Source: Haloterrigena salina JCM 13891 (lineage in GTDB: Archaea > Halobacteriota > Halobacteria > Halobacteriales > Natrialbaceae). From it: DNA of 46,875 nt. The first letter of the stretch is position 1. Every line of letters begins with the position of its first letter. Below are positions 1-46,875 of the stretch, in pieces. A program made the translations under genes and the position numbers. Below the pieces are notes generated by a model. The model ran no database searches, was not told the DNA's origin, and saw nothing but the letters and a program-made list of their open reading frames with translations. Location: NCBI RefSeq assembly GCF_000337495.1, contig NZ_AOIS01000048.1, positions 21,185 to 68,059 on the forward strand. The letters are read 5' to 3'.

Positions 1-213
1 CAACGCGCCCACGAGCAACGGCGCTCCGTAGATGTAGTTTCGCAGCCAGACCAATCCGAGCGCAACCAGGGGGCCGATGACGCCGACGACCAGCAGAAAA
101 GCGGGCTGGCCCTGCGTAAACGTCGCGCCCACCGTCGACTGGGCGAGGGCGAACAACCCCATGATGACGTAGTACGTCAGTACTGGGACCGTGACGATGA
201 GTCGGGGATCCAC
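1..213 (-). CDS. Membrane protein, N-terminal part only
   Basis: The first 71 codons of a minus-strand gene that leaves the window on the left. The visible part is very hydrophobic: one likely membrane helix around residues 5-28, a second around 37-55, and the start of a third at the window edge (NYIYGAPLLVGAL). I chose the GTG at 213 because a TTAAGA element lies about 27 nt upstream, which fits a leaderless haloarchaeal transcript. I do not recognise the family, and no catalytic motif is visible. Confidence 0.6.
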   Translation of the reverse strand, partial: MDPRLIVTVPVLTYYVIMGLFALAQSTVGATFTQGQPAFLLVVGVIGPLVALGLVWLRNYIYGAPLLVGAL

Positions 214-442
214 GTACTACGATGGCGACTTATTCGTCTTAACCGTTATTACCATCGTTCCGATAGGTTCGTCGGCGTCCGGCGACGGTACACAGTCGAG
301 AATTTCGTCTCCTTCCGAGCGCTCCGTCGGTCGAACGGTGCGACTCGAGATGGATCGACGTCGTTCGGAGGCGTTCGACCGCGGTAAGCGCCGCATTACG
401 CCGCGGCCGACCGTGGGTATTGGGACCGCATTCCTATCATAT

Positions 443-450
443 TTTATATT
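443..450 (+). promoter_or_regulatory. TATA-like element before small zinc-ribbon gene
   Basis: The sequence TTTATATT stands in an AT-rich patch (about 434-460) within otherwise GC-rich DNA and lies about 40 nt before the ATG at 487. This position fits a promoter with a short leader. The assignment rests on composition and spacing only. Confidence 0.4.
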
Positions 451-486
451 ATTCACAATAACGAGACCATAACGAAACCGAATACG

Positions 487-696
487 ATGGGGGCGCTACG
501 TATGCGAGGTCAGGGGAGGCCGAACCGGGAGTCGGCATCGGTGGGACTACGAATCGTCCTCGAGACTGTCTTCGGCCGCGACGACAGTGGGACGATCGTC
601 GAGGAGTGTCGGCGCTGCGGGACGAGCCGCGAGCCAGACGGCGTGTCCTGCCCGACCTGTGGCTGCGACGGCGTCGCGCGGTACCGCATCGAGTGA
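487..696 (+). CDS. Small zinc-ribbon protein, unknown role
   Basis: A 69-aa protein. The C-terminal half carries two zinc knuckles, CRRCG and CPTCG, about 15 residues apart, which should form a single zinc ribbon. The N-terminal part (about residues 20-35, GLRIVLETVFGR) looks like a short amphipathic helix. An alternative ATG at 502 would remove five residues. Small proteins of this build are common and usually uncharacterised in haloarchaea. The composition is less acidic than its neighbours, but the paired cysteines and upstream TATA element support a real gene. Confidence 0.6.
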   Translation: MGALRMRGQGRPNRESASVGLRIVLETVFGRDDSGTIVEECRRCGTSREPDGVSCPTCGCDGVARYRIE

Positions 697-803
697 CGGA
701 TGCGCCCGGCTGTACGCACTCGCCCGTCGGCCGTTGGCGACCGAACGACTGCCAGTAAGCGCTGTCCAGCCAGTTCGATATCCGCCGTCGTTCGAACGGG
801 CCG

Positions 804-1502
804 TCACTCGACGGGCAGGGCGCTCGTCTCGATCGCGTCCCGCCGGCCGTCCAGCACCGAGAAGCGCTCGCCGCGTCGCGACTCGAGCCAGTAGAGCAGT
901 CGCTCGGCCCATTCGAGTTTGCTCGCTTTGGGCGGGTCGACGGCGGGGTCCTCGAGGTCCCACCCGACGAAGGCGAGTTCCGCGGCGCCGAGGTGATCAG
1001 CGAGGAAGGCGGCTCGATCGCCGTCGGTGAACCCCCCGAAGTTTCGGACCGGCCCGCGCGGCGCGGCCTGCGTCGTCGGGAGGACGAACTCGCTCGCGCA
1101 GTCGGGGACGACGTCGCGAACGAGGGAAACGTTGTCGCCGTGGGCGTGGACCGCGACCGGCGTCCCCACGTCGGTCAACCGGCGGACGGTCTCGGGGTTC
1201 TTGTCCAGATCCGTCACCATGCAGTCGGCGTCGATCCCGTTCGCTGCCAGCGTGTCGACCGCCGTCGAGGCCGCGACGACGGCGTCGGCCGCCCGCGCCC
1301 GCTCGAGGGCCGATTCCGACTCGAGGGACGGGCCGGCGCCGGCGACCGCCACCGTGGCGTCCCGAAGGCTCGAGAGCTGGTCGAGATCGAAGTCGTCGGT
1401 CAGCGAGGCCAGGACGTCGCGGGCTCGTTCGTCGCCGGTTCGATCGTAACCGAAGTCGCGACAGATCGCCTCGTAGACGGGCTCCCACTCGTCGAACTCC
1501 AT
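804..1502 (-). CDS. mptE: 6-hydroxymethyl-7,8-dihydropterin pyrophosphokinase, MptE type
   Basis: A 232-aa protein of the DUF115/MptE family, the archaeal enzyme that pyrophosphorylates 6-hydroxymethyl-dihydropterin in place of bacterial FolK. Family features in order are the glycine-rich loop GAGPSLE near residue 55, VTDLDKNPE near 95, HAHGDN near 118, NFGGFTDGDRA near 153 and a C-terminal KLEWAERLL segment. The frame opens further upstream, to 1640, but that extension is arginine-rich and low-complexity; homologues begin near MEFDEWEPVY, so I start at ATG 1502. It lies downstream of folP on the same strand, so the two genes encode consecutive pathway steps: the MptE product is the DHPS substrate. 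Confidence 0.88.
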   Translation of the reverse strand: MEFDEWEPVYEAICRDFGYDRTGDERARDVLASLTDDFDLDQLSSLRDATVAVAGAGPSLESESALERARAADAVVAASTAVDTLAANGIDADCMVTDLDKNPETVRRLTDVGTPVAVHAHGDNVSLVRDVVPDCASEFVLPTTQAAPRGPVRNFGGFTDGDRAAFLADHLGAAELAFVGWDLEDPAVDPPKASKLEWAERLLYWLESRRGERFSVLDGRRDAIETSALPVE

Positions 1503-1709
1503 GGTCGTACTGGCGGCCGGAGTCCTATCGGTGTTCGGACTCGTCGCTGGCCGAGACGAGGACCGTCGGCCCGGTCGAGTCGTCACTGGTCGACGTAAGG
1601 CCACAATAATTCCGTGTTGTGGGCCGGGAGTCGCCTCCAAAGTACCCCTACCCGAGAGGCCGCCCGGCGTCCACTCCCTCTTTTTGAAGCCTCCGGTATA
1701 AGTTTTCTC

Positions 1710-2903
1710 TTACTCAAGCATTTGCGCGAGCGACTCCCCGACCGAAGAAAGAGCTCCATCTTCGTCGCGAAGACACGTTTTGACGGCGGAAATTCCGGTT
1801 ACCGAACCGACGATCAATGCATGGTTATTGGTGCCACAGTACATGGATGCGTCGGCACCGTCGACGATTGACCGAACGCGGTCCCGATCCTCGCTCCGGA
1901 GCCCGTCGACCTCGATCGCGAGCGAGTACCAGTCGTCGGCGACGGCGGGATCGACGCCGCGTTCGTCGAGGTACGCGCGCAGTTCCCGACTCGAGTGCAC
2001 GTCGAGGCGAGTCACCGAGAGGTCGTCGTCGACGGTCCGCGAGCGCTCGGTGAACGCGTCGCCGATCAGGGCCGCGTCTCGCGTCTCGGCGACGTCGTGG
2101 GTCCGGATCACGTGCGCGCCGCGCTCGACGGCCATCGACGTGGCCGCGAGGCTGACCGGGAGCCGCTCGTCGGTCTCGCGGCCGGCGATCTCGCCGAGGA
2201 AGTTCTTCCGGTTGATCGAGACCAGCATCGGCCGGTCGAGCGCGCGGAACTCGCGCAGTCGGCGGAAGGTCTCGCGGTCGTCCTCGAGGGTCTGGGCCTC
2301 GCTCCAACCGCCGAAAGCGGGGTCGACGATCGTCTTGTCGGTCAGGCCGTTCTGCTTGAGGGCCTCGTAGATCCGGTCGACGTAGTCGGCCCGCTCGGCC
2401 CAGTCCGCTGACTTGCGCGCGGCCCAGTCCGTTTCCTCCACGGCCCCCGGCCGCTCGAGGTTCGGCGGGCTCGCCATCTTCGCGACGGCGACGTCGTACT
2501 CCTCGCAGACGGCTGGCATCTCCGGATCCGCGAAGCCGGCGATGTCGTTGACCATGTCGAACCCCTTCGAGAGGGCCGCGTCGGCCACCTCGGCGTAGCG
2601 GGTCTCGATGGAGAAGACGGCGTCCCCGGAGACGCTCTCGATCGTCTCGAGGGCGATGTGGAGTCGCTCGAGTTCCTCGTCGGCGGAGAGCACGTCGAAC
2701 CGTTTGTTCGCCGACTCGAGGCCGATGTCGACGATATCGGCGCCGTTGCCGATGAGTTCCTCGTCGACGTACCGGGCGGCCTCGCCGGGGTCGTCGTAGA
2801 CGCTGGGATCGTAGGGGGACTCCTCGCTGACGTTCAACACGCCCATAATGCGGGGCGGGTGGTCGTCACCGATCCCCAGCCCCGCAGCGTCGACGTTGTG
2901 CAT
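1710..2903 (-). CDS. folP: Dihydropteroate synthase with C-terminal extension
   Basis: A 397-aa protein. The first 270 or so residues form a TIM-barrel dihydropteroate synthase, which joins p-aminobenzoate to the pterin pyrophosphate. Visible motifs are MGVLNVSEESPY (pterin loop, with its Asn), GADIVDIGLESAN, the conserved VNDIAGF, the pterin-binding Asp in TIVDPAFGG, the Lys in SINRKNFLG, and IRTHDV with the Arg and His of the phosphate site. Catalytic residues therefore look intact. About 120 C-terminal residues have no counterpart in ordinary DHPS and contain a CGTNNHALIVGSVTG segment; I cannot assign this domain. In Haloferax volcanii a DHPS is instead fused to a folylpolyglutamate synthase. 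The gene is followed by mptE on the same strand after 207 nt. Confidence 0.88.
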   Translation of the reverse strand: MHNVDAAGLGIGDDHPPRIMGVLNVSEESPYDPSVYDDPGEAARYVDEELIGNGADIVDIGLESANKRFDVLSADEELERLHIALETIESVSGDAVFSIETRYAEVADAALSKGFDMVNDIAGFADPEMPAVCEEYDVAVAKMASPPNLERPGAVEETDWAARKSADWAERADYVDRIYEALKQNGLTDKTIVDPAFGGWSEAQTLEDDRETFRRLREFRALDRPMLVSINRKNFLGEIAGRETDERLPVSLAATSMAVERGAHVIRTHDVAETRDAALIGDAFTERSRTVDDDLSVTRLDVHSSRELRAYLDERGVDPAVADDWYSLAIEVDGLRSEDRDRVRSIVDGADASMYCGTNNHALIVGSVTGISAVKTCLRDEDGALSSVGESLAQMLE

Positions 2904-3016
2904 ACCCGACCTGAGGTGAGGAAACGGAAATGACCCCCGGTTCCGGCGTATTCGGCGACCGGGCGATACGGTGTCGTTTTCGGCGTCTCGATCGCAGAAT
3001 CGCTTTCGGCGAGCGA

Positions 3017-4258
3017 CTACGCAGCGTCGTCGCCGTCGTCCTCGAGGACGGCGAGCCGCGAGTCCCGCAAGAGCACCTTCTTGACGATCGAGGGGTTCTC
3101 GAGCAGTCGGTGTTTGGCGTGGGCGCCGCGGCCGCGCCCGCGACCCTCGCGTTCGGACTGGATCACGTTGAGGAAGTTCTGTTCCTGGAGGATCTCCTGG
3201 ACGCGTCGTTCGGAGAGCACGTCGAAGTCGAGTTGCCGGGCGACCTCCTTGTACTGGTTGTAGATGATCTTCGTCGGAAACTCCTTCTCCGTGCTGTTCT
3301 CGGTCAGCAGCGTCAGCGAGTAGAGAATGGCCTTGGCCTGCTGGGGCGAGCCCTCGATGAGTTCGTTGAAGCGGTCGGCCTCGGTCTTCTCCTTGGCGTC
3401 GCGGACGTGATCGGCGGTGACCCGCGTCGCGTTCTGTTTCTTCGCGATGCGACCGGCGTTGCGGAGGATGTCGATCGCCTTGCGCGCGTCGCCGTGTTCC
3501 TGGGCCGCCAGCGCCGCCGTGAGGGGGATGACGTCGTCCGAGAGCACGCCGTCGTGGAAGGCGTCGCGCCGCTTCTCCAAGATTTCGACCAGCTGGTTGG
3601 CGTCGTACGGCGAGAAGACGAGTTCGTCACGAGAGAGACTGGATTTGACGCGTTCCGAGAGGTGATCGGGGAAGTCGATCTTATTCGAGATACCGATGAT
3701 GCCGATACTCGAGTCCGAGATCCGCCGGTTTTCTCCCGCACGGGAGAGTTTTCGGAGGACTTCGTCGTCCTCGAGCATATCGATCTCGTCTAAGATGACG
3801 ATGGTGACGTCGGTGCAGTGATCGATCGCCTGCCAAAGTCGCTTGTAGTAGTCGCCGGTGCCGAGGCCGCGATCGGGGACGGAGACGCCGCTCCGATCGG
3901 GTTCGTTGACGATCTGGGCGATCGTCTTCACGATCGACGCCTCGGTGTTTTGCTCGCCGCAGTCGATGAAGGCGTACTTGACGGTAATGTCGTCGCGCTG
4001 TGCTTCGGAAATTACCCGCTGGGTGATCGAACGGGAGATGAGTGACTTGCCGGTTCCGGTCTTGCCGAAGATGAACAGGTGGTTGGGTTCGCTCCCGAAA
4101 ATAGCCGGGTTCAGGGCGTCCGCAACCCGTTGCATCTGCTCGTCGCGCCCGACGATCCGATCCGGACCGGGCAGGTGCGTAATCTCGAGCAGGCGCTCGT
4201 CGGCGAAGACCGGATCGTCGTACCGAAAGAGCGGGTCTCGATCGTCGTTTGCGGACAT
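3017..4258 (-). CDS. cdc6: Orc1/Cdc6-type replication initiator
   Basis: A 413-aa archaeal Orc1/Cdc6 protein, an AAA+ ATPase that binds origin repeats and loads the MCM helicase. It has Walker A GKTGTGKS at 65-72, Walker B DEID at 157-160, a sensor-1 Asn in ISNK (190-193) and a sensor-2 Arg in GDARKAI. The C-terminal winged helix covers about residues 300-395, including a basic RGRGRG stretch likely to touch DNA. I start at ATG 4258; the frame stays open to 4612, but that sequence overlaps origin repeats and is not protein-like. The gene points away from the origin repeats immediately upstream, the usual arrangement of a primary haloarchaeal origin. Confidence 0.95.
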   Translation of the reverse strand: MSANDDRDPLFRYDDPVFADERLLEITHLPGPDRIVGRDEQMQRVADALNPAIFGSEPNHLFIFGKTGTGKSLISRSITQRVISEAQRDDITVKYAFIDCGEQNTEASIVKTIAQIVNEPDRSGVSVPDRGLGTGDYYKRLWQAIDHCTDVTIVILDEIDMLEDDEVLRKLSRAGENRRISDSSIGIIGISNKIDFPDHLSERVKSSLSRDELVFSPYDANQLVEILEKRRDAFHDGVLSDDVIPLTAALAAQEHGDARKAIDILRNAGRIAKKQNATRVTADHVRDAKEKTEADRFNELIEGSPQQAKAILYSLTLLTENSTEKEFPTKIIYNQYKEVARQLDFDVLSERRVQEILQEQNFLNVIQSEREGRGRGRGAHAKHRLLENPSIVKKVLLRDSRLAVLEDDGDDAA

Positions 4259-4309
4259 TGCGGTACCCCGTGGCTTCCCGCTGGATTGAAATAAAGGTAT
4301 GGAGATCGC

Positions 4310-4323
4310 TCGCGGATGTAAAT
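4310..4323 (+). repeat. Origin-recognition-box fragment, copy A
   Basis: The short sequence TCGCGGATGTAAAT matches the right half of the origin repeats (TCGCGGATGTAA) but lacks the C-rich left half. It sits just upstream of the cdc6 start and may be a mini-ORB or a decayed copy. Confidence 0.5.
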
Positions 4324-4429
4324 ACCGGCTGAATAGGCCTATGACGGCCGCGAGTGCCCGTATCGCTTGCGGTGACAGGAGACGGCGGCCTCGCGCTTCT
4401 AACCGCGGCGGCGACTCGGGCGTGTCAAA

Positions 4430-4457
4430 CACAGACACCCCCGTCGCGGATGTAACG
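4430..4457 (+). repeat. Origin recognition box, copy B
   Basis: A full-length copy: a CACAGACACCCCC block followed by GTCGCGGATGTAACG. It has the same orientation as copy C and opposite orientation to D and E. It shares ACACCCCCGTCGCG and TGTAAC with copy C. Confidence 0.75.
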
Positions 4458-4598
4458 CTGACATCGGTCAACCGCCGAACTTCGATCCGCCGCCGAAGTC
4501 GGCAGAACCGAGGGCAGACGTCACGGAAATGAGAAGAACCCGTCCGAGAGCCGGGAAAGCGGGTGATTTTGCCTCCTGTGCGACGCGCGTCTGACACA

Positions 4599-4630
4599 GA
4601 GGGGACACACACCCCCGTCGCGTTTGTAAC
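4599..4630 (+). repeat. Origin recognition box, copy C
   Basis: A 32-bp element starting GAGGGGACACACA and ending TCGCGTTTGTAAC. It matches the reverse complement of copy E at 31 of 32 positions; the only difference is G/A before TCGCG. The pair encloses 124 bp that contain the central hairpin and copy D. Confidence 0.85.
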
Positions 4631-4668
4631 GGGAACGGCGGGGAGGGGGTTGCAGAATTATCCCGGAT

Positions 4669-4700
4669 TTCGGCGAGACTCGAGGCACTGACTCGCCGAA
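4669..4700. repeat. Central inverted repeat inside oriC
   Basis: Perfect 9-bp arms, TTCGGCGAG and CTCGCCGAA, are separated by 14 nt. The right arm abuts recognition-box copy D. The hairpin lies between the two 32-bp inverted recognition boxes. Confidence 0.6.
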
Positions 4701-4714
4701 TTTACATCCGCGAC
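4701..4714 (-). repeat. Origin recognition box, copy D (inverted)
   Basis: TTTACATCCGCGAC is the reverse complement of the GTCGCGGATGTAA half seen in copy B. It is followed by CACAGGTGTGTT, a diverged form of the C/A-rich half. Its orientation is opposite to A, B and C. Confidence 0.65.
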
Positions 4715-4754
4715 ACAGGTGTGTTCCACGAAGAGACCCCCACACCTAGATGGC

Positions 4755-4786
4755 GTTACAAACGCGATGGGGGTGTGTGTCCCCTC
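4755..4786 (-). repeat. Origin recognition box, copy E (inverted)
   Basis: This is the inverted partner of copy C: GTTACAAACGCGA followed by a run of five G and GTGTGTGTCCCCTC. The 31/32 identity over such a distance implies strong selection or recent copying. A CTAG tetramer lies a few bases upstream at 4746-4749. Confidence 0.85.
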
Positions 4787-4940
4787 AGCAATTCAGGCGA
4801 GCACGATCGCCCGAAGAGGTATCAGTTCGAAACTGCACAGAGAGTCCGCAGCGTCGAGAAACACGGATTCAACAAACTTCAGTGAGCCAACTCATTTCAG
4901 GAAACGTGGATCCGACGGCACCACCGATCGTCTTCGAACC

Positions 4941-5030
4941 CGTCTAAACCAGTTCTAGACCGTCTAGACTAGTTCTAGATCTAGTTCTAGCTAGTCTAAA
5001 ACAAAGTTAGTTAGATACAGTAGGGTAGAG
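4941..5030. repeat. CTAG-rich, AT-rich element at the origin edge
   Basis: Seven CTAG tetramers occur within 40 bp (starting at 4955, 4964, 4969, 4975, 4981, 4987 and 4991), flanked by GTCTAAAC-like variants and followed by an AT-rich tail (about 4994-5020). Overlapping small palindromes such as GTCTAGAC and CTAGATCTAG are visible. CTAG is generally scarce in haloarchaeal DNA, so the cluster is conspicuous. It could be a DNA-unwinding element, a protein-binding array, or a methylation-sensitive site. Confidence 0.7.
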
Positions 5031-5266
5031 CTCGTTGTTGAAACCTCCAAAGGAAGAGAAAACGCTGTTCCGAACGAGTCTATCGAGCCTCCCGAACGCG
5101 TCCCTTTTGCCACCGCAGCAGATAGTCGACGTATGATCGACGCGTCTCTCGAGTCGCCGCCCTCTCAGTCCGTCGACTCGAGCTGTGGACTCCCGTGGCG
5201 ACGTGTGCGAACGGACGGAACCGAAACGGATACACGGTTCCTCGAGCCGATATCCGCCATCGAACG

Positions 5267-6046
5267 ATGACTCCCGAGCCGTCAGCGACCGAGCCGCCGT
5301 CTGATCGGACCCCGCCAGCCGTCGCCGTCGTCGACGCCCAGTTCCCGGGCAACGTCGGTACCATCGCTCGAGCGATGAAGAACTTCGGATTCGAGGACCT
5401 CCTGCTGGTCGATCCGCCGGAGCTCGATCCCGACGGAGAGGCCTACGGATTCGCGGGCCACGCCCGAGAGGACGTGCTTCCGAACGCGACGGAGATCTCG
5501 TTCGATCGGCTCGTCGTGGAGTATCACACGATCGGTTGTACGGCGGTCACCAACGAGGACGACCGGAGTCACGTCCGGTTCCCGTTTTCGACGCCCGCGG
5601 ACCTCGCGGAGCGACTGCCGACCGTCGAGGCGCCGACGGCGCTGGTCTTCGGCCGCGAACGCGTCGGGCTGACGAACGAGGAACTCGCCCGCATCGACGA
5701 GATCTGTTCGATCCCGGCCAGCGCCGAGTACCCCGTCCTCAACCTCGGTCAGGCCGCGACGATCACGCTGTACGAACTGCGCTCGCTGGCCCTCGACGAC
5801 GACGAGACCCAGCTGCCGGACGTCGAACGCGTCCGCGCCCCAGAACCGACGGTCGATCGTCTCTACGATCAGTGGGCAGACCTCCTCGGCGAGATCAACC
5901 ATCCCGGAGAGAAACGCGATAAGACGATGCGGATGCTCCGGCGCGTGTTCGGCCGCGCGGATCTGACCGAACGCGAGGCGAACACGCTGCTCGGCATTCT
6001 TCGGCGGGCGACCGAACGACCCGCCGAGAACCGAGGACGCGAGTAA
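5267..6046 (+). CDS. trmJ: tRNA 2'-O-methyltransferase, TrmJ type (SPOUT)
   Basis: A 259-aa SpoU/SPOUT methyltransferase. The three knot motifs are present: NVGTIARAMKNFGF at 29-42 with the catalytic-type Asn and Arg, LVFGRERVGLTNEE at 126-139, and YPVLNLGQAATITLYEL at 155-171. A helical C-terminal extension (about 195-250) is typical of TrmJ. Archaeal TrmJ methylates the ribose of position 32 in tRNA anticodon loops using S-adenosylmethionine. I start at ATG 5267; the frame is open from 5195, but the added residues do not resemble the family. The gene diverges from cdc6 across the origin and is probably transcribed alone. Confidence 0.88.
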   Translation: MTPEPSATEPPSDRTPPAVAVVDAQFPGNVGTIARAMKNFGFEDLLLVDPPELDPDGEAYGFAGHAREDVLPNATEISFDRLVVEYHTIGCTAVTNEDDRSHVRFPFSTPADLAERLPTVEAPTALVFGRERVGLTNEELARIDEICSIPASAEYPVLNLGQAATITLYELRSLALDDDETQLPDVERVRAPEPTVDRLYDQWADLLGEINHPGEKRDKTMRMLRRVFGRADLTEREANTLLGILRRATERPAENRGRE

Positions 6047-6114
6047 CGACCTCGAGACGAGCTTCGAGAAGAGAAATTCGGACTCGAATCCGGCTGATCG
6101 CCGGGTCGGACGCT

Positions 6115-6774
6115 TTACCGGGATTCGGCCGCCGCGGTCTCGCGTTCGGTCGTTCGAGACGCTTCTTCCCTGGCGACTAACTGCCCCGTCTCGGTGACGG
6201 TCCCGAGCCAGCCGCACTCGTGGCAGGCGAACAGCCCCTGGCCGTCGATCAGCGAGGCGCCGCAGTCCGGACAGTCTCCGGTCCCCGAATCCGCGGCCGC
6301 CGTCTCTTCGGATTCGCCGCCGAGCGGCGTGGGAAGCTCTCCGGTTCGGAGCGCGGCGATAGCCTCGTCAGTCGTGTACGTCTCGTCGGCGTTCTCGTCG
6401 GTGTGCGGGAACACGCCGACCAGTTTGTCGTCCGCGTAGAGCTCGAGACAGAGCATCGGCATGATCAGCACGTCGGTCGTCTCGCCGCTGATCTGGTTGG
6501 TCGCGGTGCGCTCCCGAAACGGCGGTCGGATGCTCACGCCTCGGCGGTCCGCCCACCCCTCGAAGCGCTCAACACTCTCGAGGGCTTCCTGATAGGGCGT
6601 GTCGTCGGTCAGCGTGACCTCCTTGGGCCAACTGCGCAACAGTAGGTCGTCGACAGCGCCCTCGGACTCGCAGGCGCGGAGGGTCTCGACCTGTCTGTCG
6701 ACCGGCTCGAGCAACAGCGGTGCGCGAACGTGGCAGACGGCCGTGATCTCGGTCGGTTGTGTGTCTGGCGTCAT
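6115..6774 (-). CDS. Acidic protein with C-terminal zinc ribbon
   Basis: A 219-aa protein not assigned to a characterised family. Residues 8-150 form a mixed alpha/beta domain with conserved-looking stretches such as TAVCHVRAPLLLEPVDRQVE and LIMPMLCLELYADDKLVG. An acidic linker follows, then a zinc ribbon with CPDCG (Cys168, Cys171) and CHECG (Cys184, Cys187). The build suggests a nucleic-acid- or partner-binding protein of haloarchaea, but this is inference. I start at ATG 6774 (MTPDTQ) rather than the open codon at 6828, because the upstream residues read poorly. It converges with trmJ. Confidence 0.7.
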   Translation of the reverse strand: MTPDTQPTEITAVCHVRAPLLLEPVDRQVETLRACESEGAVDDLLLRSWPKEVTLTDDTPYQEALESVERFEGWADRRGVSIRPPFRERTATNQISGETTDVLIMPMLCLELYADDKLVGVFPHTDENADETYTTDEAIAALRTGELPTPLGGESEETAAADSGTGDCPDCGASLIDGQGLFACHECGWLGTVTETGQLVAREEASRTTERETAAAESR

Positions 6775-6932
6775 TGGGTCAGTATTTGTTCGACCAACGT
6801 GTGTCCTGATAAAGATTATCGACGCCACAGATATCCGACACTAGCCATCCAACGAGACAGTCCGTCTCGATCGAAATTCGGTAGTTGTCGGAATCTGACG
6901 GTCTCTCCCTTCCTCACGTCGGCGACACGTTC

Positions 6933-7886
6933 CTACTTCGAGGTCGTAGTCGAGCGCGTTTCGAGCACCGACCGCAGCAGCGTCCGGAGCGCGCCGCGCT
7001 TGACGATGGCGAAGCCCGCGAGGATCGTCACCAACCCGAGGAGCATCACCGAGTCGACGACGTAGCCGAGCGCGATCCAGCTGACGCCCATCGCGACGAC
7101 CGGTTCCGCGTAGCTGACCAGACTGACCTGCGTCGCCCCGCTTCGGTCGAGCAGTTCGAAATAGAGGAGGAACGCGAACACGCCGGAGACGAGCGTCAGA
7201 TAGCCGTAGGAGACCAGCGCCGAGAGGGTCGGATCGATCGCCGCGACCGATTCGCCCCGGAGGGCCGCCCAGCCCAACAGCACCGCACCGCCGACGAGCA
7301 TCGCCCACGCCTCGAGCGTCTCGAGCGGGAGTTCCGAATCGATCGGTCGCACGAACACGCTGCCGAGGGCGAACGCGACGGCCGAGGCGAACACCAAGGC
7401 GGCCCCGACGGTGACGTCGTCGCCGAGCGACCCGGGGGACGGCTGGACCACGGCGATGACGCCGATTAGTCCGAGCACGAAGCCGACGACGCCGCCGAAC
7501 GAGAGCCGTTCCTCCGGAAGGACGACGCCGGCGAACGCCGCCGTGAGGATCGGGGCCGTACTGACGAGCGTCGCCGCGACCGCTCCCGAGACGTACAGTT
7601 CGCCGAGGTACAGCAGTCCGTGATAGAGCGCGATGACGAAGACGCCGGCCACGGTCACTGCCAGCCACTCCGCCCGCCCTCGCGGCCGCGTGCGATCGGT
7701 CACGACGGTTGCGTATCCGAAGACGATCGCGCCGGCGACCGCGTAGCGGAGCCCGGCGAACAGCAGCGGCGGCACGTGCTCGAGTCCGATCTCGATCGCC
7801 ACGAACGACGTTCCCCAGCACAGCGCTAGCATCGAAAAGAGCACCGCTTCGCGGTACCCGCTCGGCACTGAATCGAACAGTTTCAT
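6933..7886 (-). CDS. DMT-superfamily (EamA) exporter
   Basis: A 317-aa membrane protein with about ten hydrophobic helices in two EamA repeats (roughly residues 15-150 and 165-300). The N-terminal signature ALCWGTSFVAIEIGLEHVPP and the later SYAEPVVAMGVSWIAL segment are typical of drug/metabolite exporters of the RhaT/YdcZ/EamA type. The substrate cannot be read from sequence; amino acids or related metabolites are common. The ATG at 7886 has a TATA box about 25 nt upstream, so the transcript is likely leaderless. An Lrp-type regulator is encoded divergently and a 9-bp inverted repeat lies between them, suggesting local control. Confidence 0.88.
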   Translation of the reverse strand: MKLFDSVPSGYREAVLFSMLALCWGTSFVAIEIGLEHVPPLLFAGLRYAVAGAIVFGYATVVTDRTRPRGRAEWLAVTVAGVFVIALYHGLLYLGELYVSGAVAATLVSTAPILTAAFAGVVLPEERLSFGGVVGFVLGLIGVIAVVQPSPGSLGDDVTVGAALVFASAVAFALGSVFVRPIDSELPLETLEAWAMLVGGAVLLGWAALRGESVAAIDPTLSALVSYGYLTLVSGVFAFLLYFELLDRSGATQVSLVSYAEPVVAMGVSWIALGYVVDSVMLLGLVTILAGFAIVKRGALRTLLRSVLETRSTTTSK

Positions 7887-7904
7887 ATCCGCTTCGGAAA
7901 TCGT

Positions 7905-7917
7905 CGCTATATTTAGA
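7905..7917 (-). promoter_or_regulatory. Promoter of the DMT exporter gene
   Basis: Read on the minus strand, TCTAAATATAGCG is a good haloarchaeal TATA box centred about 25 nt before the ATG at 7886. The spacing implies transcription starting at or next to the start codon. Confidence 0.6.
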
Positions 7918-7960
7918 CCCTTCTACAAGCGAGCGGATTTTCCTGGATTGAAAACCACAC

Positions 7961-7991
7961 ATATGGATGTCTTCCGAGTAGCCATCCATAT
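7961..7991. promoter_or_regulatory. Inverted repeat, candidate Lrp operator
   Basis: Perfect 9-bp arms ATATGGATG and CATCCATAT are separated by 13 nt, so the half-site centres are 22 bp apart, about two helical turns. It lies about 50 bp upstream of the exporter TATA box and 75 bp before the Lrp start codon. The spacing suits a dimeric regulator bound to one face of DNA. Confidence 0.5.
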
Positions 7992-8066
7992 CTGGCACCG
8001 ATGTTGTAGATAACTCCAATTACTTCGGTCGGAAGACACATCCCACTACCCGACCAACCTCCGTTC

Positions 8067-8555
8067 ATGGCCATCGACGAACGCGACGTGCGCCTGCTGA
8101 AGGCGATCGCCGAACTCGAGACGGGGAGCCCGGAACGGCTCCACGAGGCGACCGGAATTCCGGTCTCGACGATCCACTACCGGCTCAACAACCTCCGGGA
8201 AGAGGGGATCATCGCGAACGATCGCTACGAAATCGACCTCGAGGAACTCGGGCTCGGCGTCACCGTCTTAGTCGAGGTTCACGCCGACTACCAGGGCTCC
8301 TACGAAGAGTTCGCGGACCGACTGCTGACCGTCGAGGGGGTCACGAACGTCTACTTCACGATGGGCGAGACGGACTTCATCGTGATCGCGCGACTGAGCG
8401 ACAGCGAGATGGTCGAACGGTTGATCGCCGAGTTCGAGCAGCTCGAGGGCGTCGAGCGGACCGACTCGACGTTCGTCATCTCGGCGATCGAGGAACGGGA
8501 CGCGCTCCAGAGCTACGAGTTGGAGACGCTGCTCGAGGAACTGACTGACAAGTGA
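8067..8555 (+). CDS. Lrp/AsnC family transcriptional regulator
   Basis: A 162-aa protein. Residues 1-55 form a winged helix-turn-helix (DERDVRLLKAIAELETGS, then GIPVSTIHYRLNNLREEGII). Residues about 68-145 form the RAM/ligand-sensing domain (GVTVLVEVHADY, YFTMGETDFIVIARL). Such proteins work as dimers or octamers and respond to amino acids or related metabolites. The gene is divergent from the DMT exporter across 180 bp that contain the inverted repeat at 7961-7991, so that exporter is a plausible target along with its own promoter. Confidence 0.9.
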   Translation: MAIDERDVRLLKAIAELETGSPERLHEATGIPVSTIHYRLNNLREEGIIANDRYEIDLEELGLGVTVLVEVHADYQGSYEEFADRLLTVEGVTNVYFTMGETDFIVIARLSDSEMVERLIAEFEQLEGVERTDSTFVISAIEERDALQSYELETLLEELTDK

Positions 8556-8622
8556 GAATCGACCGGACTCGATCGAAGTACGGAACCCGAGTTGAGACGG
8601 ACTCGAGGCGGGGTCGGGGTTC

Positions 8623-10491
8623 CTACGCGCGCTTCTGAATCTCCTCGCGGAGCAGTTCGCTCACGAGGTCGCCGTCCGCCTTGCCGCGCAGGGCGCCCAT
8701 ACACTCGCCCATGAGGCCCGAAAACGCCTGCATCCCTTCTTCTTCGACCTGCTCCTCGTTGCGCTCGACGACCTCGGCGATGGCGTCGCGAACCTCCTCC
8801 TCGTCGGCGCCGCCGAGGCCGGCTTCGTCGGCCGCCTCTTCGGCGGTCCGGTCCGGATCTTCGGCCAACGCGGTCAGCAAGTCCGGCACGCCCTCGTTGG
8901 GGAGGTCGCCACTCTCGGCCATCGCGAAGACGCCCTCGAGGTGCTCCCGCTCGAGGTTCTCGACGGGGACGTCGTCCCGGCGGAGTTCGGTCAGCGTCGA
9001 CTCGAGGGTCGACGCCGCGAGCGTCGGATCGACACCGTCGGCGACGACGTCCTCGAACAGCGGCATGTACTCGCCGTAGGCGACCTGCTCGGCCAGCCCC
9101 TCACCGAGATCGTACTCCTCCTGGTAGCGCTCGACTTTCTCGGTCAGCAGTTCGGGTTCGGGCACCTCGCTCGGATCCGGTTCGACCGGCGGCACGTCCG
9201 TTTCGGGGTACATCCGCGCCGCACCCGGGAGGGGACGGAGGTAGCGGGTCGTCCCGTCGTCGTTCGCGTCGCGGGTCTCCTCGGGGACGCCCTCGAGGGC
9301 GGTCCCGGCGCGCTCGGCGGCGGCGTCGATGGCCGCCTCGGCGACGTCGGTGTCCGCGGCGACGATGGCGACGGCGTCCTCGGGACCGGCGCCGACCGCG
9401 TCACGCAGGTCGTCGACCTCGTCCTCCGTCACGCCGTAGGCCGGCAGTTCGTCCGTGTGGAAGATCCCGCCGGCGCCGTGGCGCTTGGCGTGATCGGAGA
9501 GTTCCGTCCCCAGCCGGCGGTCGGGCGCGATCTCGCGGCCGACGATCCCGTCGAAGCCGTAGAGCGGCACCGCCATCACGGACCCGCCCGAGTTCAGCGC
9601 CCCCGCGATCACGCCGCTGTCGGTGTCCTCGAAGACGCTCGTCACGTCCTGTACCTCGCCCACGGAGGCCTCGCGCTCTGTTAATTCCGCGGCGATGTCG
9701 ACGAGTTCGGCCTGCCGGCCGACCTCATTGCGGACGATGTCGTCGATGTCGTCGAGACTCTGGACGCCCTTGATCTCGACGCGGGCGCCCTCCTCGATGG
9801 AGACGTTGACGTCCTGGCGGATCGTCCCCAGCCCGCGCTTGACCTTCCCCGTCGAGCGCAGGAGCATCCCGATCCGCTCGGCGGCCTCGAGGGCCTGCTC
9901 GGGCGTCGAGATGTCCGGACTCGTGCCGATCTCGACCAGCGGAATCCCTAGTCGATCGAGGCTGTAGCGCACCCCGTCGTCGGTCTCCTCGACGCGCTGG
10001 GCGCTCTCCTCTTCGAGCAGCATATCCTCGATTCCCACGGCACCTTCGCTGGTCTCGATCTCGCCCTCGGTGGCGATCAGCGTCGAGCGCTGGAACCCCG
10101 TCGTGTTCGAGCCGTCGACGACGATCTTGCGCATCACGTGGGCCTGATCGACCGGTTTCATCTCCATGAGCTGGGCGATCTCGAGGGCCGTCTCGAGGGC
10201 CTCGGCGTCCAGTTCGTGGGGCGGTTCGTCGTCCTCCTCGACGAGGCAGGTCGTATCGTACGCGAGGTACTCGAACTCGCGGTCGACCTTGCTCTCTTCG
10301 AGGGCGGCCTGGTCGATCTCGCCCAGTTCGCTCCGCGTCGGGTGGAGGTAGCGCGTGAAGCTGCGCGTCGACTCCTCCGGTTCGCGGAGCTCGGTCGGAC
10401 ACTGGCAGAACAGCTTCGTCGCCGTGTCGAGTTGCTGGTGGATCTCCAGCCCGGCGACGAGTCCGAGCTCGTCGTAATCGTACTCGCTCAT
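8623..10491 (-). CDS. gatE: Glutamyl-tRNA(Gln) amidotransferase subunit E
   Basis: A 622-aa archaeal GatE, the tRNA-binding kinase/transamidase subunit that with GatD converts Glu-tRNA(Gln) to Gln-tRNA(Gln). The N-terminal GLVAGLEIHQQLDT start and the core GLGTIRQDVNVSIEEGARVEIKG region match the GatB/GatE cradle. A GAD insertion domain follows in the middle (about residues 285-400), which separates GatE from GatB. The YqeY-like tail domain ends with SGLMGECMGALRGKADG. I start at ATG 10491 (MSEYDYDELG); a TTTTTTACC element about 29 nt upstream supports it. No gatD lies in this window. Confidence 0.95.
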   Translation of the reverse strand: MSEYDYDELGLVAGLEIHQQLDTATKLFCQCPTELREPEESTRSFTRYLHPTRSELGEIDQAALEESKVDREFEYLAYDTTCLVEEDDEPPHELDAEALETALEIAQLMEMKPVDQAHVMRKIVVDGSNTTGFQRSTLIATEGEIETSEGAVGIEDMLLEEESAQRVEETDDGVRYSLDRLGIPLVEIGTSPDISTPEQALEAAERIGMLLRSTGKVKRGLGTIRQDVNVSIEEGARVEIKGVQSLDDIDDIVRNEVGRQAELVDIAAELTEREASVGEVQDVTSVFEDTDSGVIAGALNSGGSVMAVPLYGFDGIVGREIAPDRRLGTELSDHAKRHGAGGIFHTDELPAYGVTEDEVDDLRDAVGAGPEDAVAIVAADTDVAEAAIDAAAERAGTALEGVPEETRDANDDGTTRYLRPLPGAARMYPETDVPPVEPDPSEVPEPELLTEKVERYQEEYDLGEGLAEQVAYGEYMPLFEDVVADGVDPTLAASTLESTLTELRRDDVPVENLEREHLEGVFAMAESGDLPNEGVPDLLTALAEDPDRTAEEAADEAGLGGADEEEVRDAIAEVVERNEEQVEEEGMQAFSGLMGECMGALRGKADGDLVSELLREEIQKRA

Positions 10492-10663
10492 TGGCGGCCA
10501 CTCGGAGGCGGAGGGGTAAAAAACCGTCCAGTTACGGCCGGACCGACGACAGCCCCGTTCCGCCAGGATTCGGTTTCGCGGCGTCGGTCGCGTGTTCGTT
10601 CTCCCGGGAGGCTCGCGCGTGCCGATCGACTTAATAGCGCGTTTCGACGTATGCTTCCGTACG

Positions 10664-11476
10664 ATGGGGAAACGGGACCGATTCAACGGGGACGCGGAGG
10701 TACTGCATCATCGCGCGGTGAGAACGCCGTTGCCGAACCTCGAGGCCGAGCGGGTATTCCACGAGAACATGATGACCGTCGCGGCGGCCCGCGAGCGGAA
10801 GGCGGACCTGCTCGCCGATCCCGACGTCCCGCTCCTGGACGCCTACGAGGCGGAACTCGAGCGCGTCGCCGAGAGTTTCGAGCGGCGGCTTCGCCGGATC
10901 GTCGGCGACGACTACCGAGCGGTCGCCAGGGCGTACCACCGCGGCGAGCGCGACGATCGACTCGGGGCGATCGCCGCCTACTACATCGAGGGGCTGTGGC
11001 GCATCCAACAGCGGACGACCGTGACGGACATGCTGTTCTCGCCGCTCATCCTCCGCTACCCCGACAGCTTCACGACGAACATCCGATTCGCCGGCGGGTA
11101 CACCACGCCGAAGTCGATCCGCTACGAGTCACCGGAGCACTCGTCGGACGAACTGCCCGACGACTACGCCGAGACCTACTACGAGGAGAGCCGCTACTCC
11201 CAGCGGCGGGCGGCGACGTACCTCAAGGAAACCGCCGAAATCATCCGCGAGGAGTTCCCCGACCCCGACGAAACGACGTTCGAGGAGCGCAAGTACGGCG
11301 GCATCGTCTCGGCGGGCGGTCGTCGCGGATCGGTGTTCTCCGCGATGCTCGAGCGCGTCGAGCCCGAGCCGGATCGCTTCTCGGAGCCGATCGACGGGCC
11401 GACGCTCGTCGAAGCGGGACCGGAAGCGAGGCGGACGGAACGAGCGCTCCGTCTCGAAGGGGAGATCGTCGGCTGA
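10664..11476 (+). CDS. Conserved-looking haloarchaeal protein, unknown function
   Basis: A 270-aa charged, mostly helical soluble protein that I do not recognise. It has helices rich in Arg/Glu around residues 30-85, then an aromatic-rich stretch (AAYYIEGLWRIQQR, near 105-120), a YPDSFTTNIRFAGGYTTPKS segment near 133-152, and a helical C-terminus. There is no signal peptide, membrane segment or cysteine motif. The ATG at 10664 has CTTAATAG about 30 nt upstream, fitting a leaderless transcript. Codon use and acidity match the neighbouring genes. Confidence 0.65.
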   Translation: MGKRDRFNGDAEVLHHRAVRTPLPNLEAERVFHENMMTVAAARERKADLLADPDVPLLDAYEAELERVAESFERRLRRIVGDDYRAVARAYHRGERDDRLGAIAAYYIEGLWRIQQRTTVTDMLFSPLILRYPDSFTTNIRFAGGYTTPKSIRYESPEHSSDELPDDYAETYYEESRYSQRRAATYLKETAEIIREEFPDPDETTFEERKYGGIVSAGGRRGSVFSAMLERVEPEPDRFSEPIDGPTLVEAGPEARRTERALRLEGEIVG

Positions 11477-11539
11477 TCGTCGCGTTGCAGTCGCACGAGC
11501 AAGCCCAACGGCTACGCCCCGCTGTCCGCTCACTCGAGT

Positions 11540-11686
11540 ATGGTCAGACTCTCCACGATCGTACTCGTGCTCGCGATCGTCCTCGGTATCGGTCTCATCC
11601 CGATCCCGGTCATCCCCGGCGTCGGCATCGTCGTCGGGATCTCGGGGATCGTGATCGGAATCATCCTCCGAGTCCTCGGGCACTGA
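11540..11686 (+). CDS. 48-aa membrane protein
   Basis: A 48-codon frame, ATG at 11540 and TGA at 11684-11686, almost wholly hydrophobic: a helix over residues 5-20, a PIPVIPG turn, then a Gly/Val/Ile-rich helix over 27-45 ending with RVLGH. Third-position bias to G/C and the clean helix-turn-helix membrane design argue for a real gene. It follows the 270-aa protein after 63 nt on the same strand and may be cotranscribed. Function is unknown. Confidence 0.55.
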   Translation: MVRLSTIVLVLAIVLGIGLIPIPVIPGVGIVVGISGIVIGIILRVLGH

Positions 11687-11779
11687 GCGCAGTCGCTCGA
11701 GGACCCCGCCGAAACGCCCTCACCCGATACGCGAGGGAGATCACGTCGAACGAGCGGAGACCCAGTCTCCACCGTTCGA

Positions 11780-12340
11780 TCACTCGCTCGAGTTCTCGGC
11801 CGCCGACTCGTTGCCCACCATTCCGTGACCGTGTTCCCCGTGTTCGTGGGGCGCTAAGTCGAACCCGTCGCCCAGTTCGACGTCGCCGCGCATCGCCTCG
11901 GGGTGGTACTCGCAGTAGTACTCCGCGGCGTCCTCGCTGGCCTCGAACGTCATCGAGACCGCCTCGCCCGCTTCCTCCGAGGAGTCGGACTCCTCGAGTT
12001 CCTCGCCGTCCGCGGTCTCGATGATCAGTTCGTGTTCGGCGCCGTCGGCGTTGATCCAGACCAGTTCGTACTCCGTCCCCGCCGCGAGGTCCAGCGTCGG
12101 GTTCTCTTCGCCTTCGATCTCCTCAGGTGCGATGCCGTACCAGTACTCGCTCCGGCCGGCGAGGATGATCGGTCTCTGGTCGGCGTCGTCACCCATACCC
12201 TCGTGAGCGTCCCCGCTGCTCTCGTTACTCTCGTTACTCCCGTTCTCTTGGGCGGTCGCCGCAGTCGCCAGTCCGCTCGCGGCGGCCGTCGCACCGATGA
12301 GCCGCAACGCCGTCCGTCGGGTCGGATCGTCATCGCTCAT
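11780..12340 (-). CDS. Secreted cupredoxin-domain protein (Tat exported)
   Basis: A 186-aa protein. It begins with a twin-arginine signal (RRTALRLIG at 8-16, hydrophobic to about 29) without a lipobox cysteine, so it is probably released or retained through other contacts. Residues about 55-160 form a plastocyanin/halocyanin-like fold. Copper ligands are visible: His103 in GAEHELII, and Cys143, His146 and Met150 in YYCEYHPEAM. The role is likely electron transfer at the cell surface, by analogy with halocyanins. The tail is His-rich (APHEHGEHGHGM), perhaps an extra metal site. I start at ATG 12340, leaving out a 12-residue extension. Confidence 0.85.
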   Translation of the reverse strand: MSDDDPTRRTALRLIGATAAASGLATAATAQENGSNESNESSGDAHEGMGDDADQRPIILAGRSEYWYGIAPEEIEGEENPTLDLAAGTEYELVWINADGAEHELIIETADGEELEESDSSEEAGEAVSMTFEASEDAAEYYCEYHPEAMRGDVELGDGFDLAPHEHGEHGHGMVGNESAAENSSE

Positions 12341-12797
12341 GTGGTTGCGAGATCCGGCGGCCGGAGAAAAAGCCACGTACCCGTCTCTCGAGAAACGACG
12401 TTCTGTGTCCGGTTAGAGCGCGGTTTGTGTGCGAAACTGTGCTAAACTATCTCTAGCTCGGAACAACGGCCGCGGTTTCCGCTCGAGCGCGTGCGCGTTG
12501 CAAGCGTTCTCGACGGCAGCCCTCGGTCGACTGCAGGATCAATCGGCGTCTCCCCGCGATCGCCTTCGGGCAGACTGCGAGTCGACGATCGCTCGTCTTC
12601 CGTCCGAAACTTATGTCACTAGCAAATCAGATGATGGGCGATATTGATGATTGTATTGAACGGTGCGGCTTTACACCGACTTCAAGTCAAATAAATTAGG
12701 TAGTGGGACGAGTCGTCTCACGAAATATGTTATCGAGTCTGGATATCTTCTAATTGAGGCCCAAAAGCGATATATAAGGGTAGAATTTGCCCGGACA
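12341..12797. other. Intergenic region between cupredoxin and acyltransferase genes
   Basis: This 457-bp divergent region is AT-richer towards its right half. It holds an imperfect inverted repeat around 12703-12722 (GTGGGACGA / TCGTCTCAC, one mismatch) and the acyltransferase TATA box. I see no RNA gene and no convincing small ORF. Confidence 0.5.
12771..12777 (+). promoter_or_regulatory. TATA box of the acyltransferase gene
   Basis: TATATAA is centred about 24 nt before the ATG at 12798, so the transcript should begin at or beside the start codon. It supports choosing 12798 over the upstream open codon at 12663. Confidence 0.65.
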
Positions 12798-13913
12798 ATG
12801 TCCGATCGCATCTACAGCATAGATGCAATGCGCATCATTGCGATGGCGTTTATTATCACAATACACACAGACCCGTTCAGAGGGGTCGGTGCATACGGCA
12901 ATATCCTCAACTTCGTTATAGATTCGTCGGCGCGGTTCGCGGTTCCGTTCTTTTTCGTGACGTCCGGATACTTTTTCGCCCGCAAGATCGCTCACTGCGA
13001 TCCGGTCGCGTACTTCGCTGAGCGAGCGGCGACGATCTCGTCAATCTACGTGTTCGGACTGTTACTCTCTGCGCCGGTGTTCCTCGTGGGGTGGGTCGTC
13101 CGCGCCGGTGCCGAGAACCGAGACATCGCGAGCACCGTCGCGCTCAAACTGACCGAGTTCGTCTCGCCGCTCGCGCTCCTGTACTACGGCAATTCGGTGA
13201 GCGAGATCCTCTGGTTCCTGCCGGCGCTGCTCTTCTCGCTCGCGATCATCTGTTCGTTCGCCGTCTTCGACGCCACGAAATACCTGATTCCGATTTCGCT
13301 CGGCCTCCACGTCGTCGGCCTCCTCGGATCGAGCTACACGATGTTCGTGGACGTGCCGTTCGAAGTCAGAGACGCGCTGTTCTTCGGACTCTTTTACACC
13401 AGCCTCGGGTACGCGCTCCACTCGAGCGAGTGGCGACCGGGTCCCGATCGAAGCGCGCTCTTTCTCGGCGCGACCGTCCTCTTCGGCGCGCTCCACCTGG
13501 GCGAACGATACGTTCTGGGATACGTCGTGACGGACGAGACGTTGGGTCACGGCATCTATACGTCGAGTTACACGATCGCGACAGCGCTGGTCACGCTCTC
13601 GCTGTTCCTGTTTCTCCTGTCGCGCCCGACGCTCGGTGCGCGGACGCCGCTCCCCGACTTGGGGAAGTACGCCGTCGGCGTTTACGTCGCGCATCCCGCC
13701 GTTCTGTTCGCGCTCGAGACCGCGGCCGAGGTGCTCGAGGGAATGGGGTACGAGATTCAAACCACGCTCCTGTGGCACGTCGCGTTGACTCCGGCGACCT
13801 TCTTCGGAGCCTTGCTCGTCTATATCGGGGCACACCGCGTCGGCGCGATCGAGATCGGCGGCTCCCACCTCCCGGGCGTTCGATCGATCGGGAAGTACGT
13901 ACAGCGTCAGTAG
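12798..13913 (+). CDS. Acyltransferase-3 family membrane protein
   Basis: A 371-aa integral membrane protein with about ten helices. It opens with the family pattern YSIDAMRIIAMAFIITIHTD, in which the early Arg (DAMR) and the His in ITIHTD match the active-site region of acyltransferase 3 (OafA/YrhL-like) enzymes; PFFFVTSGYFF follows. These enzymes O-acetylate or acylate surface glycans and lipids; the acceptor here is unknown. The first 40 codons and the upstream DNA are AT-richer than the surroundings, which may indicate horizontal acquisition. It converges with btuD, with 36 nt between the two stop codons. Confidence 0.85.
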   Translation: MSDRIYSIDAMRIIAMAFIITIHTDPFRGVGAYGNILNFVIDSSARFAVPFFFVTSGYFFARKIAHCDPVAYFAERAATISSIYVFGLLLSAPVFLVGWVVRAGAENRDIASTVALKLTEFVSPLALLYYGNSVSEILWFLPALLFSLAIICSFAVFDATKYLIPISLGLHVVGLLGSSYTMFVDVPFEVRDALFFGLFYTSLGYALHSSEWRPGPDRSALFLGATVLFGALHLGERYVLGYVVTDETLGHGIYTSSYTIATALVTLSLFLFLLSRPTLGARTPLPDLGKYAVGVYVAHPAVLFALETAAEVLEGMGYEIQTTLLWHVALTPATFFGALLVYIGAHRVGAIEIGGSHLPGVRSIGKYVQRQ

Positions 13914-13949
13914 GCGTCGATGTCGTCGCGGTCGGCGTCACCGGCTGGT

Positions 13950-15413
13950 TCAGTCGTTCGAGGACTCGGCCGACACGCCCGAACTCGAGTCGCCGTCCGA
14001 CGAACTCGAGCCGGTATCCGACGAACTCGAGCCGAAATCGACGAGCGGGCGAGCCGATTCCCGTCCGCGTTCGAGCGCGCACCGGATCGCCTCGAGGATC
14101 GTCTCCGGGGTCGCTACGAGCCCTCGCTCCCGTTCCGGAGACGTAGTCGATCCCGCTCGAGACGAGTCATCTTCCGCCCGCGTCGCGATGACGACCGCGC
14201 CGGCCACCGTCTCGACCGCTTCGAGGAGCCGCCGCGTCCCCGCGCCGTCGGAGTCGATCACGCTCTCGGTCACGACCGTCGCGTCGGCGTTCCGAATGCG
14301 GTCCTCGAACGCCGTCAGGTCGGCCGGTGAGAGCGACTCGAACGGCGCCACCTCGAGTCGATCGACCTCGAGCGAACGGGCGGTTTCGGCCGCCGTATCG
14401 CCGCTCGTAACGGGGCCGACGGAAACGTCGAACCGCTCTCCCGCCGTCGCGAGTCGAGCGACGACGCCCGCGGCGGTCTGTCCGCTTCCGAGGACGTGGA
14501 CGCGAACCCGACGGTCGCTTTCGTCCTCGCTGCGGACCCCGACGCCGGCGTCGTTCGGGAACGCCGTCACCGTCTCCGTCCCCGTGATCGGATTCCGCGT
14601 GACCGTCGCGGTCGCGTCGAAGACGTCCGAAAGCGACTCTCCGGTCAGGACGTCTGCCGGCCGTCCGTTCCGATAGATCTCGCCGTCGGCGAGCATCACC
14701 AACCGGTCGCAGTAGCGCGCGGCCAGCTCGAGGTCGTGGATCGCCGCGCAGACGGTCCGGCCCTCCGCGACCAGCTCGCGGACCAGCTCGAGGGTCTCGA
14801 GCTGGTGGTTGACGTCGAGGCTCGCCGTCGGTTCGTCGAGCAGCATGACCGGCGTCGCCTGCGCGATGGCTCGCGCGAGCACGACGCGCTGGCGCTGGCC
14901 GCCGCTGACCTCGTCGATCGGCCGGGCAGCCAACTCGGCGGTGCGGGTGCGCTCGAGGGCCCGTTCGACTACCGCGCGGTCCTCGGGCGTCGGTCCCGAG
15001 AACCGCGAGCGGTGGGGATGGCGCCCCATCTCGACGACGTCGCGAACGGGGAAGGAAAACGACAGCGTCGTGTCCTGCGGGACGACCGAGACCAACTGAC
15101 TCGAGCGCTTCGAGGGGACGTCGTGGACGTCGACGCCGTCGACGGTGACCGTTCCCGAATCGGGCTCGAGCGCGCCGCTGATCAGCCGCAGGAGCGTCGT
15201 CTTCCCGGCGCCGTTGGGGCCGACGAAGCCGACGAACTCACCGGGGTCGACGGTCAGCGAGACGTCCTCGAGTACCGGGAGGTCGCCGAAGGAACGCGAG
15301 ACGCCGTCGACGGCGATCGACGCCGGTTCGACGGACGATTCGGGTTCGGGATCGACGGGTGGGTCCCGGTTGGTGCCGTCGTCGCCGCGTTCGTCGTTTT
15401 CGAAGCCCCTCAC
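13950..15413 (-). CDS. btuD: Corrinoid (vitamin B12) ABC transporter ATPase with C-terminal domain
   Basis: A 487-aa protein. Residues 30-275 are an ABC ATPase of the iron/B12 class: Walker A GPNGAGKT 65-72, signature SGGQRQR near 170, Walker B LLDEP 191-195 and the switch His in AIHD. Residues about 300-450 form an extra alpha/beta domain ([19 protein letters not shown]...) and the end is a Ser-rich, Asp-rich tail. The start is a GTG at 15413 whose bases overlap the btuC stop (GTGA), giving translational coupling. The frame runs open to 16568 through btuC, which is only a shadow. Operon order is btuC-btuD, divergent from btuF. Heme or siderophore uptake is an alternative substrate class. Confidence 0.85.
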
Positions 15414-16540
15414 ACCGAATGCACCTCCCGGCGGGTCAGCAGGAACAGGAAGAAGGGCGCGCCGAGCGCGGCCGTGATGATGCCCACGGGAACGATCGGG
15501 GTGTCGATTGCGGGGCCGACGGGCAACGGAAGCCTCCCGAGTCGCGCGATCGTGTCGGTCGCGACCAGAAACGACGCGCCGGCGAGGGCGCTGGTGGGCA
15601 ACAGAATCCGGTGGTCGGGACCGACGAGCAGCCGCATGATGTGTGGGACGACGAGGCCGACGAAGCCGATGACGCCGGCGACGGCGACGCCGGCCGCCGT
15701 GACGAGACTCGCGAGCGCGAGCAGGAGGAGTTTGGTCCGCTCGACGTCGACCCCGAGGTGGTGGGCGTCCTCCTCGCCGAGCAGGAGGACGTTCAAGTCC
15801 CGGGCGTAGGCTAACAGGATCGTCACGCCGACGACCGTCACCGGGAGCGCGAACTTCACGTCGCCCCACGTGCTGTTGCTGAGGTGGCCCATCATCCAGA
15901 CGACGGCCTGTCGGAGGTCGTCGCCGCTCTGGACGAGCATGTACGAGATCATCGCGCCGAGAAACGCCTGGACGGCGACGCCGGCCAACAGGAGCGTCGC
16001 GACCGGCGTCCGTCCGCCCTCGGTCGCGATCGCGTAGACGAGAAACGCCGTCCCCAGCGCGCCGACGAACGCCGAGAGGTGGAGGCTTCCGAACGGGACC
16101 AGCGCCGGAAACGCGATCGCCGCGACCGCGCCCGCCGCGGCCCCCGACGAGACGCCGATGATCGACGGATCGGCCAGCGGATTTCTGAAGAAGCCCTGCA
16201 TCACCGTTCCCGCGGCCGCCAGGGAAGACCCGACCGTCGCCGCGAGGGCGATTCGGGGCAGGCGAATATCCTCGACGATGATCTGGTGGGTCGACTCGAC
16301 CTCGAACGAGAAGAGCGGCGTATACTCGAGGCCGGGGGCCGGCAGTCCGACTCCGATACCCGGAACGATCACCTCCCTGACCACTACGCCCGAAGGAACG
16401 ACGACGGCGTTCAGCATCGCCGCGGCGACCGTCACCGGATCGATACTGACCGCGCCGAGAGCGGCGCTCCCGACGACGACAGCGACGAGCAGCGCCGCGA
16501 GGCCCGCCGACCACGCGACGGTCCGGATCGGGCGCGTCAT
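15410..16540 (-). CDS. btuC: Corrinoid ABC transporter permease (BtuC/FecCD type)
   Basis: A 376-aa FecCD/BtuC permease with about ten membrane helices. Family features include [22 protein letters not shown] near residue 125, the coupling-helix [10 protein letters not shown] and the C-terminal [17 protein letters not shown]. The ATG at 16540 is preferred to a TTG three codons upstream because it sits 30 nt from the centre of the shared TATA palindrome. It overlaps btuD by four bases. The binding protein btuF is encoded divergently next door, and the three make a complete importer. Confidence 0.9.
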
Positions 16541-16564
16541 ACATCGCAACCTCGGTTGGGTTAG

Positions 16565-16576
16565 ACAAATATTTGT
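16565..16576. promoter_or_regulatory. Palindromic bidirectional TATA element of btuC and btuF
   Basis: ACAAATATTTGT is a perfect 12-bp palindrome whose centre lies 30.5 nt from the first base of both the btuC ATG (16540) and the btuF ATG (16601). One symmetric AT box can therefore serve two leaderless promoters. It could also be a repressor site. Confidence 0.65.
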
Positions 16577-16600
16577 TGAAGAGCCCCGATTTATCGGCTA

Positions 16601-17686
16601 ATGCGACAAAAAATCGCCGTTCTCGCCGCAGCCGTCCTCGTTCTCTCTCTGTTCGCTCCCGCAGCGGCCGGGAGCAGTGGAAGTGGAACCGCGACGACGA
16701 CCGCCGCGGACGCGACTCAGGTAGAGTGCGAGTACCCGATCGAAGTAACCGACGCGACGGGCGAAACGATCACGCTCGAGGAACCGCCCGAATCCGTCGT
16801 CGCGTTGCAGCCGAGCGACGCGCGGACCGTCTTCGAAATCGGCGCCGAGGATCGCCTCGTCGGCGTTCCGGACAACCCGGGGGTCGCCGACCTCGAGACG
16901 GACGGCATCGAGTCGGTCACCGACGGGTACGAGATCCAACACGAGACGGTGATCGATCTCGATCCGGACGTCGTTCTGGCCGCGAACACCACGTTCGATT
17001 CGGATATCCAGACGCTCCGCGACGCGGGTCTCACCGTCTATCAGTTCGACGAGGCCCGGTCGATCGACGACGTCCGCGAAAATACGAACCGGACCGGCGA
17101 ACTCACCGGCGAGTGCGCCGGCGCCGCGGAGTCCGTCCAGTGGATGGACGACCGCCTCGAGATCGTTACCGAGACGCTCGAGGGGACGGACCGACCGCTC
17201 GCGTACTACCCGATGGGAGCCGACGGGACGACGCCCGGAACCGACTCCTTCATACACGATGTGCTGACGACGGCCGGCGTCGAGGACCTCTCCGAGGCAG
17301 CCTCGGGAACGTTCTACCCGAAACTCAGCGAAGAGACGATCGTCGAGGAGGATCCGGAGTGGATCGTCTACCCCGACGACGCGGACGAACCGCGGATGCC
17401 CGACGTCGCCGAGGCGACGAGCGCCTATCAGTCCGGCAACCTCGTCGCCGTCGATTCGAATCAGATCAACCAGCCCACGCCGCAGGTGATCTATCCCCTC
17501 CTCGAGATCGTGGGCGAAGTTCACGCGGAGGCGAGTGCTGATATGGACGGCGCGAACGAAACCGACGACGAGAACGAGACGAACGACGGCGAGAGCGAAA
17601 ACGAGGACACGATTCCCGGCTTCGGGGTCCCTATCGCGGTCGCCGCAGCGCTCGCCGCCGTCGGCATCCTCGCGCGCCGGCGGTAA
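16601..17686 (+). CDS. btuF: Corrinoid-binding protein, PGF-CTERM anchored
   Basis: A 361-aa class III (cluster A-II type) solute-binding protein. A signal peptide covers residues 1-24. Two lobes follow, with typical phrases [23 protein letters not shown] and [14 protein letters not shown], and then a second lobe to about residue 305. A Thr/Asn/Glu-rich linker leads to [18 protein letters not shown] and ARRR, a PGF-CTERM sorting signal cut by archaeosortase ArtA and linked to lipid. The binding protein thus sits on the outer face of the membrane and delivers substrate to BtuC. It is divergent from btuCD across 60 bp. Substrate assignment as B12 follows the Halobacterium btuFCD precedent. Confidence 0.85.
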
Positions 17687-17748
17687 GCGTCGTCTCACCC
17701 CGCCCCGTTTTGAAAAGCATTTACCCGTCGGACTGTCGAGATGAGTGT

Positions 17749-18030
17749 ATGGTCGAAAACGTCATCTGGCCCGCCTATCTCGACGCGAACCGCACCCGCT
17801 CGGAGGGGCGGCGCGTCTCGCAGGATCTCGCGGTCGAAGAGCCGACGGTCGACGAAATCGCGAAAGCCGTCCAGCAGATCGGCTACGACGCCACGATCGA
17901 GCGGGACAAGGCCTACTCTCGAGAGCACTGGGCCGACCGCGGCCGGGTCGTCGTCCGCGGCGCCGACGACTCGACGAAAAACGACCTCGTTCAGGCCGTC
18001 GCGGCGTACGTCGTCGCGATGCGCGACTGA
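17749..18030 (+). CDS. srp19: Signal recognition particle subunit SRP19
   Basis: A 93-aa SRP19, the protein that binds SRP RNA and prepares it for SRP54. The N-terminal [19 protein letters not shown] motif is the hallmark, followed by [20 protein letters not shown] and the C-terminal helical region. I start at ATG 17749, omitting 13 open codons before it. The gar1 GTG start lies one base after its stop codon, so the two are cotranscribed. The SRP RNA itself is not in this window. Confidence 0.93.
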
Positions 18031-18031
18031 C

Positions 18032-18298
18032 GTGCGCCGGATCGGCTCCGTCGTCCGCACCGCACAGGGACTGGCCGTCCTGCGGGCGGAGGACACCGAC
18101 GACGGATCGAACGGCGACTCGAGCGGCGGCGACCGGTTCCGCGACGAGATCGGGACGTCGGTCCTCGACGATAACCTCGAGTCCGTCGGACGCGTCGTCG
18201 ACGTCTTCGGCCCGGTCGGCCGCCCGTACCTCGCGGTGACGCCGGACGACGACGTCCACCTGCCGTCGCTCGTCGGGTCGACGCTGTACGCGCGGTAA
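18032..18298 (+). CDS. gar1: H/ACA ribonucleoprotein subunit Gar1
   Basis: An 88-aa Gar1-type protein starting at GTG 18032, one base after the srp19 stop codon. The pattern RRIGSVVRTAQGLAVLRA, a charged loop, then VGRVVDVFGPVGRPYLAVTP is the Gar1 RNA/Cbf5-binding barrel. In archaea it assists Cbf5-guided pseudouridylation. The Asp/Ser/Gly-rich loop near residues 22-36 is an acidic halophile insertion. The srp19-gar1 pairing is frequent in haloarchaea. Confidence 0.9.
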   Translation: MRRIGSVVRTAQGLAVLRAEDTDDGSNGDSSGGDRFRDEIGTSVLDDNLESVGRVVDVFGPVGRPYLAVTPDDDVHLPSLVGSTLYAR

Positions 18299-18392
18299 CG
18301 CTACCGCCGTCTCGGCCCCGAGTCGGCGATTCTTCGAGCCGCCTCGAGGGGAGAGGAAAACACCCATAGGAGGCGGGTGCGAACCGCGGGCT

Positions 18393-19460
18393 ATGAACGA
18401 TCGGACGCGGGTCCTTCTCGCCGTCGGATTCACGGTCGCGCTCTTCCTGAGCGTCCAACTCGGCGCGCTGGCGCTGGTCGAACCCTTCTACGAGGGCGGC
18501 CACCAGTCCGTCGAGAACCCCGACGATCCGACCAACAGTCTCGTCTACTTCGGCATCATTCTCGTCGCGACCGCGCTCATGCTCGTCACCATCAAGTACG
18601 ACGTCGAGTGGCTCATCAAGGCCATGATCATCGGCGTCAGCGTGATGATCTCGTGGTACGTCTTCGCCGAACTCGTCCCGTCCGTCGTCACGGTGGGCTC
18701 GGTCAACGTCGTCGCCGCGGCCGCAGCCGTGGCCGTCGGCGGTGCTCTCCTCCTCTATCCCGAGTGGTACGTCATCGACATCACGGGCGTCGTGATGGGC
18801 GCCGGCGCGGCCGCGCTGTTCGGCATCAGCTTCGGGCTCCTCCCCGCGCTGCTGTTGCTCTCCGTCCTCGCGGTCTACGACGCGATCAGCGTCTACGGCA
18901 CCGAACACATGCTCGACCTCGCCGAGGGCGTGATGGCCCTCAAGATCCCCGTCGTCCTCGTCGTCCCGACGACGCTCTCCTTTTCTTACCTCGAGCCCGA
19001 GAGTACCGAGGGCGTCGTCGACGGCCACGACGCGGCCGACGCCGAGAGCGGCGACGACTCGAACCCGAACGCCGCCTCGAGCACCAACGGCGGGCCGCGT
19101 CCCGACGGCGCGTCGATGGCGGACGAGACCGACGCCGACTCGGCGGCCGACGGCGACGACGCCCTCGAGCGTGACGCCCTCTTCATCGGGCTCGGCGACG
19201 CCGTCATTCCGACGGTCCTCGTCGCGAGCGCGGCGTACTTCCTCGAGGCCGGGACACTCGACGTCCCCGTGATCTCGTTGAACGTCCCGGCGCTGGGCGC
19301 GCTGATCGGCACGATCGCCGGCCTGCTCGTGCTCATGTACATGGTCCTCAAGGGCCGACCCCACGCGGGGCTGCCGCTGCTCAACGGCGGCGCGATCGCC
19401 GGCTACCTCGTCGGCGCGCTCGCGAGCGGCCTCTCGCTGGCGGCGGCGCTGGGCCTCTGA
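18393..19460 (+). CDS. Presenilin/signal-peptide-peptidase-like intramembrane protease
   Basis: A 355-aa A22-type aspartyl protease with nine or so helices. The two catalytic aspartates are visible: Asp163 in the YD motif (AVYDAISVYG) and Asp269 in GLGD (FIGLGDAVIP). The third signature, usually PAL, appears as GLPLLNGG near 326-333. A hydrophilic acidic loop of about 60 residues (200-260) separates the catalytic helices, as in other haloarchaeal members. It should cleave membrane-spanning helices; substrates are unknown. It follows gar1 on the same strand after 94 nt. Confidence 0.9.
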   Translation: MNDRTRVLLAVGFTVALFLSVQLGALALVEPFYEGGHQSVENPDDPTNSLVYFGIILVATALMLVTIKYDVEWLIKAMIIGVSVMISWYVFAELVPSVVTVGSVNVVAAAAAVAVGGALLLYPEWYVIDITGVVMGAGAAALFGISFGLLPALLLLSVLAVYDAISVYGTEHMLDLAEGVMALKIPVVLVVPTTLSFSYLEPESTEGVVDGHDAADAESGDDSNPNAASSTNGGPRPDGASMADETDADSAADGDDALERDALFIGLGDAVIPTVLVASAAYFLEAGTLDVPVISLNVPALGALIGTIAGLLVLMYMVLKGRPHAGLPLLNGGAIAGYLVGALASGLSLAAALGL

Positions 19461-19559
19461 TCGCGTCGACGGAAGCGCCGGTCACGAGGCTTCTATTCCG
19501 CGGAAAAACGAATCGCGCTGCATCGCATCGTCGCGGATCGATTACGTGGTCCGCTCGAG

Positions 19560-20255
19560 TTACTCGTCGCCGTTCTTGAGTTCGACGTCCACGTCGTCGC
19601 CGTGTTGGATCCCGGCGGTCATGGTATCGGCGCGGTCCTGCTCGGACTCCATCGGAATGTTCTCGTCGTCGGGATAGACGGCGACGACGACGAGGTGGTC
19701 GCCGCCATCTTCGGCCTGGGCGACGTCGACGTAGACGTCGACTTCGGTTTCGCCCTGCAGCGTCGCCGATCCCTCCCACGTGTCGAACCGCACCGCCGCG
19801 TCGAGTCCGTCGATCTCGTCTTTGGTGATGGCCCGGCCGCCGATGTTATCGCCGACCTCGAGGCCCTCGTACTGTCCCTGCAGGTATTCGACGAGTTCGG
19901 CCTTGGACATCTCTCCGACGGGGTTGAACTCCTCGCCGGCGACGGAGACCTGCGGCGTCGAGACGAGCGCGAAGACGCCCGCTTCCTGCTCGGAGCCGAG
20001 GCCCGGCAGTTCGATCATCCGCGTGTAGTCGGTGAGGTAGTTCGTGACTTCGACCGACTCGCCGGCGAACTCCCGCTCTTCGACGAGCTCTTCGGTTCCC
20101 TGGTACTCGTAGCCGGCCTCCCCGGCCGTGTCCTCGCTGACGCGGATCGGCGAGGCTTCGAACGTCGTAGCGTCGTCGATGAAATCGCTGAGACAGCCCG
20201 CTGAGACACCGACAGCGCCGGCTGCGGCCGCGGCAACGAATCGTCGTCGATTCAT
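19560..20255 (-). CDS. Tat lipoprotein, DUF6517-like
   Basis: A 231-aa secreted lipoprotein. The N-terminus MNRRRFVAAAAAGAVGVSAGC has a twin-arginine-type signal with lipobox (VSAGC), so the mature protein should start at the cysteine near residue 21 and be lipid-anchored outside the cell. The rest is an acidic beta-rich domain ending VDVELKNGDE. I believe it belongs to the haloarchaeal family named DUF6517, from memory of its start and size. No enzymatic motif is seen. I start at ATG 20255, dropping 17 upstream codons. Confidence 0.75.
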   Translation of the reverse strand: MNRRRFVAAAAAGAVGVSAGCLSDFIDDATTFEASPIRVSEDTAGEAGYEYQGTEELVEEREFAGESVEVTNYLTDYTRMIELPGLGSEQEAGVFALVSTPQVSVAGEEFNPVGEMSKAELVEYLQGQYEGLEVGDNIGGRAITKDEIDGLDAAVRFDTWEGSATLQGETEVDVYVDVAQAEDGGDHLVVVAVYPDDENIPMESEQDRADTMTAGIQHGDDVDVELKNGDE

Positions 20256-20370
20256 ACTATTCTGGTCGACCGTGTTCTGAAGTATAAATTTCGTGGTCTT
20301 CGTCACGTCGTGGAACGGAGAGACGGACGCCGGCGTCGGAATCGATGGTTCGCGGACCGTCGGCCGACCG

Positions 20371-21864
20371 CTACTCCCCGGACGGGAGCCGATAGGTCGC
20401 GCCGTCGTCAGTATCCTGGACCTCGATACCCAGCGCCTGCAGTTCGTCGCGCAGGTCGTCGGCGCGCTCGTAGTTGCCCGCCTCGCGTTCGCGCTCGCGG
20501 ACCTCGAGGACGAGGTCGACGACGTCGCCAGCGAGGTCGGCCGTCCCGGTCGTCTCCCCGGCGAAGGAGAGCCCGAGCACGTCGCCGAGTTCCTCGAGCG
20601 CCTCGACGGCGTCCCGAAGGCCCCGATAGTCGTACTCCGCGCGGTCCTCGAGGTGAGCGTTGATCGCCGTCGCGACCGACAGCAGCGCGGACTGGGCCTC
20701 GCGCGTGTTGAAGTCGTCGTTCATCGCCGCGACGAACGCGTCGCGGGCCGTCTCGATCTCCTCGCGGAACGACGCGTCCTCGACTTTCGTCCGCGCGTCG
20801 GGGGAGTCGACCGCCTCGACCGCGGCCTCGTAGGCGCGCTCGAGGCGATCCCAGCGCTCCTCGGCCTCGGCGATCGTCTCGTCGGAGTAGAGCTGTTTGC
20901 TGTTGTACGAGCCCGCGGTCAGGAACGTCCGCAGGACGTTCGTCCCCCACTGGTCGACCGCGTCGTCGACGGTGACGAAGTTGCCCAGACTCGAGGACAT
21001 CTTCTCGTCGTCCATCTGGAACAGTTCGCAGTGGAGCCAGTAGTTCGCGAACGCCTGGCCCGTGGCGGCCTCTGACTGGGCGACCTCGTTCTCGTGGTGG
21101 GGGAAGACGAGGTCCCGTCCCCCGACGTGGATATCCAGCGTCTCGTCTAGGTGGGTCATGCTCATCGCCGAGCACTCGATGTGCCAGCCGGGTCGGCCCT
21201 CTCCCCACGGCGACTCCCACGTCTCGCCCGCGGGCGGATCGCCGCCGTGATCGACGCCCTCGTGGCGGTGCTCTTCGACCGCGCTCTCGTCGACGGCGCC
21301 GGCCTTCCAGAGCGCGAAGTCCGCGGGGTGGCGCTTCTCCGAGCGCTCGTCCGGGTCGCCCTGGGACTCGATCTCGTCGAGTTCCTGGTTCGAGAGCTTG
21401 CCGTACTCCTCGAAGCTCGTCACGTCGAAGTAGACCGAACCGTTGGACTCGTAGGCGTAGCCCTCCTCGACCAAGGTCTCGACGAGGTCGATGATCTCGG
21501 GGACGTGCTCGGAGACGCGGGGGTAGACCTCGGCCCGCAGGAGGTTCAGCGAGCGCATGTCCGCGAGGGTGCGCTCGATGTAGGTCTCGGCGACGTCGAG
21601 TTCGTCCTCGCCCAGGTCGTCCTCGCCGACGCGGGCGACGATCTTCTCGTTGATGTCGGTGAAGTTCTCGACGTGACGCACGTCGTAGCCGAGATACTCG
21701 AGCCAGCGGTGCATGACGTCGACGTGGACCCACGACCGCGCGTGGCCCAGGTGGGGCGGGTCGGAAACCGTCAGGCCACAGTAGTACAGCAGGACGCTCT
21801 CGGGATCCCGTGGCTCGAACGGCTCCTTCTCGCCCGTCAACGTGTTCGTCACGTGCAGGGTCAT
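20371..21864 (-). CDS. cysS: Cysteinyl-tRNA synthetase
   Basis: A 497-aa class I synthetase that charges tRNA(Cys). The HIGH-type motif is HLGH at 38-41 ([12 protein letters not shown]) and the KMSKS motif reads KMSSS in [12 protein letters not shown]. Zinc-site residues are present: Cys29 in YYCGLTV, and ECSAMSM further on. [18 protein letters not shown] is the cysteine-pocket region. The C-terminal DALR-type helical domain is followed by the TGTADL...REREREAG helix. Length is normal. I start at ATG 21864. It is downstream of the patatin gene on the same strand. Confidence 0.95.
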
Positions 21865-21967
21865 TAGCGATACTTCCCGTGGCCGGTAGTTAAAGCGTTT
21901 GACCTCCTTCGCGAGCGTGACGGCCGAAACGCCGGGGTGCACGCGACGTCAATCGCCGGCGGCGGGC

Positions 21968-23033
21968 TTAGTTCCGATCGGCGAGGAACGCCGCGGCCCG
22001 CTGCTCCCCCAGCGCCATCAGTTCCTCGAGGAAATCGGGATCGCGGTCGAGTTTGGTCGCGTGGTGATACCCAGTGAGTTCGATCCGATGTCGCGTGGTG
22101 ATACCCAGTGAGTTCGATCCGATGGATCGTCGTCACCGTGTAGTCGGGATGGTCGAAGTGGCCCGCCTCGATCCACTCGTTGATCCGTTCGATGAACCGA
22201 AGCTCCTGATTCAGCGAGATGTTCCCGCCGAGTTCGTTGCGCCGGTCGGCGATCTCCGCGAGCGTCGTCGGCGTCTCCGACCGTCGCTGGGGGTTGATCT
22301 GAACGACCCAGAGTTCGTCGGGCGTCCGCTCGCCGGGGACCGACATCAGGTCGTGCACCGGCGGATTCTGCGAGAAGAGGCCGTCCCAGTAGCGCTGCCC
22401 GTCGACTTCGACGGCTTCGAACAACGTCGGCAGCGCCGCGGAGGCGAGCACCGCGTCCACGGTGACGTCCTCGGCGGTGAACGTCTCGAAGTCGCCCCGC
22501 TCGAGGTTGACGGCGCCGACGACCAGTTCCGGTCGCTCGGCGCCGCCGAGTTCGGGAATCGCGTCGAAGTCGATGTACCGCTCGAGGATCTCGGCCAGTC
22601 GCCGCTGTGCCGCGTCGTCGTAGGGGTTGCAGTACGGACTCACGCTCGGCAGCCCGACGCCCATACTGTCGAGACGGGTATAGGTCAGGACCCACTCGTT
22701 GAGGAGTCGATCGAACGCGTCGGTCGCCGCGAGATCGCTCCAGATTCCATCGAGAATCTCGACCGCCGTCGACGGGCCGCCGGTGAGCAGTCCGTACCAG
22801 ACGCCCAGCGCGTTGACGGCGCCGCCGGAGGTGCCGCTGATGCCGACCAGTTCGAACCGTTCCTCGTCCGCTGTCCAGTTCGCGAGGAGTTCGCGGAGCA
22901 CGCCTGCCGTGAACGCGGTGTGGCTCCCGCCGCCCTGACAGGCGATCGCGATTTGTCGCGGCCCGTTCGAGTCCGCCGTCGTCGATTCGGGCGTCGCGTC
23001 CGACCGACTCGCATCGCCGTTTCCGTCGCTCAT
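21968..23033 (-). pseudogene. Patatin-like phospholipase, 3' end frameshifted by 34-bp duplication
   Basis: A patatin-family lipid acyl hydrolase. The oxyanion loop is CQGGGSHTAFTAGVL (32-46), the nucleophile Ser69 stands in GISGTSGG, and the catalytic Asp in YWDGLFSQNPPV. The first 300 or so residues are intact. A perfect 34-bp tandem duplication at 22057-22124 then shifts the frame by one. Skipping one copy restores a natural ending (HHATKLDRDPDFLEELM ... FLADRN) that stops at 21968-21970. As the DNA stands, translation reads an arginine/proline-rich tail and ends at 21864, touching the cysS start. The catalytic core is spared, so the product may be active; alternatively this is an early pseudogene or a sequencing artefact. 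Confidence 0.85.
22057..22124. repeat. 34-bp perfect tandem duplication
   Basis: Positions 22057-22090 and 22091-22124 are identical, beginning TCGCGTGGTGATACCCAGTG and ending GATCCGATG. Thirty-four is not a multiple of three, so the duplication breaks the patatin frame. The copies abut exactly, which suits slipped-strand gain or loss. Confidence 0.95.
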
Positions 23034-23212
23034 CCGCCATCACGCCCGCTCGGTCGTCGAGTGAGGCCCCCCGCACCGCCGTTTCGCTCGGCCCGTCGAC
23101 CCAGTGATCGGATCAGTACTCGGTTCGTGCGCGTCGCCGCGGTTCGAGAAGTCATCCGACAACCACGATAGCCAACGCCCACCTGTAAATATATTAATGG
23201 TAACGCGAGCGG

Positions 23213-23713
23213 CTATTCGGTCGGCACGGCTGCGAGCGCGTCTTCGACGGCCCGTAACGCGTTCGCACCCGCCAGCCGATCAACGACGACCAGCAGCGAC
23301 CCCTCGCCGACGCCGGCCGCGATCGGTGCGATCTCCTCGAGTGACAACCGTCGGAGGACTGCGGCGAGCGCGGCCGCATCGACGGCCCCGACCGCGACGA
23401 TCGCCGTGTGGTCGCCGTCGCCGCCGTCGGGGGCGAAGGCCGCTTCGCCGACGGTGAGCAGCGCTTCCGTCTCCGCGTCGCCGTCGACAGATCCGATTCC
23501 GCTTTCCATGCGCACGCGAACGTCGCGCGAGTCCGTTTCGTAGGCCGACAACTCCTCGGCGTAGCGGCGCAGCGCCGTCGCGATCGCGTCGGTCTCGCCG
23601 TCCACCTCGAGGAACCGGGCGGCGGCGGTGTAGTTGACGATTCCCGCGCGCAGCGCCGTCACGAGAAACGGATGCTCCTCGGCCGTGCGCCGGGTCTCGG
23701 CGGCCAGTGACAT
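23213..23713 (-). CDS. Conserved haloarchaeal protein (DUF7523-like)
   Basis: A 166-aa acidic soluble protein. It begins MSLAAETRRTAEEHPFLVTA, with LRAGIVNYTAAARFLEVDG (about 24-42) looking like a helix-turn-helix-type segment, and later has an ACT-like alternating pattern (DGDHTAIVAVGAVDAAAL, GSLLVVVDRLAGANALRAVE). The DUF7523 name is from memory. A GTATTTATGG element about 28 nt upstream supports ATG 23713; the open frame to 24115 is not coding. It diverges from bolA across 132 bp. Function is unknown, though the two ACT-like halves suggest a regulatory ligand-binding role. Confidence 0.7.
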   Translation of the reverse strand: MSLAAETRRTAEEHPFLVTALRAGIVNYTAAARFLEVDGETDAIATALRRYAEELSAYETDSRDVRVRMESGIGSVDGDAETEALLTVGEAAFAPDGGDGDHTAIVAVGAVDAAALAAVLRRLSLEEIAPIAAGVGEGSLLVVVDRLAGANALRAVEDALAAVPTE

Positions 23714-23845
23714 ACCGCCCATCGGGGCGGCCGACACCATAAATACGACGCCGCTCGCCGATCGCGGGTCGTTCGATCGTCGGCTCCCTCGCTCGGACGC
23801 ACCGGGACCGCCGTGTTTTTGCCTCGAGCGCCCGTCGTTTCGACT

Positions 23846-24100
23846 ATGCAACCGGCAGACGTCGAGGAACTCATCGAATCGAACCTCGAGGACGCGACAG
23901 CGACGGTCACGCACGCGCGAGACGAACACGACGACGACCACCTCGCGGCGACGGTCGTTTCGCCCGCGTTCGAGGGCCAGCCGCTGGTCCAACAACACCA
24001 GCAGGTCTACGACGCCCTCGACGACCACATGACGACCGACATCCACGCCCTCGAGCTGTCGACCTACACGCCCGAGGAATACGAGGAGTACGAGGGTTAA
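23846..24100 (+). CDS. BolA family protein
   Basis: An 84-aa BolA-like protein with the class II KH-like fold. PADVEELIESNLEDATATVTH, then LAATVVSPAFEGQPLVQQHQQVYDAL with the conserved His, and DIHALELSTYTPEEY match the family. BolA proteins work with monothiol glutaredoxins in iron-sulfur cluster handling; no glutaredoxin gene lies nearby here. The ATG at 23846 has TTTTTG about 28 nt upstream, consistent with a leaderless promoter. Confidence 0.88.
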   Translation: MQPADVEELIESNLEDATATVTHARDEHDDDHLAATVVSPAFEGQPLVQQHQQVYDALDDHMTTDIHALELSTYTPEEYEEYEG

Positions 24101-24196
24101 CCGACGGATTATCATGGCTGGCGCTCCCCCGACCGTCGGTCGCGCCGTCGAACCGCCGAACCCCAGTTTTATCCACCGTTCCTGAAAGATACCCGT

Positions 24197-24658
24197 ATGG
24201 AATCGCTACATCCCCGCGTTCGACTCCTCTGGATCGCCCAGGAGGCGCTCGCGGCAATCGCTCTCGGCGTCGGCCTCGCGGCCGTCGACCGGTGGCTCGT
24301 CGACGTTCCGACGGTCGCCCTCGGCGTCGTCGTCGCGCTCGGTTTCGTCCTCGGCGTCGCCTACGCCGTCCGGCGCTACGGCGTCTGGCGGTTCGAGATC
24401 GAGTCGGACGCGCTCTACCTCGAACGGGGCGTCGTCACCTTCGTCGAGACCGCGGTCCCGTTCGTCCGCGTCCAGCACGTCGACACGCAGTTCGGTCCCG
24501 TCGAACGCGTCTTCGGCCTCTCGAGCGTGGTCGTCTACACCGCGGGCTCGCGGAACGCCGACGTTCGCATTCCGGGGCTGACGCCGGAGCGCGCCGAGAG
24601 AATCCAGGATACACTCCGTCAACTCGCCACCGAGAGCGACGCCACCGACGCCGTCTGA
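24197..24658 (+). CDS. Bacterial-PH-domain membrane protein, small subunit, copy 1
   Basis: A 153-aa YdbS-like protein. Two N-terminal membrane helices (about 8-32 and 38-58) are followed by one bPH2 domain (SDALYLERGVVTFVETAVPF, QHVDTQFGPVERVFGLSSVVVYTAG). It starts at ATG 24197 with TTTTATCC about 27 nt upstream. Five bases separate it from the larger partner, so the two are cotranscribed. In bacteria, YdbS/YdbT pairs sit together in the membrane with an ill-defined role, linked in some species to peptide or bacteriocin resistance. A paralogous pair follows immediately. Confidence 0.85.
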   Translation: MESLHPRVRLLWIAQEALAAIALGVGLAAVDRWLVDVPTVALGVVVALGFVLGVAYAVRRYGVWRFEIESDALYLERGVVTFVETAVPFVRVQHVDTQFGPVERVFGLSSVVVYTAGSRNADVRIPGLTPERAERIQDTLRQLATESDATDAV

Positions 24659-24663
24659 TCGCG

Positions 24664-26400
24664 ATGAACCGTCTGCATCCACTCAGCGCGGCCGCGTACG
24701 CTCTCCAGTACGGATTCCTCTGGCTATCAGTCGCGTCGATCCTCACGCTCCTCCTCGGCGGGATCTTCGACGCGATCGAGTCGGCCTGGGTCTCCCTCGC
24801 CGCGCCGGTGGGACTCGTCGCCGGAGCGGCCTACGGCATCGCCTACTACTACCGGTTCGAGTACGGCATCACCCCGGACACGTTCGACGTCGCCTCGGGG
24901 GTGCTCGCCCGCCGATCGCGCGAAATCCCGTACGAACGCATCCAGAACGTCGACGTCCGACAGGGCGTCTTTCAGCGCCTGCTCGGTCTCGCCGTCGTCT
25001 CGATCGAGACCGCCGGCGGCGGCAGCACCGAGGCCGCGCTGAACTTCGTCAGCGAATCGGAGGCCACCCGGCTGCAACACCAGATCCGCACGCGAACCGC
25101 CGAGGTGAAAGACCGCCGCCGCGGACGCGGACGGCCCGATGCGTCGGCGGCCGACGAGCGGAGCCCTGCGACAGACGAGGCCTCGAGCGACGCCGAGACC
25201 GAACGGACGAGCGCCGCGACCGACCCCGACGAACCGGCGCCCGACGACGACGGACCGACGGCGGAACCCGACTCGACGGACGGGACGACAACGAGCGACT
25301 CGGACCCGGTCTCGGACGGCCGCGACCGCGTCGCCGGACCCGACTCGCGGGGACCGCGTCGAGAGCAACTGTTCGCACTCGAGGCGCGGGAACTCCTGCT
25401 CTACTCGTTTACGTCGTTCCGTCCCGCCGCCGCCGCGGCCCTCCTGGGGCTGTTCTTCTTCGCGACCGACCTCGCCATCGACCTGCTCGTGAGCGCCGCG
25501 CGGCCGTTCGGCGGCCCCGCGAATCTGGGCGAGGGATCGCCGACCAGTTACGGCATCCTCACGGTCGTGTCAGTCGTCAACGGCGTCGTGACCGCGTACG
25601 TGCTGAGCGTCGTCTACACGTTCGCCGCCTACTACGACTTCCGGCTCGGTCGGGCCGGCGGGGATTTCGTCTACGAGCGCGGGCTGCTCCAGCGCTACAG
25701 CGGCTCGATCCCCGTCGAGAAGGTGCAGTCGGTGACGGTGACCGCCAACCCGCTCCAGCGACTGATCGGCTACGCCGGGCTCTGGGTCGAGACGGCGGGC
25801 TACGGGCCCGAGAGCGACAGCGGCGGCAGCCAGTCGGCCGTGCCCCTGGCGGACCAGGGTCGCGTCCACCGGTTCACCGAGACGCTCACGGGCGTCGAAT
25901 CGCCGCGGTTCAGAAGCCCGCCGACGACGGCGCTCCGACGGTATCTCGCCCGGTACGCCATCGTCGCAGCCCTCGTCGTCGCGGCCGCGTTCGCCGTCGC
26001 GCAGTTTACTCCCCTCGAGCGCTGGTATCTCGCCGCCGTCGTCTTCGTCGCGGTCCCGCCCGCGGCCTACCTGAAGTACGTCAACCTGGGCTACTACGTC
26101 GGCGAGGGCCACCTCGTCGTCCGGCGGGGCTTCTGGAAGCGAAAAACGACCGTGATCCCCTACTACCGAATCCAGACGGTCTCGACGCGCCGAACGGTCT
26201 TCCAGCGTCGTCTCGGTCTCGCGTCCCTGGTCGTCGACACGGCGAGTTCGCGCAGTTTCTTCTGGACGTCGCCGACGATCTACGACGTCGACCTCAAGGA
26301 CGCGCGCGACGTTCACGGCACCGGCCGAAAACGCCTCCAGACGGCCCTTCGCGAGCGCGCCCGGGCCGACGACAGCGGGCTGACGATCGACTTTACGTGA
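24664..26400 (+). CDS. Bacterial-PH-domain membrane protein, large subunit, copy 1
   Basis: A 578-aa YdbT-like protein. It has paired N-terminal helices, a first bPH2 domain (about 65-145), an unusually long hydrophilic Asp/Thr/Arg linker (about 148-235), two more membrane helices, a second bPH2 domain (YERGLLQRYSGSIPVEKVQSV region), another helix pair and a third bPH2 domain (RRGFWKRKTTVIPYYRIQTV). I start at ATG 24664. The third domain repeats the pattern R-G-F-W-K/R-R of the copy in the second pair. The long linker is the main difference from copy 2. Confidence 0.85.
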   Translation: MNRLHPLSAAAYALQYGFLWLSVASILTLLLGGIFDAIESAWVSLAAPVGLVAGAAYGIAYYYRFEYGITPDTFDVASGVLARRSREIPYERIQNVDVRQGVFQRLLGLAVVSIETAGGGSTEAALNFVSESEATRLQHQIRTRTAEVKDRRRGRGRPDASAADERSPATDEASSDAETERTSAATDPDEPAPDDDGPTAEPDSTDGTTTSDSDPVSDGRDRVAGPDSRGPRREQLFALEARELLLYSFTSFRPAAAAALLGLFFFATDLAIDLLVSAARPFGGPANLGEGSPTSYGILTVVSVVNGVVTAYVLSVVYTFAAYYDFRLGRAGGDFVYERGLLQRYSGSIPVEKVQSVTVTANPLQRLIGYAGLWVETAGYGPESDSGGSQSAVPLADQGRVHRFTETLTGVESPRFRSPPTTALRRYLARYAIVAALVVAAAFAVAQFTPLERWYLAAVVFVAVPPAAYLKYVNLGYYVGEGHLVVRRGFWKRKTTVIPYYRIQTVSTRRTVFQRRLGLASLVVDTASSRSFFWTSPTIYDVDLKDARDVHGTGRKRLQTALRERARADDSGLTIDFT

Positions 26401-26449
26401 GTCACGACGATCCCGAAATTTTATTGAACGGTACTAACATTTTTCAGCT

Positions 26450-26911
26450 ATGGAAGCCCTCCATCCCCGAATCAGACTCTTCTGGATCGCAAAGGGAGCG
26501 ATCGGCGCGATCGCTCTCGGCGTCGTACTCGCGGCCGTCGATCAGTGGGTGACCGACGTTCCGACCGCCGCGATCGCCGCCGTCGTGCTCCTCGGCCTCG
26601 GCCTCGGAATCGCGTACGCGGTACAGCTCTACCGGGTCTGGCAGTACGAAGTTCAGTCCGACGCGCTCTACCTCGAACGGGGGGTCCTCACGTTCGTCGA
26701 GACCTCGGTGCCGTTCGTTCGCGTCCAGCACGTCGACACGCAGTTCGGGCCGATCGAGCGCGCCCTCGGACTCTCGAGCGTGGTCGTCTACACGGCGGGC
26801 TCCCGGAACGCCGACGTCCGCATTCCGGGGCTGACCCCCGACCGAGCGCGCGACCTGCAGGATACGCTTCGCAAACTGGCCGTCGAAAGCGAGGCCGACG
26901 ATGGCGTCTGA
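26450..26911 (+). CDS. Bacterial-PH-domain membrane protein, small subunit, copy 2
   Basis: A 153-aa paralogue of the gene at 24197, the same length and identical over long stretches (SDALYLERGV, RVQHVDTQFGP, SSVVVYTAGSRNADVRIPGL). The N-terminal helices differ more than the PH domain. A TTTTATT element about 28 nt before the ATG gives it its own promoter. Its stop codon overlaps the start of the next gene, giving tighter coupling than in copy 1. Confidence 0.85.
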   Translation: MEALHPRIRLFWIAKGAIGAIALGVVLAAVDQWVTDVPTAAIAAVVLLGLGLGIAYAVQLYRVWQYEVQSDALYLERGVLTFVETSVPFVRVQHVDTQFGPIERALGLSSVVVYTAGSRNADVRIPGLTPDRARDLQDTLRKLAVESEADDGV

Positions 26912-28544
26912 GACGAACCGCCTCCACCCCCTCAGCGGGGCGATGATGGCCCTTCGGCGAGGGTTCACGGGATTCTCGATCCCGTTTTTCCTCACGGGGG
27001 TGGGATCGGGTATCCTCGGTATCGACGCCGACCTCACCATCGACCTCCTGTTCGTCCTCTCTCCGCTCGGCTTCGTCGTCGGCGTCGGCTACGGCCTCGC
27101 CTACTACTACCGCTTTACGTACGCGCTCACGGCGGACACGTTCGACGTGACGTCGGGCGTGCTCTCCCGGCGCGCCCGCGAGATTCCGTACCGCCGCGTC
27201 CAGAACGTCGACGTCTCGCAGGGAATCGTCCAGCGCCTGCTCGGCCTCGCCGTCGTCTCGATCGAGACCGCCGGCGGCGGCAGCACCGAAGCGACGCTGC
27301 GGTTCGTAGGCAGCGACGAGGCCGACCGCATCCGCTCGGAAATCCGTCGGCGGACGGCCGCGGTCGACGACGCGAGCGATGCAACCGAGCGGTCCGCGGC
27401 GACCGATTCGCTCTCCGAGACCGCCGACGAGGACGTCGTAGAGCCCCAGCGCGACAATGACGCCGCGCGAGGCGACCGGTCGACGACGCTCCTGTTCGAA
27501 CTCGAGGTCGGCGAACTGCTGGTTTACGCCGCGACGGCGTTCCGGTGGGGCGCGGCGGTCTTCCCGATTCTGCTGGTGACCCTGTTTCTGGACCCCGATT
27601 CGGGTGCGGGTTTCCTTCCCGACTTCGTCTTCGAGACCGCCCGTTCCGTCGGCGGTCCCGAATCGATCGACGGAGCCCCGGTCGACGCGCTCCTCATTCT
27701 GGCCGCGGTCGCCGCGCTGCAGTGGTTCGTCGCCACGTACGTCGCCAGCGCGCTCTACACGATCGTGAACTACTACGGGTTCCAGCTCGGTCGGCAGGGG
27801 AACGATCTGCTCTACGAGCGCGGGCTGCTCCAGCGCTACAGCGGCTCGATCCCGACCGACAAGATCCAGTCGGTGACGATCACCGACAACCCGCTCCAGC
27901 GGCTGGTCGGTTACGCCGGCCTCTGGATCGAGACGGCGGGCTACGGACCGGAGAGCACCGGCGGGAATCAGTCGGCCGTTCCGATGGCCGCCGAATCGCG
28001 GATCTATCGCTTCGCGACGGCGCTGACCGGCGTCGACCGCCCCGACTTTCGCGGCGCGTCGCCGCTGGCCCGGCGTCGGTACCTCGTGCGCTATTCGCTG
28101 CTGGCCGTCGGCGTCGTCGCTCTCGCCTTCGGGGCCAGTCGAGTGACGGGCCTCGAGCGGTGGTATCTCGCCGCGGTCGTCGTCGCCGCGGCGCCGCTCG
28201 CCGCGCACCTGAAATACGTCAACATCGGCTATCACGTTGGGGACGATCACATCGTGATCCGGCGCGGGTTCTGGCGACGGCGGACGACCGTCATTCCCTA
28301 TTACCGCGTGCAGACGCTCTCGACCCGGCGGTCGATCTTCCAGCGCCGCCTCGGCCTCGCGTCGCTAGTCGTCGATACGGCCAGCTCCCAGACGTTCACC
28401 TGGTCGGAGCCGACGATCGAGGACATCGATCTCGAGACAGCGCGGACGCTCCACGAAACCTGCGGCGAACGACTGCAGACGGCCTTGCGCGAGCGGGCCG
28501 GAGACGACGTCGGGCTCTCGGTGGAGCCCGGCAACCGGCCGTGA
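26901..28544 (+). CDS. Bacterial-PH-domain membrane protein, large subunit, copy 2
   Basis: A 547-aa paralogue of the gene at 24664 with the same plan: helix pair, bPH2, linker, helix pair, bPH2, helix pair, bPH2. The linker is shorter than in copy 1, which explains most of the length difference. Shared landmarks include QRLLGLAVVSIETAGGGSTEA and YERGLLQRYSGSIP. ATG 26901 overlaps the stop of the small subunit by 11 bases. Together the four genes are a tandem duplication of a two-gene cassette that has diverged. Confidence 0.85.
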   Translation: MASETNRLHPLSGAMMALRRGFTGFSIPFFLTGVGSGILGIDADLTIDLLFVLSPLGFVVGVGYGLAYYYRFTYALTADTFDVTSGVLSRRAREIPYRRVQNVDVSQGIVQRLLGLAVVSIETAGGGSTEATLRFVGSDEADRIRSEIRRRTAAVDDASDATERSAATDSLSETADEDVVEPQRDNDAARGDRSTTLLFELEVGELLVYAATAFRWGAAVFPILLVTLFLDPDSGAGFLPDFVFETARSVGGPESIDGAPVDALLILAAVAALQWFVATYVASALYTIVNYYGFQLGRQGNDLLYERGLLQRYSGSIPTDKIQSVTITDNPLQRLVGYAGLWIETAGYGPESTGGNQSAVPMAAESRIYRFATALTGVDRPDFRGASPLARRRYLVRYSLLAVGVVALAFGASRVTGLERWYLAAVVVAAAPLAAHLKYVNIGYHVGDDHIVIRRGFWRRRTTVIPYYRVQTLSTRRSIFQRRLGLASLVVDTASSQTFTWSEPTIEDIDLETARTLHETCGERLQTALRERAGDDVGLSVEPGNRP

Positions 28545-28642
28545 GTCCCCGCGCCGACACCGCGTTCGAGTCGGCGTCCGACGGCACTGCGGTGCCACGG
28601 GAGACCACGACGTTTTTGCCCCGACCGTTCGACTCGCAGAGT

Positions 28643-28699
28643 ATGGCTTCAGCCGGCATCGACCGATCAATCGGGAACCGTCACCGGGGACGGTCATGA
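28643..28699 (+). CDS. 18-codon upstream ORF overlapping the next gene
   Basis: ATG at 28643 opens an 18-residue frame (MASAGIDRSIGNRHRGRS) whose TGA overlaps the ATG of the DUF4013-like gene as ATGA (28696-28699). A TTTTT element (28613-28617) lies about 28 nt before the first ATG, the usual spacing for a leaderless start in this window. This suggests transcription begins at the small ORF and the membrane protein is translated by coupling. It may be chance. Confidence 0.35.
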   Translation: MASAGIDRSIGNRHRGRS

Positions 28700-29403
28700 T
28701 CAGCGACGCGCTTCGGTACCCGGTCAGCGACGCCCTCGGACGAGCGGCGCTGCTCAGGTGCGGCGTCAGCGTCGTCGCGCTCGCGGTCGGGGTGCGGTAC
28801 GCGGTCGCGGTCGCGCCGTCGATCGTCGCGCTCGTTCCCGCGGCCGTCGCGTTCGTCGGCGCCGTCGTCCTCTTCGGAACGGCGGCCGTCATCCTCGGAT
28901 CGGACGAGCGACGACCGCTGCCGTCCGTTCGGGCGGTCGTCCGCCCCGGCCTCGAGGCGCTCGCCTTGTCGGTCGTCGTCCTCGTCCCGGCGATTGTCCT
29001 GCTGACGCGGTCGCTGATCGAGACGCCGGCAGCGCTCGCACAAGAGAACGGCGCGGGGCTGGGACTGTTCTCGCTCGTCTCTTCGACGATCGCGATCTTC
29101 TTCTTCGCCGCGTGTGCGTACGTGTACCCGGCCGCCGTAGCCGCGAGCGTCTCGACCGGACGACTGCGAGCGGCCGCCGAGGCGGAGACGGTACTGCCCG
29201 CGTTGACCGATCCGACGTACTTCCTACGGTGGACCGTCGGGTTTTCGTTCGTCGTGTTCGCGGCGTGGCTAGCCGCGACGGCTGTCCGCCGCGGCGACGT
29301 ACTCGGGTTGCTCGCCGCGGGGGTCGCCGCCTACGCCGTCGTCGCGGGCGCCCGCACCGTCGGCGTCGGCTACGCTCGAGCGTCGGGCGGCGGGCCGAGA
29401 TAG
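28696..29403 (+). CDS. DUF4013-like multi-helix membrane protein
   Basis: A 235-aa membrane protein with about five or six helices. It opens with MISDALRYPVSDALGRAALL, the DALRYP pattern I associate with haloarchaeal DUF4013 proteins, and contains YVYPAAVAASVSTGRLRAAAEAE and DPTYFLRWTVGF. These proteins are uncharacterised; a role in membrane organisation is conceivable. It follows the PH-domain cassette on the same strand and is preceded by an overlapping 18-codon ORF. Confidence 0.75.
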   Translation: MISDALRYPVSDALGRAALLRCGVSVVALAVGVRYAVAVAPSIVALVPAAVAFVGAVVLFGTAAVILGSDERRPLPSVRAVVRPGLEALALSVVVLVPAIVLLTRSLIETPAALAQENGAGLGLFSLVSSTIAIFFFAACAYVYPAAVAASVSTGRLRAAAEAETVLPALTDPTYFLRWTVGFSFVVFAAWLAATAVRRGDVLGLLAAGVAAYAVVAGARTVGVGYARASGGGPR

Positions 29404-29487
29404 GAACGGCCGATCGAACGTCGAGCCGTCTCGAGAGAAGGAGTTGCTATCGCCGGTCTCGAGAACCAGCGGGTCGGTCGTCGTCGA

Positions 29488-30660
29488 TCAGATGTTCGGC
29501 GCTCGAGGCTCGCTGCTCTCGACGCGGCGGTTGTGCAGCGCCTCGTTGGTTTTCCCGTCGAAGACGTGAATCGCGTCCTCGGGGATGTGCGCGACCACGC
29601 TGTCGCCGGCCTCGATCCGGCTCATTCCGTCGATCGTCACGATGGCCGTCTCGCTTCCGTCCTCGCCGAGATCGAGGTAGACGATGTTCTCGTCGCCGGT
29701 CGGTTCGACGACGGTGACCGTCGCGGGGACGGTGTGGCCGTCCGCGCGCCGGGGGTTGCCGTCGCTGTGTTGGATGTCGATATCCTCCGGCCGCACGCCG
29801 AGGACGAGCTCGTTCCGATCGCCGATCGCCGTCGTAATGTCGTTCGAGACGGCGTACTCGAGGGTCTCACCGACGAGGACGGCTCCGTCGCCGTCCGCGT
29901 TGCGGCGCGTGACGTCGAAGAAGTTCATCGCCGGCTCGCCAATGAAGTCCGCCACGAACGCGTTCGCGGGTTCGTGGTAGCACTCGAGGGGCGTGCCGAC
30001 CTGCTGCAGTTCGCCGTCGTTGAGGATGGCGATCCGGTCGCCCATCGTCATCGCCTCCGTCTGGTCGTGCGTGACGTAGACCGTCGTCGTCTCGAGTTGC
30101 TCCTGGAGCTGCTGGAGCTCGGTCCGCATCTGCGCGCGGAGCTTGGCGTCTAAGTTCGAGAGGGGTTCGTCCATCAGGAAGACGGCCGGCTCCCGGACGA
30201 TCGCGCGGCCGAGCGCGACCCGCTGTTGCTGGCCGCCGGAGAGCTCTTCCGGCTTCCGGTCCAGCAGGGGATCGATCCCCATCATCTCGGCGGTCTCTTC
30301 GACTCGGGTGGCGATCTCGTCGTCCGAGAGGTCGGTGGACTCCTCGAGTCCGAACGCCATGTTCTCCCGTACGGTCATGTGCGGGTACAGCGCGTAGGAC
30401 TGGAACACCATCGCGATGTTTCGCTCCTTCGCCGGCAAGTCGTTGATCACTCGGTCGTCGAGTCGAATCTCGCCGTCCGTGATCGACTCGAGTCCCGCGA
30501 TCATCCGCAATGTCGTCGACTTGCCACAGCCCGAGGGGCCGACGAGGACGAGGAACTCCCCGTCCTCGATATCGATCGATACGTCGTTGACGGCGACGAT
30601 CTCGTTGCCGTCGTCTTCCGTGAATACTTTTCGTACGTCGTCGAGTTGGGTTTCTGCCAT
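29488..30660 (-). CDS. Sugar ABC transporter ATP-binding protein (CUT1, UgpC/MsmX type)
   Basis: A 390-aa ATPase of the carbohydrate-uptake type. Walker A GPSGCGKST at 41-49, signature LSGGQQQR, Walker B VFLMDEPLSNLDAKLR and the switch His in THDQTEAMTMGDR are present, followed by a regulatory TOBE/OB domain from about residue 240 (GVRPEDIDI). It is the last gene of a four-gene operon of binding protein, two permeases and ATPase. A GGAGG ribosome-binding site lies 8 nt before its ATG. The exact sugar cannot be read; related haloarchaeal systems import glucose, other monosaccharides or glycerol phosphate. Confidence 0.9.
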   Translation of the reverse strand: MAETQLDDVRKVFTEDDGNEIVAVNDVSIDIEDGEFLVLVGPSGCGKSTTLRMIAGLESITDGEIRLDDRVINDLPAKERNIAMVFQSYALYPHMTVRENMAFGLEESTDLSDDEIATRVEETAEMMGIDPLLDRKPEELSGGQQQRVALGRAIVREPAVFLMDEPLSNLDAKLRAQMRTELQQLQEQLETTTVYVTHDQTEAMTMGDRIAILNDGELQQVGTPLECYHEPANAFVADFIGEPAMNFFDVTRRNADGDGAVLVGETLEYAVSNDITTAIGDRNELVLGVRPEDIDIQHSDGNPRRADGHTVPATVTVVEPTGDENIVYLDLGEDGSETAIVTIDGMSRIEAGDSVVAHIPEDAIHVFDGKTNEALHNRRVESSEPRAPNI

Positions 30661-30668
30661 CGTCAGAG

Positions 30669-30673
30669 CCTCC
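30669..30673 (-). promoter_or_regulatory. Shine-Dalgarno site of the sugar ATPase gene
   Basis: GGAGG on the minus strand lies 8 nt before the ATG at 30660 and matches the archaeal 16S rRNA 3' end. It marks an internal operon gene translated from a leadered site, unlike most leaderless genes here. It overlaps a 13-codon frame (30663-30704) between permease and ATPase that is probably incidental. Confidence 0.6.
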
Positions 30674-30700
30674 GGTTGCGTATCGTTAGTTGTCGGTCGG

Positions 30701-31624
30701 TCATGTCTGTACTCCCTCCGCGAACTTGTCGGCGAACAGCACGTAGACGAGCAGCGTCGGGAGCGCCGTGATGAACGCGCCCGCCATCCGGAGCGGGTAA
30801 TCCGTTCCCTCGAGGGACTGGCCGAGCCCGGACAGGATGAGGGTCGCGGACGCGGCCGGATCGTTGGTGCTCCCGATGATCGTCAGCGAGAACAGGAACT
30901 CGTTCCAGATCTGGGTGAACTGGAAGATGAACACGACCGCGAACATCGGGATCGACAGCGGCAGGACGATCCGTCGGTAGACCCGCCAGACCGACGCGCC
31001 GTCGAGTCGCGCGGCCTCGATCATCTCCTCGGACATCGTCTTGTACTGCGAGCGGAACAGCAGCGTCACGATCGGAATCCCGTAGGCCGTGTGCGTGATG
31101 ATCAACTCGAGGATCGTCGCGTAATGCGGCTCGAGCAGCGGGAGACCCCACAGGAACGAGAGCCGCGTGCCCAGTTGCATGTACTGACTCCAGAACTGGA
31201 AGAGCGGGACGATCACCGCCTGGTACGGGACGAAGATGCCCGCGATGAACAGCGCCAGCACGGCGATCTGCCCGCGCCAATCGACGAGCGTCAGCCCGTA
31301 GGCGGCCATGCTGCCGAGGAGCGCACACAGGATCGTCGACGGGATGGTAAACAGCATGCTGTTGACCATCCCGGGCGCGAGGTAATCGAACGCGATCTGC
31401 CACTTCTCGACCGTAATCCCGCTTCCAGCGGGTGGAAGGAACGGGAATGTCTCCTGAAGTGCGGTCGGCGTTTTGATCGATGTCACGAGTCCGGACTCGA
31501 TCGGGATCAGATAGAACCCGACGAGACCGACCAGCGTGGCGTACAGTCCGACGCGGCCGATCGAAATCCCGCCGGTCTCGTGCTCCGTCGCCGCCTCCTC
31601 AGTGGTAATTGTTTGTTCGCTCAT
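30701..31624 (-). CDS. Sugar ABC transporter permease, MalG type
   Basis: A 307-aa permease with six helices. The EAA coupling loop reads EEMIEAARLDGASVWRVYRR (about residue 200), contacting the ATPase. The N-terminal Thr/Glu-rich cytoplasmic stretch is followed by GRVGLYATLVGLVGFYLIP. It begins at ATG 31624, overlapping the stop of the first permease by four bases (ATGA). Second permease of the sugar operon. Confidence 0.92.
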   Translation of the reverse strand: MSEQTITTEEAATEHETGGISIGRVGLYATLVGLVGFYLIPIESGLVTSIKTPTALQETFPFLPPAGSGITVEKWQIAFDYLAPGMVNSMLFTIPSTILCALLGSMAAYGLTLVDWRGQIAVLALFIAGIFVPYQAVIVPLFQFWSQYMQLGTRLSFLWGLPLLEPHYATILELIITHTAYGIPIVTLLFRSQYKTMSEEMIEAARLDGASVWRVYRRIVLPLSIPMFAVVFIFQFTQIWNEFLFSLTIIGSTNDPAASATLILSGLGQSLEGTDYPLRMAGAFITALPTLLVYVLFADKFAEGVQT

Positions 31625-32631
31625 AGGTTCCCTCGCTTGTACTGGTTGTACAGATACGGTGCGATGACTCCCAGCGACAGGACGAACAACATGAGTGCGA
31701 TCGACGACCCGTAGGCCCACTCGGATCGGCCGAACGACTCACGGACCATCTTGGTCGCCAGGATGTCGGCCCCGCGGCGGGGTCGGTAGCCGTCGAAGGT
31801 CGCGTACAGGAAGTCGAACGCCTTCAACGCGAACAGCACTAACGTGACGGTCGCGCTGACCATCGCCGGTCGTAACTGCGGAACGATTACGCGCCAGTAC
31901 ATTCGAACCGTGCTCGCACCGTCGACTCGTGCGGCCTCGTACTGGTCGTTCGGGATCGACCGGAGCGCGGCGAGATAGATGATCATCGTGTACCCGCTGA
32001 ACTGCCAGACGAGCGCGAAGATCACCGACCCCAATACGAGTTTTGGACTCCCCAGCCAGTTGTAGGGACCGATGCCGAAGAGCCCGATGAACTGGTTGAC
32101 GATGCCGTTGTTCACGTTGTACATCCACCGCCAGAACTGGGCCGTGACGATGAACGAGAGGGCGAACGGCAGGAGGTAGATCGTCCGAAACGACCTGCTG
32201 AACCGAATCTCCCGATCGAGCAGCAGCGCCAGGAGGAGGCCGACGATCAGACAGACGACCGTGAAGCCGACGAGCAGAACGAACGTGTTCCGCGTCGCCG
32301 CCCACATTCCCGGATCGTCCAGCATCGCCCGGTAGTTGTGCAGACCGAGGTTGCTGTAGTCCGGATCTCCGAATCCGGAGTACTCCGTCAGCGAGAGCAG
32401 GAGGTTCCAGCCGATCGCGGCGTAGACGAAAAAGCCCATCAGCAGGAACGGCGGCAGCCAGAACGGCGACGACTGCACGATGTCGCTGTCGAGCCAGCGT
32501 CGGAGCGTGGAACGTTCCTCGGTGGTTCCGCCGTCCGTCATGACGCGTCGCTCACGACTCGTCCGTTCGCTTTCGGGGTCCTTGCCTCGGACACGCCGGA
32601 CGCTACGCAGTAATGCTAAAAAACGTTTCAT
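31621..32631 (-). CDS. Sugar ABC transporter permease, MalF type
   Basis: A 336-aa permease with six helices (PFWLPPFLLMGFFVYAAIGW is the first). The EAA loop is QYEAARVDGASTVRMYWRVI. Two starts are possible: ATG 32631, 14 nt after the binding-protein stop, which adds a basic 30-residue N-terminus beginning MKRFLALL, or ATG 32541 (MTDGGTTEER). I prefer 32631 for operon spacing, but neither has a clear ribosome-binding site. It pairs with the MalG-type permease to form the channel. Confidence 0.88.
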   Translation of the reverse strand: MKRFLALLRSVRRVRGKDPESERTSRERRVMTDGGTTEERSTLRRWLDSDIVQSSPFWLPPFLLMGFFVYAAIGWNLLLSLTEYSGFGDPDYSNLGLHNYRAMLDDPGMWAATRNTFVLLVGFTVVCLIVGLLLALLLDREIRFSRSFRTIYLLPFALSFIVTAQFWRWMYNVNNGIVNQFIGLFGIGPYNWLGSPKLVLGSVIFALVWQFSGYTMIIYLAALRSIPNDQYEAARVDGASTVRMYWRVIVPQLRPAMVSATVTLVLFALKAFDFLYATFDGYRPRRGADILATKMVRESFGRSEWAYGSSIALMLFVLSLGVIAPYLYNQYKRGNL

Positions 32632-32645
32632 GTTTGTGGGACGAG

Positions 32646-33914
32646 TTAGACGTTGTCCATGAACCCGCTCGTCGCACCGTCGACGTCGTAGGGGTCCGCG
32701 AAGTTGTTGTTGAGCACGTCCTCGAGGTCGGCCTGCGTGCTCGTGTCCACGGCGAGGCCGTGTGCGAGCGTCGGCGGCTTTTCCGAGGCGTTGTCGAAGT
32801 CGTCGATCGTGTCCGTGAGGTAGGGGTTGAACTCGTCGGTAGACACGTCCGTCAGCGTCGGGATCGATCCCTTGTACTGGTTGAACGCGACCTGCGCTTC
32901 TTCGGAGCCGACGAACTGGAGCCAGGTCGCGGTGTCGTCCGGCGTCGGGTTGTCGCTCGGGTAGATGAACGAGTCGATGTGGAGGGTGTAGTAGTCCTCC
33001 GTTCCGGGGTACTGGATCGCGTCCCAGTCTTCGCCGTACGTGAGATCCTTGTCATCCGCGATGTACGCGCCGGCGGCCCAGTTGCCCTGGTGGATGAACG
33101 CGGCGTCGCCGCTCATGATGTCCTGGTTGACCTCGGTGAAGTCGACGGAGGCCGCGTCGGCGTTGATGTAGCCGAGGATCTGCTCGAGCTTCTCGAACGT
33201 GTCGCGGACGGCGCTCTCGTCGCCGTTGCCTTCGATGAAGTTCATGTAGGCCTCGTAGCCGTGTTCGCCGAGCATCGTCTGGGCCCACGTCTGGAGGATA
33301 CACCACGGCGCGAGCGAGAACGCGAACGGCGTCGCGTCGGTCTCCGACTCGACGGCGTCAAGCGCGTCGATCAGCGCGTCGGCGCTATCGATCGAACTCG
33401 GATCGACGCCGGCGCTCTCGAGGACACTGACGTTGTAAAAGAGGTCGTTCAGACGGTGGGAGCCGAGCGGGACCGCCGAGAAGCCGCCGTTGTGCTGGCA
33501 GAGTTCGACCGCTTCCTCGACGTGGGCGTCCTTCAGGTCGGCCTCGTCCCAGACCTCCGACTCGATGTCGCCGACGGCGTCCTCGTACTGCTCCAAGTTT
33601 GCACCCGGCCAGCCGGCGAACGAACTCGGCGGATTGCCGCCTTGGAGGCGGTTCGCGACCGTCTGGTCGAGGTTTTCGTTGCCGCCGCCACCGATCGGGT
33701 TCTCGTCGTACTCGAGGTCCGAGTGCTCTTCCTCGAACGCCGAGAAGAGCGCGTCCGCGGCATCAGCGCCGTCGCCGCCGGTCCATCCGTGGAGGACCTC
33801 GAGCGTACTGCCGCCACCGCCGGTACAGCCCGCGAGGGCGGTTACACTCGCCGTTCCTGCTATACCCGCACCCTTGAGAATCGTTCGACGTGATAGGTTG
33901 TTACCGTCGACCAC
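32646..33914 (-). CDS. Sugar ABC transporter substrate-binding lipoprotein
   Basis: A 422-aa binding protein. It starts at GTG 33914 with a Tat signal (LSRRTILKGAGIAG) and lipobox LAGC, so Cys30 should carry the lipid anchor. The mature part has the family-1 sugar-binding architecture: LEVLHGWTGGDGADAADALF, then GNPPSSFAGWPGANLEQYED, FYNVSVLESAGVDPSSIDS and GDAAFIHQGNWAAGAY. It resembles glucose/monosaccharide-binding proteins of haloarchaea. First gene of the operon; the AT-rich region upstream carries its promoter and direct repeats. Confidence 0.9.
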   Translation of the reverse strand: MVDGNNLSRRTILKGAGIAGTASVTALAGCTGGGGSTLEVLHGWTGGDGADAADALFSAFEEEHSDLEYDENPIGGGGNENLDQTVANRLQGGNPPSSFAGWPGANLEQYEDAVGDIESEVWDEADLKDAHVEEAVELCQHNGGFSAVPLGSHRLNDLFYNVSVLESAGVDPSSIDSADALIDALDAVESETDATPFAFSLAPWCILQTWAQTMLGEHGYEAYMNFIEGNGDESAVRDTFEKLEQILGYINADAASVDFTEVNQDIMSGDAAFIHQGNWAAGAYIADDKDLTYGEDWDAIQYPGTEDYYTLHIDSFIYPSDNPTPDDTATWLQFVGSEEAQVAFNQYKGSIPTLTDVSTDEFNPYLTDTIDDFDNASEKPPTLAHGLAVDTSTQADLEDVLNNNFADPYDVDGATSGFMDNV

Positions 33915-33925
33915 AGTGAATCACA

Positions 33926-33970
33926 CATAATTAATAGTCCATACCCCCCTTAATAGTTTCCATAATTAAT
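33926..33970 (-). promoter_or_regulatory. Promoter region of the sugar operon with direct repeats
   Basis: This AT-rich stretch contains CATAATTAAT twice (33926-33935 and 33961-33970), 35 bp apart, flanking a C-run and a CTATTAAGG element that could be the TATA box (minus strand, about 37 nt before the GTG). The two copies may bind a regulator of sugar uptake; a TrmB-like factor is one possibility, purely by inference. Confidence 0.5.
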
Positions 33971-34124
33971 TACATTCTGAGTGAATCTGCTAAACCGGCT
34001 GACGAATGCCCTGCGGGCTGGCGATACCACGCTCAGAGAGGGGCGATCCGATTCCCCGGTATTCAGCACCGCGTCTCGGACGTATACCGGTGGATTTTAC
34101 GCACCCGCCGGTCAATCTCCGCAC

Positions 34125-35534
34125 ATGAGTGACGACTACAGAGTCGAACGCGACAGCCTCGGCGAGATGCAGGTACCCGCGGACGCCTACTGGGGCGCCC
34201 AGACCCAACGCGCCATCCAGAACTTCCCGATCTCGGGAATCTCGTTCAGCCGTCGATTTATCCGTGGGCTCGGCGTCGTCAAGAAGGCCGCCGCGCAGGC
34301 CAACCGCGATCTGGACCTGATCGACGACGACGTCGCCGAGGCGATCGTCGAGGCGGCCGACGAGGTCATCGCCGGCGAGCACGACGACCAGTTCCCGGTC
34401 GACGTCTTCCAGACCGGCTCCGGAACCTCCTCGAACATGAACGCCAACGAGGTCATCGCCAACCGCGCCGCCGAGATCATGGGCAGCGAAATCGGCGACC
34501 GCGTCGTCCACCCCAACGACCACGTCAACTACGGTCAGTCCTCCAACGACGTCATCCCGACCGCGATGCACGTCGCCTCCCTCGAGGCCGTCGAGAAGGA
34601 CGTCATCCCGGCACTCGACACCCTTCGGGAGGCCCTCGAGGCGAAAGAGGAAGAGTTCGACGACGTCGTGAAAACGGGTCGGACCCACCTGCAGGACGCG
34701 ACGCCAGTCACGCTCGGCCAGGAGTTCTCGGGCTACCGCACGCAGGTCGAGAAGGGACTCTCGCGCGTCGACAAGGTTCGCGAACACCTCGCGGAACTCG
34801 CGCTGGGCGGCACCGCGACCGGTACCGGGCTGAACACCCACGAGGAGTTCCCCGGCCGCGCCGCCGAGTACATCACCAAGGAGACCGGCGTCCAGTTCCG
34901 CGAGGCCGACAACCACTTCGAAGCCCAGGCCGCCCACGACGCGATGTCCGAGGCCCACGGTGCGCTCCGCGTCGTCGCCGGTTCGCTGAACAAGATCGCC
35001 AACGACCTGCGGCTGCTCGCCTCCGGTCCCCGGAACGGTCTCGGCGAGATCGAACAGCCCGAGAACCAGCCCGGCTCCTCGATCATGCCCGGCAAGATCA
35101 ACCCGGTCGTCGCCGAGGCCGTCAACCAGGTCCACAAGCAGGTCGTCGGCAACGACGCCGCCGTCTCCGCCGGCGCCGCCGAGGGCCAGATCGATCTGAA
35201 CCTCTACAAGCCCGTGCTGGCCCACAACTTCCTCGAGTCGGCCGAACTCATCTCGAACGCCAGCCAGGTCTTCGCCGAGCGCTTCGTCGCGGAGCTCGAG
35301 GCCAACGAGGAATACTGCGAGGACCGCGTCGAGCAGTCGATGGCGATGGCCACCTCGCTGAACGTCCACATCGGCTACGACAAGGCCAGCGAGGTCGCCA
35401 AGACTGCGCTCAAGGAGGACAAGACCGTCCGCGAGGTCGTCCTCGAGAAGGGCTACTTAGACGAGGAGGAGGCCGACGAGGTGCTCGATCCCCGGAAGAT
35501 GACCGAGCGCGGCATCCTCGGGCAGGACGACTGA
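34125..35534 (+). CDS. fumC: Fumarate hydratase, class II
   Basis: A 469-aa class II fumarase of the TCA cycle (fumarate + water to L-malate), active as a tetramer. Signatures: TGSGTSSNMNANEVIANR near 107-124, NDHVNYGQSSNDVIPTAMH, GRTHLQDATPVTLGQEFSGY and the family signature GSSIMPGKINPV. I start at ATG 34125 (MSDDYRVERDS); TTTTACG about 27 nt upstream supports it over the open codon at 33981. It is divergent from the sugar operon; no functional link is implied beyond central carbon metabolism. Confidence 0.95.
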   Translation: MSDDYRVERDSLGEMQVPADAYWGAQTQRAIQNFPISGISFSRRFIRGLGVVKKAAAQANRDLDLIDDDVAEAIVEAADEVIAGEHDDQFPVDVFQTGSGTSSNMNANEVIANRAAEIMGSEIGDRVVHPNDHVNYGQSSNDVIPTAMHVASLEAVEKDVIPALDTLREALEAKEEEFDDVVKTGRTHLQDATPVTLGQEFSGYRTQVEKGLSRVDKVREHLAELALGGTATGTGLNTHEEFPGRAAEYITKETGVQFREADNHFEAQAAHDAMSEAHGALRVVAGSLNKIANDLRLLASGPRNGLGEIEQPENQPGSSIMPGKINPVVAEAVNQVHKQVVGNDAAVSAGAAEGQIDLNLYKPVLAHNFLESAELISNASQVFAERFVAELEANEEYCEDRVEQSMAMATSLNVHIGYDKASEVAKTALKEDKTVREVVLEKGYLDEEEADEVLDPRKMTERGILGQDD

Positions 35535-35582
35535 GGCGATCCGGTACGCTCTTTCGATCGAATCGACTCGAATTCGGACGGT

Positions 35583-36014
35583 TCAGGGGCGAGCGATCAG
35601 TACCGACGTATCGACGGATCGAACGACGCGATCGGTCGTACTTCCGAGGAGGCGTTCTTTCACACCCGACTGGCCGCTTGCGCCCATAACTACGATATCG
35701 ATCCCGTTTTCAGCGGTGTACTCCGCGATCACCTCGTGGGGATCGCCCTCCCGTGTGACGCGCTCGTGACTCACTCCCGCCCGTTCGGCCCGGCTCGTGG
35801 CCTCGTCGAGCGCCGATTCAGCCTCGTCCTCGAGCGTCTCGGTGAGCTGGGGAGCGATGCTTCCGGATGCACCCGCGGACATTTCCGTGCTCACGTCGAT
35901 GACGTGGAGGAAGTGAACCGTCGCCGCGTCACCCTCGGCGATCGCGACGGCCTGCTCGACCGCCGCCGTGCTCGAGTCGCTCCCGTCGGTCGGAACCAGA
36001 ATAGCGCCGTACAT
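35583..36014 (-). CDS. Universal stress protein (UspA family)
   Basis: A 143-aa single-domain UspA protein. ILVPTDGSDSSTAAVEQAV forms the start, and the ATP-binding pattern G-x2-G-x9-G-S is complete in GASGQSGVKERLLGS (about 113-127), so it is likely of the nucleotide-binding type. CTTTTTCC about 26 nt before ATG 36014 suits a leaderless start; the open frame to 36155 is not coding. Role in stress adaptation is by family only. Confidence 0.9.
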   Translation of the reverse strand: MYGAILVPTDGSDSSTAAVEQAVAIAEGDAATVHFLHVIDVSTEMSAGASGSIAPQLTETLEDEAESALDEATSRAERAGVSHERVTREGDPHEVIAEYTAENGIDIVVMGASGQSGVKERLLGSTTDRVVRSVDTSVLIARP

Positions 36015-36102
36015 GGCTGTCGCGTTCACGGCCGCGAGGAAAAAGCGAACGCGCGCAGTCGCGTGGCAGAAAGCTGCGATCCGGAACGGGATCGACGGAC
36101 GA

Positions 36103-37179
36103 TCAGCGATCGACCGGCTCGAGCTCTGCCTCGTCGATCGGGTCCTCGATATCACCCATCACCGCCTCGAGCAGGTCGGTCACGGTCACCAGTCCGACGA
36201 CCTCACCGTCTTCGATCACCAGCGCGAGTTCCTGATTCTCGGCCTGGAACTGGTCGACCGCGTCGCTGACGTCCGCGTCGGGTGAGAGCGTCATCGGTGG
36301 CGCCGCTAGCTCGGTGAAGTCGATATCGCCCTCGGCCAACTCCTCGCGGTGTCTGAGGAAAATCGGTGTGTAGACGATCCCGCGGAAGTCAGTCAGTTCA
36401 TCGCCGACCAGCGGATACCGCGTCTGCGGTCGCTCCTCCATCTTCCGGAAGTTCTCCGCGGTATCGTCTTCGGTCGACAGTGCGACGATTTCCTCGGGCG
36501 GCACCATCAGTTCGCTGATGGACTGTTCGCCGATCTGAAACGCGTTCATCACCTCCTCGCGGCGTTCCTCGGAGAGATCGCCCTCTTGGAGGACCGAACC
36601 GAGCCGGTTCCGGAGATCTGCCCGGGACTCGATGACGTCCTCTTCGGTCTCGAGCCACGCGCCGGTCATCTCGATCCCGAAGAGTTTCAGCGTCAGTTTC
36701 GCGATGCCGTCGCCGAGCGTGATGACCGGAGAAATCAGCCAGTGGAACCAGTACAGCGGTGTGGCACCGTACCGACAGACCATCCGCGAGCGTTCGACGC
36801 CCAGATACGTCGGCGTCTGTTCGCCGTGAGTCAGGTGGACGAGGTTGATGATCAGAAAGGCGATGATCGCCCCGCTCCCGACCGAGGCCAGTACCGTGTT
36901 CTCGAACAACGGTTCGAAGATGGCCGCCAGCGCGGGTTCGGCGACGATCCCGACGGCGATGCTCGAGGCCGTGATACCCACCTGACACGTCGTCAAGTAG
37001 AGCTCGAGGTCGTCGGTCATCGCCCACGCCCGCTCCAGTTTGGGGTTGCCGCCGACGAATTCCTCCTCCGTGAACTGTCGCGCACGGGTCAGCGCGAACT
37101 CGATGGCGACGAAGAAGGCGTTCGCCAGAATGAGCAAGACACCTGCGAACAGTCGCCCACCGATGACGAGCGAATTCAT
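36103..37179 (-). CDS. CNNM/CorC-type membrane protein with CBS domains
   Basis: A 358-aa protein. The N-terminal CNNM (DUF21) domain has three to four helices (NSLVIGGRLFAGVLLILANAF, then CQVGITASSIAVGIVAEPAL, and GEQTPTYLGVERS). After a helical linker there are two CBS domains (from about residue 205 to 350: SISELMVPPEEIVAL, ALVIEDGEVVGLVTVTDLLEAVMG). Related proteins act in Mg/Co or Na-coupled ion efflux. The frame opens with a GTG at 37203, but I prefer ATG 37179. The usual C-terminal CorC_HlyC transporter-associated domain is absent. Confidence 0.88.
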   Translation of the reverse strand: MNSLVIGGRLFAGVLLILANAFFVAIEFALTRARQFTEEEFVGGNPKLERAWAMTDDLELYLTTCQVGITASSIAVGIVAEPALAAIFEPLFENTVLASVGSGAIIAFLIINLVHLTHGEQTPTYLGVERSRMVCRYGATPLYWFHWLISPVITLGDGIAKLTLKLFGIEMTGAWLETEEDVIESRADLRNRLGSVLQEGDLSEERREEVMNAFQIGEQSISELMVPPEEIVALSTEDDTAENFRKMEERPQTRYPLVGDELTDFRGIVYTPIFLRHREELAEGDIDFTELAAPPMTLSPDADVSDAVDQFQAENQELALVIEDGEVVGLVTVTDLLEAVMGDIEDPIDEAELEPVDR

Positions 37180-37478
37180 TACTTCGTCTTTGACTCTCCG
37201 CACACAAATCGCTCGGGGAAATTATGGCCGAGCGAAATCAGAACTACCGATCGTACTACCAGTGATGTGACACCATTTCAGTGGCCGCGTTCAAAGGGAA
37301 CACTGTTCGGTCGATTTACCAACCGACGGAATACTCGAGACCGAGTAATCACCCCGTTCGGTCTGTCTTTTTTCCCGATCATTCGCCGGCAAATCGGGGT
37401 ATCGAAGCCGTATCAGGCCGTTATCTGGCGGAATAAAAAACCCAAGCAGTTTTGGCGAATGCTCGCGTCTGACGAAAT

Positions 37479-37712
37479 ATGCACACTTGTCGCAACTGCA
37501 ACCAGTCGTTCCAAACCGAGCTCGCCCTCGAACTCCACCGCGATACGTGTCGAAAGGGACAACTCCTCTGTCAGGTATGCGGCGAACGATTCCGGGAGGG
37601 CGACGCCACGCAGGACGGATGGCACTACGAGTGCCCGAACGAGGACTGTGACGGAGAGGGGCTCACGTCCGACCTGTATCGCGTCGAAGACGTTCGAACG
37701 ACGACGCACTGA
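37479..37712 (+). CDS. Small zinc-finger protein
   Basis: A 77-aa protein with a classic-looking N-terminal finger: CRNCNQSF, a 12-residue gap, then ELHRDTC (C2HC type), followed by a second zinc site CQVCG and ECPNEDC. It probably binds nucleic acid or a partner protein; haloarchaea carry many such proteins of unknown role. Upstream DNA is AT-rich (GGAATAAAAAACC near 37430-37440). It stands at the left border of a 2.4-kb stretch without genes. Confidence 0.7.
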   Translation: MHTCRNCNQSFQTELALELHRDTCRKGQLLCQVCGERFREGDATQDGWHYECPNEDCDGEGLTSDLYRVEDVRTTTH

Positions 37713-40109
37713 GACCGGGCGGCGAACTCGGTTCACTCTCGTTTTCCGACTGGATACCGGCTGCGACTCGTGTTCCGTGTGTGCGACCGGGGTGTCACGT
37801 GTGTTCGTGCGACGGTCGGCTCGCGGCCCCTCGATTTTGCGCATCGATTTCGTCATACCGGTGGTACGGCCTGGGGATCGGGGCCGCTCCTCGACACGGC
37901 CTGGTAATCGACTGAGCTACCCTCGAGTTACTTCGTCGACTGGATGTCGAGCGCGTTCCGGAGTTCGATGTTCGATTCGAGCAGAGAACTCCCGTATCCG
38001 GTTGGTGCGATCTCACCGGTTCCATCGAATCAACGAGGACGTTCGAAACCGGCTGTAGCCGTTGCTACCCTCGAGACGGGTTGTCTCGCCGTCCGTGTTC
38101 GGGAGGCGTCTCTCGGACATTCAGTATAGCGATATAGAATTTATTCGTCGCCCCTCGACCATACTGTGGGGTGAGATAACATACTGCAACCATCCGTTCA
38201 TCGAATCCCACAACTGCTTCAGCGTCACCATTCGATCGCGATCGCTCGACCGACTCGAGACCGACTGCGAATCGTTGTCCGTCCATTCGCGTGCGGACTC
38301 GAAGTCTACTGTTGTCGTCGGAGAATTCAGTTCGTCGATCGCAGTCGCTCCTCGAGTGTCGCGAGCACGGTTCCCCGCTCGACGGGCCGGTTGCTGTTCG
38401 TGAACGCATTGACGTCACGTGGGACGAGTGGGCGGTCGACTGCTGGGTTCGAGATAGTTGAGCACGGGCAGCCGGACCCGGTATCGCAGTCGAGCAGTCT
38501 AACCTCGAGAACGCGTGCAGCGGTTCACACCGCGGGTTTACGCTGTCCGATAGCCGCAGTATGAGACTCGAGTGCGTGCACTGCGGCCACGGACATCACG
38601 CTGACGACGACACAAATAGCTGGGTGCGGAAATTCTAGCCGCCGGACGGCGTCTGGCGGCCGGAAGAATACGGGCTGCAGATAACTCGCTGCTATCCCAG
38701 TTCTTCGATCCCGCTAGGCTCAAGGTCGCATCGCGATTTCCGAACGCAACCAGAACGGAATCGACGGCCGTGCTTCCAGATGCTTGAAGAGTCCGGCAAC
38801 GACGACCTCGAGAGCAGGCGAACGAGCGTATCGCGCTCGTGAGCGGACAAGCGGGGCAGGCTCGACAGTGGATCCCCGTTTCATGGCGGTCTGAGCGGGG
38901 GCCACGCTACCCCTCCCGAACAGTCTAGGTCGATCCGGCGACCTGTTGGTGCGGGAAGTAGCAGCAACCTCCATTCACCGATCGACCGATACGACCCGCC
39001 CGCGGGCCGGTGGGTTCGGTTGGATCTACGAGCAATCGTCACGCGGTTCGGAACGGTCTCGTACCCAGTAAAGCGGACCCACCGTCTCAGGTTCGTTCTG
39101 CTCACGTCGTTCACCCTGACGACGGTTCTCGGCCCACCCATCCGTGCATTCGTCCTGAGCTGCCGCTGAGTCCGTTTTCTCGAGACACTAGGGCAACTTC
39201 AAATCCGATTCTCACGTCGGATGCGACAGCGGCGGCGGCCGAATACCGACTTCTGGGTGCCACCCAGGACCCACGTTCCACAGGAGGCGTAGGCGGGACT
39301 ATTCGGTACGCGGATGTTGCACAGTTGGGGACTCCACCATCTGCCGTTCGACGCGAGCCCCTCCTCAAATTACGGAGGCCGGTCGCGACCGAGAACGACC
39401 TACGACCTCGTTCGGTTGTTTCGGAACGGGTGGCCTCGAGTGAAATTGAGCACCGTCTCTCGGACTCGAGTAGCCCTACCCCGTACGAGTTTCCGTTCGT
39501 TTTCTCTCGGTCACCGTTCCGGATCCCCGTTCACGGGGGAACGGGTCGCCGTGACAAGGGAACCCGATCGAGTCTCCTCGCTCGGTCCGACCGATGCCTC
39601 GAGTCGAGTCCGACCAGGGATCGACGGTAGTTGGTGGCCGTCACCAACCGGTAGCCATTCATCCGATGATGACATATCGCGTTACTCACTCACGCTCCAC
39701 TATCGTATTAAAAATCCAATTATTATTTAGCAGAAGAAATACGTTCTGGAACCGTGTTTTCGATCCGTAACCCCAAGGGTCTGACCCGAGAGAATGCCAT
39801 TCAAATTTTGCCGGTTCTAGTCCAGATCCAGAACCGAACGAACTCTGATTCGGACCAGTTCGTCGAACCCCTCTATACGAGCCGCCCGTTCGTGTTACTC
39901 TTCTATCTTTTCTTTCTCTCTGCTCCTCGGCACCCCATTCGGACTATTTCTTTATTCTCGTTAGTGGGACTACAACAGGTGATTTTGAAGGCCTACTTGT
40001 ACAAATAATACTATTGAACGGCCGGTATCGAAGTCCCTCGAGTACAAATAAATGCCCTTATTTGTGAATGTGGGATAGATTGATGTGGTTCCGCTGAGAG
40101 CCACCCCGT
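37713..40109. other. 2.4-kb region without recognisable genes
   Basis: Open frames here lack haloarchaeal codon bias, are Ser/Arg-rich and match nothing I know. I read it as decayed or non-coding DNA. Details seen: a near-perfect inverted repeat at about 38639-38661 (GCCGCCGGA / TCTGGCGGC), a 25-codon frame at 38561-38638 with CVHCGHGHH, an inverted repeat CGGTTCT / AGAACCG at 39812-39836, a pyrimidine-rich tract around 39896-39930, and AT-rich DNA from about 39690 on. The right end holds the repeats described next and leads into a recombinase operon, so it may be the relic of an integrated element. Confidence 0.6.
39999..40065. repeat. Direct repeat and dif-like inverted repeat before recombinase operon
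   Basis: GTACAAATAA occurs twice, at 39999-40008 and 40042-40051, 43 bp apart. The second copy forms a perfect inverted repeat, ACAAATAA (40044-40051), 6-nt spacer ATGCCC, TTATTTGT (40058-40065). The first has a degenerate partner. Eight-bp arms with a 6-bp spacer resemble the layout of Xer recombination sites. The other reading is an operator or promoter for the genes starting at 40110. Confidence 0.6.
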
Positions 40110-40499
40110 ATGGCCGACGACGAACGAGTCGCCGTCAAGACCTACGTGCCGCGGTACCAGAAAGAGCTCTGGGAAGCCCAGGCCGAGGAACTCGAGATGA
40201 GTCAAAGCGAGTTCGTCCGAACGATGGTACAGGCGGGACGCACGTCTTACGAGATACCGACCGACGGAACGACCGAGCAGGGTGGCTCCGACGCCGGCGC
40301 CGCCGGTGGCGACGACTTCGCGGATCGAATTCTCGAGGTGCTCCAGCGCCGCGGCGTCCTCGACTGGGACGAACTCGTCGACGCCTTAGTCGACGACGTC
40401 GAGGCCGACCTCGACGCGGAACTCCAGCGGTTGCAGGACGAAAACCGGATTCGCTACAGCGGCCGCAACGGCGGCTACGTGGTGACCGACGATGAGTGA
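40110..40499 (+). CDS. DUF5805-like DNA-binding protein
   Basis: A 129-aa protein. Residues 5-45 (ERVAVKTYVPRYQKELWEAQ, then MSQSEFVRTMVQAGR) look like a ribbon-helix-helix or related DNA-binding unit; residues 70-129 look like a winged helix (DRILEVLQRRGVLDWDELVDAL, then IRYSGRNGGYVV). I recall this as the DUF5805 family, found beside recombinases in haloarchaea. It overlaps the recombinase start by eight bases, implying a coupled operon. It may act as an accessory or regulatory factor for recombination; the nearby repeats are plausible binding sites. Confidence 0.75.
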   Translation: MADDERVAVKTYVPRYQKELWEAQAEELEMSQSEFVRTMVQAGRTSYEIPTDGTTEQGGSDAGAAGGDDFADRILEVLQRRGVLDWDELVDALVDDVEADLDAELQRLQDENRIRYSGRNGGYVVTDDE

Positions 40500-41529
40500 G
40501 GGCCGTCAGGAACCGAACACGGTCGAATACTTCCTGCAGGACATCGAGCACCACGGTCGAAACGAACGGACCGCAGCGGCCTACGAACGGGTCCTCTCGG
40601 ACTACGAGGAGTTCCTCGCCGATCGATTCGAGAAGACGCCGCCGGAGGCGAGCTACCGGGACTGCATGGCCTGGGTTCACGAACTCCGGGCCACGCACTC
40701 CGAAAGCACCGTCGCGACGTACGCCTCGTATCTCAACCGGTTCTACAGCTACCTCGAGCGGGTCGGACACACCGACGAGAACCCGATGACCGTCGTCTTA
40801 GAGGAGATGAACGAGTCGATCGAGTCGAACCCGACCCGACGCGACGTGACACTGCCCGAGATGCGGTCGTTCGTCGGAGAGATTCGCCATCCACTGCATC
40901 GGGCGATCGTGACGACGCTGCTGAAGACCGGGATCAGGGCCGGAGAGCTCTGCAACCTGGACCTGATCGACCTCCACATCGACCACGAGGCCCAGACCTG
41001 GCAGCCGCGGGCCCATATCGCTGGCCGCCCGGATTCGCTGTTTATCGCGACCGAACACACCTACGGACGCGAATCCGGCGGCGAACGCCGGACGGCATCG
41101 AACAAACGGAAACGCGAAACCGTCGTCCCGATCGACGAGGAATTGAAGGAGGTGTTGATCCGGTGGCTCGCCGTGCGTCCGGAGACGCCCGCGAGCGCTC
41201 CGTCAGCGCCTGCGACGGGACCACTGTTCGTCGGCACCGCCGACAGCTGGGGAGAGCGACTCACGCCGGATATCGTCCACCACGTGGTCGAAGGCTATGC
41301 GAGGGACCGCGGCTGGTACCGCACCGGCGGCGGCGCCGCGGAGAACGTGACGCCCCACTACTTCCGACACTTCTTCACGACCCACCTCCGCGATCGGACG
41401 GGCGACCGCGGGATCGTCCAGTACCTCCGGGGCGACGTCGCCAGCGACGTGATCGACACCTACACCCACAACTGGGGCGATCGCGTCCGGGAGACCTACC
41501 TCGAGCACATCTACTCCGTGACGCCCTGA
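40492..41529 (+). CDS. Tyrosine recombinase/integrase (Xer-like)
   Basis: A 345-aa site-specific recombinase. Residues 10-110 form the SAM-like core-binding domain. Catalytic residues: Arg149 (KTGIRAGELCNLDL), a Lys in the basic KRKRETVVPI strand (about 205-208), His289-x2-Arg292 (HYFRHFFTTHLRD), and the nucleophile Tyr324 in IDTYTHNW. The second His of the usual LGH motif is replaced by RGD (313-315), a form also common in haloarchaeal recombinases. It overlaps the upstream DUF5805-like gene. The role may be chromosome dimer resolution or mobility of an element; a gene-poor region lies upstream. Confidence 0.88.
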   Translation: MSEGRQEPNTVEYFLQDIEHHGRNERTAAAYERVLSDYEEFLADRFEKTPPEASYRDCMAWVHELRATHSESTVATYASYLNRFYSYLERVGHTDENPMTVVLEEMNESIESNPTRRDVTLPEMRSFVGEIRHPLHRAIVTTLLKTGIRAGELCNLDLIDLHIDHEAQTWQPRAHIAGRPDSLFIATEHTYGRESGGERRTASNKRKRETVVPIDEELKEVLIRWLAVRPETPASAPSAPATGPLFVGTADSWGERLTPDIVHHVVEGYARDRGWYRTGGGAAENVTPHYFRHFFTTHLRDRTGDRGIVQYLRGDVASDVIDTYTHNWGDRVRETYLEHIYSVTP

Positions 41530-41794
41530 AACCGCTCGTCTCACAGCGATGACTAGCTATCGTGTCGATGACCCGCTGACGGCTGCTACCGGCAAATCTC
41601 GTCATACTGCTCGAGATGCTGGTTGATATTTACTACTATAGTAGGCATCAGTATTGTCTGAGACCGATCTGCTAAACTGTATGTCGCTATATCTAATCGG
41701 CGCTATCGAAACCGAACCTTCGATCCCCACTATTCGGAAAATCGAACGCCAGACAGCAATACGCGGCCGTCCGCCTCGAGAAGCAGCCGTCGAG

Positions 41795-42730
41795 TCAGGT
41801 CTCGACCGCGAGTTCCGTCTTCAGGTCGGCTCCGTTCAACAGCGCTCGAACGGCCGCCGCGGTGTCGGTCACCTCCGGTTTCGTCTCGAGCAGGACGGTC
41901 TCGCTGGGGAACAGCTGTTCGCCCAGTAGGAGTCCGTGCTCCCGAGCCGTCGACCCCGTCACGGTCAGGTAGACCCCGAGTCCGGTGTCGGCGATCGCGG
42001 CTTCCTCCTCGCGGCCCTCCGCGGGATACTCGAAACCGACGTCGTCGAGGGTACGGGTGCCGAGGACGGCTTGGACGAGTCGCTCGTACCGCGGTTCGAT
42101 ACACAGCGGCCCCTCGTAGGACTCGAGGAACGACCGGTCGAGCGAGTCGCCCGACGGGGCGACGTCGGGCGTGGCCATCAGCGTGTGGTAGACGGTGTCG
42201 CCGAGGCCGGTGACCACGCGGACGTCCGTGTCCGCGGGATCGATCCGGGCGTTGATATCGGCGATCCGATCCAGCGGCTCCGGTCGGAGTTCGACGACCT
42301 CCTCGAGAATGAGATCGGCGCTGTCGAACCCGAGCGCGAACTCGTGGGTCCGCAGCGCTCGAAACGGTTCCTCGCGGCCGATCAACTGGATGGCCGCGTC
42401 GTCGGGGACGCCGTCGACGCCCTCGAGCGGGATCGTGACGCTGTCGAAGACGATCCGGCGGGGTTTCCCGGCGCGGTCGTCGCGCAACAGGGTGTACTCC
42501 GGTTCGGTGGGATCGTCGACGGCGCTGTAGTCGGCGAGACGATGGTAGACGTGTTCTTCGGCGCCGGGTTCAGAATCGACCGTTCCCTTCGTGACCGCCT
42601 TCTCGTGGCGGAGCGTCGACGTGATGTCGTCCGCGAGCTCCGGGACGTCGAGTCGACGCGCGAGTCGGTCCAGCACCGACTCGAGGGGTCGTCCTTTCCG
42701 TGGCACTGCGATCGGGATCGTCTCGCCCAT
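41795..42730 (-). CDS. Divergent HisG-fold protein, function unknown
   Basis: A 311-aa protein. Its order of motifs follows ATP phosphoribosyltransferase: the opening IPIAVPRKGRPLESVLDRLA, a middle part FRALRTHEFALGFDSADLILEE, then CIEPRYERLVQAVLG, and a C-terminal TVTGSTAREHGLLLGE that parallels the PRPP-loop region TGTTLRENGL of HisG. It lacks a C-terminal allosteric domain and carries an insertion after residue 45. No his genes are near. I infer a HisG paralogue whose substrate is unknown. The next gene upstream is the coiled-coil protein, same strand, 63 nt away, perhaps in one operon. Confidence 0.6.
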   Translation of the reverse strand: MGETIPIAVPRKGRPLESVLDRLARRLDVPELADDITSTLRHEKAVTKGTVDSEPGAEEHVYHRLADYSAVDDPTEPEYTLLRDDRAGKPRRIVFDSVTIPLEGVDGVPDDAAIQLIGREEPFRALRTHEFALGFDSADLILEEVVELRPEPLDRIADINARIDPADTDVRVVTGLGDTVYHTLMATPDVAPSGDSLDRSFLESYEGPLCIEPRYERLVQAVLGTRTLDDVGFEYPAEGREEEAAIADTGLGVYLTVTGSTAREHGLLLGEQLFPSETVLLETKPEVTDTAAAVRALLNGADLKTELAVET

Positions 42731-42793
42731 CGCTCCGTTCTCGACCGCCGACGGATAAACGAGTTGCGTTTCCAGCAGAACGGCGAACGCGGG

Positions 42794-44752
42794 TTACTCG
42801 GAGAACATCGAGCCGAGCTGGTCGCGCCAGTCCTGAATGTCCGTGACCTCGGCGCGGACGTCCTCGATGTCGGCTTCGAGGTCGTCGACCTCGCCCTCGA
42901 GATCGTCGATGTCGTCGGCGACCTCGTCGAGATCGTCCGAAACGTCCTCGACGTCCGCTTCGACCGTTTCGACGTCCCCCTCGAGGTCGCTCACGTCGGT
43001 CGAGAGCTCGTCGACGTCTCCTTCGACGGCCGCAACGTCGTCCGCGACGTCTTCGACATCCGTCTCGACAGTCGTAACGTCCTCGGAGACCGCGTCGAGA
43101 TCGGTCTCGACGTCGTCGAGCCGTCCCTCGTTGTCCTCGACTCGAGTTCCCATCGCGTCGAACTCGTCTTCGAGCGCCGCGAGATCCGACTGGAGCTCCT
43201 CGATGAGCTGCTCGCCGGTGCCGTTCTCCTCGAGGAACGATTCCAGGGCGTCGGCGTAGGCGAGAACCTCCTCAACGCGCGACTGGAGGTGGTCGACCTT
43301 CGCGATTTCCGGCCCCGACGGCTCGAGGTCGAGCGCGGAGCGAAGGGCCGCCAGATCGTCGTCCTCGAGTTCGTCCTCGCGAATCTCGGTTGCGAGGCGG
43401 GCGCCGATCGATCCCTCGACGGATGCGACGGACCCGGGTTCCGCGTCGGCGTCCGCTGTCGACGTCGGTGCGGGGGCCGGCTCGGTGTCGGATTCGCTCG
43501 CTTCCGCCTCGACGTCCTCGAGCGGGGTCGCCGCGTCGTCGGTTTCGCCAGACTCCGCCTCGACGTCCTCGAGCGGGGTCGCCGCGTCGTCGGTTTCGCC
43601 AGACTCCGCCTCGAGTGCGTCCTCGTCGTCAGCCTCGTCAGTAGTCTGGACGTCCGTTTCGTCGCCTTCGTCGTCGGTTACGTTCGGCTCGGGAGCGTCG
43701 GCGTCCGTGTCGGTCACGGCAGACTCGGGAGCGCCGTCATCCGTCTCGGCGTCGCCGTCGTCTTCGTCCGCCGCAGGCTCCTCGTCGGCCTCGTCGGCCC
43801 CGAGGTCGATCTCCGGCGCACCGTCGTCGTTATCTGCCTCATCGGCGCCGGCCGCGGCGGCCTCGAGATCGAGTTCGATCTCGGGTTCGTCGGCGTCGCC
43901 GTCGTCTTCGTCCGCCGCAGGCTCCTCGTCGGCCTCGTCGGCTCCGAGGTCGATTTCGACGCCCGCATCCTCGTCGCCCTCGTCGTCGGCGGCATCCACG
44001 GCCGTCTCTTCGCCGGGAATCTCCTCTTCCTCGAAGCCGAGGTCGATATCCGGCGCGTCCTCGGCGTCGTCCTCGTCGACGACCGAGTCGTCGGGTTCGG
44101 GATCGACGTCGTCGAGGTTCAGATCGAGGCCGGACGACTCGTCGACGGAGTCGTCTTCGGGGGTCTCGTCCTCGAGGCCGTCAGCACCGTCTTCCTCGGC
44201 CTCGGCGGCGTCGGCCTCGGTATCGTCGGTCTCAACGTCCGCGGCGTCGTCGTCCGTCTCGAGGCCGGGTACCGACTCCGAGTCGCCGGCGATCATGTCC
44301 TTGACGGGTTGGTTCCGGTCTTCGGAGACGATGTTGCCGATGACGTCGTCGTCGACTTCCTCGGCCTCGGAGTCGCTCTCGGCGTCGGAGCTGACCTCGA
44401 CGAGTTCCGGCTTCGTCAGGAACTCGGCGGCCTCGCTCTCGTCTTCGATTCGGATGCCGTAGACCGTTACGAGCTGTTCGTTCGCGTCGAGACTGCCGGT
44501 GAACTCGACGTGGTTGTCCTGGAACGCGGTCCAGTCGTCGCTGTGATACTCGGGGTGGAACCCGACCTTGTCCATCGGGAACGATTCCGGGATCTCCTCG
44601 GAGAGACGAAACTCGACCTGATCCTCGCGCTCCGATTCGATCTCGAACCGGATGGCGGGGACGGGAAACTCGTCCGCCGCAAACGTCTTCCGAACGGACA
44701 ACCCGTCGGCGCTGACTTCGACTTCGTCGTCCGTGTCGGCGGTGCTACTCAT
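42794..44752 (-). CDS. 652-aa acidic protein with long coiled coil
   Basis: Three parts are visible. Residues 1-125 are a folded domain (VSADGLSVRKTFAADEFPVP, HPEYHSDDWTAFQDNHVEFTG). Residues about 125-430 are extremely Asp/Glu-rich with internal duplications. The last 110 residues are a regular heptad coiled coil with Val/Leu/Ile every third and fourth position (LDDVETD LDAVSED VTTVETD and so on, about 14 heptads) ending GSMFSE. No signal peptide or membrane segment. ATG 44752 has a CATTTATAG element about 29 nt upstream. I do not recognise a function; the coiled coil suggests oligomerisation or a scaffold. It is followed by the HisG-like gene. Confidence 0.8.
   Translation of the reverse strand: MSSTADTDDEVEVSADGLSVRKTFAADEFPVPAIRFEIESEREDQVEFRLSEEIPESFPMDKVGFHPEYHSDDWTAFQDNHVEFTGSLDANEQLVTVYGIRIEDESEAAEFLTKPELVEVSSDAESDSEAEEVDDDVIGNIVSEDRNQPVKDMIAGDSESVPGLETDDDAADVETDDTEADAAEAEEDGADGLEDETPEDDSVDESSGLDLNLDDVDPEPDDSVVDEDDAEDAPDIDLGFEEEEIPGEETAVDAADDEGDEDAGVEIDLGADEADEEPAADEDDGDADEPEIELDLEAAAAGADEADNDDGAPEIDLGADEADEEPAADEDDGDAETDDGAPESAVTDTDADAPEPNVTDDEGDETDVQTTDEADDEDALEAESGETDDAATPLEDVEAESGETDDAATPLEDVEAEASESDTEPAPAPTSTADADAEPGSVASVEGSIGARLATEIREDELEDDDLAALRSALDLEPSGPEIAKVDHLQSRVEEVLAYADALESFLEENGTGEQLIEELQSDLAALEDEFDAMGTRVEDNEGRLDDVETDLDAVSEDVTTVETDVEDVADDVAAVEGDVDELSTDVSDLEGDVETVEADVEDVSDDLDEVADDIDDLEGEVDDLEADIEDVRAEVTDIQDWRDQLGSMFSE
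43503..43604. repeat. 51-bp perfect in-frame tandem duplication
   Basis: Positions 43503-43553 and 43554-43604 are identical and encode two copies of a 17-residue unit (ESGETDDAATPLEDVEA) in the acidic part of the coiled-coil protein. The length keeps the frame, unlike the 34-bp duplication in the patatin gene. Confidence 0.9.
43746..43954. repeat. 65-bp dispersed repeat within acidic region
   Basis: Segments 43746-43810 and 43890-43954 match at 64 of 65 positions, 144 bp apart (48 codons, in frame). Each encodes IDLGADEADEEPAADEDDGDA or its near twin. The acidic domain has thus grown by repeated internal duplication. Confidence 0.8.
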
Positions 44753-44836
44753 GAGGCCAACGTTACCACAGCATTACTATAAATGATACGGACAGTATCA
44801 GATCTGTTCATGAACTCCGCGGCCGGCGACGACGGT

Positions 44837-45667
44837 CTAGAGATCGATCCGATCGCCGATCTCGACGATCTCCAGTTCCCGCGGGTAGTCGAAACTCTTG
44901 GCGTGGTGATGGAGGACCTTCGGGTCGGAGGTGAGTCGCTTCCACATGTCCCAGTGACTCGGCAGCAGTCGCTCGAGTTCGAGCGCCTCGGCGGCCTCGA
45001 CGATCTGGTTCTCGTCGTTGTACCAGCGCGTCCGCTCGGGCTCGCCGGTCTCCTTGTCGGGGATCATTCCGACGGTGCCGAACGCGAGGATCCCGAGGTC
45101 GATGTCGTACTCCTCGCCGAGTCGCTCGAACTCGTCGCTCGGCTTCGTATCACCGCCGTGGAAGATCGTTCCGGCCTCGTGCTCGAAGACGTAGCTGACC
45201 GGCTGGGTCGAGTCGGGGTCGTGGGCCGCCTCGACGTGGATCGTGAACTCGCCGATCTCGATCGTGTCGCCCTCGCTCACGTCGACGAACTGGTCGTCGT
45301 CGAGCTCCCACTCGTCGGTCCAGTTCTCCTCGCGAGTCACCGCGAGGCTGTCGTCGGGCGCGTAGAACGGCGAGTCAGTCGACTCGAGGATCGGCGCCTG
45401 GCTCTCGCCGTGGACGTGATCGGAGTGCTCGTGGGTCGCGAGCACGGCGTCGCCCTCGGTGACGTCTTCGGGATCGAACGGAACGGGAATCATCCGGATC
45501 GTCCGCGGCGGCGTGCCCAGCCCGAGATACGGATCGATGTAGATCGTCGTCCCCTCGCGTCCCTTGAGGACGAAGCCGTTGCAGCCGAGATACCAGATCC
45601 CGACGCTATCGGGCGAGGCGTCTTCGATGTCGCGGACGAGCCAGTCTCCCCAATCGCTTTGGACCAT
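44837..45667 (-). CDS. Metallo-beta-lactamase-fold hydrolase (UlaG-like)
   Basis: A 276-aa MBL-fold protein. The metal motif is His79-x-His81-x-Asp83-His84 in THEHSDHVHG, with further metal ligands likely in the AAHDPD segment, in GGDTKPS and in the C-terminal SHWD. GCNGFVLKGREGTTIYIDPY near the start resembles UlaG-type (L-ascorbate-6-phosphate lactonase) and related hydrolases. The substrate is unknown. The start is ATG 45667. It lies upstream of the coiled-coil gene on the same strand, 84 nt apart, but each seems to have its own promoter. Confidence 0.88.
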   Translation of the reverse strand: MVQSDWGDWLVRDIEDASPDSVGIWYLGCNGFVLKGREGTTIYIDPYLGLGTPPRTIRMIPVPFDPEDVTEGDAVLATHEHSDHVHGESQAPILESTDSPFYAPDDSLAVTREENWTDEWELDDDQFVDVSEGDTIEIGEFTIHVEAAHDPDSTQPVSYVFEHEAGTIFHGGDTKPSDEFERLGEEYDIDLGILAFGTVGMIPDKETGEPERTRWYNDENQIVEAAEALELERLLPSHWDMWKRLTSDPKVLHHHAKSFDYPRELEIVEIGDRIDL

Positions 45668-45865
45668 GTGCCAGGGTGGGAGGACCGACTGGGTAAGTGT
45701 TATTGTCTCGATGGACGCGAGCGGACTCGAGTCTAACGGGGAGCGGAAGCCGGACGAAGAGTAATCGATGGTGTCGCGATCGAGGCGGGACGATCGATGC
45801 GGGCCTTCAGGTCGCTGTGCGGCGTTGTCGACCGCCTCGAGGGTGCCGTCGATGGAGCAGATTCG

Positions 45866-46875
45866 CTACAGCGGAATTTCGAACGCGTCGGCCTCGTCGG
45901 TCGCGTTCCGGCCGTCGAGTCGCGAGCCCAGCAGCTGTCGCATGAGCACGACGAGCCCGTTCCCCGGTCCCTCGCCGAGGATCGCCGTCTCGTCGTACTC
46001 GTCGCCGCCGGCCGGCGTTCCGAAGGTTCCGAGCATCACCGCCTCGCGATCGGCGAACACGAGCCGACCGACCGATTCGCCGTTCGCCGGCAGGTCGAGC
46101 CAGTCGAGTTGGGGTTCCCAGAGGGTCGCCTCCGGCGCCCGTTCGCGAACGAGTTCGCGCACGCGCGGGTCTTGCGAGCCGACGTAGACGTCGACGCCCC
46201 GGTCGATCGCGTCCTCGACCCGACGGATGCAGCCCTCTTCGAGCAGCCCCGTCGTCGTGAACATCATGAACAGTTCGTCGTCGGCCCGCTCGCACAGCGA
46301 CTGGCCGGTCGCGATGATCTGATCGCGACCCTCGAGCGTGCGAACGCCCTCGTCGGTCGTCGATCGGTCGTCCTCGGTGTCGCGGTCGTCCGCAGTCTCG
46401 CCGGCGCCGTCGTCTTGGGTCTCGAGCCACTCGATGCGGAGGTCCGGGTGGCCCTCGTAGGAGACGGTCTCGCTCTCGCCGTCGTAGCCGATCAGTCCGG
46501 CGTCGTTCAGCAGCGGGAGGTGGACGTGGCGCAGCGAGAGTCGAACCTCGTCAACGCGCTCTTGGGACACCTCGCGCTCGGCCGTCCCGTCCTCGCGGGC
46601 CGCGACGTCCCGAGCGAGCGTCTCGGCCGTGATCGGGTGGTACTGGTTGGCCAGCACGGTGAGGATCGTCCGTCGTCGCGCATCGGCGAGCGCGGCGAAC
46701 AGCCCGTCGAGGTCGGTCTCGTAATCGGTCCTTTCGCGCCCGAGGAGGGCCACGAGTTCGGCGTCGTCGAACAGCGGGTGGTCGGCCGCGACGAGTCGGT
46801 CGTCGTCCGTCTCGACGAGGACGCCGGCCTCGAGCAGGGCGGGCAGGACGCGGTGGGTACAGTCGAGGCGCGCGC
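45866..46875 (-). CDS. Winged-helix transcriptional regulator, N-terminus outside window
   Basis: About 336 residues of a gene whose start lies beyond the right edge; the frame is open to the last base. The first 40 or so visible residues (THRVLPALLEAGVLVETDDD, HPLFDDAELVALL) look like the end of one DUF7344-type winged helix. A second, complete one follows (LFAALADARRRTILTVLANQ, LRHVHLPLLNDAGLIGYDGE). An acidic linker leads to a C-terminal sensor-like domain (IIATGQSLCERADDELFMMF, GVDVYVGSQDPRV) similar to those of TrmB-like haloarchaeal regulators. Target genes are unknown. An apparent GTG start at 46753 is internal. Confidence 0.75.
   Translation of the reverse strand, partial: ARLDCTHRVLPALLEAGVLVETDDDRLVAADHPLFDDAELVALLGRERTDYETDLDGLFAALADARRRTILTVLANQYHPITAETLARDVAAREDGTAEREVSQERVDEVRLSLRHVHLPLLNDAGLIGYDGESETVSYEGHPDLRIEWLETQDDGAGETADDRDTEDDRSTTDEGVRTLEGRDQIIATGQSLCERADDELFMMFTTTGLLEEGCIRRVEDAIDRGVDVYVGSQDPRVRELVRERAPEATLWEPQLDWLDLPANGESVGRLVFADREAVMLGTFGTPAGGDEYDETAILGEGPGNGLVVLMRQLLGSRLDGRNATDEADAFEIPL

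Follow-up and report, generated by a model that had tools for sequence, protein, structure and literature searches.

A 46,875-nucleotide stretch of the Haloterrigena salina JCM 13891 genome, hereafter the window, contains a cluster of seven CTAG tetramers in 40 bp next to a predicted replication origin linked to an orc1/cdc6 gene. Our preferred reading, which we hold with a probability of about 0.5, is that this cluster is a target array for the orphan methylase Zim, placed in or beside the easily melted DNA of the origin, and that the methylation state of the array lowers re-firing. A chemical mark on the DNA may in this way help control when copying starts.

The general pattern is already known, and the window is an instance of it. 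For Haloarchaea, Blow et al. 2016 (PMC4752239) described CTAG clusters that precede orc1/cdc6 genes at several origins of a genome and whose presence correlates with a conserved orphan m4C methylase; the motif appears as CATG in the running text of that paper and as CTAG in its Fig. 6D legend. The original prediction had named no described function for such a cluster. The published resolution is 500 bp, the window size used there for plotting CTAG density. Later papers describe what CTAG methylation does in haloarchaea as open or unknown (Fullmer 2019, PMC6471742; DasSarma 2019, PMC6606915). Among the papers listed by full-text searches of an open-licence library, we recognised none that locates CTAG clusters in unwinding DNA. 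The features of the locus are as follows.

3017–4258, minus strand: replication initiator of the orc1/cdc6 family (TIGR02928), distinct from the universal oriC1 Orc1 on comparison with the paralogues of the same genome.
4310–4323, plus strand: short ORB core adjoining the cdc6 start (repeat analysis).
4431–4457, plus strand: third ORB-like element, a direct repeat of 4605–4631 (89%); column conservation 0.96 at 4436–4455.
4599–4631, plus strand: ORB-like element, one arm of a 33-nt inverted repeat (97% complementary); conservation 0.86 at 4616–4635.
4700–4713, minus strand: short ORB core, inverted copy of 4310–4323 (repeat analysis).
4746–4749, no strand: lone CTAG beside the ORB inverted repeat, at its inner arm (site count).
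4754–4786, minus strand: ORB-like element with G-string, the other arm of the 33-nt inverted repeat; conservation 0.95 at 4756–4775 (18 loci).
4933–5004, plus strand: three imperfect 20-nt direct repeats, ahead of and inside the cluster (the other two copies 70 and 75% identical to the first).
4955–4994, no strand: CTAG cluster, seven CTAGs in 40 bp with 14 possible target cytosines over the two strands (site count, density kept in relatives).
4964–5023, no strand: least stable 60 bp of the cdc6–trmJ intergenic region, candidate unwinding DNA (nearest-neighbour sum −67.4; mean −88.3, s.d. 6.6).
5267–6046, plus strand: RNA methyltransferase of the TrmJ/YjtD family, across the gap from cdc6 (TIGR00050, 169.2 bits against a cut-off of 167.15).

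The seven tetramers start at 4955, 4964, 4969, 4975, 4981, 4987 and 4991, and these positions, like that of the lone site at 4746, are confirmed exactly; a CTAG equivalent to the lone site is present in four congeners (L012–L015). The window as a whole holds 24 CTAGs, compared with 69.2 ± 8.5 expected from dinucleotide-preserving shuffles, and eight of the 24 fall inside one 250-bp span. A 400-kb sample of the genome, which over-represents cdc6 regions, contains 211 (0.53 per kb), and in the sample and window together CTAG is the most under-represented of all tetramers, with an observed/expected ratio of 0.46; the avoidance that had been assumed for haloarchaea therefore holds in the DNA sampled. 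At 0.53 per kb, the Poisson probability of at least seven CTAGs in 44 bp is ~8e-16, and no other 60 bp in the sample and window has more than five. Three CTAGs separated by gaps no longer than 12 bp, which we refer to as a triple-CTAG, occur 13 times in the whole 4.84-Mb genome, on five contigs, with five of the 13 being overlapping matches within the window's cluster. On four of these contigs (C17, C37, C48 and C64), the pattern lies ~370–740 bp upstream of a cdc6 homologue.

The window origin is predicted to be a cdc6-linked origin other than the universal one. All three ORB-like repeats carry G-strings and, together with the two short cores, span 4310–4786. The placement "beside the replication origin" calls for one qualification: the origin is a predicted, cdc6-linked one and not oriC1. 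The latter identity was rejected, as the window's cdc6 is matched (E 1e-140) in only 14 of the 70 genomes searched, 69 of them from family f5 and one from f6. The Orc1 encoded on contig C17 of the same genome, by comparison, has an orthologue in 131/131 genomes (E 1e-120), and the oriC1 on C17 likewise has a CTAG cluster. The haloarchaeal oriC1 is an AT-rich region between inverted ORBs with G-strings (PMC3936714, PMC3528665); the window cluster lies outside the inverted ORBs of its origin, at a distance of ~170 bp.

The cluster is retained in relatives that share the cdc6–trmJ gap. A scan of named genomes yielded 71 loci, of which 57 (L074–L130) were taken as orthologues and L131–L144 were left out as paralogues or distant relatives. 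Together with the window, 48 of the orthologous loci make up a set of 49 that we take to be Natrialbaceae from their genus names, except where the titles state it. When the AT-richest 120 bp at 450–1500 bp upstream of cdc6 is picked blind to CTAG, it contains at least three CTAGs in 44 of these 49 loci (the exceptions are L094, which is a MAG, L109, L111, L116 and L118). When 18 of the 49 loci are aligned, column conservation is 0.32–0.40 through the cluster, equal to the surrounding unconserved level, and 0.86–0.96 through the three ORBs. Since the number of CTAGs is held where the columns cannot be aligned, it is site density that is kept, not sequence. Outside Natrialbaceae (family f1 in our genome survey), three CTAGs in 60 bp are found at one of nine window-type cdc6 loci, of which L126 covers only 264 bp; f17 relatives of these loci carry Zim. 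One f17 genome (G143, cdc6 75% identical) has a triple-CTAG at C1:258436, ~480 bp upstream of its window-type cdc6 (C1:258928), and thereby differs from most named loci of Halorussus (genus g45 of f17), which lack one upstream. Genes of other cdc6 families, too, have CTAG clusters upstream. Among the cluster places listed for 12 non-Natrialbaceae genomes, 19/32 lie upstream of cdc6 matches by comparison of coordinates.

The cluster also coincides with the least stable DNA of its surroundings. Stability was searched between cdc6 and trmJ, or, at loci with no trmJ found, over 1.5 kb, and the least stable 60 bp overlaps the cluster in 42 of the 49 Natrialbaceae loci, the window included, compared with an estimated ~1/10 from length alone. 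In being locally least stable, the window cluster has a property of DNA unwinding elements, and an unwinding element, the alternative raised in the original prediction, gains support from this. In the H. salina genome, a cluster of at least three CTAGs is present upstream of five of 14 cdc6 genes, all five overlapping the least stable DNA, and absent from the other nine (a fifteenth cdc6, on C60, was left out with only 382 bp upstream). The clusters average 62% AT, compared with 0.43–0.45 in their flanks, and as CTAG itself is 50% AT, the spacers must be AT-rich too. Three Halorussus loci (L120, L121 and L129) have no cluster, yet contain equally unstable stretches, so CTAG is not required for low stability. 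At oriC1, examined over up to 1.4 kb in 121 genomes, at least three CTAGs in 120 bp are found in 40, and 28 of the 40 overlap the least stable 60 bp, rising to 37 when the second least stable stretch is included; none of the five f6 clusters overlaps the single least stable stretch.

These observations raise the question of whether the array might be a methylation-independent unwinding or bending element, chosen for its weak TA steps and low melting energy, with CTAG as one building option among others. Its coincidence with the least stable 60 bp and its high AT content relative to the flanks are what such an element would predict, but its composition is not: over the 49 loci, the most enriched tetramer in the AT-richest 120 bp is CTAG, with 255 occurrences against 81 expected from dinucleotide shuffles, i.e., about threefold, followed by GTTC (50 against 20), while TTAA and CTTA, both more AT-rich than CTAG, are depleted in the same DNA. 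In favour of such an element, the CTAGs of Natrialbaceae oriC1 are helically phased near 10.25 bp (z 11.4, 10 loci), and weaker phasing is seen in eight oriC1 loci of other families (z 3.3–3.9, with 3.9 at 10.0 bp); against it, f4 oriC1 shows no phasing (z −0.5) and the window-type origin shows it only weakly (z 1.5). Helical phasing was therefore rejected as a general rule, the strong 10-bp period over pooled oriC1 clusters being mainly due to the shared layout in Natrialbaceae, and we do not claim binding to one face of the helix. Taking this together with the comparison of Zim-bearing and Zim-lacking genomes below, we consider an element of this kind rather unlikely.

As for the layout itself, Natrialbaceae oriC1 clusters have spacings of, e.g., 49, 20–22, 10 and 31 bp, and the H. 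salina one (L148, on C17) lies ~697 bp upstream of orc1. In several f1, f4, f12 and f17 genomes, the inter-ORB DNA has a pair of CTAGs at a distance of 42–50 bp; a TTTAT-like block lies in the interval, and a CCGTA/CCGCA block immediately precedes the second CTAG. These blocks could be a promoter or a further origin element inside the melting region.

The methylase that would act on these sites is predicted from sequence to be encoded on contig C45 of the same genome, where a 371-residue Zim homologue with a PF01555 match would be the cognate orphan CTAG methylase. Its best NCBIfam match is CcrM, far below the model cut-off. It is 50.6% identical over 88% to the methylase on the Methanothermobacter plasmid NC_001337, which we take to be the CTAG-specific M.MthZI. 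Of 293 genomes sampled across the order, 266 carry Zim. Separate searches found it in 108/109 genomes of family f4 and in 117/117 Natrialbaceae, for which reason the window-type origin offers no Zim contrast. The 27 genomes without it, seven of which were assigned by elimination between two genome surveys, comprise 26 of f5 and one of f6. We infer that f5 is Haloferacaceae and that its genus g33 is Halorubrum, the latter because Zim is patchy in Halorubrum (PMC6471742). Some Zim matches hold one or two in-frame stops (G031:C1:48399, G058:C1:1251092, G103:C1:369874 and others), possibly due to decay or to alignment running past the gene end.

A Zim contrast is provided by oriC1. Of 131 genomes with Orc1, 11 were left out (eight Zim-bearing ones with the match at a contig start, and three by choice), and the remaining 120 plus the H. 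salina genome gave 121 upstream regions, 94 from Zim-bearing and 27 from Zim-lacking genomes; the selection is asymmetric in that the short Zim-lacking loci G080, G088 and G173 (1290, 950 and 1070 bp) were retained. Three CTAGs in 60 bp occur in 31/94 Zim-bearing and 0/27 Zim-lacking genomes, an association that is not independent of descent because 26 of the 27 Zim-lacking genomes belong to one family. At least three CTAGs in 60 bp are found in 10/11 genomes of f1, 10/11 of f4, 5/7 of f6 with Zim, 2/6 of f12, 1/2 of f10, 1/5 of f14, 1/6 of f17 and 0/3 of f7, and among f5 genomes with Zim in 1/38 outside g33 and 0/5 within it. Many Zim-bearing genomes thus have no cluster, and Zim is not sufficient for one. 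The five g33 genomes with Zim and no oriC1 cluster (G186, G229, G234, G273 and G280) have Zim matches of E ~1e-152 to 1e-155, nearer to the query than those of many other f5 genomes (1e-125 to 1e-130), which recent re-acquisition of Zim would explain. A triple-CTAG anywhere in the genome (293 genomes) was also tried as a marker of Zim in g33; it was found in 2/5 genomes with Zim and 5/17 without, and is uninformative there because it is rare in both states, so that the inter-ORB count is needed.

An ORB pair was found in 101 of the 121 oriC1 regions, the other 20, five of them Zim-lacking, having no pattern match. Zim-bearing groups except g33 have 8–24 CTAGs per kb between the ORBs, compared with 0.3–3.1 outside them; examples are f1 (24.4 and 2.1), f4 (18.7 and 1.3), f14 (15.2 and 0.3) and Zim-bearing f5 outside g33 (8.4 and 0.8). 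Zim-lacking f5 genomes outside g33 have none in 945 bp of inter-ORB DNA (5 genomes), the single f6 genome without Zim has one in 192 bp, and g33 without Zim has 3.2 per kb compared with 0.67 outside (16 genomes); in g33 with Zim, inter-ORB CTAG is found in 0/3 genomes. Against dinucleotide shuffles, the inter-ORB counts are 45 against 23.2 expected in Zim-bearing f5 outside g33 (31 genomes) and 172 against 54.9 in other families with Zim (45 genomes), compared with 10 against 8.8 in g33 without Zim (16 genomes), 1 against 3.8 in the other Zim-lacking genomes (6 genomes) and 0 against 1.4 in g33 with Zim (3 genomes). A Fisher test on the inter-ORB data gives P 0.001, uncorrected. The mean AT content between the ORBs is 0.50–0.52 in the two CTAG-enriched groups and 0.55–0.56 in the other three. 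Inter-ORB DNA is equally or more AT-rich in Zim-lacking genomes, so the CTAG excess has disappeared there with no loss of AT-richness, which also counts against a methylation-independent unwinding element. In genus g57, the single sampled Zim-lacking genome has no inter-ORB CTAG, and four Zim-bearing ones have 1, 1, 2 and 2. The methylation-sensitive control element of the original prediction gains support insofar as the CTAG excess at oriC1 tracks Zim, with the qualification that this is confounded with descent.

We prefer control through methylation state to methylation-independent unwinding because CTAG exceeds what composition accounts for and the excess is absent without Zim. In such a mechanism, Zim would methylate both strands of the CTAG array; replication would leave the array hemimethylated, marking a recently fired origin, and the hemimethylated array would have a lower chance of re-firing until Zim restored full methylation. 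The effect could be exerted via a reader protein, or via an altered tendency of the DNA to melt or to be loaded. To our knowledge, no established mark is available by which an archaeon tells a fired from an unfired origin, and we know of no reader protein for CTAG methylation. Older melting data suggest that N4-methylcytidine does destabilise duplexes. Various reports, on the contrary, show no destabilisation (PMC4477647), and an easing of melting by m4C itself was left as a weak candidate. Genome-wide, CTAG is m4C-methylated at 97.0 and 98.7% in two Natrinema (PMC6696651) and at 74.5% in Haloterrigena salifodinae (PMC8103870). A more specific version, in which m4C marks set by Zim in the unwinding DNA make the fresh, hemimethylated origin refractory and so control re-initiation across Haloarchaea, with Zim-losing lineages losing CTAGs and keeping the AT-rich region, is possible but in our view doubtful.

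Several points speak against methylation control, which we advance as a hypothesis. Few independent losses of Zim underlie the association, and the clusters of Zim-bearing f5 genomes are weak. The window cluster is outside the inverted ORB pair, and only one of the nine non-Natrialbaceae loci is clustered despite Zim in f17 relatives. At a spacing of 4–6 bp, the sites are too close together for each to bind a protein of its own. By analogy with Haloferax lucertense, where unmethylated CTAGs concentrate in low-GC DNA (PMC11001535), the window cluster might be under-methylated. Furthermore, a Haloferax volcanii strain without several RM genes, including the CTAG methylase, had no growth defect, although only one origin is CTAG-enriched in that species (Ouellette 2018, PMC5867850). 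The combination of a 40-bp element, a candidate methylase and the contrast between genomes with and without Zim makes a role for CTAG methylation testable.

The array could, alternatively, serve a CTAG-recognising repressor of cdc6 or trmJ transcription. Bacterial TrpR has tandem CTAG operators, and the array's position between two divergent genes and the imperfect 20-nt repeats would suit an operator of that style, as would the CTAG enrichment reported ahead of Haloferax lucertense start sites (PMC11001535). Adjacent CTAGs are, however, 4–62 bp apart, with peaks at 5 and 6 bp and mostly A or T in the flanking positions, and across the clusters neither a fixed spacing nor a flanking consensus was found. 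Together with the unalignable columns and the clusters upstream of other cdc6 families, this makes an operator array improbable.

It is very unlikely that the cluster has no function and is a relic, either of CTAG avoidance being relaxed in non-coding stretches or of some mutation process local to origins. CTAG avoidance could indeed be weaker outside genes, nine of the 14 cdc6 upstream regions in the genome are cluster-free, and clusters are present on C65, the fifth triple-CTAG contig, where a search for a cdc6 homologue gave none. This 35.6-kb contig (L146; first 20 kb 58% GC) has several clusters, with eight CTAGs at 409–505, and is perhaps a plasmid with another origin type. In the H. salina sample, however, AT-rich 120-bp windows lying away from cdc6 contain fewer CTAGs than expected (22 against 35.7, ratio 0.62) and those within 1.5 kb upstream of cdc6 are enriched above chance (32 against 18.9, ratio 1.69), for which reason AT-richness does not explain the cluster; those of C65, counted separately, are neutral (22 against 20.1, ratio 1.10). 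Nor would a relic be expected to persist across a family under full sequence turnover. A centromere-like or anchoring site for chromosome segregation, suggested by dense short repeats at a conserved position near the origin, is hardly credible, given that the inter-ORB location at oriC1 points to initiation.

Returning to the array as a Zim target, its relationship to known systems can be stated as follows. It shares with the clusters of Blow et al. 2016 (PMC4752239) the motif, the gene neighbour, the occurrence at several origins per genome and, though confounded with descent in our data, a correlation with the methylase. Unlike the 500-bp windows used there, our analysis locates the sites in the least stable stretch and, for oriC1, inside the ORB pair, and it adds the maintenance of density despite sequence turnover and the presence of AT-rich DNA lacking the CTAG excess where Zim is missing. 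Like haloarchaeal oriC1 (PMC3936714, PMC3528665), the window has G-string ORB-like repeats beside cdc6 and a low-stability stretch nearby, whereas its CTAGs are outside the inverted ORBs and its cdc6 is of a different family. With the Dam/SeqA GATC cluster at E. coli oriC, the array has in common that targets of an orphan methylase, in the form of closely spaced palindromic tetramers, are found at an origin; the difference is that the E. coli system uses GATC and m6A, and the present one CTAG, m4C and an archaeal initiator. By this analogy, the array would work like Dam/SeqA without being a member of that system and, if the more specific version above is true, would be an archaeal counterpart of it that acts at the unwinding step.
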